From Acidobacteriaceae bacterium (lineage in GTDB: Bacteria > Acidobacteriota > Terriglobia > Terriglobales > Acidobacteriaceae), in the NCBI GenBank assembly GCA_025355505.1, contig JANXZM010000026.1:1-62043 (forward strand): 62,043 nt of DNA. The letters run 5' to 3'. Positions within the stretch are counted from its first letter, which is position 1. Each line of letters opens with the position of its first letter. The position numbers and the translations under genes are program-made. The notes below the pieces were generated by a model. The model saw nothing but the letters and a program-made list of their open reading frames with translations, did not search any database and was not told where the DNA came from. Below are positions 1 to 62,043 of this stretch, one piece after another.

Positions 1-10
1 GTGTCCCGAA

Positions 11-46
11 ACCGCCGCATCGCTCCCACGGAGCAGATGCGGCGGG
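11..46. terminator. Strong hairpin, possible terminator of a gene left of the window
   Basis: CCGCCGCATC (12-21) pairs with GATGCGGCGG (36-45), and the inner GCTCC/GAGC adds further pairing. A T-rich stretch (gttgtatctttct) follows. It may end a gene lying before the window. It could also be a member of the palindromic repeat families seen elsewhere here. Confidence 0.4.
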
Positions 47-153
47 TCGTTGTATCTTTCTGAGCTGTATAAAACCGCTGGACGCCTTTACTTCCGGCGC
101 CGAGCGGTTGCAATCAGAACTTGTTCAGACGTTCCCTAGATGTCTGCGCAGCG

Positions 154-171
154 ACAGCCGCCCTCGGCTGT
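154..171. repeat. Short palindrome (REP-like), ACAGCCG/CGGCTGT
   Basis: Seven-base arms ACAGCCG (154-160) and CGGCTGT (165-171) enclose a 4-base loop. It lies in the non-coding leader upstream of the DsbA-like gene. Read on the minus strand it has the look of the dispersed palindromes typical of this genome. No function is visible. Confidence 0.45.
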
Positions 172-260
172 CCGGCGGGCGAAGCCTTCCAGTCTCTCAC
201 TCTGCGCTCATTCGGGAATGACAACTGCGCCCGTTTTTGTAACAATCGACTTCCACTCTT

Positions 261-1184
261 ATGACTCCCATGTTTCGCACACTTCTCGCTGTTCTTCTGT
301 TGTCCGGCATTGCCATCGCCCAAGCCCAACCCGCTCACCCGGCTAACTCAACAGCCAAACCAGCGCCTGCTTCACCCGCCGCCGAAGTCACGACGGTTCT
401 CCCCACCGAAGACACGGTCAACTCGTTCCTGTTCCAGATGTTTGGTTACGATTCCACGGTGACCTGGAAGGTGACCGAGATTCGTCCCTCCGAGGTGCCG
501 GGACTGGCGCAAGTTTTAGTTGTCATCACCAACCCGCAGGGCTCGAACCCGAATCGGTTGCTGGTAAGCGCTGACGGCAAGCGTGCCATTACGGGCGACA
601 TCCTCCCCTTCGGTGCCAAGCCCTTTGACGCTGCCCGCGCCAAGCTCGAAAAAGACGTGAACGGCCCCGCGAAAGGGCCAGCCAAGGCTCCGGTCACAAT
701 TGTCGAGTTCAGCGATATGCAGTGTCCGCACTGTCAGAAAGCCGCACCCGCGATTGAACAGTTGCTTGCGCAAGTGCCTGAGGCTCACTTTATTTTCCAG
801 AACTTTCCGCTACCGGCGCACAACTGGGCGGAGAAGGCGTCCGGCTATGTAGATTGCGTGGGGCGCGCTTCGAATGACGCCGTCTGGAAATTTATCCAGA
901 AAACGTTTGATGATCAGACCAATATCACTGAGGCGAACGTCGATGAAAAGCTGAAGGCCATCGCGACCGCTTCTGGCGTGAATGCCGACGAGATCGCCGC
1001 CTGCGCAGTCAAGCCGGATACGAAAGCCAGAGTCGACGCCTCCGTTGCGCTGGGAAAATCCGTCGGTGTCACCGGCACCCCGACTCTATTCATCAATGGA
1101 CGCAACGTGCCCGGCGGAGCGCCAGTCGAGCATTTGAAGAAGATTGTGGACTTCCAGGCAAGCCAGGAAAAGGGCGATAAATAA
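261..1184 (+). CDS. DsbA-family thiol:disulfide oxidoreductase (secreted)
   Basis: The 307-residue protein starts with a signal peptide (hydrophobic stretch about residues 6-20). A Pro/Ala linker and a small N-terminal domain (about 50-125) follow. The thioredoxin-fold DsbA domain begins near residue 140. The catalytic motif CPHC lies at 155-158 in the context VEFSDMQCPHC, and the cis-proline loop TGTPT at 271-275. Both are hallmarks of DsbA/DsbG-type proteins that form or isomerise disulfides outside the cytoplasm. Additional cysteines (about 199 and 248) could form a structural bond. An in-frame ATG at 270 is an alternative start. The gene is monocistronic and faces the secretin gene convergently. 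Confidence 0.9.
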   Translation: MTPMFRTLLAVLLLSGIAIAQAQPAHPANSTAKPAPASPAAEVTTVLPTEDTVNSFLFQMFGYDSTVTWKVTEIRPSEVPGLAQVLVVITNPQGSNPNRLLVSADGKRAITGDILPFGAKPFDAARAKLEKDVNGPAKGPAKAPVTIVEFSDMQCPHCQKAAPAIEQLLAQVPEAHFIFQNFPLPAHNWAEKASGYVDCVGRASNDAVWKFIQKTFDDQTNITEANVDEKLKAIATASGVNADEIAACAVKPDTKARVDASVALGKSVGVTGTPTLFINGRNVPGGAPVEHLKKIVDFQASQEKGDK

Positions 1185-1187
1185 TAT

Positions 1188-1253
1188 CGGGTGATCGGGC
1201 CACCGGGTCATCGAAAGTCAAAAGCTCTTGGGTTTACGGTTTTAGATCACCCG
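1188..1253. terminator. Bidirectional hairpin between convergent genes
   Basis: CGGGTGATC (1188-1196) and GATCACCCG (1245-1253) are perfect inverted arms. They sit in the 82-base gap between two convergent genes, and GCCCGTTTTCTT follows on the plus side. This fits a shared terminator. The internal GGGTGATCGGG-type repetition also resembles dispersed repeats. Confidence 0.5.
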
Positions 1254-1266
1254 ATCGCCCGTTTTC

Positions 1267-3102
1267 TTACTTGCTCATCCAGATTTCCGGCGCTTCAGTG
1301 CGCTCGGGGCCGCGGACGATGTACGGCGTGATCAGGATCAGTAGCTCGTCGTCCTCTTCCTGCTTGGAAGGCTGTGATGTGAGGACGCCGAGGCCTGGGA
1401 TCATGGAGAACGCAGGCAGACCGCTCAGGCTTTTCTGATCCGACGCGGTGATCATTCCCGCTACGACCGCCGGTTCCCCTTCCTTGAGCAGGATTCCCCC
1501 CTTGTACTCACGATTGAAAATTATCGGGATGCCATTTGCGGTTGTATTTCCCAATGTGCGGAATTGTATTTCCAGTTCGAGGCTTACGTCTGAATTATGG
1601 TGAACCATCGGTTTCGCTTTGATCGTGAGTCCGATGTCCTCATAATTGACTGAGGGAAAGGCCGCGGTAAACGACTGATTTCCGATGGCCTGCGAGATGG
1701 CTGCATTGTTAAAAACCGGCGCAAAGCTGGCGTTAAGGATGGGATAGCGCGATCCCAGCTTGAAAGTGGCCTCCTTCTCCTGAGAAGCGCGCAGGTGGAC
1801 ATGATCGAGCGAACGGACCGAACTTTCGTTCATGGAAAGCTCGGCGGACAACTGATCGAGGCTGAGTCCCATCAGCGTGAGTCCGCCGCCGAAGGTCGCG
1901 ACCGGCTGGCTGAAAATCGAATTCTGCTGGCCTTGTAGTTGCGCCAGGAGCGCGGCGATGGTCTGATTGCCGGCCTGGTTGATACCGCCCGAGGCAATCA
2001 GCTGGTTGATCAGGTCCTGGATGTTTTGTCCGCCCAGAGCCGCAAGCGCCGCCACTGGTATGTTGAAAAGATTAAAAGTGTTGGGGACGTGCAGCCCTAT
2101 CTTCCGCGTGTAGGTGTGGCTTACCTGGAAGACTTTCAGATCGAGCATCACCTCCGGCCGCGGACTATTCAGTTGTCCTAGAAACTGGGTTGCCGCTTCC
2201 AGTGCCGCCTGCGGTCCGCGCAACGTCATCGTGCTCGACGCGGCGTTGAGGCTTACGAACTTGAACTCAAACAGCGTCCGCAGCGAGTTCATTAGTTCGG
2301 TCAAACCCTGGGGCCTGTCACCCGAGATGTAAAACGAGCGCATGCCCATGCGGTCGAACAGCCGGTGGTTGTCAGGGGTGTCAGCGCAAGCAAAAAGAAC
2401 GGTGTCTTCAAGCGCAACGGTGAAGCTTCTGGTAACCGCCGAAGCCGCCCGCATGGCGGTTGCAAAATCGGCGTTCTCCATATCGAATCGCACACGGCGG
2501 CTGGGAAAGGTATCGTCGAAGACGACCGTCAGCCCATAGCTCGCGGCCACCGCGGTAAGCAGACCACGCGAATCGCCGCGGTAGTGGATGTCATGGTGCC
2601 CGTCGATCGGTTTGGCCGCAAGCGCGTCGTTGCTGGCGACCATCTGCGGCGGGCTTGCGGTTCGCACCGGCACGGGTCCCAGGGCGTCGCTTATTCGTTG
2701 CTGAGCGAATTCGTTCTGCGGATCGAGGTTCAGCGCCGTTCGGAACTCCGCCAGCGCCTCCACTTGCCGGCCCTTGAGCAGGTCGCTGTTTCCACGCTCC
2801 AGATGCATCCCCGCCAGATGTTGTCGCGTCATCTCCCGCGCGGTCAAGTACTCCACGTTTTGCGGGACCAGGCGAGACGCTTCCTCGAATTCATAAAAAG
2901 CCTCGTCCAGGTTCTGGGATTTCTCGAGTTTGAGTCCTCGCGCGAAAGCTTGGCGGCCAGCCTTCAGATCTTTCTTGGGACCGTGGCAGGCGCTCGCACC
3001 TTTGGCATTGGAACAGAGCGATGGCGCAGCCGACGGAGGAGTGTCTGCGGCCATACACACTCCGCCAAGCAACAAAGCAATTCCTGCGGGCAGCCATCGC
3101 AT
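1267..3102 (-). CDS. TPR-containing secretin (type II/IV secretion or pilus outer-membrane channel, GspD/PilQ family)
   Basis: 611 residues with a signal peptide (about 1-18). Next come TPR-like helices (about 48-140, pattern GLKLEKSQNLDEAFYEFEEA), an N-domain region with a STN/N0-like segment (about 170-230), and a C-terminal secretin domain (about 420-600). The C-terminal part carries the typical GGILLKEGEPAVVAGMI stretch and the end motif LLILITPYIV. Secretins form the outer-membrane ring of type II secretion and type IV pilus systems. A fused N-terminal TPR part is a variant that can act like a built-in pilotin or assembly module (inference). No other secretion genes are adjacent, so the partner system is unknown. 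The start ATG at 3102 is supported by the signal peptide. Confidence 0.85.
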   Translation of the reverse strand: MRWLPAGIALLLGGVCMAADTPPSAAPSLCSNAKGASACHGPKKDLKAGRQAFARGLKLEKSQNLDEAFYEFEEASRLVPQNVEYLTAREMTRQHLAGMHLERGNSDLLKGRQVEALAEFRTALNLDPQNEFAQQRISDALGPVPVRTASPPQMVASNDALAAKPIDGHHDIHYRGDSRGLLTAVAASYGLTVVFDDTFPSRRVRFDMENADFATAMRAASAVTRSFTVALEDTVLFACADTPDNHRLFDRMGMRSFYISGDRPQGLTELMNSLRTLFEFKFVSLNAASSTMTLRGPQAALEAATQFLGQLNSPRPEVMLDLKVFQVSHTYTRKIGLHVPNTFNLFNIPVAALAALGGQNIQDLINQLIASGGINQAGNQTIAALLAQLQGQQNSIFSQPVATFGGGLTLMGLSLDQLSAELSMNESSVRSLDHVHLRASQEKEATFKLGSRYPILNASFAPVFNNAAISQAIGNQSFTAAFPSVNYEDIGLTIKAKPMVHHNSDVSLELEIQFRTLGNTTANGIPIIFNREYKGGILLKEGEPAVVAGMITASDQKSLSGLPAFSMIPGLGVLTSQPSKQEEDDELLILITPYIVRGPERTEAPEIWMSK

Positions 3103-3202
3103 ATTACTTACTATAGAATGTCCGGCTGCCGCTGTCTTGCAAGAGAAATAGTAGGTTGGGAACTACGGTCGTAACGGGAGAGTCGCGGGAGAAAAGACAG
3201 GT

Positions 3203-3994
3203 TTACCGCAGCATCAACCGTTCCATCCGTGTGGCGCGGCCGGTCTGGTCATCGCACTCGACCAGCACGCCGCACAGGCGGACGTCGCCGTTGGCCGCTT
3301 CGAAGCGTGCCGGCATCCCGCTGAGAAACTTCTCAATCACTAATTCTTTCTTCACGCCAATGACGCTGTCATACGGCCCGGTCATGCCGACATCCGTGAT
3401 GTAGGCAGTGCCTTTTGGCAAGACCGTTTCATCCGCGGTGGGAATGTGCGTGTGCGTGCCCACGACCGCGGTGGCGCGCCCGTCGAGATACCATCCAAAA
3501 GCAACTTTTTCTGAACTCGCCTCGGCGTGAAAATCCACAAACACGATCTTCGATTTGATCTGTTCCAGCAGCCGATCGGCGTAGCGAAAGGGATCGTCGC
3601 ACGACCCCATGAACACGCGTCCCTGAAGATTCACGACGGCATAACCAACGCCGTTTTTCTGGCCTTCGTAAACTCCCCAACCGGGCAGGGTCTGCGGAAA
3701 ATTTGCCGGCCGCAATAACCGCCGCGCCGGACTGTGCGGGTTGCCGTCCGCCATCTGGAAGTACTCGATGATTTCGCGTTTGTCCCATACGTGATTTCCC
3801 GTGGTCATCACGTCGATGCCCAGATCGAAAAGCTCTTCCGCCAGCGACGGCGTGATTCCGAACCCAGCCGCGGCATTTTCGCAGTTGGCGATAACCAGAT
3901 CCACGGCGTGCTGCTTGCGCAGTTCGGGCAGCCGATCTTTTACGATCGTCCGCCCGGGCCGCCCAAAAATGTCACCGATAAACAGAATTTTCAA
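3203..3994 (-). CDS. ymdB: YmdB-family metallophosphoesterase (2',3'-cyclic nucleotide phosphodiesterase type)
   Basis: 263 residues, the usual length for the TIGR00282/YmdB family. The metal-binding motifs are visible in order: GDIFGRPGR near the N-terminus, ANCENAAAGFG, TTGNHVWD and GTHTHIPTADE near the C-terminus. These supply the Asp, Asn and His ligands of a di-metal site. Bacillus YmdB hydrolyses 2',3'-cAMP and affects biofilm and motility decisions. The start codon is TTG (3992-3994), giving MKILFIGDIFG. Just upstream is a CAGTTCTCAG-type repeat. Confidence 0.88.
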   Translation of the reverse strand: MKILFIGDIFGRPGRTIVKDRLPELRKQHAVDLVIANCENAAAGFGITPSLAEELFDLGIDVMTTGNHVWDKREIIEYFQMADGNPHSPARRLLRPANFPQTLPGWGVYEGQKNGVGYAVVNLQGRVFMGSCDDPFRYADRLLEQIKSKIVFVDFHAEASSEKVAFGWYLDGRATAVVGTHTHIPTADETVLPKGTAYITDVGMTGPYDSVIGVKKELVIEKFLSGMPARFEAANGDVRLCGVLVECDDQTGRATRMERLMLR

Positions 3995-3997
3995 GAT

Positions 3998-4017
3998 CAG
4001 TTCTCAGTTCTCAGCTC
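3998..4017. repeat. CAGTTCTCAG micro-repeat
   Basis: Tandem CAGTTCTCAG-type words (cagttctcagttctcagctc) lie immediately before the ymdB start. A related word appears inside the bshB1-like coding sequence at 53756-53786. It is probably a dispersed low-complexity repeat of this genome. Confidence 0.4.
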
Positions 4018-4079
4018 AACCTTCGATGGTACCACGCTGGAAATCGCGCAAGTTTCGCGCACTGGGTGCTGGCAACCGG

Positions 4080-5615
4080 CTACTGGGTGCCGATCTCAGC
4101 CGTCTTGAGAAAGTCATAATTTCCCGACGGATTCAGCGTCACGTTCCGCACACGCCGCGTGTGCACAAGCAAGTTATCAAAGTACCAAAGGTTGATGTAC
4201 GGGACATCCTGTGCCAGCACTTCCTGAACTTCGGCGTACAGCCGCTTGCGGGTATTCCGATCGGTCTGGCGGCGCGCCTCGTCGATCAGGCCATCGATAC
4301 GCGGATTGGAATAGAAGCCGCGGTTTGCGCCTTGGGGCGGGAATCGGTTGGAGTGAAACGAATATTCGAAAATATCGGGGTCTTCGTTCCCGCCGATCCA
4401 GCGCAACGAATAAAGCTGAAAAGCGCCGCTGGTGACGTCGGCGAAAAACGTAGCGAACTCGAACGTGCGAATGTCGAGCGCAATTCCCACGTCGTGCAAT
4501 TGCTGTTGCAACACCGCCGCCAGAAGGCGCGTTGACTCCTCCGTGGACGTTTTCATCGTCAGATGAAAACGAACGCCGTCGCGAGTCGGGTAGCCGGCCG
4601 CATCCAGCATCTGGCGAGCCTTCTCCGGATTGTGCGGATAAGCCGCCACGTCCGGGTCATACGCCCAGCTTTGCGGTGGGAGCACACTCAGGGCCGGTTG
4701 CGCAAAGCCGCGCCAGATGTAGCGCAGAAGCGGACCGCGGTCGATGGCATACGCGATCGCCTGGCGAACCCGCACATCCTTCAACGTCGGATCGCGAAGG
4801 TTAAACGCGAGATAGGAAAGCACCGTGCCGGGCGCGCGCTCCACCTGTAAGTTCGGCTCGCGCTCCAGCGCCACAATGGTGTCGGAAGTAAGTGCATTGA
4901 TCGCGGCATCGGCGCTGCCCTTGCGCAATTCCAGCGCCCGCGTCGTCGTGTCGGGCACAACAGTAAAGCGTACCCTGGCCAGGCGCGCCTTCACTCCCCA
5001 GTAGTTGTCGTTGCGCTCGACGACGACTTCCTTATCTTGTTCTGCGCTGACAAACTTGAATGGCCCCGACCCGATCGGCTTCCGCGTTATCTCGTCGAGC
5101 GACCCATACGGGACAATCCCACTCGCCCCCTCCGAAAGATTCCAGAGCAAGCTCGCGTTAGGCTCCTTCAAATGAAATACCACCGTGAACTCGTCGGGAG
5201 CCTCGATGTGTTCCACGAAACGGTACGCCGCCGATTTCGTACTGCGCATCTTTCCCTCGAGCAGGGAATCGAACGTCCACTTCACGTCGCGGGAAGTAAG
5301 CGGCCGCCCATCGTGAAAGGTAACGCCGCGATGCAGATGGAAGATGTAGGTGAACGGATCTGGAATCTCCCAACTCTCCGCCAGCCCGGGCTGAACCTCT
5401 AAGTGCTGGTCGCGCGTCAGCAGCGCATCGAAGATTAACTCGCCAATGCGCTCCGATTGCGCATCAATCCCCACCCGCGGGTCAAGATTGGTAGGGCTGC
5501 TCTCAATAATCATCACCAACGTGTTGGGATCGGAAGCTCGCGAGCAGGAGAGCAGAGGTAGCACCCATCCCCCAACCATTAAAAAAGCAATTGTCATTCT
5601 GAAAACAATTGCCAT
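4080..5615 (-). CDS. ABC-type oligopeptide/dipeptide-binding lipoprotein (SBP_bac_5 family)
   Basis: Extracellular solute-binding protein of the OppA/DppA/NikA type. A lipoprotein signal ends in LPLLSC. Family signatures follow, including NLDPRVGIDAQSERIGELIFDALL, FHLHRGVTFHDGRPLTSRDVKWT and IAYAIDRGPLL. About 510 residues from the start chosen here. The open frame continues upstream to 5822, but that part is encoded by an 18-bp repeat array. The ATG at 5615 gives MAIVFRMTIAFL, which supplies a positive n-region. ATGs at 5597 and 5579 are alternatives. No permease or ATPase genes are adjacent. It lies downstream of nagZ-anmK on the same strand, so a role in taking up muropeptide-derived peptides, as with MppA, is plausible but inferred. 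Confidence 0.85.
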   Translation of the reverse strand: MAIVFRMTIAFLMVGGWVLPLLSCSRASDPNTLVMIIESSPTNLDPRVGIDAQSERIGELIFDALLTRDQHLEVQPGLAESWEIPDPFTYIFHLHRGVTFHDGRPLTSRDVKWTFDSLLEGKMRSTKSAAYRFVEHIEAPDEFTVVFHLKEPNASLLWNLSEGASGIVPYGSLDEITRKPIGSGPFKFVSAEQDKEVVVERNDNYWGVKARLARVRFTVVPDTTTRALELRKGSADAAINALTSDTIVALEREPNLQVERAPGTVLSYLAFNLRDPTLKDVRVRQAIAYAIDRGPLLRYIWRGFAQPALSVLPPQSWAYDPDVAAYPHNPEKARQMLDAAGYPTRDGVRFHLTMKTSTEESTRLLAAVLQQQLHDVGIALDIRTFEFATFFADVTSGAFQLYSLRWIGGNEDPDIFEYSFHSNRFPPQGANRGFYSNPRIDGLIDEARRQTDRNTRKRLYAEVQEVLAQDVPYINLWYFDNLLVHTRRVRNVTLNPSGNYDFLKTAEIGTQ

Positions 5616-5746
5616 TCTGGAAACAATTGTCCTTCTGAAAACAATTGTCATCCTGTAAACAATTGCCATTCTGGAAACAATTGTCCTCCTGGAAATAATT
5701 GTCATCATGTAAATAATTGTCATCCTGAGCGAAGCGAAGGACCTGC
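5588..5746. repeat. 18-bp tandem array (about 8 units) ending in a dispersed GTCATCCTGAGCG element
   Basis: Units of the form CAATTGTCATTCTGAAAA repeat with an 18-bp period from about 5588. The last unit runs into the element that begins GTCATCCTGAGCG and ends AAGGACCTGC (5719-5746). Units 2-4 and 5-7 match as triplets (GCCATTCTGG, GTCCTNCTG, GTCATCNTG), so a 54-bp higher-order repeat is visible. On the minus strand the array is open and encodes a six-residue repeat (MTIVFR-like) in frame with the downstream lipoprotein. It is not a CRISPR array because there are no unique spacers. Confidence 0.85.
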
Positions 5747-5930
5747 TTTTTGCGCGCGCCCGCACCCCCGCCTCACGCATACGAAATCTTCCCCAGAATC
5801 GCCGCTGTCCTAATAGAAACAATTGTCATCCTAAAAACGACTGTCATCCTGAGCGAAGCGAAGGACCTGCCCTTTGCGCGCCCCCGCACCCCCGCCTCAC
5901 GCATACGAGATCTTCCCCAGAATCGCCGCC
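5719..5930. repeat. 124-bp tandem duplication of repeat element plus anmK 3' end
   Basis: 5719-5806 and 5843-5930 are near-identical copies offset by 124 bp. Each contains the GTCATCCTGAGCG element followed by the last ~11 codons of anmK (minus-strand peptide ending GKISYA). The right copy belongs to the intact gene and the left one is a remnant. Between them lie two further 18-bp array units (CAATTGTCATCCTAAAAA type). Confidence 0.85.
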
Positions 5931-7060
5931 CGCTTCGCTCCCGTAGCCGACGGCACATTGCTCGGCCGCCGATGCCACGTCTCATGCGCCAGCAAGGCAA
6001 AAGCCACTGCCTCCTTCGCTTCCGCCGGAAGGCCAAACTCATCCGAGAAACGCAGGCCGATGCCCAGAGGGGCGATTTCAGCGCGCAACATGGCCATCAG
6101 CGTCGGATTCTTCGCGCCTCCGCCCGAAACAATCATTTCGCGATCGCGGCGCTCCGCCCCGAATCGCGGCATCACGAATCGTTGCACCGCGTCCGCAATC
6201 GATCGCGCCGTCAACGCCGTTGCCGTCGCCACCACGTCGGGCTTACTGGCGCCGCGGCAGAGCTGAAGAAATCGGCCCGCGTACTCCCGTCCAAATTCCT
6301 CGCGCCCCGCCGTTCGCGGAGGCTTCTGCCGGAAAAAGTGCGCGCGTAGCAACCGTGTAGTCACGCCATCCAGTACGCGTCCTGAGGCTGCGACTTTGCC
6401 GTCGCGGTCAAAGCGCTTCCCGAAAAGCTCTTCCATCACCGCATCCATCACCATGTTGCCGGGACCGGTGTCGAAAGCAACCACTTGGCGCAGCGACGCG
6501 CCCGCGGCAATCGCCGTCAGATTCGCAATTCCACCAATGTTCTGCGCAATGCGCCCCACTCGCCGGTCGCGATAGAGAAGATAGTCGAGGAACGGCACCA
6601 GCGGCGCGCCCTTGCCGCCCGCTGCCATATCCGCCGGACGAAAATCAGAGACCACCGGCACTCCCAGCCGCGCCGCGATCACCGCGCCTTCACCCGTTTG
6701 CCACGTCACCGCCAATTTTCGCCCGAGAAATCGTTCCGCCACTCCCTGGTGATACAGCGTCTGCCCATGACAGCCCACCAGGTCAAGTTTCACGCGATGC
6801 TTGCGCGCCGTTGTCGCCACCGCCTCCGCGTACAGTTCGCCCAGAAGAAAATTCAGACGGGCCAGATCCGCGACACGGGCCAATTCCGCGTTCATCATTC
6901 CCAAAATTGCGCGCCGCACCGGGGCAGGGAACGAATACTCTTCGTGACCAAGAAGCGTGTAGCGCGGACACTCTTGTCCGCGTTCCGCCAGTCGTACCAG
7001 TGCCACGTTAATTCCATCCACCGAAGTCCCGCTCATCACGCCGGCAATCATCATGCTCAT
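5897..7060 (-). CDS. anmK: Anhydro-N-acetylmuramic acid kinase
   Basis: 387 residues, the usual AnmK length. The ATP/sugar-kinase signature GVMSGTSVDGINVALV is at the N-terminus, with LDLVGCHGQTLYHQG, FDTGPGNMVMDAVM and IVSGGGAKNPTLM downstream. AnmK phosphorylates 1,6-anhydroMurNAc to MurNAc-6-phosphate during cell-wall recycling. The start ATG overlaps the nagZ stop (ATGA), which implies translational coupling. Its 3' end is duplicated downstream together with a repeat element, but this copy is full length. Confidence 0.95.
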   Translation of the reverse strand: MSMMIAGVMSGTSVDGINVALVRLAERGQECPRYTLLGHEEYSFPAPVRRAILGMMNAELARVADLARLNFLLGELYAEAVATTARKHRVKLDLVGCHGQTLYHQGVAERFLGRKLAVTWQTGEGAVIAARLGVPVVSDFRPADMAAGGKGAPLVPFLDYLLYRDRRVGRIAQNIGGIANLTAIAAGASLRQVVAFDTGPGNMVMDAVMEELFGKRFDRDGKVAASGRVLDGVTTRLLRAHFFRQKPPRTAGREEFGREYAGRFLQLCRGASKPDVVATATALTARSIADAVQRFVMPRFGAERRDREMIVSGGGAKNPTLMAMLRAEIAPLGIGLRFSDEFGLPAEAKEAVAFALLAHETWHRRPSNVPSATGAKRAAILGKISYA

Positions 7061-8193
7061 GCGCGCTCCTCCCGGTCGAGCGTAGCCAGCCGAATCTCTT
7101 CGCCGAATTCCCAGAGTCGTCGCGTCAGTTTCTCGACTCGTGCGGATGTGGGAGAAAAAGTACGGCGACTCGCCACTGATTTCTTATTAAACGACTTCTC
7201 TTTAAACACCAGCACGCGCCGTGCCGACTCACTCACGCGGCGGGCAAATCTGCCGTCGTGCTCTGCCTCGCGGAGCAATGCCTCGTGCGCGCGCAGAATG
7301 AAATCCTCCTGGTGGCAGATCAGGCCAAGATCGCCCCCGGCGCGGATGTGCCCGATCATCGCCTGTTCGATTGGAGCCGCCGCCAGTACGCCGCCCATCT
7401 CCAAATCGTCGGAACAGATCAGACCCCGGTAGCCAATCCTCTTGCGGAGGATCTCGGTAATCCACTTCTTCGAGAGCGATGCCGGAGTCCGCTCAATCGT
7501 CCGCCCTTTCGTCACCGCCGGAGTCACTCCTGGAAATGCCGCGTGCGAAACCATGACCATCGGCAATTCGCGCCGCAGCGAGCGATAGGGAACCAGGTCC
7601 TGCTCCCACAATTTGCGCAGCGGCTTTTCCACGCTGGGAAGTTCATGATGCGTATCGAGCGTAGCCTCGCCCAGTCCGGGGAAATGCTTTCCGCAGCCAA
7701 GCACGGCGGCATCGCCCAACCCGCGCAGAAACTCGCGCGCGTAGATAACCACCTGCTTAGGATCGTCCGAAACCGCCCGCGAACTCATCACCGACCGCGA
7801 AGCCTCGTAAGCCAAGTCGAGCACGGGCGCAAAATCCACGTTGAAGCCAAGTGCCCGGCAGTTCTCGCCGATCACGCGCCCATGCTTGCGAAACAGCGCC
7901 CGGCTGCCCGTGGCAAAAACCTCCGCCGCAGAAGGCGTCGCCCCAATCACATCGCGGAATCGGTCCACTGTACCGCCTTCGAGGTCGACACAAGTGAAGA
8001 GCGGCGTAGCCACGCACTTCTGGCATTCCCGCAGAAGAGTGTGCGTCTGCTCAGCTCCGGTAATATTGCGGGCAAACAGAATCACCCCCGCCGGCTGAAT
8101 CTTCGTGAGCAGGGAAGCAAGCCGCGAAGACATCTCGGTCCCGTCGAAGCCGATGATCAGGAGTTGGCCGATTTGTGATTTCGGGTCTGTCAT
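7057..8193 (-). CDS. nagZ: Beta-N-acetylhexosaminidase, glycoside hydrolase family 3
   Basis: GH3 NagZ-type enzyme that removes GlcNAc from GlcNAc-anhydroMurNAc peptides, the step before AnmK. Motifs are FTCVDLEGGTVDRFRD, the KHFPGLGEATLDTHHELP loop and SDDLEMGGV, whose Asp is the expected nucleophile. The ATG at 8193 (MTDPKSQIGQLLIIGFDG) matches the family start; the open frame extends to 8256 without support. About 378 residues. The C-terminal part, after the barrel, is shorter than in two-domain GH3 enzymes, as is usual for NagZ. It is coupled to anmK by a 4-bp overlap. Confidence 0.93.
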   Translation of the reverse strand: MTDPKSQIGQLLIIGFDGTEMSSRLASLLTKIQPAGVILFARNITGAEQTHTLLRECQKCVATPLFTCVDLEGGTVDRFRDVIGATPSAAEVFATGSRALFRKHGRVIGENCRALGFNVDFAPVLDLAYEASRSVMSSRAVSDDPKQVVIYAREFLRGLGDAAVLGCGKHFPGLGEATLDTHHELPSVEKPLRKLWEQDLVPYRSLRRELPMVMVSHAAFPGVTPAVTKGRTIERTPASLSKKWITEILRKRIGYRGLICSDDLEMGGVLAAAPIEQAMIGHIRAGGDLGLICHQEDFILRAHEALLREAEHDGRFARRVSESARRVLVFKEKSFNKKSVASRRTFSPTSARVEKLTRRLWEFGEEIRLATLDREERA

Positions 8194-8230
8194 TCCGCTG
8201 GTAACGCGTAGTTCCTGCTCTAGTGTCGGT

Positions 8231-8776
8231 TTAGTTCCTAAGAAGAAACATAGCAAGGATGATTCCCAGGAGAAATGCGATTTGCAAGGCTATTCCGAAT
8301 GTGGATTTCGGAGACACAATCAGCGAGAGGAAGGGCTGCCGTCGCCGTGGGCGTGAATCCTTGATATCCTTCACGCAGCGGCGACACGTTTCTAACTGTA
8401 AGCCAACTTCACGCAGCTTGATCGCCGCCGAACTGTTCTCTTCGCATAGGATGCCTAAAACCAGGTGCTCTGGATTGATCCAATACTTCTGTAATCCATC
8501 AGCCTCGCGTCCTGTATATGCGAGGACCTTCTTTAAGTCGTCGGTTAGTGGAAGGTCGCGTGTCTTGACATCACGCCTCTTAACAACGTTATCCAGACGA
8601 ACTGCGTCAGTGTGAAGTAACTGTCTGAGACAGAGATCATCGTACCCTCTGCGGAGTTCGATCAGAAGGCCATCGAGCAAATGATTCGTGTCGATGACGG
8701 CCGAATCCGCCGACAGCGCGATGAATCGTGCGAAGAAGATCACCCGCCTAGACGACTCTGTGTATCGCTCGAACAT
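8231..8776 (-). CDS. Stand-alone Clp-N (Clp R) domain protein with C-terminal membrane anchor
   Basis: 181 residues. Residues 1-~140 resemble the double-helical-repeat N-domain of ClpA/ClpC/ClpB (opening MFERYTESSRRVIFFAR, then IDTNHLLDGLL and INPEHLVLGILCEENSSAA). There is no AAA+ ATPase domain. The C-terminus is basic (SRPRRRQPF) and ends in one hydrophobic helix (about residues 160-179). This suggests a membrane-tethered adaptor or substrate-binding module facing the cytoplasm (inference). It lies 37 bp upstream of nagZ on the same strand and may share its transcript. Confidence 0.75.
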   Translation of the reverse strand: MFERYTESSRRVIFFARFIALSADSAVIDTNHLLDGLLIELRRGYDDLCLRQLLHTDAVRLDNVVKRRDVKTRDLPLTDDLKKVLAYTGREADGLQKYWINPEHLVLGILCEENSSAAIKLREVGLQLETCRRCVKDIKDSRPRRRQPFLSLIVSPKSTFGIALQIAFLLGIILAMFLLRN

Positions 8777-8842
8777 CTACGCTGTCTCGGCTTGCCCCAC
8801 TTCGCGCGAATTTCTTCTTGGCTGCCTGGTTGAAGAGCAAGG

Positions 8843-9250
8843 TCACACGACGGAGAGACCGGGAATGCGCTGGAAATGCCGCACGTTGAGCGTGACCACG
8901 GCATAGCCCAGGTGCAAAGCCGTTGCGCCAATCAGCAGGTCCTCGAAGGCAATGCTGACGCCACGAGATGCCTGCTCACCCTCGATGCGGCCCGCCAGTT
9001 CCGCGATTTCAGCGGTCACCGGATAAAGCGCCACGTCCCGGCGGAGTTCTTCGCTAAAAGCCCGCCTTCGCGCTCGGTCGGCATCGGCGCGGGCACGGTA
9101 GATGCCGTGGGTCAGTTCCACCAAGGTAACGACAGAAAATGCAGCGTCCTGTTCTCCATGCGCTGTCTGCACTCGCTGGAGAATGGCCTGTACACCTTCG
9201 CCGCGGCGTTCTCCTGCAATGAGGACGCTGGTATCGAGGATTATTCCCAT
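8843..9250 (-). CDS. PIN-domain ribonuclease toxin (VapC family)
   Basis: 135 residues, typical VapC length. The acidic PIN residues are visible: D6 in IILDTSVLIA, the glutamate in VTLVELTHGIY, and D in AFEDLLIGATAL, followed by VVTLNVRHFQRIPGL near the end. The start overlaps the antitoxin stop by 10 bp. VapC toxins cleave tRNA or rRNA. The pair lies between the nagZ cluster and a duplicated mutS tail, which marks an accessory insertion point. Confidence 0.9.
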   Translation of the reverse strand: MGIILDTSVLIAGERRGEGVQAILQRVQTAHGEQDAAFSVVTLVELTHGIYRARADADRARRRAFSEELRRDVALYPVTAEIAELAGRIEGEQASRGVSIAFEDLLIGATALHLGYAVVTLNVRHFQRIPGLSVV

Positions 9251-9540
9251 GAGGAGATTTCGCGGGGCTTACGGCTCTTGATGATCTCTTCCAGATCGGC
9301 GGCGAAGTCCGGGTCCAGCGTCGGTTCGTAACCCAACTCTTCGGTATGGGCTTTCGCCAGCGCGATGCACTCCGAGAGCAACCGGCCACGCACGGGCTCG
9401 GCGCGGACCTCAGCGCGCACTACCACGATGGGTTCACGCCCTTCGATGACGATTTCGGCCCCAGCGCGTACCCGCGCCAGCACGGCGGCGAAGTCGCTGG
9501 CGGCTTCCGCCTCCGAGATGTGAATGACGCGCTTCTCCAT
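9241..9540 (-). CDS. Phd/YefM-like antitoxin partner of the PIN toxin
   Basis: About 99 residues from the ATG at 9540 (MEKRVIHISEAEAASDFAAVLARVRAG). An ATG at 9549 adds three residues. The N-terminal half has the Phd/YefM pattern EAEAASDFAAVLARVRAGAEIVIE followed by the acidic C-terminal toxin-binding region. A TATAAT word at 9548-9553 (minus strand) lies directly before the 9540 start, so a leaderless transcript is possible. First gene of the pair, as is usual for antitoxins. Confidence 0.82.
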   Translation of the reverse strand: MEKRVIHISEAEAASDFAAVLARVRAGAEIVIEGREPIVVVRAEVRAEPVRGRLLSECIALAKAHTEELGYEPTLDPDFAADLEEIIKSRKPREISSWE

Positions 9541-9591
9541 AGGCAGCATTATATCTCTACTGCTCGTTACTTCGCGGTCATTAGTCTCGGC

Positions 9592-9654
9592 CCACTCCGC
9601 GTCTCTGCCGTCAGATTTCTTTCTTCAACTCCGCCAGCAAGTTTAGCGCTTCCA
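9592..9654 (-). pseudogene. Duplicated 3' tail of mutS (remnant)
   Basis: About 62 bp matching 10169-10231 with two mismatches seen. It encodes the last ~14 codons of mutS and its stop (LLAELKKEI). The two copies are direct repeats flanking the ~515-bp non-coding insert 9655-10168. The intact gene ends in the right copy. Confidence 0.85.
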
Positions 9655-10168
9655 CCCGGGTGGGATTCCACTGCCCCATCCCCCTGATGGATTCCCCGCC
9701 CTATTTTTCATCACAAATTTCCCGTACGCACGTCACAGACTTCCCCACCGCCAAATGTAACAATAGTCCCCTGATTGGAGCAGCGAAGCGTCTGCCCGTC
9801 GCAACCGACGGATCCGCCACGCTGCCCCAAAACCATCTCAGCGTTCTTTGACAATTGGAGGCGATTAGCGGGCGTGAGCGGAGCGGGAGCCCGCTGCCGA
9901 AATCCTGAGCGAAGTGGACGCTTCGCGAAATGCGAAGCGTCCACGTAGTCGAAGGATCTTAACACTTGACAAAATCGACCCCACGCAGAGGCCGATAAAA
10001 CCACCGGCGCGGCGAAAATCCCGTAAGTCCTTATTCCGGAATACTTTGATATAAGTCCTTTCGATTCAAAGACCAAGTGAAAAAATTCCCGCCAAACCCA
10101 TGATTTTATTAGACCGGGGGGGAGGGGGGTACCGGTACCAAGTAGTAAACTTCCCCATCCCGCCCCCC
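9655..10168. repeat. Mosaic non-coding repeat element, copy 1 (no gene)
   Basis: No supportable gene lies in this 500-bp stretch. Three blocks recur near 53 kb. 9702-9790 contains CGTACGCACGTCACAGACTT and CCAAATGTAACAAT. 9831-9855 contains CATCTCAGCGTTCTTTGACA. 10017-10148 has the palindrome TATTCCGGAATA, the direct words AAGTCCTTAT/TAAGTCCTTT, a seven-G plus six-G tract and a GGTACCGGTACC palindrome. The block at 10017-10148 aligns without gaps to 53215-53346 with about a dozen mismatches. Between blocks two and three this copy has about 100 extra bases made of palindromes. Confidence 0.8.
9904..9959. repeat. Nested repeat: CTGAGCGAAG element split by a 31-bp palindrome
   Basis: GTGGACGCTTCGC (9914-9926) and GCGAAGCGTCCAC (9932-9944) form perfect 13-bp arms around a 5-base loop. 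Flanks CCTGAGCGAA and AGTCGAAGGATCT read together as one interrupted member of the CCTGAGCGAAG-CGAAGG family. This suggests insertion of one palindrome into another repeat. Confidence 0.65.
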
Positions 10169-10187
10169 CCACCCCGCGTCTCGGCCG

Positions 10188-12917
10188 TCAGATTTCTTTC
10201 TTCAACTCCGCCAGCAAGTTTAGCGCTTCCAGCGGCGTCAGCCGGTTCAAATCCACTTCGCGAAGCTTTTCCAGCACTGGCTGCGAGAGCGGCGTAAATA
10301 TGGTTAACTGCGTTGGACGCTGCGCCTCCGCGGAACTGCCCGGCGTAAGATGGCCCGACAGCCGGTGCTCGGACGATTCATGCTCCGCCAGCACCTCACG
10401 CGCACGCACCACGACTTCGTTGGGCAGTCCCGCCAGCTTTGCGACTTCGATTCCGTAGCTGCGGTCGGCCGCGCCCGGTTCGACTCGGCGCAGAAAAACT
10501 ACGCTTCCGCCAGTTTCTTTTACAGACACATGATAATTTTTCACTCCACTCAACTGCTCCGCCAACTCGGTCAACTCGAAATAGTGCGTGGCAAACAAAG
10601 TCTTGGCCCGCACTCGCGCATGAAGATACTCGATAGCCGCCCATGCGATTGCCAGTCCGTCATAGGTAGAAGTGCCGCGGCCGACTTCATCGAGCAAGAT
10701 CAACGACCGTGCCGTCGCTGTGTGCAGAATCGCCGCCGTCTCCGTCATCTCGACCATGAACGTCGAGCGACCGCGCGCCAGGTTGTCGCTCGCGCCAATG
10801 CGCGTGAAGACGCGGTCCACAATGCCCAGCCGCACGGCCCGCGCGGGCACAAACGAGCCCATCTGCGCCATGATCACGATCAGCGCCGCTTGCCGCAGAT
10901 AGGTGCTCTTGCCGCCCATGTTCGGCCCCGTCAGCACCACAATGTTGTGCGTCGCATTGTGTGGAGACGAATTCAAAAACAGATCGTTCGGAACAAAGCG
11001 CTCGCTTCCTGCCGCGAGTTCCTGCAGCTCGATCACCGGATGACGGCCTTCGACAATTTCCAGATCTCCCGCGTGCTCGGCCTCTTCGGCTTGATCGAGT
11101 TTTTGTTCAAACTTTGGCCGGCAGTAATTCCGCAGCGCGGCGATGTGCGCCAGGCAGCCGAGTACATCGACTTCCGCCAGCGCCAGCGCGGTTTGCCGGA
11201 TGCGCTTGGCCTCAGCCGCAATCGCAGAACGCAACTCGGCAAACAGCCGCCGCTCGATTTCGACGATCTTTTCCTGCGCGTCCAGAATTTTCGATTCGTA
11301 CTCTTTCAGCTCGGGAGTCGTGAAGCGCTCGGCATTCACCAGCGTCTGCTTGCGCTCGTAGTCGGCGGGCGAAAGGTGCAGGTTCGCTTTCGAAATCTCG
11401 ATGTAGTAACCAAAAATGGAATTGAACTTTACCTTGAGCGACCCAATCCCCGTCCGTTCGCGTTCGCGTATCTCGACTTGCACAAGGTACTGTTTCGAGT
11501 TGCGGCTCAGGTCGCGCAGTTCGTCCAGATCTTTGTCCACGCCCGCAGCGATCACCCCGCCATCGCTCAGCGTGAGCGGCGGCTCTGGAACCAGCGTGCC
11601 GTCAATCTTCTCCCGCAGATCGCCCAGTTCATCGATCGCGATGTGCAACGTCCCCAGCCGCGACGCAGACAACCCGGCCAATACCGCGCGCACCTTGGGA
11701 ATTCGCCCGAGCGACGCCGCCAGCGCCAGCACGTCCCTTGGATTCGCCGTCTCCAGCGTGACCCGGCTCAGCAGACGTTCCAGGTCGAGAATTCCATCGA
11801 GCGACCGCCGCAATTCTTCGCGCCGCATCGTGTCTTTAACCTGCACCTCGACGGAATCCAGCCTGCCCTCGATCTCGGCCCGATCCAGAGACGGACGCAG
11901 CATCCATGTGCGAAGTAACCGCTTGCCCATCGGCGTCACGGTCGCATCCAGGCAGCGGAACAGTGTTACGCCGGCATCCGTTCCCGTGAACAAAGGCTCG
12001 ATCAACTCCAGGTTTCGCACCGTCACCGCATCGAGCACCAGGCAATTCTGCCGCTCGTAGAAGCCGATGCGGTCCACATGATCGAGCGTGCCGCGCTGCG
12101 TTGACCGGATGTAATACAAAATGGCCCCCGCCGCCGAAGCCGCCGCCTGTTTGCCCGCCAGTCCGAAGCCCTCCAGCGAGAGCACGCCGAAGTGATTCTC
12201 CAGCAGCGGAATGGCGTGGTCGAAAGCAAAGATCCAGTCATCCAAAGGAGTCTCTACCCACCCGCCGCCAGAAACCCGAGCGACGGGCGCTGTGCCTGTG
12301 GAGGGACGGGCGTCTCGCCCATCCAAGGGAGCGAAGGTCCGTAACTGGGCTCCGGCAGCACGCTCCAGCAAAGGCGCCGAAGACCCATATAACATTTCTC
12401 TTGGCCGCAATTGTTCAAGTTCTTCTTGAATGCGACGCCCAGCCAGCTCACCCACGAACTCCGTCGCTCGAAACTCGCCGGTTGAAAGATCCAACGCCGC
12501 AAAGCCCACGCGATCGCCGACCGTTGCCACCGCCGCCAGAAAATTGTTCTCCTCCGCGTTCAGCGACGAATCCGCGGCGGTGCCCGGCGTGACGACCCGC
12601 GTCACCTCCCGCCTCACCAGCTTCTTCGCCAGGCGCGGGTCTTCCACTTGTTCGCAGACCGCGACCTTGAACCCGCGCCGGATCAGCTTCGAAATGTAGC
12701 CCTCGGCGGCATGGTAAGGCACGCCACACATTGGAATGGCCACACCCTTTTCTTTATTGCGCGAAGTTAGCGTGATCTGTAACTCCCGCGCCGCCAGCAC
12801 CGCGTCGTCGAAGAAAAGCTCGTAGAAATCCCCCAGCCGGAAGAACAGCAGAGCGTTGGGATGCTCTTTTTTGATGGCGGCATATTGCCGCATCAGCGGC
12901 GTCGAGGGCTCGGACAT
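10188..12917 (-). CDS. mutS: DNA mismatch repair ATPase MutS
   Basis: 909 residues, slightly longer than usual (about 850-880). The mismatch-recognition motif [11 protein letters not shown] is near residue 25, the core/clamp domains are in the middle, and the ATPase carries Walker [14 protein letters not shown] and Walker [17 protein letters not shown]. It recognises mismatches as a dimer and recruits MutL. Around residues 198-222, between the mismatch and connector regions, is an unusual stretch, [20 protein letters not shown]. Its DNA (12298-12325) is a palindromic repeat of this genome, so it is likely an in-frame insertion. The last 20 codons are duplicated downstream. Confidence 0.97.
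12298..12325. repeat. Half copy of the GTGGAGAGACGGGCGTC palindromic element inside mutS
   Basis: Twenty-eight bases match 40238-40265 with two differences (GTGGAG-G/A-GACGGGCGTCT-C/T-GCCCATCCA). It lies in frame in mutS codons ~198-206. Confidence 0.75.
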
Positions 12918-12924
12918 AGGGAGA

Positions 12925-13075
12925 TTTGTAATTTTGTAATCTCTAAAGTTGTAATTTGCAATCTTGTCTTGAGTCCAGCGTCCCTATCCTCACGAAGCAC
13001 TTTTTCCAGTTCCACTACTTTAGCCTGCTGGAAGGTTTTCAGATTACCAAATTACAAATTACAAAATTACAAATT
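12925..13075. repeat. Inverted AT-rich repeat (TTGTAATTTTGTAATC) between mutS and the GalT-like gene
   Basis: 12925-12959 has TTTGTAATTTTGTAATC-type words and 13041-13075 the reverse complement (GATTACCAAATTACAAATT). They flank ~80 bp between the two divergent genes. A similar inverted pair is at 54190-54264. The promoters of both genes must lie here or within the arms. Confidence 0.55.
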
Positions 13076-13117
13076 CTCCATTTGACTCGCCGCGTCGATT
13101 TTGCTCTCCTTAACGCC

Positions 13118-14104
13118 ATGGAACTTCGCAAAGATCCCATCACCCGTTCCTGGGTGATCACCGGCGACGATGTTATCGAGCCTACTCCACGTTCCCAGGA
13201 CTGCCGGTTTTGCGGTCCGACCGCCGAGTTCGCCCAAGTCATCGCCAACCTGCCCGGCATGGATGGCAGCACATGGTCGGCACGCTCCGTGGTTCATCCG
13301 CATGCGCTGTATCACATCGAAGGCGAGGCGGCCCGCCGTGCCGACGGCCTCTATGACCGCATGGGATCGGTCGGCGCTCACGAAGTTCTGCTCGAAAATC
13401 CCCGCCACGACGGCCATATCTGGAATGCGAGCGAAGTCGAAGTCGAACAATTCCTGCGTCTGGCCGCGCTTCGAATTCAGGATTTGAAGCGCGACAGCCG
13501 GTTCAAGTACATCAGTATTTTCAAGAATCACGGCGAGGGAGCCGGACAGGAATTCGAGCACCCCACCTCCCAGCTGACCGCAACCACTTTTGTGCCCCGC
13601 CGCGTGCTCTACGAACTCCGCGCCGGACGAGACTATTTCGAGAGCAAAGAACGCTGCGTCTTCTGCGACATTCTGGCGCAGGAGGAGCGGCAGAACCTGC
13701 GCATCGTCGAAACTCGTGGAGACTACGTGGCCTTCTGCCCCTATGCTCCGCGCACCCCGTATGAAACCTGGATTCTACCTCGCAGCCATGAATCGTCCTT
13801 TGAGCGCACCGGCTCCTCGCGCGTGGGCAGCGTGATCGATCTGGCCGCGCTCCTGCGGCGCACCCTGCAGCGTATCCGCAGCGTCACGGAGGCATTCCAC
13901 CTCGTGCTCCACACCTCACCCAACAGCCAGCATCCATCGGCGACGCTCGGATATTGGAAGACACTCGATGACGACTACCACTGGCACATCGAAATTCTGC
14001 CTATCCTTGAGGCCAAGGCACGGTCCTACACTTTCAAAGAGATTTATTATTCTCCGGTCACCTCCGAGACCGCCGTCAAACGTCTGCGAGAGGCAAAAAT
14101 CTAA
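13118..14104 (+). CDS. GalT-like nucleotidyl transferase (HIT-superfamily; DUF4931/galactose-1-P uridylyltransferase type)
   Basis: 328 residues from ATG 13118 (MELRKDPITRSWVI), which matches the family start; the longer frame to 12956 crosses a repeat. Two GalT half-domains are present. Conserved parts are DCRFC near residue 28, FKNHGEGAGQEFEHPTSQLTAT, CVFCDI, and YHWHIEILP in the second half. GalT-type enzymes transfer UMP or AMP between a sugar phosphate and UDP-glucose or a related donor. In E. coli GalT the nucleophile is the second His of HPH; here the motif reads HPTSQ. The CxxC-type pairs suggest zinc sites. Substrate is unknown. Confidence 0.8.
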   Translation: MELRKDPITRSWVITGDDVIEPTPRSQDCRFCGPTAEFAQVIANLPGMDGSTWSARSVVHPHALYHIEGEAARRADGLYDRMGSVGAHEVLLENPRHDGHIWNASEVEVEQFLRLAALRIQDLKRDSRFKYISIFKNHGEGAGQEFEHPTSQLTATTFVPRRVLYELRAGRDYFESKERCVFCDILAQEERQNLRIVETRGDYVAFCPYAPRTPYETWILPRSHESSFERTGSSRVGSVIDLAALLRRTLQRIRSVTEAFHLVLHTSPNSQHPSATLGYWKTLDDDYHWHIEILPILEAKARSYTFKEIYYSPVTSETAVKRLREAKI

Positions 14105-14107
14105 TTC

Positions 14108-15088
14108 ATGTCGCGAAAATCAATGCCCCACAAAACAATCGCTCGAAACAAACTCGCCGCCTTGCCGATCTTGCTCTGTCTCTGTCTGGCTGGAATTGCG
14201 GCCGCGTCCGCTCAGACTTCACCGCCGCCTCCCACCGAGAAGCAGCAAGTCCTCTGGATAAAGCTTGAAAAGTCCATTCTCGACGTCGACCGCAGCCTCG
14301 ACGGCGTCATGGGCGTCGCCATCGTCGATCTCACCGACGGCCACAAGTATCTGCTTCACGCCAACGATGTTTTTCCGCAGGCGAGCTCCATCAAGATCTG
14401 CATCCTCGCTGAACTCTACCGGCAAGCCCAGCAGGGCAAGCTGAAACTCACCGACCTCTACACCGTCAATGCCGCTGATCTCGTCCAGGACAGCGACATC
14501 ATGGGCGGCCTCACGCCCGGCGTCACTCAGATCACGCTGCGCGACCTCGCGACCATGATGGTTGCCGTCAGCGACAACTCCGCCACCAACGTCCTCATCG
14601 ACCGCGTCGGTATGGACAGCGTGAACGCCCTCCTGAGCGCGCAGGGCCTGCACGAAACCCACCTTCGCCGCAAGATGATGGATCTAAAAGCCGCCGCCGA
14701 AGGCCGCGAAAATGTCTCCACTCCAAACGAGATGCTGAACCTGCTCCAAGCGCTTTACCGTGGCCAGATCCTGAATAAAGAGATGACCGACGATTTTTTC
14801 AAAATCCTATCCACCCACAAAGACAGCTGGATCCCGCGCCATCTCCCCGACGATTTGAAGATCGCCAACAAGCCCGGCGCTCTCGAAGGTGTGCGCAACG
14901 ATTCAGGCGTCATCTTCGTGGACAAGCGCCCATACATCCTCTGTGTCATGACGACCTACCTGCATCGCGAGCGTGACGGAGAAGAGGCCATCAGCAACAT
15001 CTCGCTCGCCGCCTGGCGCATGTTCGATCGCATGGCACGCGCCAGCGACTACGGGAGAGTGATTTCGCCGGGAAACAGCAGCCGGTAA
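14108..15088 (+). CDS. Class A beta-lactamase-fold serine hydrolase (secreted)
   Basis: 326 residues with a signal peptide (hydrophobic about 17-35). The active-site motifs are SSIK (Ser93, Lys96), SDN (155-157) and KPG (255-257, in place of KTG). The omega-loop Glu equivalent may lie near RENVSTPNEM (about 201). True penicillinases and related D,D-peptidase-like proteins share this fold. KPG rather than KTG/KSG and the long linker leave the substrate open. The start lies 3 bp after the GalT-like stop, so the two genes are probably co-transcribed. A start at the second Met (residue 6) is possible. Confidence 0.82.
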   Translation: MSRKSMPHKTIARNKLAALPILLCLCLAGIAAASAQTSPPPPTEKQQVLWIKLEKSILDVDRSLDGVMGVAIVDLTDGHKYLLHANDVFPQASSIKICILAELYRQAQQGKLKLTDLYTVNAADLVQDSDIMGGLTPGVTQITLRDLATMMVAVSDNSATNVLIDRVGMDSVNALLSAQGLHETHLRRKMMDLKAAAEGRENVSTPNEMLNLLQALYRGQILNKEMTDDFFKILSTHKDSWIPRHLPDDLKIANKPGALEGVRNDSGVIFVDKRPYILCVMTTYLHRERDGEEAISNISLAAWRMFDRMARASDYGRVISPGNSSR

Positions 15089-15167
15089 TTTGCTACAAGC
15101 TACAAGCCGCGAGCTTCGAGTAACCGTTTTGCTCGCAGCCCGAAGCGCGCTGCCCGAAGCTACTTTC

Positions 15168-15533
15168 ATGACCATTCGTCGCCTTAAAACCTACACCGGA
15201 TCCCAAGGCTACGTTTACCAGTACTACTTCGTTGGAAAGCGTCCCGCCCAGGCATCCGGCGCCCATGAGTCCGAGGCCAATGAATACATCTTCGATGTCA
15301 CCTCGGATCGCAAGCTGACCTACGCGGTCAGCATTTTCCTCCCGCACCAGGTGATCGCCGCCTGGGCCGAATGCCACGGACGCCCCCTTGTCGATTCCGA
15401 GCAGTACGCCGCCGTCAAGATGCGGCTGTTCCGCGCCTTTGACGAACTGGAAGAAATGCAGACGCGAGGCCGGCAACTGCAGATCGACTCGCAGTCACTG
15501 GAAGAGTCGCTGGCGTCGTTAGGCGTGGAATAG
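15168..15533 (+). CDS. Conserved small protein of unknown function
   Basis: 121 residues from ATG 15168 (MTIRRLKTYTGSQGYVYQYYFVGKR). The longer frame to 15090 covers a CTACAAGCTACAAG repeat. No transmembrane segment. The N-terminal half looks like a beta-rich domain (YVYQYYFVGKRPA, FDVTSDRKLTYAVSIFL), and the C-terminal third is helical and acidic (ELEEMQTRGRQLQIDSQSLE). The composition and clean codon use suggest a real cytoplasmic protein. I do not recognise a named family. Confidence 0.7.
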   Translation: MTIRRLKTYTGSQGYVYQYYFVGKRPAQASGAHESEANEYIFDVTSDRKLTYAVSIFLPHQVIAAWAECHGRPLVDSEQYAAVKMRLFRAFDELEEMQTRGRQLQIDSQSLEESLASLGVE

Positions 15534-15636
15534 ACTCAGCAACAAACAAATTCCCACGGCGCAAACTCAAGAAGTGCTATGCTCCCCTCTGCTTGACCAT
15601 AGCTGCCTGGGGTTCGCAGCGAGGAGTGGAGGGACT

Positions 15637-16296
15637 TTGGCGACTGTTATTCCCGGATCTGTGACTCGTAGAAATTCATTCCAGGCCAAGCATGCGATGT
15701 GGGTTGTGTTCGGTCTGATGACAGTGTTCGTCCTGCTCACACGCGACCGGACACTCCTGGATTCCCACTCGTTCATGCGCCAGCGTTATGCGGCGATTCC
15801 ATGGCTGATGTTTGCGCACGGCATTTCCGGGGCGCTGGCGCTTCTCCTCGGCCTGTTCCAGTTTTCCAGCCGTCTGCGTCAGCGCCACCTGCAACTGCAT
15901 CGCGTCTTGGGACGCATTTACGTCGGCTGTGTCGCAATCTCCGCGCCGGTTGCGGTTGCGGTTGCCCTCTCGCTGCCCATTATGACCCTGGCCATGGCTT
16001 CCACGATCCAGGCCGTTGGCTGGGTTGCGACCACCGCCACCGCTCTCTACTGTGTTCGCACCGGCAAGATCCAGCAGCACCGCGAGTGGATGATGCGCAG
16101 CTATCCGTTCGCCATGGTCTTCGTTGTGGTGCGTGTCATTCTCGCCATCCCCGCCATTGCACGGATGGGCGAGGTCGGCCTCGCCACGGTGGTTTGGAGC
16201 GTCATTGCCACGGCGTGTTTTCTGCCGTCCTTTGTGATTGCATGGCAGGCGTTGGCTGCCAGCCGGCGGGTGGTAAAGGTTCCAACTGCGGCCTGA
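15637..16296 (+). CDS. DUF2306-type multi-pass membrane protein
   Basis: About 219 residues if TTG 15637 is used. AGGAG at 15622-15626 and GGAGGG at 15628-15633 precede it, and an upstream ATG at 15574 lacks such a site. Six to seven hydrophobic helices are visible. The histidine-bearing segments RHLQLHRVLGRIYVG and QHREWMMRSYPFAM are typical of DUF2306 proteins. Those conserved histidines may bind heme or metal, but function is unproved. Followed by the multicopper oxidase gene 120 bp downstream. Confidence 0.75.
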   Translation: MATVIPGSVTRRNSFQAKHAMWVVFGLMTVFVLLTRDRTLLDSHSFMRQRYAAIPWLMFAHGISGALALLLGLFQFSSRLRQRHLQLHRVLGRIYVGCVAISAPVAVAVALSLPIMTLAMASTIQAVGWVATTATALYCVRTGKIQQHREWMMRSYPFAMVFVVVRVILAIPAIARMGEVGLATVVWSVIATACFLPSFVIAWQALAASRRVVKVPTAA

Positions 16297-16447
16297 ACAG
16301 CTACTCCAGCAACATTCGGTCGCCATGAATGATTGTCATCGTAGATGAGCTCGCCGGTTCCTCCGGGTGGGCACACCTCTGTCGAATGATCGAAGAACCT
16401 TAAAGGACAACCAATTATGAGAACTCGGATCCTTCGCCTCTGTTTCC

Positions 16448-17575
16448 TTGCCGTCTGTCTGCCCTGCCCTGTCCTGTGCTGCGCAGCCAGGCCAGCCCGC
16501 CGCATCCGCCGGCAAGACTCGTAGCTACTACATCTCGGCCGATGAGGTTGAGTGGGACTACGCGCCACTCAACATGGATCACATGACCGGGAAGCCCTTC
16601 GACAAGTCCACCCTGATCTGGGTCGAGAAGGGCAAAGACCGGATCGGCCAGGTGTACCGCAAAGCCATCTATCGCGAATATACCGACGCCACCTTTCAGA
16701 CACTGAAGCCCCGCCCGGCCGAGGATCAACACATGGGCATTCTCGGTCCGGTGATTCGAGCCGAGGTGGGCGACACGATCGAAATCGTCTTCCGCAACAA
16801 CACCACCCAGTTTTATGGAATGCACCCGCATGGGGTGTCCTACAAGAAGGATTCCGAAGGCGCTCCCTACGCCGGCATGCCGCCGGAATCCACCGGCCTG
16901 GTCGCTCCCGGCCATACCCACAAGTACACGTGGGAGGTGCCCGAGCGTGCCGGTCCCGGTCCGGACGACGGGAGCTCCGTCATGTGGCTCTACCATTCCC
17001 ATAACTACGAGCCCAAGGACGTGAACGCCGGGCTGATTGGCCCCATCGTCATTACTGCCAGGGGAATGGCGCGGCCCGATGGCAGTCCCCGGGATGTGGA
17101 CCGCGAACTCTTCGCGCTGTTCATGATCATCGATGAGAACCAGAGCCACTACTTTCAACACAACATTGATACCTATGCCAGCGATCCGAAGTCGGTCAAG
17201 AAGCTGGAATTGGTTCCCGCCGACGAGGACGGCAATGCCGACCTGACGCTGGGCCACGGGTTCGCCATTGTCAACCACAAGTTCACCATCAACGGATACA
17301 TTTTCGGAAACAATCCGTCGATTCAGATTCACAAGGGCCAGCACGTGCGCTGGTATCTGATGACCATGGGAGACGGCTTCAACTTCCACACGCCGCACTG
17401 GCACGGAAATGTTGTGACCGTGGACAAGCACCGCACCGACATTCTGTCCCTGGCCCCGGCGCAGTTCGTGGTGGCCGACATGACGCCCGATAACGTCGGT
17501 ACCTGGATGTTCCACTGCCATCTCAGCGACCACATGAAAGGCGGCATGATGACCGAGTACGAAGTGCTGCCCTGA
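16448..17575 (+). CDS. Two-domain multicopper oxidase (ceruloplasmin-like), signal peptide frameshifted
   Basis: Mature protein of about 360 residues with two cupredoxin domains. Copper ligand motifs are visible: GMHPHGV and WLYHSHNY in domain 1, TPHWHGN and MFHCHLSDHMKGGM in domain 2. The last carries the type 1 Cys, His and Met and the trinuclear-site His. A signal peptide starts at ATG 16417 (MRTRILRLCFLAVCLPC) but in another frame; that frame hits TAG near 16520. A +1 shift in the run TGCCCTGCCCTGTCCTGTG would join them. Either the gene is inactive, the assembly has an indel, or frameshifting occurs. Such enzymes oxidise metals or phenolics outside the cell. Confidence 0.85.
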   Translation: MPSVCPALSCAAQPGQPAASAGKTRSYYISADEVEWDYAPLNMDHMTGKPFDKSTLIWVEKGKDRIGQVYRKAIYREYTDATFQTLKPRPAEDQHMGILGPVIRAEVGDTIEIVFRNNTTQFYGMHPHGVSYKKDSEGAPYAGMPPESTGLVAPGHTHKYTWEVPERAGPGPDDGSSVMWLYHSHNYEPKDVNAGLIGPIVITARGMARPDGSPRDVDRELFALFMIIDENQSHYFQHNIDTYASDPKSVKKLELVPADEDGNADLTLGHGFAIVNHKFTINGYIFGNNPSIQIHKGQHVRWYLMTMGDGFNFHTPHWHGNVVTVDKHRTDILSLAPAQFVVADMTPDNVGTWMFHCHLSDHMKGGMMTEYEVLP

Positions 17576-17707
17576 AGCCTCCGCTTTTCCTTGTGACCTC
17601 CGTCACAAGCACCTGTGACCGCGTCCGTTTACCCCGCACCCTCCGCCCGGCAAACTATAATGACCCAGGCGGGGGGGAATCAAACCGGCCTGCGGAAGCA
17701 CCCAAGA

Positions 17708-18526
17708 ATGATGACTCTGATTTGGCTGCGCGTCGCGCTCATCTGTTACGCTGCGGGATTGCTCTACGCACTGGTCGCGCTCACCCGCACCTCGGAAATC
17801 CTCAGCAAAGTTGCGCTCCATGCCTCCTACCTTGGCATGGTGTTTCACCTCGTTTCGCTGACCGAAGCCGTCGTGGAAACCGGCCAGATCGCCACGGCCT
17901 CGATTCACAACTCGGAATCGCTGCTCGCTTTCCTGATCATGGTCGTCTTCATGCTTGCCTATCTGATTTACAAGACGACCACCCTGGGCATCGTGGTTTT
18001 TCCCCTGGTCTTTCTGCTCACCTTCGTGGCCTCCACCGGTCAGCAACCCCTCGTCTTCACCTCGGATGTCGTGAAGAAGGGCTGGCTGGCCGTGCACATC
18101 CTGATGATCTTCACCGGATACGCGGCGCTGTTCCTCAGCTTTGGCGCGAGCATTCTGTACCTTATGCAGGAACGCGCCCTGAAATCCAAGAGTTCGAGTG
18201 GAATGTTTTCGCGGCTGCCCGCTCTCCAGGTCATTGACGACATCGGATACCGCTCCCTTATGCTTGGATTTCCTTTCATGACTCTGGGCCTGATCGCGGG
18301 CTCCGTGGTCGCCGAATCCACCTACGGCCGTCTTGATTTTTCCGATCCCAAGATTCTGCTTTCTGTCCTGATGTGGGCCGTGTATCTGCTCATGGTGTTT
18401 ACGCGCCTGAACGCCGGGTGGCGCGGCCGCCGGGCCGCCATGCTCGCCAGTGTGGCCTTCGTCGCGGCAATCATCGCCTGGATCGCCAACTACTTCAGCG
18501 GAATGCACAGGTTTATCGCCTCATGA
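17708..18526 (+). CDS. CcsA/HemX-family cytochrome c assembly membrane protein
   Basis: About 272 residues with eight predicted helices. The open frame begins at 17615 but the ATG 17708 (MMTLIWLRVALICY) gives a membrane start. Conserved histidine segments are LHASYLGMVFHLVSL (about 40-55), ASIHNSESLLAF and HILMIFTGYAALFLSFGASILYLM (family core). CcsA-type proteins carry heme to apocytochrome c, and HemX-type relatives influence HemA levels. The stop overlaps hemA (ATGA), which fits a hemX-hemA arrangement. No CcsB/ResB is present, so the HemX-like role is favoured. Confidence 0.82.
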   Translation: MMTLIWLRVALICYAAGLLYALVALTRTSEILSKVALHASYLGMVFHLVSLTEAVVETGQIATASIHNSESLLAFLIMVVFMLAYLIYKTTTLGIVVFPLVFLLTFVASTGQQPLVFTSDVVKKGWLAVHILMIFTGYAALFLSFGASILYLMQERALKSKSSSGMFSRLPALQVIDDIGYRSLMLGFPFMTLGLIAGSVVAESTYGRLDFSDPKILLSVLMWAVYLLMVFTRLNAGWRGRRAAMLASVAFVAAIIAWIANYFSGMHRFIAS

Positions 18527-19854
18527 ACTTCCAGCTCATCGGCGTCAATCACAAGACCGCGCCGGTCGAGGTGCGCGAACGCCTGGCTATTCCTGAATCG
18601 CGTTTGCCCGAGGCGTGCAAAAAACTCGCCGAGCATCCCGCCGTTTCCGAAGGCATGATCGTTTCCACATGCAACCGCGTCGAATTTATCGCCAACATGA
18701 AGAACGGCACCGGCGACCTGCGCGAATTTCTGCGCGAGTATTTCGATACCGATTTCAGTCAGTTTGAAAGTCATCTCTACGAATTTCGCGAAGATGAGGC
18801 CATCCGCCACATCTTTCGCGTCGCCTCCAGCCTCGACTCCATGGTTGTCGGCGAGCCTCAGATTCTCGGACAAGTCAAGGAAGCTTATGCCACCGCCCGC
18901 GCGGTTGGAGCGGTCCGCGCGCAACTGGATCAGTTGCTTACCCGGGCGTTTGCCGTGGCCAAGCGCGTCCGGACCGAGACCGCCGTCGGATCCTCTTCGG
19001 TTTCGATTGCTTCGGTGGCCGTCGAACTGGCCAAGAAAATCTTCGGGAGCCTCAACGGCAAGAGCGTGTACCTGGTAGGGGCAGGGAAGATGAGCGAGTT
19101 AGCCGCCCGCCATCTGCTGGCCCACGGCGCCGCCTCTCTGTTTGTCGCCAACCGCACCTACGATCGCGCCATCCGGCTGGCGCAGAAATTTAACGGACAA
19201 GCCATCGAGTTTGCCCGGCTCTATGACACCTGCGATCGCGCCGACATTGTGATTACCTCGACCGGCTCTCCGCACTTCATTTTCAAGCGCGAACACGGCG
19301 AAAAGCTCATGGCGCTGCGCAAAAATAAGCCCATGTTCTTCATCGATATCGCAGTTCCGCGCGACGTCGACCCGGAAATGAACAAACTCGACGGCATTTT
19401 CGTCTATGACATCGACGATCTGCAGCAAGCGGTCTCGTCGCACGTCGCCGACCGCAAGAAGGAAGCGGAAAAAGCCGAGGCCATCGTCAATGGCGAGGTC
19501 GACAAATTCCACGCTCGCCTCCAGACTCTCGACGTCGTTCCCACCATCGTCAGCTTACAGGACCATCTCGAAACCATTCGCCAGGCCGAGATTGATCGCG
19601 TCCGTGGCCGCCTCGGTTCCATGACCACCGACCAGGAACTTGCGGTCGAATCGCTGACTCGTGGCATCGTCAACAAAATCATGCATACCCCCATCAGCAC
19701 CCTCAAAACGGCGGCGCGTGATCCCGAATCAACCACCGTCATCGAACTGGTGCGTCGCCTCTTCAACCTGCATAGCGAAGATGAAGAAAAGCAAGCTGCG
19801 GCATCCAAGTCCGCACGTCGCCCGGATTCAAAAACAAAAGGAGTGGAAAACTAA
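18523..19854 (+). CDS. hemA: Glutamyl-tRNA reductase
   Basis: 443 residues. N-terminal catalytic domain with the active-site Cys in [10 protein letters not shown] (about residue 50), [20 protein letters not shown], an NADPH domain with [17 protein letters not shown], and a C-terminal dimerisation helix. First committed enzyme of C5 heme synthesis: it reduces glutamyl-tRNA to glutamate-1-semialdehyde. The start is fixed by [19 protein letters not shown] and the 4-bp overlap with the upstream gene. It overlaps hemC by one base (TAATG), so the three genes form a tight operon. Confidence 0.96.
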
Positions 19855-20789
19855 TGGCCCGCCTGCGCATTGGCTCCCGCGGCTCGCAACTCGCTCTCTG
19901 GCAGGCCCATCACATTTCCAACCTGCTTCGCGCTCAGGGTCATACCGTGGAACTCGATATCATCAAGACCACCGGCGATAAAATCACCGACGTTGCCCTC
20001 GCTAAAGTTGGCACCAAGGGCATGTTCACCAAGGAAATCGAAGAAGCCCTCGTCGAAAACCGGGTTGACCTCGCCGTGCACAGCTTGAAAGATTTGCCCA
20101 CGGAGCTGGCCGCCGATTTTGAAATTGCCGCCATCACCACTCGCGAAAATCCACACGACGTTTTTTGTTCCGTGAAGTTTGCCGGCATCGAAGCGCTGCC
20201 GCAACAGGCGAGCGTTGGCACCAGCAGCCTGCGTCGTCAGGCCCAGTTGTTGGCACTGCGTCCCGATCTCAAGATTCACCCGCTCCGCGGCAATGTGGAT
20301 ACGCGCCTGCGCAAGCTCGAATCCGGCGACTACGATGCCATCATTCTGGCCGCCGCCGGCCTGAACCGCCTGGGCAAGACGCAACTCGTACGTCAGGTGA
20401 TCCCCGCGGAAATGATGACTCCCGCCGCCGGACAAGGCGCCTTGGGAATCGAAATTCGCAACGGCGACAGCGCAATGCGGGCGTTGCTTGCCTTTCTTGA
20501 TGACGCTGCCGCCCGCGCCACCACCACCTGCGAGCGCGCGCTGCTCAACAAACTAGGCGGCGGCTGCCAAGTCCCCATTGGGGCTTTCGCTGAAATAAAT
20601 GGAAACCGCATTCGCCTGAACGCCCTTGTAGCCCATCCCGACGGAACCAAAGTGCTGCGCGAAACTCGCGACGGCGACGACCCCGTGCGCTTGGGCGAAG
20701 AAGTCGGCGAAACCCTTCTCCGTCGAGGCGGCGATGTTATTCTCGAAGAAGTCTACGGCAAAGGCTTTGCACTGCCGCAGCAACCATGA
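19854..20789 (+). CDS. hemC: Porphobilinogen deaminase (hydroxymethylbilane synthase)
   Basis: 311 residues, typical length. Motifs are [46 protein letters not shown] and [10 protein letters not shown], whose Cys carries the dipyrromethane cofactor. It joins four porphobilinogens into hydroxymethylbilane. Directly coupled to hemA. After its stop comes an 18-bp repeat array before hemD. Confidence 0.97.
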
Positions 20790-20800
20790 GAGATCGTTGA

Positions 20801-20980
20801 GTTGAAACGTGTCACCGATTTAAAACGTGTTATCGGTTGAAACGGGGCACCAATTTAAAACATGTCATCAATTTAAAACGTGTTATCGGTTTGAAACGTG
20901 GCACCAATTTGAAACGTGTCATCGGTTGAAACTTGTCATTTATTTAAAACGTGTCATCCTGAGCGAAGCGAAGGACCTGC
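20801..20980. repeat. 17-18-bp tandem array (about 9 units) ending in the GTCATCCTGAGCG element
   Basis: Units such as TTTAAAACGTGTTATCGG repeat from about 20801. The ninth unit, starting with TTTAAAACG, leads into the same element seen at 5719 (GTCATCCTGAGCGAAGCG...). Three-unit order recurs: GTTATCG, GGCACCAA, GTCATCAA then GTTATCGG, GGCACCAA, GTCATCG. The 9-base flank differs completely from the array at 5588, but period, higher-order pattern and terminal element are the same. It fills most of the 253-bp hemC-hemD gap. The upstream open frame of hemD reads through it as junk. Confidence 0.85.
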
Positions 20981-21042
20981 TGTTTGTGGCCAGAGCTCAG
21001 ACCCTGGATGGCAAGAGCAGTCTAAAAGCTAAAAGCTACCCC

Positions 21043-21864
21043 ATGCGCAAGCCCAACGAAAACCATCCCCTGGCAGGAACCCGGATTCTAGTCGGCCGCG
21101 CCCGCCACCAGGCCGGCAGCCTTTCTACCAGCCTGCGCAGCCTGGGCGCATCTGTAACCGAAATCCCCTTCATTGAGATTTGCAAGCCGCAATCGTACCG
21201 GCCACTCGACGATGCTCTGAAAAATATCAAAAGCTACCACTGGCTTATTCTGACGAGCGCCAACGGCGTCGAAGCAATGTGGGAGCGGGTCCGGAAACTT
21301 CGCATCACGCGCCGCACTCTCAAGCATCTCCAGATTGCCGCGATCGGTCCAGCAACCAAGAAGGCGATTGTGAAGCACGGTCTGAAGGTCAAGATGGTTC
21401 CCGAGGAGTACGTCGCCGAGTCTGTAGTCAAGGGGCTGCGCGAGAAGGTCAACGGCAAGCGCGTCTTGCTGGTGCGAGCCAAAGTCGCGCGCGACGTGAT
21501 TCCAGAAGAACTGCGCGCCGCCGGAGCCGAAGTCGATGTGGTCGAAGCTTACGAAACTGTGCTGCCCGAGAAATCGCGCGTGCGCCTGCGCGCGCTGATG
21601 AAAAGTGCGGCTCGCCGCCCGCACGTCGTGACCTTTACCAGTTCCTCCACCGCAAAAAACTTTGCCGAACTGCTCGGCACCTTCAAGGCAGGTTCACTCA
21701 GCGCAGGGTTGCTCAAGAATGTCCAGTTTGCTTCGATAGGTCCGGTGACTTCGGCGACGCTGCGCGAATTGCAGCTGCCGGTCGCAATCCAGGCCCATGA
21801 ATTCACGATGGGTGGACTGATCCGAGCGATTGTGCTCGCCCGCTACGCGGAAACCTCCGCCTAG
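21043..21864 (+). CDS. hemD: Uroporphyrinogen-III synthase
   Basis: About 273 residues from ATG 21043 (MRKPNENHPLAGTRILVGR). The reading frame extends upstream but only through repeat sequence. Two alternating Rossmann-like domains with GTRILVGRARHQAGSL near the start, LILTSANGVEAMW, IAAIGPATKKAI and VVTFTSSSTAKNF. It closes the linear tetrapyrrole with ring D inversion. In line with hemA-hemC, but separated from hemC by a repeat array that may affect co-expression. Confidence 0.92.
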   Translation: MRKPNENHPLAGTRILVGRARHQAGSLSTSLRSLGASVTEIPFIEICKPQSYRPLDDALKNIKSYHWLILTSANGVEAMWERVRKLRITRRTLKHLQIAAIGPATKKAIVKHGLKVKMVPEEYVAESVVKGLREKVNGKRVLLVRAKVARDVIPEELRAAGAEVDVVEAYETVLPEKSRVRLRALMKSAARRPHVVTFTSSSTAKNFAELLGTFKAGSLSAGLLKNVQFASIGPVTSATLRELQLPVAIQAHEFTMGGLIRAIVLARYAETSA

Positions 21865-21884
21865 TCAGGAGCATGTCTAGAGAG

Positions 21885-22003
21885 AGGCTGCGGAAAACCT
21901 GGGTTTCGTATCAGGGCATCGCTGCTTTAGCGATGCCGTAAAGTTTTCGAAATCAGACGCCCCTTTACGACCTGGCATCGCCACCCGACTTTCTCCGCAG
22001 CCT
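21885..22003. repeat. Nested palindromes between convergent genes
   Basis: Outer arms AGGCTGCGGA (21885-21894) and TCCGCAGCCT (21994-22003) enclose an inner hairpin with perfect 9-bp arms GGCATCGCT (21915-21923) and AGCGATGCC (21929-21937). A close relative, GGTATCGCT/AGCGATACC, is at 41845-41864. It may act as the shared terminator of hemD and the PilZ gene, and is probably a dispersed element. Confidence 0.6.
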
Positions 22004-22031
22004 GCAGAAGCGTACATTTCAGCAGTGAACT

Positions 22032-22703
22032 CTACTTCGGATTCGGAGACGAAACTCTCCGCTGCGGGTCAATCCCGTCCAGGTAGATCTGCATGCGGGC
22101 CTTGGTGTCGGCGGGCATGCCGATGAACTCGATTCCATTGCCTACGCCCGGATCGCACGTCCGGACCACGGTCGTGATCTTGATGTGCTCCGAATCCAGA
22201 TAGAAATCGAGACGCAGCACCGTTCCGAGGGGAAAAGGCATCATGTTTTCGACGTAGCATCCATTGCCGCTCACGTCGGTGGCATTGATGCGGATCGGCG
22301 AATTGACGCGCTCGTCGCGAATTTCCAGGGGAAGCGAAATCTTGTGCCGGTGCCAGCGCCGCCGGTTGGAGGCTGCAATCGTCACCGTCGCGCCGTCCAT
22401 CGGTAGATAGTTTTTCCAAGGGCACTCCTGACCGGCGACCAACTTCACTCCCACTTGATTCTTCTTGACTGGCCCGGTGTTCATCACCCAGATCACCGCG
22501 CAGCGCGTTTTTTTCTCGTCGCACTGCGCTCCGATCACGTCACCGACTTTCAGTTCGTTCTCGACGCCCGAGATCAGCGCACCCTCTGAACTGATGTTTT
22601 GCGCCCGCGCGTGTTGGGAAAACGGGCGTCCCTCGGCGCTCATTCCCCATATGCGAACGGGCAGGTCCACACTCAGGCGAGGTTCAATTTGATGCTTAGC
22701 CAT
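22032..22703 (-). CDS. Double PilZ-domain protein
   Basis: 223 residues, no signal or membrane segment. The N-terminal half (about 8-95) has RLSVDLPVRIWG and NISSEGALISGV, a PilZ-like fold that lacks a clear RxxxR. The C-terminal half (about 112-215) has RRRWHRHKISLPLEIR and ATDVSGNGCYVE, matching RxxxR and the D/NxSxxG motif of c-di-GMP-binding PilZ domains. One domain is therefore likely a c-di-GMP sensor, the other structural (inference). No neighbouring motility or polysaccharide gene identifies its target. Confidence 0.8.
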   Translation of the reverse strand: MAKHQIEPRLSVDLPVRIWGMSAEGRPFSQHARAQNISSEGALISGVENELKVGDVIGAQCDEKKTRCAVIWVMNTGPVKKNQVGVKLVAGQECPWKNYLPMDGATVTIAASNRRRWHRHKISLPLEIRDERVNSPIRINATDVSGNGCYVENMMPFPLGTVLRLDFYLDSEHIKITTVVRTCDPGVGNGIEFIGMPADTKARMQIYLDGIDPQRRVSSPNPK

Positions 22704-22816
22704 GCCTTATCCTCGTATCCGGTTCATGCGATGATACCGCCCTCTGCCACGTCGCGACATCACAAAGTGAGCAGGCGCAGTAACGAGCGAAGCACCACTT
22801 TCGCACCTTCCAGTCA

Positions 22817-23770
22817 TCATTCAGTGCGCTCTTTCGCGAACTTTTCCGCGGACTGCTCTGCGAACTCTCGATAACTGATGACCTCGATCTTCTGCTCCTC
22901 CAGAAACTGACGCAGTTCCGCCGAACTTAGCAAACGCCGCTCCATCTCGCGCGAAGCGACCAATCGCGTGCCGGCGGCGCGCAGGTCCGCGTCGTTGTAG
23001 CCAGGATGGCAGACTAACTCCCACGTTCCCTCCGGCAGGCTGGCGAGCGTCTGGCGCAGCAGCGAACTATAGCCAGAACTCTCGCTGGAACTCTCGCCGG
23101 ACATATCGACCGAGCCCGTTTCGATCACTCCCACCACACCATCGGGCGTAAGCAGTCCAGCGCGCTTAGTCCGCTGGCGGAATTGCCCGGAGAAACTGTG
23201 CAGCATGCGCACCTGGGTATAACGCTTCCAGAGATCGCGCTTGCCTTTGAACAGCTTTGCGGACATCGCCTTCACCGGAACGAACGGATTGCGGATCGCT
23301 CGCACGCCGCATATCCGCGCCGCTCGCAGCAGCGCTGCAAGAATCTCGGGAAAGACGTGCGCGTGTTTGTGGGTATCGAGGTGAGTAACCTGGAGACCGG
23401 CCGACTGAATTTTCCTTATTTGCGCCGTTACTTCCGCCACCAGTTGATCGCGATCGAAGCCTCCCAACATGGCGCGTGCGGCGAACGCCGAAAGGCTGGA
23501 GTAGAATTTGCCCGGCTCCGCTGAGCGAATCCCCAGCAACGTATCCACCGCATCCGCCGATGAAACCGGCGTTCCGTCCACCAATACGACGTGGCACCCC
23601 ACGGAGAGATTCGGTGCCGAGCGCGCCGCAGTCACCGCGTCCTCGAACCGGGTGCCGGCGGCCATCAATGTCGCCGACGACACGACTCCACCGTTGTGGG
23701 TTTCCACGATGGCTCGATTCACTCCAGCGGTCAGACCGAAATCATCGGCGTTGACGATTAACTTTCGCAC
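22817..23770 (-). CDS. ChbG/HpnK (YdjC) family carbohydrate deacetylase
   Basis: About 317 residues from GTG 23770 (VRKLIVNADDFGLT); upstream codons are not conserved-looking. Family markers are NADDFGLTAGVNRAI with the metal-binding Asp pair, HLDTHKHAHVFPEI and ELVCHPGYNDADLR. Members deacetylate chitooligosaccharides (ChbG), and HpnK homologues lie in hopanoid-glycan clusters. Zinc ligands are the Asp in DDFG and His in the HxxxH-like motifs. Genomic context gives no substrate. Confidence 0.85.
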   Translation of the reverse strand: MRKLIVNADDFGLTAGVNRAIVETHNGGVVSSATLMAAGTRFEDAVTAARSAPNLSVGCHVVLVDGTPVSSADAVDTLLGIRSAEPGKFYSSLSAFAARAMLGGFDRDQLVAEVTAQIRKIQSAGLQVTHLDTHKHAHVFPEILAALLRAARICGVRAIRNPFVPVKAMSAKLFKGKRDLWKRYTQVRMLHSFSGQFRQRTKRAGLLTPDGVVGVIETGSVDMSGESSSESSGYSSLLRQTLASLPEGTWELVCHPGYNDADLRAAGTRLVASREMERRLLSSAELRQFLEEQKIEVISYREFAEQSAEKFAKERTE

Positions 23771-24025
23771 GCAGAAAGTGTAGCAGCCCCGCTTGTCGTT
23801 CCCACACCCTTTCGCTTCTTGAACTCTATAGTTCGCGCTGCACACCGCCGTTTCCTGCGCAGCATGCACCGAACTCATCCTGCGAAAGCGCACCCCAAAA
23901 GCACTGCGTGGACGGTAGTAGTTTGACCGCTAAGGGAAGCGTCCAGTATCCTCAGCATAAGTTTTTACGCGGTTGTTTCGCAAGCCGCTGGGATGAAACC
24001 CGCCGGGGTCGAGTCCGCACACAGC

Positions 24026-24102
24026 GGGCGGTTAGCTCAGTTGGTTAGAGCGCCTGCCTTACAAGCAGGAGGTCGCAGGTTCGAGTCCTGCACTGCCCAC
24101 CA
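24026..24102 (+). tRNA. tRNA-Val (anticodon TAC)
   Basis: A 77-base cloverleaf. Acceptor GGGCGGT pairs with ACTGCCC, the D arm is TAGCTCAGTTGGTTAGA, the anticodon stem CCTGC/GCAGG holds loop CTTACAA, and the T arm contains GGTTCGAGTCC. Discriminator A and encoded CCA follow. Anticodon TAC reads valine codons. Confidence 0.96.
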
Positions 24103-24253
24103 CCTCCCGATTTCGATCTTGCGTATAAAATCCATGCTGACTTAGTTCGGCGTTACTCGTGGCCCGCGCCTGCATCCAAGAAAGCATAGCGGGCAGTACT
24201 TGCTTCAGCTCGTGATGGACGAAGACTCCACTCCCTCGAGGTTACAGACTGAA

Positions 24254-25696
24254 ATGATTAAGCTTCGTATTTTAGTGTTGGCAATCGTGGTGTTGGCCAT
24301 GGGAGGCACGCTGGTTAGCCTCAACGGTTGTGGCGGCTCCAGCGGCCCTCCTCCTCCTCCTCCGCCGCCGGGAAAGATTCAGCACGTGGTGGTAATCTTC
24401 CAGGAGAATCGCACTACGGATAATCTTTTCCAGGATCCGGTGCTCATCAACCGGGGCGCCGACATTGCTCAAAGCGGAAAAGACTCCAAGGGCAATACCA
24501 TACTGCTGCAGAAAGTGGCTCTCGCTGCGAACTACAACCCTGGCCACAGTCACGATGCGTTCAACGCCATGTGCCACCTCAATTCGGCGACCGGACAATG
24601 CCAGATGGATGGGGCGGACCTCAATCCAGTTCCTTGCCCTTTGGGTACGCAGGATTGCGCGTTCGCCTATGTGGACCCGACGCAGGTGCAACCCTACTTC
24701 CAGTTGGCCGAGCAATACACATTCGCCGATCGCATGTTCCAGACCAACCAGGGGCCCAGCTTCCCGGCGCATCAGTTCATTATTTCAGGGACATCGGCTC
24801 CCTGTAGCACTGCGCTTCCTTGTCCCGGTGCCGGGAGCAATCTGTTTGCCGCGGAAAATCCAAGCACCAACGGCCCGCCAAACGCCGGATGTGACGCGCC
24901 CGCGGGGTCCACGGTCTTGCTGATCGATCCGACCGGCAGCGAAGGGTCCAACGCTCCAATCTATCCTTGCTTCGAGCATCAAACGCTGACCGACCTGCTG
25001 GAGGCGAAAGGCAATACTTGGCGGTATTACACGCCGTCGTCCCCTGCCATCTGGACCGGCCCGGAGGCCATCCAGCATATCTGCGGACCCAACGCGCCGC
25101 CGCCCAATGCCACCGCATGCGTGGGACCGGATTGGACCAGCAATGTGATCCTCAATCAGAAACAGATACTCACCGACATTACCAACAACCAACTGAAGGA
25201 CGTGAGTTGGGTCATTCCGAGCGGTCAGGCATCCGATCATGCCGGGATGACCGATGGCTCGGGGCCTTCGTGGGTGGCTTCGGTGGTGAATGCCATCGGC
25301 AACAGTCCCTACTGGGCGGACACTGCGATCTTCATCACGTGGGACGACTGGGGCGGCTTTTACGACCATGTCGCGCCGCCCCAAGTCTTGTTGAATTGTG
25401 CGCAGTGGGGATGCGGCTATGTCTATGGCTTCCGCGTTCCGCTGATCGTGGTCTCACCGTACGCCAAAGCACAGCACATTTCCCACACCCAGCATGATTT
25501 CGGCAGCATCTTGAAGTTCATTGAGACCACGTTCAGTCTGCCTTCGCTCGGCAACGCGGATGCGGTGGCGGATGACTTCTCCGATTCCTTCGACTTCAAT
25601 CAGACCCCGTTGCAGTTTCAGACGATTGCCGCGCCTTTGAACGCGCAGTACTTTCTGAATGACAAAACGCCGCCCACGGACCCGGACGACGATTGA
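24254..25696 (+). CDS. Secreted phosphoesterase lipoprotein (phospholipase C/acid phosphatase superfamily, PF04185 type)
   Basis: 480 residues from ATG 24254. The signal peptide ends in a lipobox (SLNGCGGSSGPPPPPPPPG), then a polyproline linker. The catalytic domain opens with IQHVVVIFQENRTTDNLF and has HSHDAF-like, GPSFPAHQFIISG, DDWGGFYDHVAPP and HTQHDFGSILKFIE. Known relatives cleave phospholipids or phosphomonoesters outside the cell. It is convergent with the giant BNR protein and shares its CGGSS-polyproline style. Confidence 0.88.
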   Translation: MIKLRILVLAIVVLAMGGTLVSLNGCGGSSGPPPPPPPPGKIQHVVVIFQENRTTDNLFQDPVLINRGADIAQSGKDSKGNTILLQKVALAANYNPGHSHDAFNAMCHLNSATGQCQMDGADLNPVPCPLGTQDCAFAYVDPTQVQPYFQLAEQYTFADRMFQTNQGPSFPAHQFIISGTSAPCSTALPCPGAGSNLFAAENPSTNGPPNAGCDAPAGSTVLLIDPTGSEGSNAPIYPCFEHQTLTDLLEAKGNTWRYYTPSSPAIWTGPEAIQHICGPNAPPPNATACVGPDWTSNVILNQKQILTDITNNQLKDVSWVIPSGQASDHAGMTDGSGPSWVASVVNAIGNSPYWADTAIFITWDDWGGFYDHVAPPQVLLNCAQWGCGYVYGFRVPLIVVSPYAKAQHISHTQHDFGSILKFIETTFSLPSLGNADAVADDFSDSFDFNQTPLQFQTIAAPLNAQYFLNDKTPPTDPDDD

Positions 25697-25727
25697 AACC
25701 TGGCGCGGAACCTCTCCGCGCCCAAGT
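25695..25727. terminator. Bidirectional terminator hairpin
   Basis: GAAAC plus GGCGCGGA (25702-25709) pair with TCCGCGCC (25715-25722) plus GTTTC. The stem begins at the stop codon of the phosphoesterase and lies between two convergent genes. Confidence 0.6.
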
Positions 25728-25756
25728 TTCAAATCAGCCAACTACCAAAACATCCC

Positions 25757-28700
25757 CTACTGCACGATCAGCGTCACCGGATCCGAGTGTGACTTAGCGC
25801 CCTCGGTCGCCGTTACGCTGACGGCGGGGAACGTTCCCAGCGTAGTCGGGGTCTGGATGGCGACAGTGCCCGATCCTGACTTTGTTGCGTCGGCCGCTGC
25901 TGTGGCTGTCACTGCGACGGTCGCCGTGCTTGGCACCGTCGCCGGGGTCGTGTAGACCCCGGTGGCGTCCACCGAGCCGTTCGCGCTCCCACCGGTGACC
26001 GCCCAGGTCACTGTTTGATTGGCGGAGTTGTTGACGACGGCTGAGAATTGTTGCTGGGTGAGATTCGCAGGCCAGGCGTTACCGGCTTCGATGGCGTAGA
26101 GCTGTACGGTTGTGTTCGGAGTTACGGTTACGCTAACCGGGGGCGGGGGCGGGGGCGTTGAGCTTCCTCCTCCGCAAGCGACCATGAACCCGAGCAGTAC
26201 CAGCGAGACGCACAGGAGTGCGATCACCGAACCCTTTGACACTTTCCTGCCTGCTAGACCAATCATCACCACGCCCACGATTGGGAACGTCCATGGCAGC
26301 CAGGGATAGCGGTTGGTAGCCCGCTGGATCGCGTTTCCCGTCCCGGGGTTCGGACCTTTGGTCGTGATGGTCAAAGTCACCGTCTGAGGTGAGGACGCGC
26401 CAGTATTGATCTGGGTTGGACTGAAGACGCAAACTGCGGTCGTGTCGGGCAAGCCCGAGGGACAGGCGAACGTCAAGTTGGTCGCGAACGTCGTCGCGCC
26501 GCCCGTGGCGGTGGCTGTAAAGCTATAAGCGAGAGTCGTCTGTCCCGCCAGTACCGTGTGCGAAGTGCTGCTGGTCGTCCAGGTGAAATCGGGAGGCGGA
26601 CCCACCGTCAGGGTGAAGGTCTCCGACCTGGTGACAACGGGTAGGCCGGTTATTCCCTGGAGAGTGACCGTACTAGTTCCCTGCGGTGTACTCCCAGTCG
26701 TGCTCACACTCAGTGTCACCGTCACCGGGTTCGCGGCGGTTGGATTTACCGTACTCGATGGTGTAAAGCCGCAGGTCGCTTGCGCCGGCAATCCGCTGGG
26801 ACAACTCAGAAATACGGGGTATGCGAACGAACCGGAAGCCGTGACCTGGAAAGTAGCGGTTTGCGTCAGACCCTGAGGCACGATGACCGGGTTGGGGCTG
26901 ACCGGCGTCAGCGCGAAGTCTACGACGTGCAGCGTGGCGGCGGCATCGTGCGTAGTGGTGCCGGCATCCGTACCCACGCCGTGGGCATTGAAGCTGTAGT
27001 CGCCTACGGCTCCGCCCGCGGTCACGGTGTAGGTTCCCGTCGGCGTGACCTGCGCCGGATTCAGCGTACAGGTTGACGGCTTCGTTCCCGTGCAACTCAG
27101 GTTCACCGGACTGTTGTATGCGCCCTGCGCCGTCAGGGTGCCCTGGAAGGTGGCATTCTGAAATGGAAACACGGTCTGCGGCGAGTCGGAAATGACGTTG
27201 CTGAAATCAGGTGCCACTGCCAGGTTGAATTCCCAGATGCCGCGTCCGTAGGTGGACACGCGCAGCTTCTTTACGATTCCATTGTTGAAGATTTGGACCG
27301 CCGTTACCGGCGCGCTCGGCAGGAATCCGGAACCGGAACTGGCGGCCGGACCCACTTCGGTCCAGACACCTCCTGCGCCCGTCGTCGGGCTGGAGAAAAG
27401 GCCCACATCCGTTCCGGCATAGACGACGTGCGCTGCCGAATCCACCAACAGCGAACCGACTGGGGCATCTGGCAGCCCGGTTAATCCGCTTCCGGTCCAG
27501 TCAGTCCAGCCTGTGCCGGCATTTGTCGTCTTCCATACATGCGAAGTGTGGAAGCCCATGATTCCGACATACGCGGTATTGCCGGTCGTATCCGCATTGT
27601 CGATCGCCACTGAGCCGATGGCGTAGTTCTTGGGGTTGATGTTGCCGGTTACATTCGCCATCAACATGGTTGACGCGCTGGTTGTGCGCCAGACTTCACC
27701 GCCGGGGATCAGAGTGCCGCAGTACTGATTAGCAGCCGTGCAGAAAGGCCCCAATCCGAACGTGGTCGCATAGACAACGTTGGAAAGGCCATTGACGTCC
27801 TTCGGCCCGCCTGCGGCTAATGCGGCAACCTGATTGACTTCGCCGCCGCTGCACGCCGTTGTATCCAAGGTGTCGAAATTGTTGCTCAACGTGCTGAAAG
27901 TGCCAGGCCCGTTGGGCGGGTTCGTGGTTCCGCGCCATATTCGGCAGGTGCCGATCAGCATGTTGCTAGAGTTCTGTGGGTCCAGAATGTACGGGGTGTA
28001 GAAGGCTCCAACGTCTATGTTTCCGGCAAAATTCCGGATCGTATTGGGGGGAGCGGCTTCGAGGTTCGTGCTGTTGTCGTCGCAACCTGTACCCATCTCG
28101 CAAATACCGATGATCGATCCTGGGTTCGATGCGAACCACTCAGTGACATTGGTCGGGTTAATAGCGTTGTAGCCTCCGTCGCCGCCGAGTGCATTCTGCC
28201 AAGTGGTGCTGCTGGTCGCGGTGCCAGTCTTGGGAGAGCCGTTGTCCTGCGTACCACCCAGCATGATGTCCGCGTTGGTCGGGTGCACGGAGAACGACAC
28301 GAACTCCGTCATGGAGCCCAGCGTCTCACTCAGGCTGTCAAACTGATTGGTTCCTGCGCAACTGCCGGTGGTCAGGCCGAGGTAGCCGTCCAAGGTTCGG
28401 CTGATGCCGCCGTCGTGCGCGAAGTAGCCGGGGGACTTACCACCCGCGACCATGAAAGCCATCCCGTGTTGGTCCGGATGGACGTGTGCCAAAGCGCCGA
28501 GCGGGTTGCATCCATACACGTGAGTGAGGTTAAGCCAGTTGCCCTGCGAGCAAGCAGTTTGGGTGTTGGACGTGAGGGTGCATTTGTAAATGTTGCGAGT
28601 GCCCGCATATACGTCTGTCGCCGTTGCCGTTGAACTGACCACAGCGGCGAGCTCCAGGTCATAGGTGCCCTGCACCACGCCGCAACCGCCGGGGTCGCCA

Positions 28701-29960
28701 CAATTTGTAATCCCAGTATCCGGAATCTGGGTCCAGGCCGTTCCACCGTTGATCGTTCTCCAGATGCCGTCGTCGACTTCGCTCAATTGCACGTCAACGA
28801 CCCACACATAGAGCTCGTTGCGTCCGGGTGTCACAGCGAACTCAGCTCGATAGATGGGGCAACTGCCTGAGTTCGAAGCGGCAGGGCAGTTTGCAGTGGT
28901 GAGCCTCGCAGTTGGCTGGGTGGCCAGGCGGGTGAAATGCTGGCCGTCGGTGGAAGAGTAAATGCCGTGTCGCCGGATGGCCGCATAGAAAGCGCCCTGG
29001 GTGGTGTTGTAAACCACGCCCGTCGCCGAAGCCGCAACCGCATTGTCCGATAGGGTCACTCGATGCCAGATCGCACCGGCATCGATAGAGTAGTAGAGTC
29101 CCCGAGCGGTCGCAACACCGTCCTGTTCAAGCCCAAAGGTAAACCCAATGTCACCGGCGGTGGAGGCAACCACCAGGTTGGTGTTGGTAGTACTGAACGC
29201 GATTTTGCTGAACCCGATCCCTAGAAAAGACTGGCCACTCGCCGCTGAAGTGATCTGCTGCCAAGTTATCCCGCCATTGGTCGAGCGCAGGATTCCCATG
29301 CCATAGTAGGAATCACCCGAGGCGTTCGCTTCGCCGGTCCCAACCAGAATGACGTTGCTGTTTCCGGGTTGCAAGGCGATGGCTCCGACTGCGAGTGAGG
29401 GCTGGTCGTCGATGAGCGAGGTCCAAACTACTGAACTCGCACTGGGACTTTTGTCGCCGGCGTTGGTCGATTTCCAGAGGCCGCCGTACGCGCCTCCCAA
29501 GAAGACGGTGTTGCCGGTGGTGTCAGCCGGGTCGATCAGCACGGATGTCGCACGACCGGAAACAAAGTTGTAGTCCTGGCCGCCACTTCCGGTGGCGTCG
29601 GAGAGGAGCGGGGACGGTCCGAGGCTGACCCAAGTCGTGGCACTCGCCTGAGGTTGCGCCGTCTCGGCCGCCGCCCGCTGGGCGCGCATGGCCATTTTCT
29701 GCTGGTGCGCACGCAGGCGCAACGCGGCAGCCGATTCTCCTTTGGGCGCAATTCGGCCGCGCATGTTCCATTCTCCCCGTTTCTGAGGCTGGTCCTGGTC
29801 GTTTTCTCCGGCAGCCGGGAGCATTTTCCGGCTCGATCCCTGAGCCAATGCGCTAGGGGCAAGAAAAGAGGACGCGAGCAGAAGGAACAGGATCAGGGTC
29901 AAGAAGCTGATCGTCGAAGGGGTGGCCGAGGACAGCACGGCCGATGGCGTACGTCGCATG
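25757..29960 (-). CDS. Giant surface protein: BNR/VPS10-like propeller, Ig-like repeats, C-terminal membrane segments with internal lipobox
   Basis: About 1400 residues. ATG 29960 is chosen because GGAG (29967-29970) is well spaced and a signal peptide follows; ATG 30010 is possible. After the signal comes a long beta-propeller region with BNR-like repeats (for example GGITWQQITSA and TNAGTGWTDW), then three or more Ig-like domains rich in TVTPTGTYTVTAGG-like strands. Near the end are two hydrophobic helices joined by GRKVSKG. The second helix ends LGFMVACGGGSS, a lipobox-like cysteine about 139 residues before the end, then polyproline and a final Ig domain. It is likely a cell-surface glycan-binding or scaffolding protein (inference). 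Confidence 0.82.
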
Positions 29961-30158
29961 GTCACTCCGTGGCGAACAAGGATGGTGAGGGACTCGGAAG
30001 CATTATCCATGCTTCTCCCTGTCTAAGCAAGTTCATCCGCGTGGGGTTGGATAACTAGGAACTGTTAGTTGGCTTTTTTGACAAAAGTCACGTTATATTC
30101 TCCGTCAGCGGCTGGCGGACAAGCATGCCCTGAGCGGCAATCGAAGGGAGTGTCCACT

Positions 30159-32000
30159 CTACACGGGCTGGACTTCGGCTAATTCTTCTTCCAGTAACTG
30201 CTTGTTATAGAGATTGGTGTAATAACCGCTGCGGGTTATAAGTTCGTCGTGGGTGCCTTGTTCTACTATGCGTCCCTGGTGAAGGACGGCGATGGCGTCG
30301 GCGTTGCGGACGGTGGACACGCGGTGGGAGATGAAGATAGTGGTGCGTCCGCGCATGATTTCGCGGAGATGGTTGAGGATTTTGTCTTCGGTGTGGGTAT
30401 CCACGCTGGAGAGGGCGTCGTCGAGGATGAGGATGCGGGGGCTCCGGAGAAGGGCGCGGGCGATGGCGGTGCGCTGCTTCTGGCCTCCGGAAAGAGTGAT
30501 GCCGCGTTCGCCGACGGTGGTGTTGTAGCCTTCGGGGAAATTTTCGATGTCGTGGGCGATGTTGGCGGCGGCGGCGGCGGCTTTGATGTCGTCGAGCGAG
30601 GGCTCGCCGTCTTCCTGCGAAACTTCGTGCGATATACCGTACGCGATGTTTTCGCGGATCGTGTCGCTGAACAGGAATGTTTCCTGGGGAACGAATCCGA
30701 TGTGGCGGCGCAGGGCGTCGAGAGGGAACTGGCGGACGGGGCGGCCGTCGATGAGAACGGCTCCAGGCTCGGCGTCGTAGATGCGTGGAATCAGATTGAC
30801 TAGCGTTGTCTTGCCGGACCCGGTGGGTCCAACAATAGCTAGGCTGGAGCCGGCGGGGATGCGCAGGTTGATGTCTTTGAGAACGGAGACGCCGTTGTAG
30901 GCGAAGTTGAGATTGCGGAATTCAACTTCGCCAAGGATTTCGCTGGTGGAGCGCCGGGCGTCCCCGCCCGGCTGGACGGGCGGGGCGCCCGTCTCTCCAC
31001 TATTCGTAGTTATGTCTGCGCCTACATTTGCGTCGGCTATTTCGGGTTGCTCGGAGAGGATTTCATCGATACGCGCCATCGACGCTGTACCTCGTTGGAA
31101 AATGTTGATGACCCATCCCAGGGCGATGACCGGCCAGGTCAGCTGCACCATGTAGGTGTTGAAGGCGACGAAATCGCCAACGTTCATCTTTCCCTGGAGG
31201 ACTTGTCGTCCGCCAAGCCAAAGCACGATGACCACGGCGCCGCCCAGCATCAGTTCCAGCGTGGGCCAAAGCATTCCCATCAGACGGACCAGGCCCAGAC
31301 TGCGGCGGATGTATTCCTGGTTGGCGCCCTCGAAGGCGGCGATCTCGGACTGTTCCTGCACATAGGCTCGAATGACGCGGGCGCCGGAAAAATTTTCCTG
31401 GGCGCGCGCCGAGATGTCGGAGAACATGGCCTGAATCCGTTCGAAGCGCTCGTGAATCCGGCGCCCGAAATACTGGATGACGATGCTGGCGATGGGCAGC
31501 GGCAGAAAGGCGTAGAGGGTGAGCTTGGGGCTGATGGCGAGCATGAAGCCCAGAGCGCCGGCGGTGAAGACGATGGTGTTCGCCGAGTACATGATGGCTG
31601 GGCCCAGCAGCATGCGGACCGCGTTCAGGTCGTTGGTGGCGCGGGCCATGATGTCGCCGGTACGGTTGCGCTGGTAGTAGGAGTAAGAAAGGCGCTCAAG
31701 ATGCTTGAACAGGTCGTTGCGCAAGTCAAACTCGATATCGCGAGAGATGCCAATCACCACCCAGCGTGTCAGGAACTGAAAAATTCCCTTGATGAGCGCG
31801 ATGGCAATTACGAGCAGAGAGTAGGTGAGAAGTTTCTGGCGGGTTACGCCGGAGTGAAGATCGTTGACGGCGCGGCGCAGGACTTGCGGAAACAGTATCC
31901 AGACTCCGTTATTGAATAAGACGCAGAGCCCCCCCCAGAATAGACCGCTGCGGTGACGCTTCAGATAGGGAACGAGGGGACGTAGGCTCTTCGGCAGCAT
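30159..32000 (-). CDS. MsbA-like ABC exporter (half-transporter, TMD-NBD)
   Basis: 613 residues: six-helix ABC type-1 domain (about 15-310), then an NBD with Walker A GPTGSGKTTLVN, signature LSGGQKQRTAIARAL, Walker B ILILDDALSSVD and switch His in FISHRVST. Half-transporters of this type export lipids, lipid A or drugs as homodimers. The linker between TMD and NBD (about 334-351, ETGAPPVQPGGDARRSTS) is encoded by a palindromic repeat. The stop lies near the region of decayed sequence 32001-32806. Specific substrate cannot be assigned. Confidence 0.9.
   Translation of the reverse strand: MLPKSLRPLVPYLKRHRSGLFWGGLCVLFNNGVWILFPQVLRRAVNDLHSGVTRQKLLTYSLLVIAIALIKGIFQFLTRWVVIGISRDIEFDLRNDLFKHLERLSYSYYQRNRTGDIMARATNDLNAVRMLLGPAIMYSANTIVFTAGALGFMLAISPKLTLYAFLPLPIASIVIQYFGRRIHERFERIQAMFSDISARAQENFSGARVIRAYVQEQSEIAAFEGANQEYIRRSLGLVRLMGMLWPTLELMLGGAVVIVLWLGGRQVLQGKMNVGDFVAFNTYMVQLTWPVIALGWVINIFQRGTASMARIDEILSEQPEIADANVGADITTNSGETGAPPVQPGGDARRSTSEILGEVEFRNLNFAYNGVSVLKDINLRIPAGSSLAIVGPTGSGKTTLVNLIPRIYDAEPGAVLIDGRPVRQFPLDALRRHIGFVPQETFLFSDTIRENIAYGISHEVSQEDGEPSLDDIKAAAAAANIAHDIENFPEGYNTTVGERGITLSGGQKQRTAIARALLRSPRILILDDALSSVDTHTEDKILNHLREIMRGRTTIFISHRVSTVRNADAIAVLHQGRIVEQGTHDELITRSGYYTNLYNKQLLEEELAEVQPV
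30946..31000. repeat. 55-bp palindromic element inside the ABC exporter gene
   Basis: Reverse complement reads GTGGAGAGACGGGCGCCCCG... and aligns along its length with the intergenic element at 40238-40292. It is in frame and encodes the TMD-NBD linker. Confidence 0.75.
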
Positions 32001-32049
32001 GTCGTCTGGTAAATCCGATTGTAGCAGCGGCGGGTCCGGATTTTTGCCC

Positions 32050-32665
32050 GGCGGGCGCTAGGGCGATGAAGGCGGCACTAAGCGCCAGGGCGGTCCACAC
32101 CGGCAGCATGCTGGCAGAGAACATCAATGCTCAGCAGAGCAGATCTGGGAGTCGCGATTGCGGTCATCACGTCGGGACGGATGTGCTGCCTGGGCGTGAC
32201 CAGCCGACGGAGTTGATGCGCGATTTTAATCGCATGGCCGAACCCATCGAAGGGTTGGTGGATTCGCAATCGCAGTGGTCGCTGTGGGAGTTGGTAGAGC
32301 AGGTGGCGCACGACGCCGAGTACAAAACTCCGGCGCGGGGCTGCCGAGTTACGGCGACGGCCGACGCGGCGGACAACGTGGTGAGGAACTCAACGCGCTA
32401 TACTGCTGAAGGCACGACAGTGGAGGTGCGACTGGAGCGGCAGCAGGCGGCGAACCGGCATGAAATCGTGGTTCGCGTGCTTGATTCCGGTCCAGGCGTT
32501 CCAGACGAAGCGTTGCCAAACATATTTGAGCTTTTTTATCGACTGGACGATGCCCGCAACCGCACAAACCGGGGGAGCGGGTCTGGGCCTGTCGATCGCG
32601 GACCGGGCCATCAGGCTGCATGGTGGCCAACTTCGTGCATCCAACCGCAAAGAGGGTGGGTAAGC
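32050..32665 (+). pseudogene. Decayed sensor histidine kinase (CpxA/EnvZ type) fragment
   Basis: A HAMP-like end (MRDFNRMAEPIEGLVDSQS) joins directly to SLWELVEQVAHDAEYKT, the region before the ATP-binding domain. The phosphoacceptor (H-box) helix hairpin that should lie between them is missing. N-box NVVRNSTRYTAEGT and G1 LDSGPGVPDEALPNIFELFYRLDD follow. The G2 region GAGLGLSIADRAIRLHGGQ continues in another frame, so there is also a frameshift (about 32550-32580). The 5' sensor part is not open. A response-regulator partner is absent. Region 32001-32806 holds no other gene. Confidence 0.75.
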
Positions 32666-32806
32666 GGTTGAAATCCGGATTCCGGCTGCTTCCGGGTTTG
32701 CTCTTCCCGCTCATTCCTGATAAACAAATTATTTCAGCCACAAGCTTCAATCTCCGTGACGGCTGGCCGAATATCGCCAGCGGACGGGAAGCGGCTGGGA
32801 GAACAG

Positions 32807-34066
32807 ATGTCGAAGAAAATTCGCTTGGTCGTCGCGCTCGTGGGCATGTGCGCCCTCAGTTTATTTCTGCTCAGTTGTGGCAGTTCCTCTTCCCGGCCCT
32901 CCGGACTTTTGTATGTGCTGACCCAGGGCAGTAACGGGACGGGCAACAACGTGAGTTCCTTTGCCATCGATTTGGGTAGCGGGGGGTTGTCGCTGGTCAA
33001 TTCGAATGCCAGTACGTGCGCAACCGCGGGCGCCTGCGGACTTCCGCTGCAAATTGTGCTCGACCCGACGGGCGCGACGGCTTTCGTCCTAAATCAGAAT
33101 GCCATTTCCTCGTACAAAGTGAACTCCGACGGAAGTTTTGGGGCGCCGACGACCCCGACCCCCTGGACGGTGCCAGCCGGAGACACGGCCGTTGCCATGT
33201 CGCGCGATGCCAGCGGCAATCTCTTGCTTGTCATCACCGAGGGAAATCAAAGTCTAATCCCGCCATTGACTCCGCAATTGTATGTGTTCAGCACGAAGCC
33301 GGGAGCGACGAGTTTAACGCTAACCGGGAACAATTGCCCGGAAACAAACACACCCTGTCCATATCCGTTGCCCAGAACTCCCACCGCCCTCTCGGCCATT
33401 GCGGTCAGTACTCCGGCTGAGGAACTTCTCTTTGTAACCAGCAACCATGATCTTTCCAATATCCACAATGACAATACTGTGAGCCTGTATGGCGTGGGTT
33501 CCGATGGCACCCTGACAGAGAAAATCGGTTCGCCTTATGCCACATCCACCATCAACCCACTCTCGGTGCTGGCGGTCAACACAAACCAGGCCGGGCAGAA
33601 TAGTAGCGGCGGCGTGTTTGTTTATGTGGGCGCTGCGGGGAATGCGTCCGGGGCGCTGGATGCTTTCCATGTGTGCACGGTTGTCGATGGTTCAACCTGC
33701 CTGCAGACCGACTTGGACAATGCGAAGCTTTTCCCAGTTGGAACGCCCACCCCATCAGGTCAGAACCCGGTGGGCATGGTGGTGGATCCGACGAACAATT
33801 TCCTCTATGTTGTGTGCGAAGCCACGAACCAGGTTTTTGGATATCGCATCGGCACAACGACGGGACTGTTGACCGCGCCGGCGAACCAGCCAACCGGATC
33901 GCAGCCCGTAGCTCTGGCAATCCATTCAAGCGGTAAGTTCCTCTACACGTCGAATAGCACCGCGAATAGCATCTCGGCCTTCACGCTAAGTACGACCAGC
34001 GGTTCCATGAGCAGTCTCCCTGTGGTGAATAGTCCGGCGGGGCCGAGCGGGATGGCGGCGAGGTAG
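32807..34066 (+). CDS. Beta-propeller lipoprotein (lactonase-like/YVTN-type repeats)
   Basis: About 419 residues from ATG 32807. The signal peptide ends with LFLLSCGSSSSRP (lipobox LLSC). Repeats such as GLLYVLTQG, NPLSVLAVNTN, NPVGMVVDPTNNFLYVVCE and QPVALAIHSSGKFLYTSN fit a seven-bladed propeller. Family members include 6-phosphogluconolactonase-like and surface NHL proteins, but no catalytic residue can be named. Located next to a kinase pseudogene, convergent with lptFG. Confidence 0.75.
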   Translation: MSKKIRLVVALVGMCALSLFLLSCGSSSSRPSGLLYVLTQGSNGTGNNVSSFAIDLGSGGLSLVNSNASTCATAGACGLPLQIVLDPTGATAFVLNQNAISSYKVNSDGSFGAPTTPTPWTVPAGDTAVAMSRDASGNLLLVITEGNQSLIPPLTPQLYVFSTKPGATSLTLTGNNCPETNTPCPYPLPRTPTALSAIAVSTPAEELLFVTSNHDLSNIHNDNTVSLYGVGSDGTLTEKIGSPYATSTINPLSVLAVNTNQAGQNSSGGVFVYVGAAGNASGALDAFHVCTVVDGSTCLQTDLDNAKLFPVGTPTPSGQNPVGMVVDPTNNFLYVVCEATNQVFGYRIGTTTGLLTAPANQPTGSQPVALAIHSSGKFLYTSNSTANSISAFTLSTTSGSMSSLPVVNSPAGPSGMAAR

Positions 34067-34076
34067 AAGCATTCAG

Positions 34077-34127
34077 CCATTGAATCATTAAAACCCAGCT
34101 TGAATTTTAGGTTTTCATTGATTCAAT
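34077..34127. terminator. Inverted ATTGAATCA repeat between convergent genes
   Basis: ATTGAATCATTAAAACC is partly complementary to GGTTTTCATTGATTCAAT further right, and ACTCAATGACTCAATAG follows. It fits a shared terminator between the propeller gene and lptFG, though the TCAATGACTCAATGA words also look like a small tandem repeat. Confidence 0.45.
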
Positions 34128-34150
34128 GACTCAATGACTCAATAGTTTCA

Positions 34151-36511
34151 TCACGTGGGCATCCGAAGGATGAGATAGCCTCCGATAAAACCGAATACCA
34201 GGTCTGGCGACCAGGCTGCGACCGCGGGCGGGAGCTGACTCAAATTGCCCATCGCCTCGAACAGGCCGGAGATCGTCCAATAGACCACACCGATGCCGAT
34301 GGCTGTCGCCACCCCAGCGACCGCGGAACGCTTGCCGGTGGAAAGCGCGAAGGGAATGGCGAGGACGGCCATTACTAGCGTGATCAGCGGGTAGGCAATT
34401 TTCTTCTGCAACTGCACGCGCAGGCGCACCACGTCAAATCCGCTCTGCTCCAGATCGTGAATGTAGTGGCGTAACTCCTCGTAACTCATCTCCGACGACT
34501 GTTTGATTTCCTTCTTAAAGTAGGCGGGCGCTTCGGCTAGTTCGGGATAGGTCGCAGCATCGAACTGGCGATAGTTCTCGATGGCGGATCCACTCAAGCT
34601 TCGCTCCCATCCCTGCTCATAAACCCATTTGCCCATGGACTCCGACCAGTGGGCGCGGTCGGCGGTGATGCGGTGCGTGATCTGGAAAGTGTGCGGATCG
34701 AACTGGAACACCGAGACGCCCCCGAAAACATCGCGGTCGGGATCGAAAAATTGATAGTAGTAAATGTCGGAATGCTGGCCGAATATCCATTTGCGATCCG
34801 GGCGAAGGTAAGTCTGCGCCGGCTTGCCCTTGATGCGATTGCGCAGTGCGTCCTGGCGCTTGTTGGTGTAGGGGAGATAGATCTGGTCGGAAAGAAAAAG
34901 CACGCCCGCGACCAGAGTGGAAGCAATCAGCACCGGGACGATGATGCGGTAAAGACTAATACCGGCGGCCTTGATCGCCGTGATTTCATTCGATCGCTGC
35001 AGCAGCCCGAAGGTGACCAGCACCGCCAGCAGCATGCTGAGGGGTGTGGTGTTGTAAAGAAAATAGGGCACCACGTTCAGCAAATATTCGCCTACCGTGA
35101 GGGGCGAGACCTGATTCCGCATGATGTCGCCCAGCAACTCAAACAAGGTGAACACCAGCAGCAGCATCAGGAAAGCAGCGACGATCAGGGTCAGGTAGAA
35201 CGCAAAGTTGCGCAGCACATAATCGTCGAGGATGGTGGGAAAACGAAAATTAAACAAGCGCCAGCGCCTGGGCCAGCGGGTAAGGATGCTTTCGCGAAGG
35301 GGCGCGCGTGATAACTCGCCATTTTGCGGGAGCGCTTGCGCGTTCAACTTGGAAGCTTTGATCCACGAGCGCAGCGCCGTAAGTTCAATCGGGCGGCGTT
35401 CCGATTGCCAGAGCAAAAAAAATCCTCCGGCAAGAAACGCGAGGTCGGCGAGCCAAACCCCGGCGGCAGGAGAGACGCGTCCCTGGCGCGCGAAAGACAC
35501 TCCGATCAATGAAATCGAATAGTAGAGAAACACCAGCAGAATGGTCAGGACAAATCCGCTGGACTTGCCGCCTTTCTTCGACGAAAGGCCTAGAGGAATT
35601 CCGACCAGGGCCAGGACAATGCAGGCGGTCGGCAGCGCCAGACGGCGATGGTATTCGATCAGGTGCCAGCGGCGGGTGACGGGATCGGCGGTACGTGCGA
35701 CACGAAGCAGGTCGGCAATTTTGATTTCACCCAGTGACGTGGGTTCATGTTCCCGATTGTTTTGTGCCGCCGGAATCCGGATGGGGATGTCACTGGTCTG
35801 GAAGGTGGAGATCTGGTACTGGTCCGGATTCTTCGGATCGGTTTCGTGAGTGGCGCCGTTGCTGAGATGCAAGTCCAGACTATCGGGTCCCTGGCTGACC
35901 AGCAGACCTTCCCGCGCCAGGCTGATGCGCGGCGACGATGGGTCCGTCAAGTCGGCGAGGAACACACCTTTCCAGAGCGCTCCGCCGGACATGGCCTTGA
36001 CATCCTGCACGTAGAGAATGTGCTTCGGAAACCCTTCGTAAAACACGCGGGGCTGGACTTCGAAAGAAGCCTGAGAAGCCTTGAGGTTGTCCTGTAGCTT
36101 TCCCAGGGCGGCAAGCGAGCGCGGCGCGAGATAGACGCTGTTGCCAAGAGCGAGCAACCATGCCACCAGCACGAAAATTGAGATCACGCGCAGGAAGGTC
36201 CACACCCCCATGCCACTGGCGCGCATCGCGGTGATTTCGCTGTCCGCGGCCAGACGGCTGAGTCCGATGAGGATGCCGACCAGCACGCCCATGGGAATGG
36301 TGTAGGTGAGCGCGACCGGCACCGTGAAGAAAAACATTTCCGCTACGCTCGGCAGTGGCGCGCTGTTGCGAACCACCAGTTCGAGGATGCGGCCGAGATC
36401 CCGCGTGAAAAGAGCGAAAGTAAAAACGGCCGCGCCGATCAAGGCGTGGGAGACGACTTCTCTCAGGATATAGCGGGTGAGAATGCGCATCCGCAAGGTT
36501 GGTTGACTCAT
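34151..36511 (-). CDS. Fused LptF-LptG lipopolysaccharide export permease
   Basis: 786 residues, about twice the size of one LptF or LptG. The first half (about 1-375) and second half (about 430-786) each show the YjgP/YjgQ pattern. In each half three helices come first, then a periplasmic beta-jellyroll, then three helices. Half 1: LTRYILREVVSHALIGAAVF and ALPTACIVLALVGIPLGLSS. Half 2: ILDDYVLRNFAFYLTLIVAA and IAYPLITLVMAVLAIPFALS. LptF and LptG form the inner-membrane transporter with LptB2, lifting LPS to LptC/A. A fused version gives both subunits in one chain. LptB is not nearby. Confidence 0.88.
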   Translation of the reverse strand: MSQPTLRMRILTRYILREVVSHALIGAAVFTFALFTRDLGRILELVVRNSAPLPSVAEMFFFTVPVALTYTIPMGVLVGILIGLSRLAADSEITAMRASGMGVWTFLRVISIFVLVAWLLALGNSVYLAPRSLAALGKLQDNLKASQASFEVQPRVFYEGFPKHILYVQDVKAMSGGALWKGVFLADLTDPSSPRISLAREGLLVSQGPDSLDLHLSNGATHETDPKNPDQYQISTFQTSDIPIRIPAAQNNREHEPTSLGEIKIADLLRVARTADPVTRRWHLIEYHRRLALPTACIVLALVGIPLGLSSKKGGKSSGFVLTILLVFLYYSISLIGVSFARQGRVSPAAGVWLADLAFLAGGFFLLWQSERRPIELTALRSWIKASKLNAQALPQNGELSRAPLRESILTRWPRRWRLFNFRFPTILDDYVLRNFAFYLTLIVAAFLMLLLVFTLFELLGDIMRNQVSPLTVGEYLLNVVPYFLYNTTPLSMLLAVLVTFGLLQRSNEITAIKAAGISLYRIIVPVLIASTLVAGVLFLSDQIYLPYTNKRQDALRNRIKGKPAQTYLRPDRKWIFGQHSDIYYYQFFDPDRDVFGGVSVFQFDPHTFQITHRITADRAHWSESMGKWVYEQGWERSLSGSAIENYRQFDAATYPELAEAPAYFKKEIKQSSEMSYEELRHYIHDLEQSGFDVVRLRVQLQKKIAYPLITLVMAVLAIPFALSTGKRSAVAGVATAIGIGVVYWTISGLFEAMGNLSQLPPAVAAWSPDLVFGFIGGYLILRMPT

Positions 36512-36569
36512 TGCGAGTCTAGCATGTTAGCGGGGACCAGAGCGCAAGGTGTCTTAACTTCATCAACCA

Positions 36570-36650
36570 CAGAGGACTCGAAGGCACACCAAGGTGGAAA
36601 TCCGCCCAGGGTTTTCTTCGTGTTACTTCGTGTCATTCGGTGGTGCCGGG
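36570..36650. repeat. Degenerate CACAGAGGAC / TTCGTGTTACTTCGTG repeat
   Basis: ACCACAGAGGACTCGAAGGCACACC and the partly complementary TTCGTGTTACTTCGTGTCATTCGGTGGT lie between lptFG and the M28 gene (divergent). A near-perfect relative is at 44124-44194. A promoter for the M28 gene may lie to the right of it. Confidence 0.4.
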
Positions 36651-36729
36651 TTTGCAATGCGGGCCGTGTTCGTAGAGAATGCCCATTCGCCAGGCGAAGC
36701 GAGCTGGTAGGGTTTCGGCCGGAGGATAA

Positions 36730-38184
36730 ATGAATCTGCGTCGTGCGGTTGCATTCTTGGTGTGGTGGGCGATTCCGGTGCTGGCGTGGTCGCAGCAGCC
36801 GTCGGAAATGAAACCGGTCACGAACCGGCTGGCAGCTTCCATTTACAACGGGCCGTCCATGGCTACTCTAGGCGAACTTACGGACAGCATAGGCGGGCGG
36901 CTGACCGCTTCTCCAACCTATGTTCGCTCCACGGAATGGGCGGCGGCAAAGTTTCGCAGCTATGGAATCGAGAATGTAAAGCTGGAGCCGTTCACAATTG
37001 CCGCAGGCTGGCAGCGCGGGACCTGCAGCGGTGCGATGCTGTCGCCTCTGTCGCGTCCGCTAAACGTTGCGTCGCTGGGGTGGGGGCCGTCTACGCCGGC
37101 GGGAGGAGTCCAAAGCACGATTGTGATCGTCTCAGATGTGTCGCCTGATGTTCTGAAATCTCGTGAAGCAGAACTGCGAGGCAGGATTGTATTCCTGGAA
37201 ACGAGCAAGATCTTTGCGGAAGGCTACGGCAAGGCGTTGCCGAAGCTGGAGTCAGCGTGGCTCGCATTTCAGAAGGCGGGCGTGCTGGCAGTGATCGCGC
37301 CCGACCGCGAAAAGAATAACGTTTTGAATGCGCACGGCGGTTTGTGGGGGACGAAGTTGCTTCCCCTGCCGGGGGCCGAGGTCGGGATGGAAGATGCGAA
37401 GCTCATTCAGCGAGAACTGGAGCACGGGCCCGTTACCATCCGATTGACGGTCGAGAACAAAACCTCGGGAGAGACGACTGTCAACAACGTGGTCGCCGAG
37501 ATTCGGGGCAGCGAGCGGCCTGACGAGTGGATACTGATTGGCGCCCACCTCGACTCGTGGGATTTCGGCACCGGCGCGCAGGACAACGGCACCGGTGCCG
37601 TCAGCGTCCTCGAAATCGGACGCGCCCTGATGGCGCTGGGGAAAGCGCCGCGCCGCAGCATTCGACTAGCGCTGTGGGGCGGGGAAGAGCAAGGGTTGCT
37701 TGGATCGTATGCCTACACGCAGACGCACAAGAGCCAGTTGGACAAGTGCGTCGCCGTTCTGAATACCGACAACGGAGCAGGCCATCCAAAGGGATGGAAA
37801 GTGGAAGGCCGCGAGGATTTGAAAAAGGCGATGCAACCCTGGAGCGACGGCCTGTTGAAAGACCTGAACGGCGGCGATCTTTCGACGGATACAACCTACG
37901 ATACCGACCATGGTCCGTTCCTGTTGCAGGGGATTCCGGCGCTGGATTTGTCAGTGGACATGACGAAATATATGGAGATCCATCACAAATCCAGCGACAC
38001 GTTCGACAAAGTCGATGGGCTGGACTTCAAGGCCGGGGAGGCGATTGTCGCAGTGACCGCCTACGCCCTCGCGCAAAGCGAAACCCCCATCGCTCCGCAC
38101 ATCGACCACGCGGCAGTGGGAGAAATCTTGAAGAAGGCGAAATTGGAGGAACTGTTGGAACATGTGGGGGTGTGGAAACCCTGA
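36730..38184 (+). CDS. M28-family zinc metallopeptidase (secreted, PA-domain containing)
   Basis: 484 residues with a signal peptide (1-~20) and SD GGAGG at 36721-36725. A protease-associated (PA) domain lies about 110-240. The M28 catalytic region has GAHLDSWDFGTGAQDNGTG (His and Asp ligands, Asp catalytic), WGGEEQGLLGSYAY (catalytic Glu pair), VLNTDNGAGHP and MEIHHKSSDTFD (final His). Such aminopeptidases or carboxypeptidases remove residues from peptides. Gene stands alone, convergent with glgB. Confidence 0.9.
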   Translation: MNLRRAVAFLVWWAIPVLAWSQQPSEMKPVTNRLAASIYNGPSMATLGELTDSIGGRLTASPTYVRSTEWAAAKFRSYGIENVKLEPFTIAAGWQRGTCSGAMLSPLSRPLNVASLGWGPSTPAGGVQSTIVIVSDVSPDVLKSREAELRGRIVFLETSKIFAEGYGKALPKLESAWLAFQKAGVLAVIAPDREKNNVLNAHGGLWGTKLLPLPGAEVGMEDAKLIQRELEHGPVTIRLTVENKTSGETTVNNVVAEIRGSERPDEWILIGAHLDSWDFGTGAQDNGTGAVSVLEIGRALMALGKAPRRSIRLALWGGEEQGLLGSYAYTQTHKSQLDKCVAVLNTDNGAGHPKGWKVEGREDLKKAMQPWSDGLLKDLNGGDLSTDTTYDTDHGPFLLQGIPALDLSVDMTKYMEIHHKSSDTFDKVDGLDFKAGEAIVAVTAYALAQSETPIAPHIDHAAVGEILKKAKLEELLEHVGVWKP

Positions 38185-38189
38185 CCCAC

Positions 38190-38264
38190 CCGTGGAGCGC
38201 CGGCCGTCCCCGTCCCGCTGGATGATAGATCGCGGCGGGGCCGGGCACGCCGCCCGTCGCTCCC
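38190..38264. repeat. Degenerate palindromic element GTGGAGCGCCGGCCGTC
   Basis: GTGGAGCGCCGGCCGTCCCC and GGGGCCGGGCACGCCGCCCG resemble the family at 40238 and 30946. It fills the gap between convergent M28 and glgB genes and may serve as their terminator. Confidence 0.4.
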
Positions 38265-40202
38265 CTACGCTTTCCTCAGAAACAGCGCGCCCAGCGGCGG
38301 CAATGTCAGTCGCAGCGAATACGGCCGTCCATGGGTTTTTTCCGGCAAAGCCTCTGCGCCTCCCATGTTGCCCGAGCCGCTGCCGCCATATTCGCGTCCG
38401 TCGCTGTTGAGCAGTTCTTTCCAGTAGCCGCCCGCCGGCACGCCAACCATGTATCCCACTCTGGGCACGGGCGTGAAATTGCACACCACCAGCACCGGGT
38501 TCTCGCCCTCCTTGCCTTTGCGCAGCAGCGAAACGATGCTGGCCGGCGCGTCGTTGCAGTCCACCCATTCAAAACCCTCGGGATCGTTATCGAACCAGTG
38601 CAGCGGAGATTCGCTGCGATAGGTCCGGTTGAGTTGCTGAACCCAGGTCATCAGACCACGATGCAGCGGTCCTTCCAGCAGGTTCCAGTCCAGGCTGCGA
38701 TCGTGCGACCACTCGCGATACTGGCCGAACTCGCACCCCATAAAAAGCAGCTTCTTGCCGGGCTGCGCGAACATGTAGGCCAGAAGCAGGCGCAGGTTGG
38801 CAAATTTTTGCCAGTCGTCGCCCGGCATTTTGTTGATCAGGGAACCTTTGCCGTGCACGACCTCGTCATGGCTCAGCGGCAGCACAAAATTTTCGTGAAA
38901 CGAATACAGCATGCGAAAGGTCAGCAGATTATGGTGATACTGGCGATGAATCGGGTCGTTGCTGAAATAGTCGAGTGTGTCGTGCATCCAGCCCATGTCC
39001 CACTTCATGCCGAACCCCAGTCCGCCTAGATGGGTGGGCCGCGAAACCATGGGATACGACGTGGACTCTTCGGCGAAGGTTTGAATGCCGGGGTGCTCTT
39101 TGTAGGCTTCGAGGTTGAAGTGGCGCAGGAAGTCGATGGCTTCCAGGTTCTCGCGCCCGCCGAACTTGTTGGCAATCCATTCGCCCGGCTGGCGCGAGTA
39201 GTCGAGGTAGAGCATGGAAGCGACGGCGTCAACCCGCAGGCCGTCGCAATGATATTTGTCCAGCCAGAACATGGCGCTCGACATCAGAAAGCTGCGCACT
39301 TCGGTGCGGCCGTAATTGAAGATCATCGTCTTCCAATCGGGATGGAAGCCCTGGCGTGAGTCGGAGTGCTCGAACAGGTGGGTCCCGTCGAAGAAAGCGA
39401 GGCCGTGGCCGTCGGAAGGGAAGTGCGACGGAACCCAATCCAGAATCACCGCGATGTTGTGCTGGTGCATGTAGTCCACCAGATACATGAAATCCTGCGG
39501 CGTGCCGTAACGCGACGTGGGACAGAAGTAGCCCGTGGTCTGATATCCCCAGGACCCGTAGAAGGGATGCTCCATGATAGGGAGCAGTTCGACGTGGGTG
39601 AATCCGAGCTTGTTCACGTAGTCGGCGAGGCGGGGCGCGATCTCGCGATAGGTGAGCGAACGGTTGTGCTCTTCGGGAACGCGCATCCACGAGCCGAGAT
39701 GAACCTCGTAGATCGACATGGGCGCGTGCAGCGAGTTCACGGCCCCGCGTTTTTCCAGAAAAGCGGAGTCGTTCCAGGTGTAGTCGAGATCCCAGACCAC
39801 GGAAGCCGTGCGCGGCGGCTTCTCCGTGAAAAGTCCTACCGGGTCGGCTTTTTCAATCGTGTGCCCATGTTGAGTGGAGTCGATATGGAACTTATACAAC
39901 GTGCCCTTATCGACGCCAGGGATAAAGCCTTCCCATATCCCCGACGATCCCCTGGCCTGAAGTGGGTGGGATTGCGAGTTCCACCCATTGAAGCTTCCAA
40001 TCACAGACACCCGGCGAGCGTTGGGAGCCCAGACGCCGAAGACGGTACCCTTGGTCCCCTTCGATTCCACAAGGTGTGCGCCCATCTTCTGGTAAATGCG
40101 ATAGTGGTTGCCTTCGTTGAATAAATAAAAATCTTCGGCAGTCAGCAGGGAAACGTCGTAGCGGACCGGAAATACTTCCTGAATGGGAGGTTTCGGCGTC
40201 AT
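38265..40202 (-). CDS. glgB: 1,4-alpha-glucan branching enzyme
   Basis: 645 residues. An N-terminal CBM48-like domain (about 20-120, GTVFGVWAPNARRVSVIG) comes before the GH13 barrel. Catalytic residues sit in GLRVDAVASMLYLDYSR (nucleophile Asp), FAEESTSYP (acid/base Glu) and LPLSHDEVVHGKGSL. Short C-terminal beta domain ends ALFLRKA. Introduces alpha-1,6 branches into glycogen. No glgA/glgC neighbours, so the gene is not in a glycogen operon. Confidence 0.95.
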   Translation of the reverse strand: MTPKPPIQEVFPVRYDVSLLTAEDFYLFNEGNHYRIYQKMGAHLVESKGTKGTVFGVWAPNARRVSVIGSFNGWNSQSHPLQARGSSGIWEGFIPGVDKGTLYKFHIDSTQHGHTIEKADPVGLFTEKPPRTASVVWDLDYTWNDSAFLEKRGAVNSLHAPMSIYEVHLGSWMRVPEEHNRSLTYREIAPRLADYVNKLGFTHVELLPIMEHPFYGSWGYQTTGYFCPTSRYGTPQDFMYLVDYMHQHNIAVILDWVPSHFPSDGHGLAFFDGTHLFEHSDSRQGFHPDWKTMIFNYGRTEVRSFLMSSAMFWLDKYHCDGLRVDAVASMLYLDYSRQPGEWIANKFGGRENLEAIDFLRHFNLEAYKEHPGIQTFAEESTSYPMVSRPTHLGGLGFGMKWDMGWMHDTLDYFSNDPIHRQYHHNLLTFRMLYSFHENFVLPLSHDEVVHGKGSLINKMPGDDWQKFANLRLLLAYMFAQPGKKLLFMGCEFGQYREWSHDRSLDWNLLEGPLHRGLMTWVQQLNRTYRSESPLHWFDNDPEGFEWVDCNDAPASIVSLLRKGKEGENPVLVVCNFTPVPRVGYMVGVPAGGYWKELLNSDGREYGGSGSGNMGGAEALPEKTHGRPYSLRLTLPPLGALFLRKA

Positions 40203-40237
40203 GGTTTCGCTTCGTGTCTAGTGTAGTCGAATCCCAA

Positions 40238-40292
40238 GTGGAGAGACGGGCGTCTTGCCCATCCAGCCGGGCGGGGACGCCCTGCCCTCCGC
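40238..40292. repeat. 55-bp palindromic element (intergenic copy)
   Basis: GTGGAGAGACGGGCGTCTTG... ends in a CCGGGCGGGGACGCCC segment that folds back on the first half. It matches 30946-31000 (reverse strand) along its length and matches 12298-12325 in its first half. It lies between divergent or head-to-tail genes glgB and glmU. Confidence 0.75.
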
Positions 40293-41740
40293 TAGCGCCG
40301 CTTTTCTTTCTGCGCTTCGCGCTTCTCCCGCACCCAGCCCTCTTTCACGCTTTGTCGGGCACGCCCAAGTGCCAGCGCACCCGCCGGCACATCTTCGGTG
40401 ATGCAGCTGGCGGCCGCGACGTAGGCGCCTCGTCCAATCTTTACCGGCGCCACCAGCGTCGCGTCGCTGCCGATGAACACGCCATCTTCGATGACCGTCT
40501 TGTGCTTGTTCACCCCGTCGTAATTGCAGGTGATGGTACCCGCGCCGATGTTGACCCCTGCTCCGATTTCCGCGTCGCCCAGATAGCTGAGGTGATTCGC
40601 TTTCGAACCCTTGCCCAGCTTCATTTTCTTCGTCTCGACGAAGTTTCCCACGTGCGCGCCTTCGCCCACATCACTGCCAGGGCGCAGATGAGCGTAGGGC
40701 CCAAGCACAGCTCCCGCGCCAACCCGCGAGTCTTCCATGATCGTCCCCGGCTTCACCGTGACACCATCGCCAATCTCTGAATTCACGATCACGCTGTAGG
40801 AACGGATGCGGCAATCCGCGCCAACCTTTGTTTTGCCCAGCAACTGCACGAAGGGTTCAATCACAGTGTCCGCGCCAACTTCCACGTCGCTGTCAATTAC
40901 GCAGGTATGCGGATAAAAAATCGTAACGCCTTCCTCCAGCAGTTCGCGGCACTTCGCCAGCCGCAGCTGCGCATCCAGCATCATCATCTCCGCTCGCGTG
41001 TTGCTGCCCAGCACTTCGCTTGCATCCGAGGTCTTGATCGCCACCACTTTCTTCCGCCCACGGTGAAACACTCCCGCCATATCCGTGAGGTAGTACTCGC
41101 CGTGCTCGTTCGCGGTGGAAAGACGGTCGATATGCTCGTACAAGTCGGCCCTCGCAAACGCATAGAAGCCAGAGTTGATTTCGTGGATTTTCTTCTGCTG
41201 CGGGCTCGCGGTCTTTTCTTCGACAATCGCCCTCACCCCAACCCCTCTGCCTTTGCGGATCACTCGCCCATATCCATAAGGATGGTCCAGATCGGCGCTG
41301 AGCAGGGTCATGGCCGCTTTCTGTGCGCTGTGGAATTCGCTCAGCTTTTTTATCGTTTCGGCTGTAATCAGCGGGGCGTCCCCGGAAAGCACAATCACCT
41401 TGTCATAGCCCGACAGCGCTTCGCGCGCCACCATAAGGGCGTGTCCGGTGCCGCGCTGTTCGGCCTGCACCACGAAGTTCACGCCGGTCGCGGCCACCGT
41501 CCCCCGCACGTGCTCCGCCTCATGCCCAATGATCACGAAGATGTCGCACGCGGGCACCACTTTCTGCGCCGTCGCTATCACATGCGCCAAAATCGGCTTG
41601 CCGCCGATTTCATGCAGTACCTTCGGATGTTTCGATTTGAGCCGCGTGCCCTTGCCCGCCGCCATGATCGCTATCGCGATCCGCGCCCGCCGCGGAGTTG
41701 ATGAAGAAGTTTTCGACTTGCTCTTAGGCATTTTTGCCAT
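40292..41740 (-). CDS. glmU: Bifunctional GlmU: GlcN-1-P acetyltransferase / GlcNAc-1-P uridyltransferase
   Basis: About 482 residues from ATG 41740 (MAKMPKSKSKTSSS). The uridyltransferase half has AIMAAGKGTRLKSKHPKVLHEIGGKP, EQRGTGHALMVAREAL and VLSGDAPLI. The left-handed beta-helix acetyltransferase half has many hexapeptide repeats and KANHLSYLGDAEIGAGVNIGAGTITCNYDG. It makes UDP-GlcNAc. The N-terminal 19 residues before the nucleotide domain form an extra basic tail. ATG 41731 is an alternative start. The stop abuts the repeat element at 40292. Confidence 0.96.
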   Translation of the reverse strand: MAKMPKSKSKTSSSTPRRARIAIAIMAAGKGTRLKSKHPKVLHEIGGKPILAHVIATAQKVVPACDIFVIIGHEAEHVRGTVAATGVNFVVQAEQRGTGHALMVAREALSGYDKVIVLSGDAPLITAETIKKLSEFHSAQKAAMTLLSADLDHPYGYGRVIRKGRGVGVRAIVEEKTASPQQKKIHEINSGFYAFARADLYEHIDRLSTANEHGEYYLTDMAGVFHRGRKKVVAIKTSDASEVLGSNTRAEMMMLDAQLRLAKCRELLEEGVTIFYPHTCVIDSDVEVGADTVIEPFVQLLGKTKVGADCRIRSYSVIVNSEIGDGVTVKPGTIMEDSRVGAGAVLGPYAHLRPGSDVGEGAHVGNFVETKKMKLGKGSKANHLSYLGDAEIGAGVNIGAGTITCNYDGVNKHKTVIEDGVFIGSDATLVAPVKIGRGAYVAAASCITEDVPAGALALGRARQSVKEGWVREKREAQKEKRR

Positions 41741-41844
41741 GCTCTGCCAATATAACCCATCGTAGATACACGCCTTGCCGCCTCTCACACTGCGGACTTC
41801 TCATCGCCCAGCCCCTATAGGGGCATCTGATCTACCAGGCGTTA

Positions 41845-41864
41845 GGTATCGCTAAAGCGATACC
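41845..41864. repeat. Perfect hairpin GGTATCGCT-AA-AGCGATACC
   Basis: Perfect 9-bp arms with a 2-base loop, relative of 21915-21937. Located between yvcK and glmU; a CCCCTATAGGGG palindrome lies 35 bp upstream. Confidence 0.6.
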
Positions 41865-41883
41865 TTGATACCAACCGAAGTCC

Positions 41884-42942
41884 TCAACTACGAATCGTCC
41901 GCCGATCTGGCGCTTGCGCCATCAGCGCCATCATGTCGTGTGCGACGCGGTCGGTAGCGTGCCGGGCCACCTCGCCCTCTTCCAGATAATCTCCCAGAAC
42001 CGGGATCACTCCCAGTCCTTCGATTGCCTCCAGATCGATCACAATCTGCGAGGCTCCCTCCAGCGCGTACTTGGCCTGCATCTCTGGTGAGGCCGACTTA
42101 CCATTGAGCAGGGCGTAGTCGAACAGTTGGACGCCAGCGTGGTCGTTAAGTGCCCGGATGTGTTCCGACGCCGATAAACTAAGACTTTCATTGACCTGCG
42201 TCATCAGATTGCAAACAAACATCTTGATGGCATGTGATTCAGCAATCGCTTCGGGGATCCCACGCACCAGTAAATTCGGAATCAGGCTGGTGAAAAGCGA
42301 ACCGGGGCCGATTGTAATCAGGTCGGCGGTGGCGATGGCCTCCAGCGTCTGGGAAAGCGGCTCAACGTCGGCAGGCACCAGGACGAGCTCTCGAATCTTG
42401 CCCTTGCTCGCCGTGATCTTAGTCTCGCCTCGCACCCGTGTCCCGTCTTCCAGTAACGCTTCCAGTTCCACGCTCGACATGGTTGCGGGATAGATATGCC
42501 CGCGGGTGAGCAGAATTTCACAAGAAAGCCGCACCGCCTCCGCAAAATCTCCCGTGATCGATGTCAGCGCCGCCAGAAAAAGATTTCCGAAGCTGTGGCC
42601 TTCCAGTCCGGATCCCTTCTGAAAACGGTGTTGGAACAGTTTCGAAAGCAAGGCTTCGTCTTCGGAAAGGGCAACGATGCAATTGCGTACATCGCCCGGC
42701 GGAAGCATATTGAACTCTTTGCGCAGACGGCCGCTCGATCCGCCATCGTCGCTCACCGTGACCACGCCAATTAGTTCGCGGATGGTTGGCTGACCGGCGG
42801 TGGCCAGCGCCGGCGTCATGACGTAACCCTTCAGCCCCTTCAGCAGCGTGGAGAGGCCCGTGCCACCGCCGATTGCGACCACCCGCAGTTCGGGGCCGGC
42901 CTTGCCGGTTTCACATGAGTTCGTGCGCAACGGGGGGACCAT
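41884..42942 (-). CDS. yvcK: YvcK/CofD-like gluconeogenesis factor
   Basis: 352 residues, typical length. The Rossmann-like opening VVAIGGGTGLSTLLKGLKGY is diagnostic, followed by VTVSDDGGSSGRLRKEF, PPGDVRNCIVALSEDEAL, ADLITIGPGSLFTSLIPNLLV and KMFVCNLMTQVNES. YvcK proteins bind UDP-sugars and link central metabolism to cell-wall synthesis. The gene is 144 bp upstream of glmU on the same strand, and both handle UDP-GlcNAc metabolism. Confidence 0.92.
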   Translation of the reverse strand: MVPPLRTNSCETGKAGPELRVVAIGGGTGLSTLLKGLKGYVMTPALATAGQPTIRELIGVVTVSDDGGSSGRLRKEFNMLPPGDVRNCIVALSEDEALLSKLFQHRFQKGSGLEGHSFGNLFLAALTSITGDFAEAVRLSCEILLTRGHIYPATMSSVELEALLEDGTRVRGETKITASKGKIRELVLVPADVEPLSQTLEAIATADLITIGPGSLFTSLIPNLLVRGIPEAIAESHAIKMFVCNLMTQVNESLSLSASEHIRALNDHAGVQLFDYALLNGKSASPEMQAKYALEGASQIVIDLEAIEGLGVIPVLGDYLEEGEVARHATDRVAHDMMALMAQAPDRRTIRS

Positions 42943-42959
42943 ACCGCCTAAAATGGCAG

Positions 42960-43523
42960 CTAGTACGCGCTCGCTTCTTCTTGCGGTTCAGATTCTCCCG
43001 CCACCGGATCCGGATATAACAGTTCCGTAAACCGCGGATCTTCCACCAGATTCTGGAAGTCGGTATCGTTCCGTGCCTGGAAGCGCAGCGAGGGTTTTAC
43101 CTGAATCGCCTCGTCGAGCGTCTTCAGCGATTCTTCGATGTGACCGGTCAGGCACTGCAACGCGGCTATCCCGTATAGAACGTATTCCGCCTTCGGATTC
43201 TGCTTCAAGAGCTTGTCGAGGTGCTCGCGCGCCGTCACGTAGTCGCCCGCGTTAATCAGCGACACCGCGTAGTCATAATGCTCTTCCGTTGATTTGAACT
43301 GCAACGCGGCCGTTTCGATGTGCTTATCGCAGGTCAGGATATGCACCTGCGCCCGGTCAACCACCGACTTATTGGGCCCGCTCAGTGCTTTCTGCAGGTG
43401 CCCTTTCGCCTTCTCGAACTTGTGGTCCTGCAACGCCCGCAGCCCGGACTCGTAGTGCTGCACCGCCTGTGTGTGTCGTGGATCTTCAACTACTTTTTGC
43501 TTGGGAGCTACCTTCAATGCCAT
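42960..43523 (-). CDS. TPR protein
   Basis: 187 residues from ATG 43523 (MALKVAPKQKVVEDPRHTQ). Tetratricopeptide-like units are visible (QHYESGLRALQDHKFEKAKGHLQKAL, YDYAVSLINAGDYVTAREHLDKLL, VLYGIAALQCLTGHIEESLKTLDE). It ends in an acidic tail. No signal peptide. Seventeen bp upstream of yvcK and likely transcribed with it; possibly a scaffold, function unknown. Confidence 0.78.
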   Translation of the reverse strand: MALKVAPKQKVVEDPRHTQAVQHYESGLRALQDHKFEKAKGHLQKALSGPNKSVVDRAQVHILTCDKHIETAALQFKSTEEHYDYAVSLINAGDYVTAREHLDKLLKQNPKAEYVLYGIAALQCLTGHIEESLKTLDEAIQVKPSLRFQARNDTDFQNLVEDPRFTELLYPDPVAGESEPQEEASAY

Positions 43524-43576
43524 CAAACCGCCTTCAGTTCAGAATTGAAATCGAAAAACTTGCCATCAAGCCCGCT

Positions 43577-44035
43577 CTAATTGATGCTGGCCGCTGTGTT
43601 CAGATCGATCTGCCGCCATTCGCCCTTGATGATTCCCGCGCGAATCTGCCGCGCCGTCTTGCCCTGCTTGTTCATGGTGTAAGCGTAATAAACCTCTTGC
43701 ATGCAGGTTCCGCACTGCGCTCCGTGCGTGCCCGAAAAGCAACTGTGCAGACTCTTGTGTCCCATGCTGCGGTCGCAGTGGCAGTAGCAAGGCTGCTGGT
43801 AGATCACCTTCGGAATCTTCGCCGCCAGTTCGTAAGCATGCGTCTGATATGGCATTTGTGCGTTGTCGCCCCAAAGCTCATCTTTGGTCAGAATCGGCGG
43901 AAGCTTGCTACTCGCGGCCGGAGGTGCCGCATTGAAATGCGGAACTCCCTGATCGTCTTCGGATTGAAGCCATGGCGCCGACATGATCGTGACCATCAAA
44001 AACAGCACCGCCGACGCGATAACCCGTGTACGCAT
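43577..44035 (-). CDS. PCYCGC-motif secreted protein
   Basis: 152 residues from ATG 44035, with a signal peptide (MRTRVIASAVLFLMVTIMS). The defining segment QQPCYCHCDRSMGHKSLHSCF followed by CGTCMQEVYYAYTMNKQGKTARQIR matches the PCYCGC/CYCXC family, in which some members use selenocysteine. Six cysteines in a short span suggest metal or redox binding outside the cytoplasm. Function has not been established. It precedes the TPR gene on the same strand (54 bp gap). Confidence 0.8.
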   Translation of the reverse strand: MRTRVIASAVLFLMVTIMSAPWLQSEDDQGVPHFNAAPPAASSKLPPILTKDELWGDNAQMPYQTHAYELAAKIPKVIYQQPCYCHCDRSMGHKSLHSCFSGTHGAQCGTCMQEVYYAYTMNKQGKTARQIRAGIIKGEWRQIDLNTAASIN

Positions 44036-44123
44036 GCCTCTTAACCTCAACTGTCTATTTTACCTCATGGCGCGGGGTTGGCGAGTACCGGCTGGGTTCC
44101 AGGTTGTCCGAAATTCATTAACC

Positions 44124-44194
44124 ACCAAGGACACAAAGCACTACGAAGCTCCAGGTGCGTGAGGGTCTCCTTCGTGTTCCTTTGTGTCCTTGGT
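44124..44194. repeat. Large hairpin ACCAAGGACACAAAG / CTTTGTGTCCTTGGT
   Basis: Perfect 15-bp arms (44124-44138 and 44180-44194) with further pairing inside (ACTACGAAG with CTTCGTGTT). It lies after the dipeptidase gene in its transcription direction and could end it, while the arm words match a dispersed family (also seen at 36570). Confidence 0.7.
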
Positions 44195-44206
44195 GCTTGA
44201 CTTGCT

Positions 44207-45577
44207 TTACCCCAGCTTCTCAAAGAACAAACAGATCGTTTCAATCCCGCGATGGAAATTCGGGATGTGAAACTTCTCGTTCGGAGCATGCAGGTTGTCA
44301 TCGGGAAGCCCAAAACCCATCATGACCGATGGAATCTTCAGCACGTCCTGGAAATCGGTCACAATCGGGATCGATCCGCCGGAGCGAATAAACACGGTCT
44401 CTTTCTTGAACGTGTCATGCAGCGCCTTGGTAGCCGCTTCGATGAACCGATTGTCGGTGCCGACCACGGAGGCCTTCCCTTTGCTCCAAACCTTGATCTT
44501 GGTGTCGATCCCCTTGGGCGTGTGTTTCTTGACGAACGCCGTGTACCGCTTCAGGATGTCGTTCGGATCCTGGTTCGGCACCATCCGCATGGAAACTTTT
44601 GCCGATGCCTTCGCCGGAATTACCGTCTTCGCCCCCGGAGCCACGAACCCACCCGGCATCCCGTGCACTTCGAGCGTCGGACGCGCCCACGTCCGGTACA
44701 GCACCGAATATCCCGGCTCGCCGGTCAGTACCTTGGAGCCAACTTCGGTTTTGCGATAATGCTCTTCGTTAAACGGCAGCCGCTTCCATGCCTTCAGCTC
44801 ATCTTTGCTGGGCGCTTTGACATTCTTATAAAAACCCGGGATTAGCACCTTCCCCTTCGAGTCTTTCAGCTTGCTGATAATCTCAATCAGCGCAAAGAAC
44901 GGATTCGGCGCCGCGCCGCCGTACATGCCGGAGTGCAGATCGGTTTTCGCCCCGAACGCTTCAATCTCCGTGTACACCAGGCCGCGCAGGCCCACGCACA
45001 AAGTGGGAAGGTTCGGCGCGAACAGTTCCGTATCGCAGACCAGCGCGAAATCCGCCTTTAACTTCGCTTTCTCTTTGCGGACGTACGCCGCAATCGATTC
45101 GCCCCCCACTTCTTCTTCGCCTTCAAAAATAATCTTGACGTTGATCGGCAGCTTGCCCCCATGGGCCTGCATCAGGCACTCCAGCGCCTTCACTTCCATC
45201 CAGAGTTGCCCTTTGTCGTCCACCGCCCCGCGCGCATAAATATTGTTATTACGCTCGGTCGGTTCAAACGGCGGCGTCTTCCATTCGTCCAAAGGATCGG
45301 GCGGCTGCACGTCATAATGTGCATACATCAAAACCGTCGGCTTGCCCTCCGCATGCACCCAGTCGGCGTAAAGCAGGGGATGTCCCTTGGTCGGGATGAT
45401 CTCGACATTGTCCATCCCAATCCGGCGCAGCTCTGCGGCCACAAATTCTGCCGCCTTCTGCACGTCCCCTTTATGTTCCTCGAGGGTGCTGATGCTGGGG
45501 ATGCGGAGAAGGGTCTTCAGCTCGTCAAGAAAACGCGGCTGATTATTGCGGGCAAAATCCACTGCCGGGGATGCCAT
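44207..45577 (-). CDS. M20-family dipeptidase
   Basis: 456 residues from ATG 45577 (MASPAVDFARNNQPRFLDEL). Metal ligands and catalytic residues sit in MYAHYDVQPPD (His, Asp), GAVDDKGQLW, FEGEEEVGGES (catalytic Glu and ligand) and VCDTELFAPN. The lid domain shows DLHSGMYGG. Closest to cytosolic nonspecific dipeptidases (CNDP/PepV-like). Upstream codons before 45577 overlap a region without coding character. Stands alone with a hairpin after the stop. Confidence 0.9.
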   Translation of the reverse strand: MASPAVDFARNNQPRFLDELKTLLRIPSISTLEEHKGDVQKAAEFVAAELRRIGMDNVEIIPTKGHPLLYADWVHAEGKPTVLMYAHYDVQPPDPLDEWKTPPFEPTERNNNIYARGAVDDKGQLWMEVKALECLMQAHGGKLPINVKIIFEGEEEVGGESIAAYVRKEKAKLKADFALVCDTELFAPNLPTLCVGLRGLVYTEIEAFGAKTDLHSGMYGGAAPNPFFALIEIISKLKDSKGKVLIPGFYKNVKAPSKDELKAWKRLPFNEEHYRKTEVGSKVLTGEPGYSVLYRTWARPTLEVHGMPGGFVAPGAKTVIPAKASAKVSMRMVPNQDPNDILKRYTAFVKKHTPKGIDTKIKVWSKGKASVVGTDNRFIEAATKALHDTFKKETVFIRSGGSIPIVTDFQDVLKIPSVMMGFGLPDDNLHAPNEKFHIPNFHRGIETICLFFEKLG

Positions 45578-45689
45578 AGTCTGTTGCCTTTCTGGCGCGC
45601 AGAGCGCACTTACTAAAATGATCGCCGAAAACCGTTCAGTATACCTGATTCTTGGTAGGTGTCCTGTGACGGAGGGCAGGCGCCTGCAC

Positions 45690-46775
45690 TCAACTATTGA
45701 AGCGGCCAGCCGAGAATTTCGACACATCAATCTGCGGCGCCTGCCCGGTCATCATCTCCGCCATTACCTTCGCCGTCACCGGCGCCAGCAGAATTCCATC
45801 CCGAAAATGTCCGGTTGCCACGAAGTATCCCGCCGTCGGCGTTGCGCCCAGAATCGGCAACCCGTCGGGTGTTCCCGGACGCAGACCTGCCCACGCTTCC
45901 AGAATGCGGGCATCGGCCAATCTCGGAACCAGATCAATCGCCGCCTGCCGCAACTTCTCAATCGTCTCCGGCACCGTCTGCTTGTCGAATCCCGCTTCTT
46001 CCGCGGTCGCCCCGATTAGCATCCGCCCGTCGCTGCGCGGGATCAGGTAAACGTTCGGCGTGCGCACCACATGACGAACCAGTTCTTTTTCCGGCATGGC
46101 CACGCACAGCATCTGCCCTTTGACGGGCCGCGTCGGGAACGGGTGCGGTCCCATCTGCCCCGCCCAGGCTCCGGCACAATTCACCACCAGGCCCGCCGCA
46201 AATTGCGTTTTATTGGTGCGGACGCCGGATGCCTTGCCGGACGCCATTTCCACGGCCACTACATGGTCGCCCGACCAGAAATCAATGCCGCGATGTCGCG
46301 CGCCGGCGATGGCGGCCACCGTCAGATGTCGAGGATCGACGCTGCGTTCCTTTATATACAGCGGAGTGAAATGCGGCGCGGTCGCGTCCGGAATCCGAAA
46401 CGCCGACTCCAGTTCGCCGAGCGGCGCGGGCAAAGAATACGAGCTTTGCAGCCTCTGCTCCTGCAATGAATCGAGGTGCGATTCAAGAAAAACCAGCGTT
46501 CCCTCCGACCGCAGATCGATCTTCAGACCCGACTCATCCTCAAGCTCACGCACGAACTCGGGATACATCCGGGCGCTCGCCGTCGCCAGTTCCCGCAGCT
46601 CCGGCGGCGTTTCGGCGGCGAAGTCACACAACATACCACCCGCAGCCCAGGACGCCTCCCGCCCCGGTTCGCCTTTCTCCACCACCAGCACCCCTAGTCC
46701 CTGCTTCTGGAGTTCAATCGCCAGCGACAATCCGATGATGCCCGCTCCAACCACGATCGCGTCCCAGTTCTTCAT
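45690..46775 (-). CDS. thiO: Glycine oxidase ThiO (FAD-dependent amine oxidase)
   Basis: 361 residues. The FAD site is AIVVGAGIIGLSLAIELQKQG, then WAAGGMLCDF and LVVNCAGAWAGQMG, and the C-terminal GLRPGTPDGLPILG and GYFVATGHFRDGILLAPVTA match ThiO/DAO. ThiO supplies iminoacetate for the thiazole of thiamine. No other thiamine genes or a THI riboswitch are visible around it. Confidence 0.88.
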   Translation of the reverse strand: MKNWDAIVVGAGIIGLSLAIELQKQGLGVLVVEKGEPGREASWAAGGMLCDFAAETPPELRELATASARMYPEFVRELEDESGLKIDLRSEGTLVFLESHLDSLQEQRLQSSYSLPAPLGELESAFRIPDATAPHFTPLYIKERSVDPRHLTVAAIAGARHRGIDFWSGDHVVAVEMASGKASGVRTNKTQFAAGLVVNCAGAWAGQMGPHPFPTRPVKGQMLCVAMPEKELVRHVVRTPNVYLIPRSDGRMLIGATAEEAGFDKQTVPETIEKLRQAAIDLVPRLADARILEAWAGLRPGTPDGLPILGATPTAGYFVATGHFRDGILLAPVTAKVMAEMMTGQAPQIDVSKFSAGRFNS

Positions 46776-46824
46776 GCTTTTATTTTAGCCGTAAGTTCCG
46801 TCCGGCCCAGAACCTCAAACGCAA

Positions 46825-46853
46825 TTGACAGCAACCCATATCTCACAAACAAT
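46825..46853 (+). promoter_or_regulatory. Candidate sigma-70 promoter for the coiled-coil protein
   Basis: TTGACA (46825-46830), 17-bp spacer, then AACAAT (46848-46853). SD GGAG lies at 46877-46880 before ATG 46889. The -10 is weak, so this is tentative. Confidence 0.35.
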
Positions 46854-46888
46854 AGGCTCTACAGTCCACTTCAAACGGAGACCCCCTT

Positions 46889-47725
46889 ATGTCTGAAGGC
46901 GAGCAACCGGTCGTTTACCACCCCGAGTCGCAGAGCAATATTGGCAAGTGGATACTCACAGCGCTGGCCGTCGCCTTTGTCGGCGCGTCGTCGTTCTTCA
47001 TTTACGACCACCACGGCAAGCTCGGAAAAGTCACGCAAGATCAAGCCGCCAGCCAAAAACAAATTGGCGATCTGACCAAGCGCATGCAGTCCGCCGAAGC
47101 CGATTCTGAGACCCTGGCCCAGCAGTTGGGTATGACCAAGAAAGAATTGGTGACGCGTGCTGACGCCTTGCAGCATCAACAGCAAGCCGCATCGGCGCGC
47201 ATCGCGGCACAGGCGGTAGAAGAGAAAAAAGATGTAAGCGCCGTTGCTGGAGAAGTAGGATCCGTGAAGTCCGACGTCGGCGGCGTGAAGACCGATGTGG
47301 CCGCCACCAAAGCGTCGCTCGAGGCCACCATCGCCAAACTGCAGGGCACTATCGGCGATCTCGGCGTGCAGAGCGGACTGATCGCCAACACGCGCGGCGA
47401 TCTGGAAGCCCTCAAACACAGGGGCGACCGGCAGTACTACGAGTTCGCCTTGTTGAAGGGAGCCAAGCCGCAGGCGTTCTCGACTGTGGCTTTGCAGCTC
47501 AAGAAGACCGATCCTAAGAAGGGCAAATACACGCTGAACGTCACCGCCGACGACAAATCCATCGAGAAAAAAGACAAGAACCAGAGCGAGCCAGTGCAGT
47601 TCTACACTGGACGCGAGCACATGCTCTATGAACTCGTGGTCTGGACTGTGGACAAGAACAAGATCACCGGCTACCTGAGCACGCCAAAGAACGCGCCCGT
47701 GCCGATCACCGCAACACCGCAATAG
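46889..47725 (+). CDS. Membrane-anchored coiled-coil protein, unknown function
   Basis: 278 residues. N-terminal cytoplasmic stub, one membrane helix (about 20-40, KWILTALAVAFVGASSFFIYD). A long coiled coil (about 45-165) then has heptads such as KRMQSAEADSETLAQQL and GVKTDVAATKASLEATI. A C-terminal beta-rich domain (about 180-270) contains YYEFALLKGAKPQAF and REHMLYELVVWTVDKNKITGYLS. Start is supported by SD GGAG. I do not recognise the family; it resembles an extracytoplasmic tether. Confidence 0.75.
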   Translation: MSEGEQPVVYHPESQSNIGKWILTALAVAFVGASSFFIYDHHGKLGKVTQDQAASQKQIGDLTKRMQSAEADSETLAQQLGMTKKELVTRADALQHQQQAASARIAAQAVEEKKDVSAVAGEVGSVKSDVGGVKTDVAATKASLEATIAKLQGTIGDLGVQSGLIANTRGDLEALKHRGDRQYYEFALLKGAKPQAFSTVALQLKKTDPKKGKYTLNVTADDKSIEKKDKNQSEPVQFYTGREHMLYELVVWTVDKNKITGYLSTPKNAPVPITATPQ

Positions 47726-47745
47726 CAGCAACCGCAACGATAGCA

Positions 47746-48270
47746 ATGCTGCCCGCGAACGCGCACACGCTCCTTGAAATCGCACTCCGCACCGGAGTCA
47801 TCTACTGCCTCGTGCTGATCGGAATTCGCATCAGCGGCAAAAGGGAAGTCGGCCAGATGACTCCCTTCGATCTCACCCTTCTCCTGCTGCTTTCGAACTC
47901 CGTACAGAACGCCATGACCGGCCCCGACACTTCGCTGGCAGGAGGCGCGGTGGCCGCCGCCACTCTGCTCATCCTCAACTACCTTGTGGCCGAGCTTTCC
48001 GGCGGGAATCGCCGCTTCCGGAAATATATTCAGGGACAGCCCACTCTGCTCGTGCACAACGGCGAGGTCATCCAAGCCCACATGGCCAAAGAGCACGTCA
48101 GCATGGACGAACTGCAACGCGCACTCCGTGAGCACGGTGTCGCCACCTACAAAGAAGCCGCGCTCGCCGTGCTCGAGGTCGATGGCTCCATCAGCGTTCT
48201 CAAGTACGACGACCTCGCGCCGACCGCCCAAACCCACCTCAACCGCCGCCGATTCTTGAAGAAGAACTAA
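47746..48270 (+). CDS. DUF421 (YetF-type) membrane protein
   Basis: 174 residues. Two to three helices (LEIALRTGVIYCLVLIGIRI, TLLLLLSNSVQNAM, AAATLLILNYLVAE) then a cytoplasmic YetF-like domain (GQPTLLVHNGEVIQAHMAKEHVSMDELQRALREHGV). The beta-alpha module and the GKREVGQMTPFDL motif mark the family. Role unknown in most bacteria. Starts 20 bp after the coiled-coil gene, so likely co-transcribed. Confidence 0.88.
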   Translation: MLPANAHTLLEIALRTGVIYCLVLIGIRISGKREVGQMTPFDLTLLLLLSNSVQNAMTGPDTSLAGGAVAAATLLILNYLVAELSGGNRRFRKYIQGQPTLLVHNGEVIQAHMAKEHVSMDELQRALREHGVATYKEAALAVLEVDGSISVLKYDDLAPTAQTHLNRRRFLKKN

Positions 48271-48444
48271 ACACCTCCACCCGCTGTTTCTTTGGCTGCC
48301 TTGGCGTAGCCGCTCTCTAGCTGCCCTTGGTTCAAGTAAGTTTTGTATCAGGGTTTCGCTTCAGCTTCAGCCATACCCTAAGTGCCGTGTGATGAGCGCG
48401 CCTTTAGTCGCTGCTTTTGGGCGCTGCAGTTTCACCACACGCCG

Positions 48445-49866
48445 CTACGGCCGCGTCATCTTCTCCGGCTTCATCAGCAGATCAAATTCCTCACCCGTAA
48501 GATATCCCAGCTTCAACGCCGCCTCGCGCAAGCTGCTGTGCTCGACGTGCGCCGCGTGCGCAATCTGCGCCGCCTTGTCGTACCCCACTTTCGGAGCGAG
48601 CGCCGTCACCAGCATCAAAGAATTCTTTACATACCAGTCCACCTTGGCGCGATCCACTTCAATGCCTTTCACCATGTACTCCACATATCCATGGCAGGCG
48701 TCGGTAATCAAAGTCACCGAGTGTAGAAAGTTATAGATGATCACCGGCTTGAACACGTTGAGCTCAAAGTTGCCCTGCGATCCGGCGAATCCCACCGCCG
48801 CCGTCGCTCCGTGAACCTGCACGCAGACCATAGTCATCGCTTCGCATTGCGTGGGATTTACCTTGCCCGGCATGATGGACGATCCTGGCTCATTCTCCGG
48901 AATCGACAGCTCACCCAGCCCGCACCGCGGACCGGAAGCCAGCCACCGAATATCATTGGAGATCTTCATCAGCGACGCGGCCAGCGTCTGCATCGCGCCT
49001 TGCGCAAACACGATCTCATCGTGGGAAGAAAGCGCGGCAAACTTGTTGGGATGCGAGCGGAAGGGAAGTCCCGTCAATTCCGCAATCTTCGCGGCGGCGC
49101 GCTCGGCAAATTCCGGATGCGTGTTCAGTCCCGTGCCCACCGCGCTTCCGCCGATCGCCAGATCGTAAAGCCCATCCAGCACAAGCTCCAGCCGCTTCAT
49201 ATCGCGATCCAGCAGACTGGCCCAGCCGCCAAATTCCTGTCCTATGGTCAAAGGCACAGCATCCTGCAGATGGGTGCGGCCAATCTTCACCACCTCTTCA
49301 AATTCCTTCGCCTTGGCTGCGATCGCATCGCGCACCGTCTTAATCGCCGGAATCAGCGCGTTCTTAACCCGCTCCGCCGCCGCAATGTGCATCGCCGTAG
49401 GAAACGTGTCGTTCGACGACTGCGACATGTTGACGTGATCGTTCGGATGCACCGGCTTCTTCGACCCCATCTCGCCGCCCGCCATCTCAATCGCGCGATT
49501 GGAGATGACCTCATTCACGTTCATATTGGTCTGCGTGCCCGACCCCGTCTGCCAAATGCGCAGCGGGAACTGGTCATCCAGCTTGCCGGCGATGACTTCG
49601 TCGGCGGCCTGCTCGATGAGCTTCGCTATCTCAGACGGAAGTTTGCCCAGGTCCTGATTCACCAGCGCGCAAGCCTTCTTAAGCGCGCCAAACGCCCGAA
49701 TCAGCTCCGGAGGCATGACGTCGCGCCCAATGTTGAAATGCAGCAGCGAGCGCTGCGTCTGCGCCCCCCAGTAAACGTTCGCCGGGACTTCGATCTTCCC
49801 CAGGCTGTCGGATTCAATGCGGGTCTTCACTTGGGTCGGGGCGGCGGGTGTGGGATGAGTAGACAT
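48445..49866 (-). CDS. fumC: Class II fumarate hydratase
   Basis: 473 residues, normal length. Motifs are [51 protein letters not shown] and the superfamily signature [17 protein letters not shown]. Converts fumarate to malate without an iron-sulfur cluster. It ends with [21 protein letters not shown]. Only 30 bp separate its start from the stop of an upstream toxin-like gene. A second copy of its 5' 230 bp lies further upstream with a promoter-like TATAAT, so the present gene may depend on read-through or a new promoter. Confidence 0.97.
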
Positions 49867-49895
49867 AATGGGATCTAGGATATACGGCGACCGAT

Positions 49896-50249
49896 TCAGA
49901 TGTCTTTTTTTCGAGGCTTCGGCGGCAGTTGCATTTCGATGAAGTCATAGCTTCCCCGTGTCGCCGCATCGACTTTGGACGCTATCGCCGCGCCGTGATC
50001 ACGCACGATAGGCCAGATGTTGGAACCGAGCGCGACCAGGGCGAGCTTCCGGCCCGTCAGGTTTTGCTGATACCTGATGTTTTGATCGGATGTAATCATC
50101 ACGTCAAATCCCGCCGCTTCAGCGGCCTTGAGAAGCTCGCCGTTTTCAAGCTGGGGATGCCATCCCATTTCGACGAACGTGCGCACTTCATGGCCGGACA
50201 GGAAGCGGCGCGCGCCGACAGGAACGTTCTTGTCAAACAGGATGCGCAA
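49896..50249 (-). CDS. DUF5615 PIN-like toxin
   Basis: 117 residues from TTG 50249 ([23 protein letters not shown]). The PIN-like acidic residues appear in [26 protein letters not shown]. Overlaps the DUF433 gene by 17 bp. The DUF433-DUF5615 order is a common type II toxin-antitoxin-like arrangement; toxicity is predicted rather than shown. Lies between the intact fumC and a duplicated fumC 5' end. Confidence 0.85.
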
Positions 50250-50469
50250 CGCGATGGCTCTGTGCGTAAGTCACAATTGCCTCGATGCAATCGGGCGGCA
50301 ATTCAAACTGTTCGGCGATTTCGGAGACGCTCACGCCATAGTCGAAGTTATCGACAATCGCGTTGGCCGGCATCCGTGTGCCGCGCAGCACGGGTGCGCC
50401 GCTTTGCACTCCCGGCGTGGTCTCGACTAACGGGCATTCCGACCAATCGACTTTATCTGGTGTAGCCAT
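50233..50469 (-). CDS. DUF433 antitoxin-like DNA-binding protein
   Basis: 78 residues. Typical DUF433 pattern: GVQSGAPVLRGTRMPANAIVDNFDYGVSVSEIAEQFELPPDCIEAIVTYA, a winged/HTH-like module (middle half). First gene of the pair, ATG at 50469. Expected to autoregulate the pair. The toxin's TTG start lies inside its end. Confidence 0.88.
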   Translation of the reverse strand: MATPDKVDWSECPLVETTPGVQSGAPVLRGTRMPANAIVDNFDYGVSVSEIAEQFELPPDCIEAIVTYAQSHRVAHPV

Positions 50470-50546
50470 GGCGACCTCCCGGCCATTATCATTCCACGGT
50501 TTCCCTCAAAATACCAGTCTTAGCGCCGCCATGTCGCGCCATGGAA

Positions 50547-50776
50547 GGAAGCTTGCCCAGGTCCTGATTCACCAGCGCGCAAGCCTTCTTAAGCGCGCCA
50601 AACGCCCGAATCAGCTCCGGAGGCATGACGTCGCGCCCAATGTTGAAATGCAGCAGCGAGCGCTGCGTCTGCGCCCCCCAGTAAACATTCGCCCGGACTT
50701 CGATCTTCCCCAGGCTGTCGGATTCAATGCGGGTCTTCACTTGGGTTGGGGTGGCGGGGTCGGCAAAAGTGGACAT
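50547..50776 (-). pseudogene. Duplicated 5' end of fumC (truncated copy)
   Basis: Aligns to 49637-49866 at a constant 910-bp offset, with only a handful of mismatches over about the first 200 bp and more divergence at the start codon end. Encodes the first ~75 residues of fumarase, then runs into unrelated sequence. It is the promoter-proximal copy: a TATAAT lies 43 bp upstream of its ATG (50774-50776). Probably the original 5' end, left after the DUF433-DUF5615 cassette arrived. Confidence 0.88.
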
Positions 50777-50818
50777 AGTGTGATCCTGATTCGAGCGGAA
50801 AGATGAACGCAACCGATG

Positions 50819-50824
50819 ATTATA
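50819..50824 (-). promoter_or_regulatory. TATAAT -10 box of the truncated fumC copy
   Basis: Minus strand reads GCGCTATAATCATCGG. There is no clear -35 at 17 bp. It is placed about right to transcribe the fumC fragment and, by read-through, the DUF433-DUF5615 pair. Confidence 0.4.
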
Positions 50825-50897
50825 GCGCTTCTTCGCGCGGGTTCCGCCGAGAAACCTACTGCTTGACGTTAAACGCTGGACGGAATAGGATAAACAG

Positions 50898-51176
50898 GTG
50901 ATCAGGTCGTTCCGTTGCGCGGAAACCGGGCGACTTCACCACCGGCAGCCGGGTCGCCGCTTTCGAGCCGTGGAACGGGTTGCCCGCAGAAAGCTTCGCC
51001 AGCTAGACAGCGCTACGCAGTTGCGCGATCTGGCAGCACCGCCGGGGAACCGGCTGGAAGCCTTGCGCGGCGAGCGGAAGGGGCAACACAGTATCCGGAT
51101 CAACAACCAGTGGCGTCTTTGTTTTGTCTGGCGCGACGGAAATACCCACGACGTCGAGATCGTGGACTACCACTAA
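50898..51176 (+). CDS. higB: HigB/RelE-type toxin
   Basis: 92 residues from GTG 50898 with AGGA at 50886-50889. The HigB signature is [38 protein letters not shown]. These are ribosome-dependent mRNA interferases. Toxin-first order with an XRE antitoxin downstream is typical of HigBA. Confidence 0.92.
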
Positions 51177-51249
51177 GTGTTGGCAAAGAGCGTTGAACGT
51201 TACGGTTTGTCCCGGCGGCAGACGCATGGAGAAAGAGAAAGAGGAAGCA

Positions 51250-51579
51250 ATGGCTAAGTCCCAACATCTCCTTCCCGCGATCCATCCCGGCGAGATTCTG
51301 CGTGCCGACTTCATGGAGCCACTTCAGCTCAGCATGAATCGTCTGGCGCTCGATCTAAGAGTGCCGGTCACACGGATCGCCGAGATCGTTCACGAACGTC
51401 GTGGGATCACTCCGGACACGGCCCTGCGCCTGGCTCGGTACTTCAATACCAGCGCCGGATTCTGGATGAATCTTCAGACTGCCTACGATCTGGAAGTTGC
51501 CGAGGACAAGTTGTCGCGCACCATCGAAAGAGAAGTCCGTCCCTCTTCCATCGCGGCTGCGCACTCGATTTCTGGATAG
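51250..51579 (+). CDS. higA: HigA antitoxin (XRE HTH)
   Basis: 109 residues from ATG 51250 (MAKSQHLLPAIHPGEILRADF); GAGGAAG directly before it is a good ribosome site, and ATG 51226 is an alternative. HTH region AIHPGEILRADFMEPLQLSMNRLALDLRVPVTRIAEIVHERRGITPDTALRLARYF is classic HigA. It binds toxin and represses the operon. Separated from higB by 73 bp. Confidence 0.94.
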   Translation: MAKSQHLLPAIHPGEILRADFMEPLQLSMNRLALDLRVPVTRIAEIVHERRGITPDTALRLARYFNTSAGFWMNLQTAYDLEVAEDKLSRTIEREVRPSSIAAAHSISG

Positions 51580-51648
51580 TCGCAGTGGAAGCCGCTTCTC
51601 GAAAAGCGGCGGGTGGCCCAGCCCACTGCATCAAAATACGCACGAAGG

Positions 51649-51703
51649 GGTGCCCCGTCCAAGCTCCGCTTGGGCGGGTCCTTTGATCTTTTTTCATGAC
51701 GAC
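51649..51703. repeat. 55-bp direct repeat, copy 1 (GTGCCCCGTCCAAGCTCC)
   Basis: Identical by eye to 52632-52686 over 55 bp. It contains the hairpin CCAAGC-TCC-GCTTGG and ends TTTTTTCATGACGAC. The gap 51580-51833 also holds a CCGCTT-CTCGAA-AAGCGG hairpin and the block that recurs near 53360. Confidence 0.85.
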
Positions 51704-51771
51704 GGCGGGTGGGCCACTTTAACGCGAGAAGCATAGCGCGCGTTGTCAATTGTTTGGCAGAGAAGAAAAAG

Positions 51772-51844
51772 GGGGTGCGCCGCTTCTCGCGCTTTTCGAG
51801 AAGTGGCCTGCCGAACCGCCGACACCGTCCGCTTTACGCGACCG
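51772..51844. repeat. GGGGTGCGCCGCTTCTCG block, copy 1
   Basis: Recurs as 53360-53426 (GGGGTGCACCACGTCTCG... CCGAACCGCCGAC... TTACGCG-CCGG). The CTTCTCG-CGCTTTT-CGAGAAG hairpin is inside. It overlaps the final codons of the adjacent membrane-protein gene. Confidence 0.65.
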
Positions 51845-52295
51845 GTGGACTGTCGTGGCTCCGTAGTGACAATGCTAGGCCAACGGCCATAAGGGCGAGG
51901 AGGGCGAGGTTCACGAAGAAGCCCGGTGGTGTTCCGGTCCTGACAATGGGCATCACAAGAAAAATCAGTCTTCTACTCAGGTGTTCCAGCAGGAGTAGGG
52001 CAAACATGAAGGGAACCAAGGCACGATATCGAGCCAGGACCACGATACATAGCAAGCAGATGACGAGCTGGGCCAGTCCCCAGGCCGCAAAAAGAGAAAC
52101 GACTGCCTGAGCGCTGGCCGGCGTGAATGTGTCCAGTGGAATCCCATCTGCCGAACTCGCCACCATGTGGCCGTTGAAAATGGAGTTGACGCTCATGGCA
52201 ACTTTCATAAGCATGACTAAGGCAAAGAGCCAGAGCGCGAGCTTGTAGCCGTGATAGGTGTTGTCGACTTGCCGGGGAAGAAGTCGGTTGAGCAT
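51834..52295 (-). CDS. Small integral membrane protein, unknown
   Basis: 153 residues from ATG 52295 (MLNRLLPRQVDNTYHGYKLALWL). Four hydrophobic helices, including WLFALVMLMKVAMSV, AVVSLFAAWGLAQLVICLLCIVVL and LVPFMFALLLLEHLSRR. The frame extends further upstream but only through repeat sequence. The final residues (SPPVA) come from a repeat block, so the C-terminus may be altered. No recognisable family. Confidence 0.6.
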   Translation of the reverse strand: MLNRLLPRQVDNTYHGYKLALWLFALVMLMKVAMSVNSIFNGHMVASSADGIPLDTFTPASAQAVVSLFAAWGLAQLVICLLCIVVLARYRALVPFMFALLLLEHLSRRLIFLVMPIVRTGTPPGFFVNLALLALMAVGLALSLRSHDSPPVA

Positions 52296-52411
52296 GGGAA
52301 TCCTCAGATAACGACGATCGGCTTCATAGCTGATTTCCTTCCATGGGCCGCTTGAACGGGGAAGTATAACGCGGATTTGTCTTTCAACATTTACCGAAAT
52401 AACTAGGGGTG

Positions 52412-52594
52412 CGCAGTTCTCGCGCTTTTTGAGAAAGCCTGCCCTGAGCGATAGCCGAAGGGCGGCCTGCCGATCCGCCTCATCCCCTTTGGGATCCCCG
52501 CGCCATTTTTCATCACCAAAATTCCGTACGCACGTCACAGACTTCCCATGCACCAAATGTAACAATGGCTTCCTGATTGGTAGCGAAGCGCGTG
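52412..52594. repeat. Mosaic repeat island, copy 2 of the core block
   Basis: 52475-52594 matches 52965-53084 over 120 bp with 3 mismatches. It carries CTCATCCCCTTTGGGATCCCCG, CCGTACGCACGTCACAGACTT and CCAAATGTAACAATGG. The left part (CTCGCGCTTTTTGAGAAAG, CCTGAGCGATAGCCGAAGGGC) is a further repeat. The stretch 52296-53427 holds no supportable gene. Confidence 0.85.
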
Positions 52595-52631
52595 GCGGGT
52601 GGCCCACCCTACTCCTTTTCAAACTCTCGAG

Positions 52632-52686
52632 GGTGCCCCGTCCAAGCTCCGCTTGGGCGGGTCCTTTGATCTTTTTTCATGACGAC
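52632..52686. repeat. 55-bp direct repeat, copy 2
   Basis: Identical by eye to 51649-51703, at an offset of 983 bp. Located between core-block copies 2 and 3. Confidence 0.85.
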
Positions 52687-52892
52687 GTTGCCGGCTGGCC
52701 CCTCAAAGCGCCGCTATTCTATAATCAACACCACTTTCGCAGCCCAAAGAAAACTCCGGCCAAACTCAAAATGAAAATCCTGAACCTCTTCAATACCCGA
52801 TGACGATGTGGAAAGATCCGGAAGCGCCGCACGCAGTTGAAAATCTAAGTAAGACAATACCGCTCCACCTTATACGAGTGGAGATGAAGAAA

Positions 52893-53346
52893 TAACGTGG
52901 TGCCTCAGGTCTCGCGCTTTTCCAGAAAGCCCGCCCTGAGCCATAGCCGAAGCGTGGCCTGCCACCGCCTCATCCCCTTTGGGATCCCCGCGCCATTTTT
53001 CATCACCAAAATCCCGTACGCACGTCACAGACTTCCCATGCGCCAAATGTAACAATGGTTTCCTGATTGGTAGCGAAGCGCGTGCCTGTCTCGGCCCGTC
53101 TCGAACGACGGGTCCGTCATGGTGCACCAAGACCATCTCAGCGTTCTTTGACAATGGATACGAGACACAATTTACCCCGCTTCAGAGGCCGGTCAAACCA
53201 CGGAAGCGGCAAGAAATCCCGTAAGTCCTTATTCTGGAATACTTTGATATAAGTCCTTTGGATTCAAAGACCGAAGCAAAAAATTCCCGCCAAGCCCATG
53301 ATTTCATTAGACCAGGGGGGAGGGGGGTAGGGGTACTAAGTAGTAA
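52893..53346. repeat. Mosaic repeat island, copy 3 (core block plus G-tract block)
   Basis: Three modules: 52965-53084 (core), 53131-53155 (CATCTCAGCGTTCTTTGACA), 53215-53346 (TATTCTGGAATA, AAGTCCTT words, GGGGGGAGGGGGG tract). The first and third also form the insert at the mutS tail. This copy lacks the 100-bp palindromic interruption seen there. Confidence 0.85.
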
Positions 53347-53427
53347 TATCATCGAGACCGGGGGTGCACCACGTCTCGCTTTTGAGGAGTGGCCACCGAA
53401 CCGCCGACTCCGCCTTACGCGGCCGGA

Positions 53428-54183
53428 TCAGATCGACTTCACCGGAATCGCCACCACATCATCCACCAGGCCGACTTCCTTCTGCACAAACGGCTCAGCG
53501 TAGGTGACACCGCCGAGCATGCCGTAATAGCGGGCCATGGATTCCACCCGCGCCCGAATTTCTTTTTGCGCGGGAAAGATTCCGCTGCCGGCCTCCTGAT
53601 CGGTGAACTGAGACTTGTAAGCCATCAGCGAGGCGAAGCGCGTTTCGAACTGGTCGGTGATGTCCACAACAAACGTAGGCCGCACGTCGCGGTACAGGCT
53701 GGCGTAAATAATTTTGAAAGGACGATGAGGTGAAGCCGCATCGGTGACGTTTTCACTGGGAGCTGACAACTGAGAGCTGACGGCTGTGTCCAGTTTGGCC
53801 AGTCCCGCCAGAAAGCTGGCTTCATATCCCAGCACCGAGGCGGTGTAGTGGTCGGGATGGCGCCCCTCCCAGTAGGGAAGGATCAGCACTCGCGGACGCT
53901 GTTCGCGGATTACGCGAGCGACCTTCAGGCGATTCTCCCAGGTATTTTCAACGCGGCCGTCGGGAATATCGAGCGCGTGGCGCCAGGAAACTTTCAGGAT
54001 GCGTGCTGCCTCCGCCGCTTCACGCGCGCGATCTTCAATCGTGCCCCGCGTCCCCATCTCACCTTGCGCGAGGTCGAGGATGCCGGTGCGGTATCCTCGC
54101 TCGGCCATTTTGAGCAGAGTTCCGGCGCAGGTTTGTTCTACATCATCGCGGTGTGCGGCTAGGGCGAGAATGTCGACAGGCAT
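53428..54183 (-). CDS. bshB1: PIG-L/BshB1-family N-acetylglucosaminyl deacetylase (bacillithiol-type)
   Basis: 251 residues from ATG 54183 (MPVDILALAAHRDDVEQTCAG). Zinc motif is AAHRDDVE with His, Asp and Asp, plus GRHPDHYTAS (His). MGTRGTIEDRAREAAEAA and DGRVENTWENRLKVARVIRE match BshB1. BshB1 deacetylates GlcNAc-malate in bacillithiol synthesis; BshA and BshC are not in this window. Residues about 133-143 (SSQLSAPSEN) coincide with a CTGACAACTGAGAGCTGAC repeat and seem to be an extra loop. Confidence 0.85.
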   Translation of the reverse strand: MPVDILALAAHRDDVEQTCAGTLLKMAERGYRTGILDLAQGEMGTRGTIEDRAREAAEAARILKVSWRHALDIPDGRVENTWENRLKVARVIREQRPRVLILPYWEGRHPDHYTASVLGYEASFLAGLAKLDTAVSSQLSAPSENVTDAASPHRPFKIIYASLYRDVRPTFVVDITDQFETRFASLMAYKSQFTDQEAGSGIFPAQKEIRARVESMARYYGMLGGVTYAEPFVQKEVGLVDDVVAIPVKSI

Positions 54184-54189
54184 TTTGTA

Positions 54190-54264
54190 ATTTCGTAATC
54201 GGGTAATTGTGTAATTTAAAACCAAAAACTTCTCAGGTTCAAAATTACACAATTACCCGATTAC
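54190..54264. repeat. Inverted AT-rich repeat (GGGTAATTGTGTAATTT)
   Basis: TAATCGGGTAATTGTGTAA and its complement around 54241-54263 (TTACACAATTACCCGATTA) form a long stem between bshB1 (minus) and the ABC-2 permease (minus, upstream). Could be a terminator or attenuator, but a related inverted pair is at 12925-13075. Confidence 0.6.
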
Positions 54265-54281
54265 AAGATTACAGAATCGCT

Positions 54282-55106
54282 TTACGCTGCCGGCTTGGTC
54301 GTACGCCGATTCGCCAGTGCGAAGGCTAACCCGAACATGAACAGCGTAAACAGCACCAATGTCAGAATCGATGCGATCAGCGGGAACGCGCGGGGAGCTT
54401 CGGGATACATTAGCGTGCGCAGCGCTTCAACTCCGTAGGTCAGCGGATTGGCGTACATGAGCCAGCGAATCCATCCCGATGCGCCGGAAAGAGGGAAGAG
54501 CGCCCCAGAAAGCAGCCACAGCGGAATCAGAAATAAATTGATGATCGCGTGAAAAGCTTGCGTCGAATCCATGGGCCAGGCGATGGCGAAGCCGAGCGCG
54601 GTCAGGGCAAACGACACCAGGAACACGGTGAGGACAATGAGCCCGAACGAGCCGAGCGTCATGTGCACGCCCACGAGCGGCGCGAAGATCAGAAAAATCA
54701 ATCCCTGAGCGGCGGCGAGGGTGGTGCCGCCCAAAACTTTTCCCAGAACAATAGCCGCGCGCGGCACCGGCGCCACCAGCACCGAAAGCAGGAAACCTTC
54801 GTTGCGGTCTTCGATCACCGACATCATGGTAAAAATCGCGGTAAAGAGCACGATCATCACCAGCGTGCCAGGATAGAAATAATTCAGATAGTGCTGCTGA
54901 CCTGCGGCCTGTCCCGATCGAAATGACGTTCCGAACCCGCTTCCGAGGACGACCCAGAACAAGAGCGGGGAAGCGATGACGCCGACCACGCGCGCGCGCT
55001 GCCGATAGAAGCGTACGATTTCGCGCCACCAGAGCGTGAAAGCGGGCAGCAGGATTCCGGCGGATGCTGGAGCGGTTGCGGGGAAGGTTGCGGTTTGGGT
55101 GGCCAT
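54282..55106 (-). CDS. ABC-2 type permease (drug/polysaccharide exporter family)
   Basis: 274 residues from ATG 55106 (MATQTATFPATAPASAGILL). Six helices: about 25-45, 60-80, then RNEGFLLSVLVAPVPRAAIVLGK (a conserved cytoplasmic helix), and three more. Matches the ABC-2 membrane domain (DrrB-like). Its usual partner ATPase is 3.4 kb away at 58454-59548, with a chrA block in between. Upstream frame to 55328 is not conserved-looking. Confidence 0.85.
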   Translation of the reverse strand: MATQTATFPATAPASAGILLPAFTLWWREIVRFYRQRARVVGVIASPLLFWVVLGSGFGTSFRSGQAAGQQHYLNYFYPGTLVMIVLFTAIFTMMSVIEDRNEGFLLSVLVAPVPRAAIVLGKVLGGTTLAAAQGLIFLIFAPLVGVHMTLGSFGLIVLTVFLVSFALTALGFAIAWPMDSTQAFHAIINLFLIPLWLLSGALFPLSGASGWIRWLMYANPLTYGVEALRTLMYPEAPRAFPLIASILTLVLFTLFMFGLAFALANRRTTKPAA

Positions 55107-55298
55107 TGTTCTTAGTTTAGCAGCGTTGGCCGCAGCAGCAGGTTCTGACTTCTGACCGAGCGTCAATTGGTTCAAAACACAAACCAGCAGGAGCATCCCC
55201 GTGAGTTTGGCGCGAGGCTTCATGCGGCAAGGCACGCAATCAATATACTGATGTCTGCCTGAAGGAAACGTGAAACTCATTTGGCTTGGAGGCTTCGT

Positions 55299-56324
55299 AT
55301 GCGAAAACATCGGCACGGTTTGGGTCATGTTGGGGCGTTAGCAATATTGGTTTCGATACTCGGCTGCACAACAGCAGCGGTCCCCTCTGACAATGCAGAG
55401 TCGGCACCACTGAAGCAGGTTGCGGATGTGCCGCTGCCAGGTCCCGCAGTTCGCTTTGACTATCAGAGTCTCGACGCCTCTCACGGCCGTCTCTACATCG
55501 CCCACATGAATGCCGATCAGCTGGTGGTCTTCGACACGAAGAAACGCGAAGTTGTGGCGAACCTCGACGGCTTTCCCAATATCCACGGCGTTTTGGCGGT
55601 TCCAGAGTTGGGCAAAGTGTACGCATCCACGACCGGAGAACACAAAGTCGCCGTTGTCGATATGCAAACCCTGAAGACCATTGCTAAAACCGGGCCAGTC
55701 AAATATCCGGACGGCATAGCGTACGCGCCCGACGCGAAGCGAGTCTTCGTGTCCGACGAACACGGAGACGCGGATGCCGTGATCGATGCGACCTCCAACT
55801 CGTTGGTTACCACGATCCCTCTCGGCGGTGGTGCGGGTAATACCGCCTATGACCCTGGCTCCGGCCACATCCTCGTTGCCGTCCACGAAAAGAACGAACT
55901 GGTGGCGATTGACCCCGCAACCGCCACCATCATTGGGCGCTATCCAGTGACTGGAATCGAGAGCCCGCACGGGATCGCTCTCGACGTTGGCGCCCGACTG
56001 GCGTTTGTTGCGGGCGAGGACAATCACAAGCTTGCAGTGGTGGATCTCACGAACATGCGAGTGCTGGCTACGTACCCGGTCGGAAAAGACCCCGACGTGC
56101 TCGCTTTCGACCCTGGCCTTAAGCGGTTGTATGTCTCGGCAGAATCCGGAAACGTGACTGTATTTCGAGAGAAAGGGAAGGCTTTGGTTACCGAGGGTAG
56201 ATTTTTCATGCCTCACGCGCACACAGTTTGCGTCGATCCGGAAACACATTTGGTTTACTTCCCTTTGCAAACTATCGATGGTCATCCTGTTCTGCGGATC
56301 ATGGAGCCAAGCGGAACCCACTGA
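55299..56324 (+). CDS. YVTN-type beta-propeller protein (secreted or lipid-anchored)
   Basis: 341 residues from ATG 55299 with SD GGAGG at 55287-55291. Signal ending LGCTTAA hints at a lipoprotein. Repeats VVFDTKKREVVANLDGFPNIHGV, VAVVDMQTLKTIAKTG and LAVVDLTNMRVLATYPVGKDPDVLAFD are YVTN blades. Part of a block with chrA and a DUF1259 gene that interrupts an ABC exporter pair. Specific function unknown. Confidence 0.82.
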   Translation: MRKHRHGLGHVGALAILVSILGCTTAAVPSDNAESAPLKQVADVPLPGPAVRFDYQSLDASHGRLYIAHMNADQLVVFDTKKREVVANLDGFPNIHGVLAVPELGKVYASTTGEHKVAVVDMQTLKTIAKTGPVKYPDGIAYAPDAKRVFVSDEHGDADAVIDATSNSLVTTIPLGGGAGNTAYDPGSGHILVAVHEKNELVAIDPATATIIGRYPVTGIESPHGIALDVGARLAFVAGEDNHKLAVVDLTNMRVLATYPVGKDPDVLAFDPGLKRLYVSAESGNVTVFREKGKALVTEGRFFMPHAHTVCVDPETHLVYFPLQTIDGHPVLRIMEPSGTH

Positions 56325-56335
56325 CGTATCGGTTT

Positions 56336-57490
56336 TCACGCGTGGTGCAAGGCCAAACCTGCTACCGCAGCGCAAGCGATGAGAACCGGCTCAGGAACTT
56401 TCCAGCGAAACAGTACGGCAAGACTGACAGCACAGATCAGAACGGTAGGCAGATCGTAAACCGAACGCCGGGCGAGAACCACGACCGCGCCCGCAATCGC
56501 TCCGGTTGCCGCCGCGGTCACCCCTCGCACGAACGCATTTAGCTGCGGGTTCTTCGCCCACCGTTTGTATGAGGGTGCCAGTAGCACGACGACAAGATAG
56601 ACGGGCAAGAATATTCCGAGTGCTGCCGCCGTCGCTCCTGCAACACCGGCGACCAGATAGCCGATAAAGGCAACTGTGATGACAACCGGTCCCGGCGTGA
56701 TCATTGCCACCGCCACCGCGTCGACGAACTGATGGTCGGTCAGCCAGTGATGTCCCTGGACGACTCCACCATAGAGAAACGGCACGACGGCGAGTCCACT
56801 ACCGAATACGAACATTCCCGCTTTGGCGAAATAGAGGAAAAGTTGCAGCAGCGCGTTGTTCGTTCCCACAGTTACGGCCGGAAGCAGCAATGAGAGTGCA
56901 GTTCTCGCCTGCTGGCGAGCTGGCAGAGCTTTGACCACGACGCAAACAACTCCGCCTAACAAGAAGAGCCAGATGATTTCTTGTGAAGTCCATGCCGTTG
57001 CGACCGCCAAAACCGCGAATATTCCCCACAGCAACTTGTCTTTCCCGAGTGTGAGCTTGGTGAGCTTAAACGCGGACCGGGCGATGATCCCGATCACGGC
57101 CGCACCAATTCCGTAGAACATGCCCTGCATCCAGGGTAGCCCGCCGAAGCGAACGTAGGCGGCCGAGAGCGCCAACACCATGAGGAATGAAGGCAAGACA
57201 AACGCCACTCCCACCGCAGTAGCTCCGAGCACACCCGCACGAATATAGCCGAGATAAATCGCAAGCTGCGCCGCAAGGGGACCCGGTGCGAGCTGCGCCA
57301 GTGCGAGACCCTCCAGGTAGTCTTCTTTGCGAACCCAGCCACGTTCGTCGACCAGATCTTGCTGCATATGTCCCGCTAGCGCAATCGGGCCGCCGAATCC
57401 CACCGTTCCCAGCCGCAGGAAATATCCAACGAATTGAGTGAGCGGCACTCTGGTTGGCTCGGGTACTGCCGAGTTGGATTCCGGGCTCAT
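56336..57490 (-). CDS. chrA: Chromate transporter ChrA (two-domain)
   Basis: 384 residues with two CHR domains (about 15-190 and 205-380). Domain 1: GYFLRLGTVGFGGPIALAGHMQ, ALAQLAPGPLAAQLAIYLGY; domain 2: FLYFAKAGMFVFGSGLAVVPFLYGG, DAVAVAMITPGPVVITVAFIGYL. Exports chromate in resistant bacteria. Translation is coupled by ATGA overlap with the DUF1259 gene. Confidence 0.93.
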   Translation of the reverse strand: MSPESNSAVPEPTRVPLTQFVGYFLRLGTVGFGGPIALAGHMQQDLVDERGWVRKEDYLEGLALAQLAPGPLAAQLAIYLGYIRAGVLGATAVGVAFVLPSFLMVLALSAAYVRFGGLPWMQGMFYGIGAAVIGIIARSAFKLTKLTLGKDKLLWGIFAVLAVATAWTSQEIIWLFLLGGVVCVVVKALPARQQARTALSLLLPAVTVGTNNALLQLFLYFAKAGMFVFGSGLAVVPFLYGGVVQGHHWLTDHQFVDAVAVAMITPGPVVITVAFIGYLVAGVAGATAAALGIFLPVYLVVVLLAPSYKRWAKNPQLNAFVRGVTAAATGAIAGAVVVLARRSVYDLPTVLICAVSLAVLFRWKVPEPVLIACAAVAGLALHHA

Positions 57491-58440
57491 TTTGCTGAGT
57501 TTGTATTGTCGAGAGCCGCTCGCAGGCCCTTCGCCAGTTTCACCGCGTCATCATTTGCCCAAAAGTGCATGAAGAACAGGCGAGGTTCTTCCATCAGCAT
57601 GTGGCTATGCAACGCGGTCACAGCAATTCCGTTCTGCCGCAGTGCCTTAATGACCGGGTTCACCTCACTTCCAAGGAGCACGAAATCTCCCGTGATCGCT
57701 GCCTTGCCATTGCCTGTCGGTTGGAAGTTCAGAGCTGTCGCCACGCCCATCGAAGAAGGAACCATCATGCCCGAATCTGTGATTGTCTCCGACCTCGGCA
57801 CTCCGATTTGAAGAACCCCGCTATTGATCTTTCCGGTATGCCCGAGAATCTGCTCTACCTGTTTCTGGTCAAAACCAAGTTCGGCTGCTGGTTGGGCTGC
57901 GGGAGCGGTATCCGGGCCGGGAGTCTTAGTCAACGCCACCGCATCGTGAATCGCCTTCGCCATCTGGACAGGATCGCCGTGGCTGGCAATGTGCATGTAC
58001 ATTACGTGCGGCGACTCGCCAATCAAATGATTGTGGACAGCCGATTCGTGGATGCCGCCTTCTTGAAGCTTCATCATCACGGGTTCGACCTCGTCTTCGG
58101 TAAGAACCAAGTCGCCCATCACCATGGCCCCGCTGCCATCCCGCTTGAACGCTGCCCATGAACCGAGCGCAAGTGCTGGCTTGATATCCACACCGTTGAG
58201 CACGACATGAAGGTCTTTTCTCGGCATTCCAAACTTGATCACGTCACCAGGCTGCATTTGCCCTGGGCGGCCCATCCCCTCCTCGACCTGCTTCCAGTCG
58301 CGGGCGGCATCCGGTGACGCGGGACTCGACGTCTGCCCTGTCGCCAGAGTTCCGCAATACAGGAAAGCTATCGTGACGATTGTCGTTAGGAGGTTCAAGA
58401 TTCGGACTGACAGACTGCTTTGTAGAACGATTCCAGGCAT
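57487..58440 (-). CDS. DUF1259 (LppY/LpqO-like) secreted protein
   Basis: 317 residues from ATG 58440 (MPGIVLQSSLSVRIL). Signal peptide then two related halves: GVDIKPALALGSWAAFKRDG with MVMGDLVLTEDEVEPVMMKLQE, and GVATALNFQPTGNGKAAITGDFVLLGSEVNPVI. HNH-like HNHLIGESPHVMYMH and HSHMLMEEPRLFFMHFW recur, so the protein is a tandem duplication of one domain. Coupled to chrA, but its part in metal resistance is not established. Confidence 0.85.
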   Translation of the reverse strand: MPGIVLQSSLSVRILNLLTTIVTIAFLYCGTLATGQTSSPASPDAARDWKQVEEGMGRPGQMQPGDVIKFGMPRKDLHVVLNGVDIKPALALGSWAAFKRDGSGAMVMGDLVLTEDEVEPVMMKLQEGGIHESAVHNHLIGESPHVMYMHIASHGDPVQMAKAIHDAVALTKTPGPDTAPAAQPAAELGFDQKQVEQILGHTGKINSGVLQIGVPRSETITDSGMMVPSSMGVATALNFQPTGNGKAAITGDFVLLGSEVNPVIKALRQNGIAVTALHSHMLMEEPRLFFMHFWANDDAVKLAKGLRAALDNTNSAK

Positions 58441-58453
58441 GGTTCGACTCTCC

Positions 58454-59548
58454 CTATGAGGGTTTCTTTTTCGTTTTCTTCTTGCCGGTTTCTGGTGCAA
58501 GCTCAGCCTCTTCGCTCCAGAAGCGGTGGCCGGTGCGGTGAATGAAGACGTCTTCGAGCGTCGGCTTGCTTACGCTTAGCGACTGGATTTCGCCGGGGAA
58601 GGCTTCGACTACATCGGGAACGAAGCGATGTCCATTTTCAATTTCTATGCGGACCTGATTGTCCATGACGGTGGCATCGACGTGAAACTTGTTGCGAATG
58701 TGGCCGGCCAGGGTCTGCGGGTCGCGCGCTTCGAGCAGAATTACGTCGCCGCCGATTTCGCGGGTTAGACTTTCCGGCGTGCCTAGCGCTACCAGGTTGC
58801 CTTCGTTCAGGATGGCTAAGCGGTCGCAGCGCTGGGCTTCTTCCATCAGGTGAGTGGTGACGATGACGGAGACTCGCTCCTGATCGCGGAGGATCTGGAG
58901 ATATTGCCAAAGGTCGCGCCGGGCGCCGGGATCGAGACCGGTGGTGGGCTCGTCGAGGAGCAGAACCTCGGGATGGTGGAGCAGGCCTTTGGCGAGTTCG
59001 ATGCGGCGCTGCATGCCTCCGGAAAAAGTTTCTACGCGATCGGCGGAGCGGTCGAGCAATCCGACCCTGGTAAGGATCTCGTTGATACGCGTTTTAAGTT
59101 CGGGGCCGCGCAGGCCGTAGAGGTGTCCCTGATGCCAGAGGTTTTCGTAGGCGGTGAGTTTGGGGTCAACGCTCTGGGCCTGGAAGACAACGCCGATGTG
59201 CCGCCGAAGAGCTCCGGGCTGGTGAACGGCGTCGAAGCCGGCGATCGTGGCGCTGCCTGAAGTAGGGACCATGAGCGTGGAAAGAATTCGAAAGAGTGTG
59301 GTTTTGCCGCTGCCGTTCGGGCCAAGCAGTCCGAAGAGTTCGGCGGGGCGAACATCGAAGGAGACGCCGTTGAGCGCGGTGCGGTCCTGATAGCGATGAA
59401 TGATGTTATGAACGGCAATGATGGGCTGGTCTGCGGGTCTGGCAGGCTGAGCCGGGGGCGCGAAGTCGAGGGCAGTTAAGTTCGGGGTCACAGGGTATTC
59501 TACGCCGGGAAGGGGGCGAGTATCATCCGCGGAGCGAAACTGGACCAC
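58454..59548 (-). CDS. ABC transporter ATPase (DrrA/NodI type)
   Basis: 364 residues from GTG 59548. Walker A LGPNGSGKTTLFR, signature FSGGMQRRIELAKGL, Walker B VLLLDEPTTGLDPG and TTHLMEEAQRCDRLAIL. After the NBD, a C-terminal region (FHVDATVMDNQVRIEIENG) and a lysine-rich tail. Likely partner of the ABC-2 permease at 54282-55106. A start nearer the ATPase domain (for example at MIN-coded V near 59480) cannot be excluded. Confidence 0.92.
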   Translation of the reverse strand: MVQFRSADDTRPLPGVEYPVTPNLTALDFAPPAQPARPADQPIIAVHNIIHRYQDRTALNGVSFDVRPAELFGLLGPNGSGKTTLFRILSTLMVPTSGSATIAGFDAVHQPGALRRHIGVVFQAQSVDPKLTAYENLWHQGHLYGLRGPELKTRINEILTRVGLLDRSADRVETFSGGMQRRIELAKGLLHHPEVLLLDEPTTGLDPGARRDLWQYLQILRDQERVSVIVTTHLMEEAQRCDRLAILNEGNLVALGTPESLTREIGGDVILLEARDPQTLAGHIRNKFHVDATVMDNQVRIEIENGHRFVPDVVEAFPGEIQSLSVSKPTLEDVFIHRTGHRFWSEEAELAPETGKKKTKKKPS

Positions 59549-59573
59549 TTAAAGGGGCGTTTGATTTTTTCCG

Positions 59574-59595
59574 GAGACGGGGCAATCCCCGTCTC
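59574..59595. repeat. Perfect hairpin GAGACGGGG-CAAT-CCCCGTCTC
   Basis: Nine-base arms with a 4-base loop, in the gap between ctaA and the ABC ATPase. Same GAGACGGG core as the palindromic family at 40238. Confidence 0.65.
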
Positions 59596-59614
59596 TACAG
59601 GGCGAAAAAATACT

Positions 59615-60550
59615 TTACGCGGCGACCGGCTTTTGTTCCGTGCCGGGGACGCGCTCTTCGAAAGCTACGGGGACGTGGCGCCAGACCTGGATGGCTAGAA
59701 CGACGGTGGTGGCGAGAAGCAGCGCCCCGACGGCGACGTGGACGACGGTCGAGATCACCATGGGCAGTTCGGGTTGGGCAGCGTCTCTTCCCCACATGAC
59801 GCGAGTGATGAAGGCGAGAAAGCCGAGGCAGAGTTGCGCGACCGTCAGGCCAAGCATGGCGATCGCTGGACGGCGGACGGCGTCCACTTCGGGGTAAACG
59901 GAAATGGCGCGAACGGCCGTCCAGGAGAGGACGAGGGCCACGATAGCGGCGTTGATGACGTGGGGCCACCAGCTCAAGCCGTGGTGGCGGAACATGGCGC
60001 CGAGGATCAGTTGCACATAGAGCACAAAAATCGAGAGCAGCGTCAGGGTGAAAAGGGCGGGGCGGCGCTGGTCGAGTTCGGTGCGGGGATGCTCTTCAAC
60101 CCAGCGGCGGCCGGTGAAGACCGCGATCGAGACGGCGATGCAGAAGAAGGTCTGCGCCACGGCGGCGTGCGCCGACGAGACCCACGGTGGCTGGAGCAAG
60201 AGAACCGTGAGCCCACCGAGGATTGCTTGTGTGATAACTGTGCCCAGGGCAGCTATGCCCAGCCACTTCATCCAAAGACGACGGTCCGTCCACAATGTCC
60301 ACGCGGCAATCGAAATGGTCAGCAGTACGATGGACCCAGCCATCGCGCGATGGCTCCACTCGTATCGGACTCCCCCGTGCAATGGCGGAATGCTGAAGGA
60401 TCCGAAGGACTTGGGCCAGTCGGGAATGGAAAGGCCGGCATCGTTGCTGGTGACCAGGGCCCCGGCAATGATGAGAACAAAAATGGCGCACGCAGTGAAG
60501 ACGGCGAAGCGGTGCAGTCCACGATTGTACGGAATTTGAATGCCCTTCAA
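59615..60550 (-). CDS. ctaA: Heme A synthase (COX15/CtaA family)
   Basis: 311 residues from TTG 60550; GGAGG at 60556-60560 supports it. Eight helices. Heme-ligand His segments are GVRYEWSHRAMAGSIVLL, VSSAHAAVAQTFFCIAVS, ILGAMFRHHGLSWWPHVINAA and MVISTVVHVAVGALLLA. Converts heme O to heme A for cytochrome oxidase. No ctaB or cox genes are adjacent. Confidence 0.9.
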   Translation of the reverse strand: MKGIQIPYNRGLHRFAVFTACAIFVLIIAGALVTSNDAGLSIPDWPKSFGSFSIPPLHGGVRYEWSHRAMAGSIVLLTISIAAWTLWTDRRLWMKWLGIAALGTVITQAILGGLTVLLLQPPWVSSAHAAVAQTFFCIAVSIAVFTGRRWVEEHPRTELDQRRPALFTLTLLSIFVLYVQLILGAMFRHHGLSWWPHVINAAIVALVLSWTAVRAISVYPEVDAVRRPAIAMLGLTVAQLCLGFLAFITRVMWGRDAAQPELPMVISTVVHVAVGALLLATTVVLAIQVWRHVPVAFEERVPGTEQKPVAA

Positions 60551-60652
60551 GATAGCCTCCGTGGAAGACGGGCGAGACAGCGGCGCCCGCTGCCCTTCCC
60601 GAAACGCACTAGTTTATCAGACCGCTGCTTCGGCGGGGGTTGGAAGATGCCG

Positions 60653-61075
60653 TCATTTCCCGGGTCGGAAGGGGTTCACGACCTGAATCCCATCGATTGC
60701 GTGACCATGTGGGAAATCTTCGGACAAGAGAACGCTACAGCCAGCTTGTTGGGCTGATCGCAGAACCAGAGCATCCCAAAAAGGAAACCCGTGCAACCGG
60801 TGGAGATCGATGGCAGCGAGGATATCGGCGACTTGAGAAGCGGCGACATCAAACTCGGAGAGTAGTGCGACCTTGCGACGAGCAGTGCGCGGGTCAAGCT
60901 TCAGCTTTCGCGTGACGGTGACGAAATACTCCTGCAGCACCTGCAGTGAAACAACCCCAGTTTCCCCGCGCCGATGCTGGTATATGAGATCGCGGGCGGG
61001 TCGTTGTTTCGCGGGTGCATCGTCATCGTCCGCGTAAACCAGGATGTTAGTGTCGAAGAAACTACGAGCGCTCAT
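60653..61075 (-). CDS. PIN-domain toxin (VapC family)
   Basis: 140 residues. Acidic motif in FFDTNILVYADDDD, GVVSLQVLQEYFVTVTR (Glu) and FPFWDALVLRSAQ (Asp), end with VLLSEDFPHGHAIDG. Overlaps the antitoxin by 14 bp. Both lie directly after the isocitrate dehydrogenase gene. Confidence 0.9.
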   Translation of the reverse strand: MSARSFFDTNILVYADDDDAPAKQRPARDLIYQHRRGETGVVSLQVLQEYFVTVTRKLKLDPRTARRKVALLSEFDVAASQVADILAAIDLHRLHGFPFWDALVLRSAQQAGCSVLLSEDFPHGHAIDGIQVVNPFRPGK

Positions 61076-61283
61076 GAATTTCGTTTCGATCGAAACGCCA
61101 GCCTTGCGAGTGGCCGCCGCCCGACAGGCGCTCGAACTCTTCGATGCTGCGCTCGGGATCGTCCCCGCCAGCCAGTTTTTGCAGGTAATCGCGGATTAGC
61201 TGGTTGAGGCTCTTGCCGAGAGCCTCCGCCTTCTTTCTGGCGCGTTCGACAGTCTGCGGGTCAATAGACAAGGTGACGTTCAT
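61062..61283 (-). CDS. Ribbon-helix-helix antitoxin (DUF6364/VapB-like)
   Basis: 73 residues from ATG 61283 (MNVTLSIDPQTVERARKKAEALGKSLNQLIRDYLQKLAGGDD). The N-terminal beta strand and helices form an RHH DNA-binding fold; the C-terminus (GGGHSQGWRFDRNEIHERS) should bind the toxin. The longer frame upstream overlaps the isocitrate dehydrogenase gene and is not needed. Confidence 0.85.
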   Translation of the reverse strand: MNVTLSIDPQTVERARKKAEALGKSLNQLIRDYLQKLAGGDDPERSIEEFERLSGGGHSQGWRFDRNEIHERS

Positions 61284-61314
61284 TAACACAGGATGCGTGC
61301 GCCCGTATTCCGTA

Positions 61315-62043
61315 TCAACTTGAAACTGCTGGCGCGTCGGTTGCGCCGTCTGCAGCAGCACTCTGCAATTCCATCGTCTGGATGATCGCGTCAGCAAATT
61401 CTGAGGTTCCGGCGTTGCCGCCCACGTCCCGAGTCAGTTTACTGCGGTCGCGGTAAACCTCATCGATGGCGTTGCGGATTTTTAACGCGGCGTCGTGCTC
61501 GCCAAGATGGCGCAGCATGAGCAGGGCGGATCGCAATGCTGCGGTGGGATTCGCGATATTTTTTCCGGCAATGTCGGGTGCGGAACCGTGTACAGCTTCA
61601 AAGATGGCGCACTCGTGGCCAAAATTCGCGCCGGGGACCAGGCCAAGTCCGCCTACCAGTCCGGCGCACAGATCCGAAATGATGTCGCCGTAGAGATTCT
61701 CCAGCAGCAGCATGTCGTACTGGTAGGGGTTCATCACCAGCTGCATGCAGGTGTTGTCGACGATGTGCTCGCCGTAAGCGATCTCGGGATATTCCTTGGA
61801 GACGTTGCGCGAACAGCGCAAAAATAATCCATCGGACAACTTCATGATGTTGGCTTTGTGGATGGCGGTGATCTTCTTGCGCTTCTCGCGCCGGGCATAG
61901 GCAAACGCGGCCCGGGCGATGTTCGTCGATGCCTTCCGCGTAATGACTTTGATGCTCTCCACCACGCCCGGAACCACTTCGTGTTCCAGGCCGGAGTAAA
62001 GATCCTCGGTGTTCTCGCGGAAGATCGCGAGGTTCAGGTTCAG
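61315..62043 (-). CDS. NAD-dependent isocitrate dehydrogenase (partial, 5' end beyond window)
   Basis: C-terminal ~242 residues. ENTEDLYSGLEHEVVPGVVESIKV, YARREKRKKITAIHKANIMK and NPYQYDMLLLENLYGDIISDL are typical of the isocitrate/isopropylmalate dehydrogenase superfamily; the ENTE-DLYSG and KITAIHKANIMK residues favour the NAD-type isocitrate enzyme. GSAPDIAGKNIANPTAA is the conserved end. The reading frame is open to the window edge at 62043. Confidence 0.9.
   Translation of the reverse strand: MNLNLAIFRENTEDLYSGLEHEVVPGVVESIKVITRKASTNIARAAFAYARREKRKKITAIHKANIMKLSDGLFLRCSRNVSKEYPEIAYGEHIVDNTCMQLVMNPYQYDMLLLENLYGDIISDLCAGLVGGLGLVPGANFGHECAIFEAVHGSAPDIAGKNIANPTAALRSALLMLRHLGEHDAALKIRNAIDEVYRDRSKLTRDVGGNAGTSEFADAIIQTMELQSAAADGATDAPAVSS

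Follow-up and report, generated by a model that had tools for sequence, protein, structure and literature searches.

Short head-side tandem arrays beside TGTC-tagged REP-like elements in an Acidobacteriaceae genome and other bacteria

Arrays, genes and the dispersed element in the window

The window, i.e., the whole stretch of 62,043 nucleotides that was analysed, is located on contig JANXZM010000026.1 of an Acidobacteriaceae genome (GCA_025355505.1; 4.16 Mb, 119 contigs). Two short tandem arrays were found in it, array 1 flanked by anmK and the gene of a solute-binding protein and array 2 by hemC and hemD (Table 1). An earlier note, made from the letters alone, had described two arrays of about 8 and 9 units with a 17-18-bp period, unlike local flanks, and a last unit that runs into a full dispersed element, and all of this was borne out. 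By TRF, array 1 was placed at 5584-5728 (period 18, 8.1 copies, 83% matches; further periods 36 and 54), and array 2 at 20805-20958 (period 18, 8.7 copies, 71% matches; further periods 35, 53, and 54). The GTCATC-like heads of array 1 are spaced exactly 18 bp, i.e., 5593, 5611, 5629, 5647, 5665, 5683, 5701, and 5719, and the nine heads of array 2 are spaced 17-18 bp, i.e., 20811, 20829, 20846, 20864, 20882, 20900, 20918, 20935, and 20953. The last head of both arrays enters an identical 28-bp sequence, GTCATCCTGAGCGAAGCGAAGGACCTGC, which occurs a third time at 5843. This third occurrence belongs to a 124-bp tandem duplication that took the last two array 1 units and the element downstream.

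Table 1. Positions of the arrays, elements and neighbouring genes in the window
Feature	Position	Strand	Remark
Solute-binding protein gene (SBP_bac_5, PF00496, E 4.5e-94)	4080..5579	-	Start codon tentative; just past the outer end of array 1
Array 1, seven truncated 18-bp units	5588..5718	+	Local flank AAACAATT + head GTCATCCTG and variants
Eighth head of array 1, dispersed TGTC-tagged REP-like element	5719..5746	+	
Tandem duplication of 124 bp, 1.9 copies	5692..5929	+	Last array 1 units, element and anmK 3' end
Second element copy	5843..5870	+	Two array units ahead (heads 5807, 5825)
anmK (PF03702, E 7.4e-96)	5897..7060	-	Tail side of the element
hemC (PF01379, E 2.2e-84)	19854..20789	+	Upstream of array 2
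Array 2, eight truncated 17-18-bp units	20802..20952	+	Local flank TTTAAAACGT + head and variants
Ninth head of array 2, dispersed element	20953..20980	+	
hemD (PF02602, E 1.2e-65)	21043..21864	+	Downstream of the element of array 2; putative start codon, based on orthologues

A three-unit order of about 54 bp had also been claimed for both arrays. It was upheld only in part: the lag of three units ranked top in array 1 (unit-order shuffling, p = 0.049) and came second by a hair in array 2 (p = 0.079). A third array of the same genome (L027) gave p = 0.20 and an array of another species (L098) p = 0.74, and the order was rejected as a general rule because of this weakness in the shuffling test. 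A single three-unit duplication in each array would be enough to produce it.

On the minus strand of 5588-5746, the intact heads read as an in-frame ATGAC at 18-bp steps, directly ahead of the gene for the solute-binding protein. In relatives, the probable start codon of this gene seemingly lies inside an element head. Two other stretches of the window, 12924-13075 and 54182-54277, hold short AT-rich arrays in inverted pairs, with a TTTGTAAT-type facing a ATTACAAA-type, which are apparently another kind of dispersed facing repeat.

The element core, TTGTCATCCTGAGCGAAGCGAAGGACCT, was matched by 105 copies at ≤2 mismatches in the genome, and the reversed control gave 0. In the window, three matches were found at ≤3 mismatches, whereas 100 shuffles gave none. 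The copies read were singles, heads-outward inverted pairs, and tandem repeats of the full element at 31-50 bp. Of the 106 elements of this genome, 35 had a partner in inverted orientation no more than 110 bp away, i.e., a common arrangement but that of a minority. At L048 (G000:C107 near 41486), a palindromic element pair directly adjoins a 16-bp array, GGCAGTTCAAACAGAT, the putative head of which is much altered. In the DNA fold, the element forms a stem of 4 bp and 2 bp, an internal loop, and a loop of 3 nt, and its first A is unpaired in the GGACCT form and paired in the GGATCT form. The element contains the d(GCGAAGC) mini-hairpin, which is exceptionally stable. In the DNA energy model, the hairpin of the genus element is weak (-2.2 kcal/mol, 90 of 200 shuffles equal or better), and the Coxiellaceae-type hairpin reaches -9.0 kcal/mol (0 of 200).

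According to the accessible part of the paper of Di Nocera et al. 2013 (PMC3733652), CGTC REPs have an unpaired 5' CGTC tag or its TGTC variant, a stem of 8-9 bp opening with paired A and T, a loop of 4-5, and in most members a CCA 3' tail; head-outward dimers predominate, and there is no association with a transposase gene. In the element copies read here, TGTC stands directly before the arm, i.e., the TGTC variant of this tag. The element also resembles these REPs in its lack of a transposase gene, since of eight Y1 transposase (Y1_Tnp) matches in the genome, only one of the eight retrieved loci held the element; linkage to a RAYT was rejected on this count. The CCA tail is absent, because the window copies end in GGACCTGC and other copies of the genome in GGACCTATG and similar sequences. 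Therefore, the element is termed REP-like here and not filed as a CGTC REP. The features of GTAG REPs with RAYT, i.e., a GTAG or GTGG tag and a flanking RAYT, were not found, as the tag is TGTC and there is no consistent Y1_Tnp neighbour. In Rfam, no family matched at the gathering score, and one sub-threshold match (21.8 of 48 bits) was located at array 1 and none at array 2.

Frequency, polarity and breadth of the arrays

An exact GTCATC at 10-40 bp before the element was found 100 times in 15 of 41 genomes, all 15 of the same genus, to which the genome of the window and G010 belong, and 0 times with the reversed control. The lags of these matches were 15-21 bp in 66, 10-14 bp in one, and longer in 33, among which are full-element repeats. 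Across the 24 genus genomes there are 898 exact elements; 66 of these carry the head at 15-21 bp, where about 1.5 would be expected, and the 66 are a lower bound as an exact GTCATC was demanded. The possibility that elements elsewhere have no such arrays, which would have told against the earlier note, thus fails. With head copies of at least 5/6 matches, and with 18 of the 106 elements excluded for lying within or directly behind full-element repeats, the genome of the window showed a head copy for 21 of 88 elements at lags of 15-20, 0 of 88 at 8-14, and 5 of 88 at 21-27. The frequency varies between genomes, i.e., 20 matches on 76 elements in G000, 2 on 72 in G012, and 0 on 57 in G003. The 9-nt flanks before paired heads agreed at 5.76 positions within loci versus 3.54 between loci (68 loci), and many single head pairs are too diverged for a visible duplication. 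A constant 18-bp period, which the note had put forward for testing, did not hold: the lags peak at 16-20 bp in the genus and at 16-28 bp in the Lachnospiraceae genome G063.

The arrays lie mainly on the head side. The tail word, AAGGACCT, gave 16 pairs in the 24 genus genomes, i.e., 15 full-element repeats of the genome of the window and one 28-bp pair in G012. Pairs at 15-21 bp on the tail side numbered 0 in these genomes, as a plain count of pairs, and inverted partners (35 of 106 in the genome of the window) hide some tails. Three Coxiellaceae genomes showed 219 head pairs at 10-40 bp, with full-element repeats included, and 12 tail pairs, all at ≥35 bp and 11 of them full elements. In G063, where the first 20 stretches had been chosen for arrays and the other 20 were tiles, 134 elements had 47 head arrays versus 7 tail arrays. 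The idea that arrays sit only on the head side therefore applies to the genus at 15-21 bp but not to G063, with tail arrays on 7 of its 134 elements. Head-side polarity is strong, not absolute.

Beyond the genus, species genomes were scanned for three TTGTCATC words 16-21 bp apart, so that the periods found are no evidence for a ruler. At least 119 stretches matched. Among 117 arrays tested, 78 were followed by a short inverted word and 39 were not, and many of the 39 resemble other repeats. This hairpin test, a 5-nt inverted word within 40 nt, is lenient and admits some non-REP repeats (L234, L267, and L279), none of which was dropped. Among the matches listed, clear TGTC-tagged hairpins with head arrays were seen in Fibrobacter, Coxiellaceae, Bacteroidales, Lachnospiraceae, Prevotella, Treponema, Gemmatimonadales, Nitrospiraceae, Patescibacteria, Comamonadaceae, and others. 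Head pairs were present in all 26 followed-up genomes, which were picked for holding an array, and the controls gave two matches in all. Head-side arrays beside related TGTC-tagged hairpins thus occur in several phyla.

Separate origins and candidate mechanisms

The orthologous spacers of both arrays were read wherever the neighbouring gene was found, i.e., in 22 of 24 genomes at locus 1 (anmK) and 23 of 24 at locus 2 (hemC-hemD), where G017 and G021 are ended by the contig. At locus 1, no head-sense element was found in G002, G012, and G021, and G022 has just a head-like stretch. Degenerate copies are held by G001, G005, and G013, an array-free single element by G003, G004, G006, G008, G009, and G011, and an inverted pair by G016. 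Two heads were counted in G010 and G019, three in G015 (one degenerate), four in G017, and eight in the genome of the window, and the arrays of relatives have their own flank in each. At locus 2, G008, G009, G018 (with a variant body), G019, and G020 carry an array-free single element, G003 has two heads 17 bp apart, and the genome of the window has nine; about half of the other genomes are without the element. By eye, the flank at the outer end of array 2 is similar to that of the single copies in siblings. The hemC-hemD spacers without a REP-like element (relatives L160, L162, L163, and L164) often hold arrays of a 7-bp word, e.g., CCTGAGA, with inverted copies opposite.

Since array-free elements stand at both loci in some siblings, the elements are older and the arrays grew later and separately. 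The array-free orthologous spacers and the own flanks support what the earlier note had proposed, i.e., an independent amplification of the flank-head junction at each locus. A shared start of array 1 with the arrays of G015 and G017 could have occurred, although flanks and counts differ. By contrast, the block transfer of a single ancestral array to both window sites, the other case that would have told against the earlier note, has next to no probability. Copying in blocks does exist, as a two-head stretch recurs in similar form, and with a common longer flank, at the G009 loci L101, L193, and L196. However, the flanks of the two window arrays differ, the local flanks are missing in siblings, and array-free elements stand at the same loci there, so the block move was rejected for the window arrays. 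The stretch common to the three G009 loci (TTGGTC GTCATC ... CTT GTCATCC) shows a two-head array that was seemingly copied along with its element.

Each unit consists of part of the hairpin 5' arm and a local flank whose mean is 10-11 nt with a wide spread. The flank part, taken as the lag minus the exactly shared head, had means of 11.0 (109 arrays), 10.0 (46 arrays), and 10.2 nt (9 arrays), with an sd of 3.4 for the 109 and 4.1 for the 46 and a range of 3-23, i.e., no sharp ruler. The shared head part had means of 8.5, 13.3, and 10.7 in the same sets, and these averages are rough because later mutations shorten the shared part. A longer element goes with a longer lag (22.1 vs 24.5 in G063, p = 0.006; rho 0.29, p = 0.002 in the mixed sample). 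Fourteen exact duplications had extra homology of 0-2 nt in eight cases and 3-6 nt in six, with older units upstream in several of the 3-6-nt cases and some of the 0-2-nt cases. With L219 and L238 left aside for their older units, 5 of the 14 showed 0-1 nt beyond the unit. A segment from upstream of the tag to inside the 5' arm was tandemly duplicated, separately at many loci.

The relation to replication was assessed by GC skew, which is only a proxy for fork direction and whose sign switches every 10-20 kb in the window. Head arrays were found on 34 of 73 lagging-sense elements of G063 versus 13 of 57 of the other sense (p = 0.006), with four tail-only elements left out of this head-versus-none table. 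The corresponding counts were 18/31 versus 9/24 in G061 (p = 0.18; 15/22 versus 4/18 at |skew| ≥0.03, p = 0.005) and 14/23 versus 5/16 in G010/G008 (p = 0.11). G047 had the opposite direction (7/9 lag, 5/6 lead). Pooled with G047 included, the odds ratio was 2.65 (p = 0.0008). The tail arrays of G063 lean the opposite way (5 lead, 2 lag). The 78 cross-phylum arrays, a sample without array-free controls, showed no bias with 8-kb skew (38/78). A general lagging-strand rule was rejected, as it fits three of four controlled samples but neither G047 nor the cross-phylum arrays. Most Coxiellaceae arrays (e.g., L225, L240, L272, L276, and L288) lie on the G-rich strand, whereas the Lachnospiraceae and Prevotella genomes are biased the other way.

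As the best reading, held tentatively and at somewhat less than even chances, we infer that the DNA is cut, copied, and rejoined on the tag side of the TGTC-tagged REP-like element. One strand would be opened on the 5' side of the tag, at a distance of about 10 nt, and copied forward until synthesis halts in the hairpin arm, and rejoining, a step we purely infer, would add one unit per round. The simplest agent would be an abortive action of the putative single-strand nuclease that moves these REPs. From two units on, ordinary slippage could gain or lose units, and one larger duplication could give the 54-bp order. This reading is preferred because it meets the polarity, the flank of about 10 nt at any locus, and the inner edge that tracks the hairpin arm. 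The 5 of 14 exact duplications with 0-1 nt argue for it, since homology is dispensable there. Against it stand the lack of a consistently linked Y1 transposase gene, the broad flank part, the tail arrays of Lachnospiraceae, the weak genus hairpin in the energy model, and the 3-6-nt homology in 6 of 14 exact duplications, which slippage predicts, although some of these have older units. The joining of staggered nicks by Ku was also considered. A match to Ku (PF02735) was present in 17 of the 24 genomes of the genus and absent from the array-bearing G000, G008, G009, and G018 (drafts, 83-99% complete), so Ku is not required, even if a single absence could be a draft gap.

The main rival, plain replication slippage, needs no REP-specific enzyme and seems possible, with a probability of about one in three by our estimate. 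A hairpin would form on the single-stranded, mostly lagging template, the polymerase would stall in the first arm, and the 3' end would slip back about 18 nt and recopy flank and head. Polymerase slippage in vitro at a hairpin with short direct repeats on either side is described in the accessible part of PMC4134008. Such slippage is consistent with the inner edge in the hairpin arm, the lag that grows with element length, the 3-6 nt of homology at some exact duplications, and the greater frequency of head arrays on lagging-sense elements (G063, the direction in G061 and G010/G008, and the pooled OR), with tail arrays of G063 leaning oppositely. However, a hairpin is alike from either side, so the strong head polarity in the genus and in Coxiellaceae is unaccounted for, and of the three features met by cutting and recopying, slippage meets only the inner edge at the arm. 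G047, the unbiased 78 cross-phylum arrays, and the several exact duplications with 0-1 nt also argue against it. An origin in two steps, i.e., duplication of whole element and flank as 30-50-bp units followed by deletion of the unstable hairpin from older copies, which would leave short head-flank units, is improbable. It would agree with the full-element repeats of 31-50 bp, some of which have internal losses, but the outer copies of these arrays retain their hairpins, and the genus lags are bunched, as 50 of the 80 in relatives fall at 16-20 bp and 1 at 25-29 bp, whereas varied deletions would spread broadly. Even less probable, and quite unlikely in our judgement, is selection that keeps the arrays as binding sites or regulatory repeats, e.g., as alternative start codons or leader sequence. 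The heads at locus 1 stand at a regular distance across species and the intact ones give the ATGAC repeats upstream of the solute-binding protein gene, but the adjoining genes and flanks are unrelated, close siblings lack the arrays, heads decay, and Rfam gave no family at the gathering score.

A wider form of the cutting and recopying model would posit a conserved, tag-recognising strand-processing activity that acts on TGTC/CGTC REPs in many phyla, opens the DNA upstream of the tag at a distance of about one helical turn, copies it again as far as the hairpin, and joins it. The head-side minisatellites would then be footprints of the mobilising enzyme. This extension is rather doubtful, at about one chance in four.

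Comparison with known systems

Short head-only arrays were not found described among the matches listed in open-access literature searches, and the search with the element core gave only matches unrelated by title. The mostly tag-side short arrays would be a readable by-product of REP spread, or a natural record of polymerase failure at hairpins. They would explain one class of bacterial minisatellites met in several phyla, in which the unit number varies from one related species to another, and might be of use as typing loci.

The Y1 transposases of IS200/IS605 and RAYT would recognise a 5' tag and hairpin and cut one strand, which would yield the observed polarity. To our knowledge, cutting, copying, and rejoining about 10 nt upstream is no known product of these enzymes. 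No such gene is consistently tied to the elements here, in a comparison that used the accessible part of PMC2817692.

Already in print, in the accessible texts, are the reiteration of whole REPs together with their flanks and, for Wolbachia VNTRs, slippage set off by hairpins. VNTR-105 and VNTR-141 of Wolbachia are tandem repeats with 23-bp hairpins of 9-bp stems, for which the authors suggest hairpin-triggered slippage; in the accessible part of that paper (PMC3287509), their periods are 105 and 141 bp with complete hairpins inside, which differs from the present arrays. The tandem REPIN/REP clusters of Pseudomonas fluorescens, as given in the accessible part of PMC3116915, also reiterate element and flanking sequence in tandem, but they are GTAG-type and consist of whole REPINs, or REPs 72-112 bp apart, versus the 16-26-bp head units here. 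The CGTC-tagged REPs, as far as the accessible text of PMC3733652 describes them, are alike in the short palindrome, the unpaired 5' tag with TGTC allowed, the occurrence of head-outward pairs, and the lack of a linked transposase gene, and how they spread without a known transposase is an open question in that source. The element here differs from them in its stem, interrupted in the DNA fold, and its end without CCA, and where whole REPs with flanks are reiterated there, the arrays here are short and comprise only heads.
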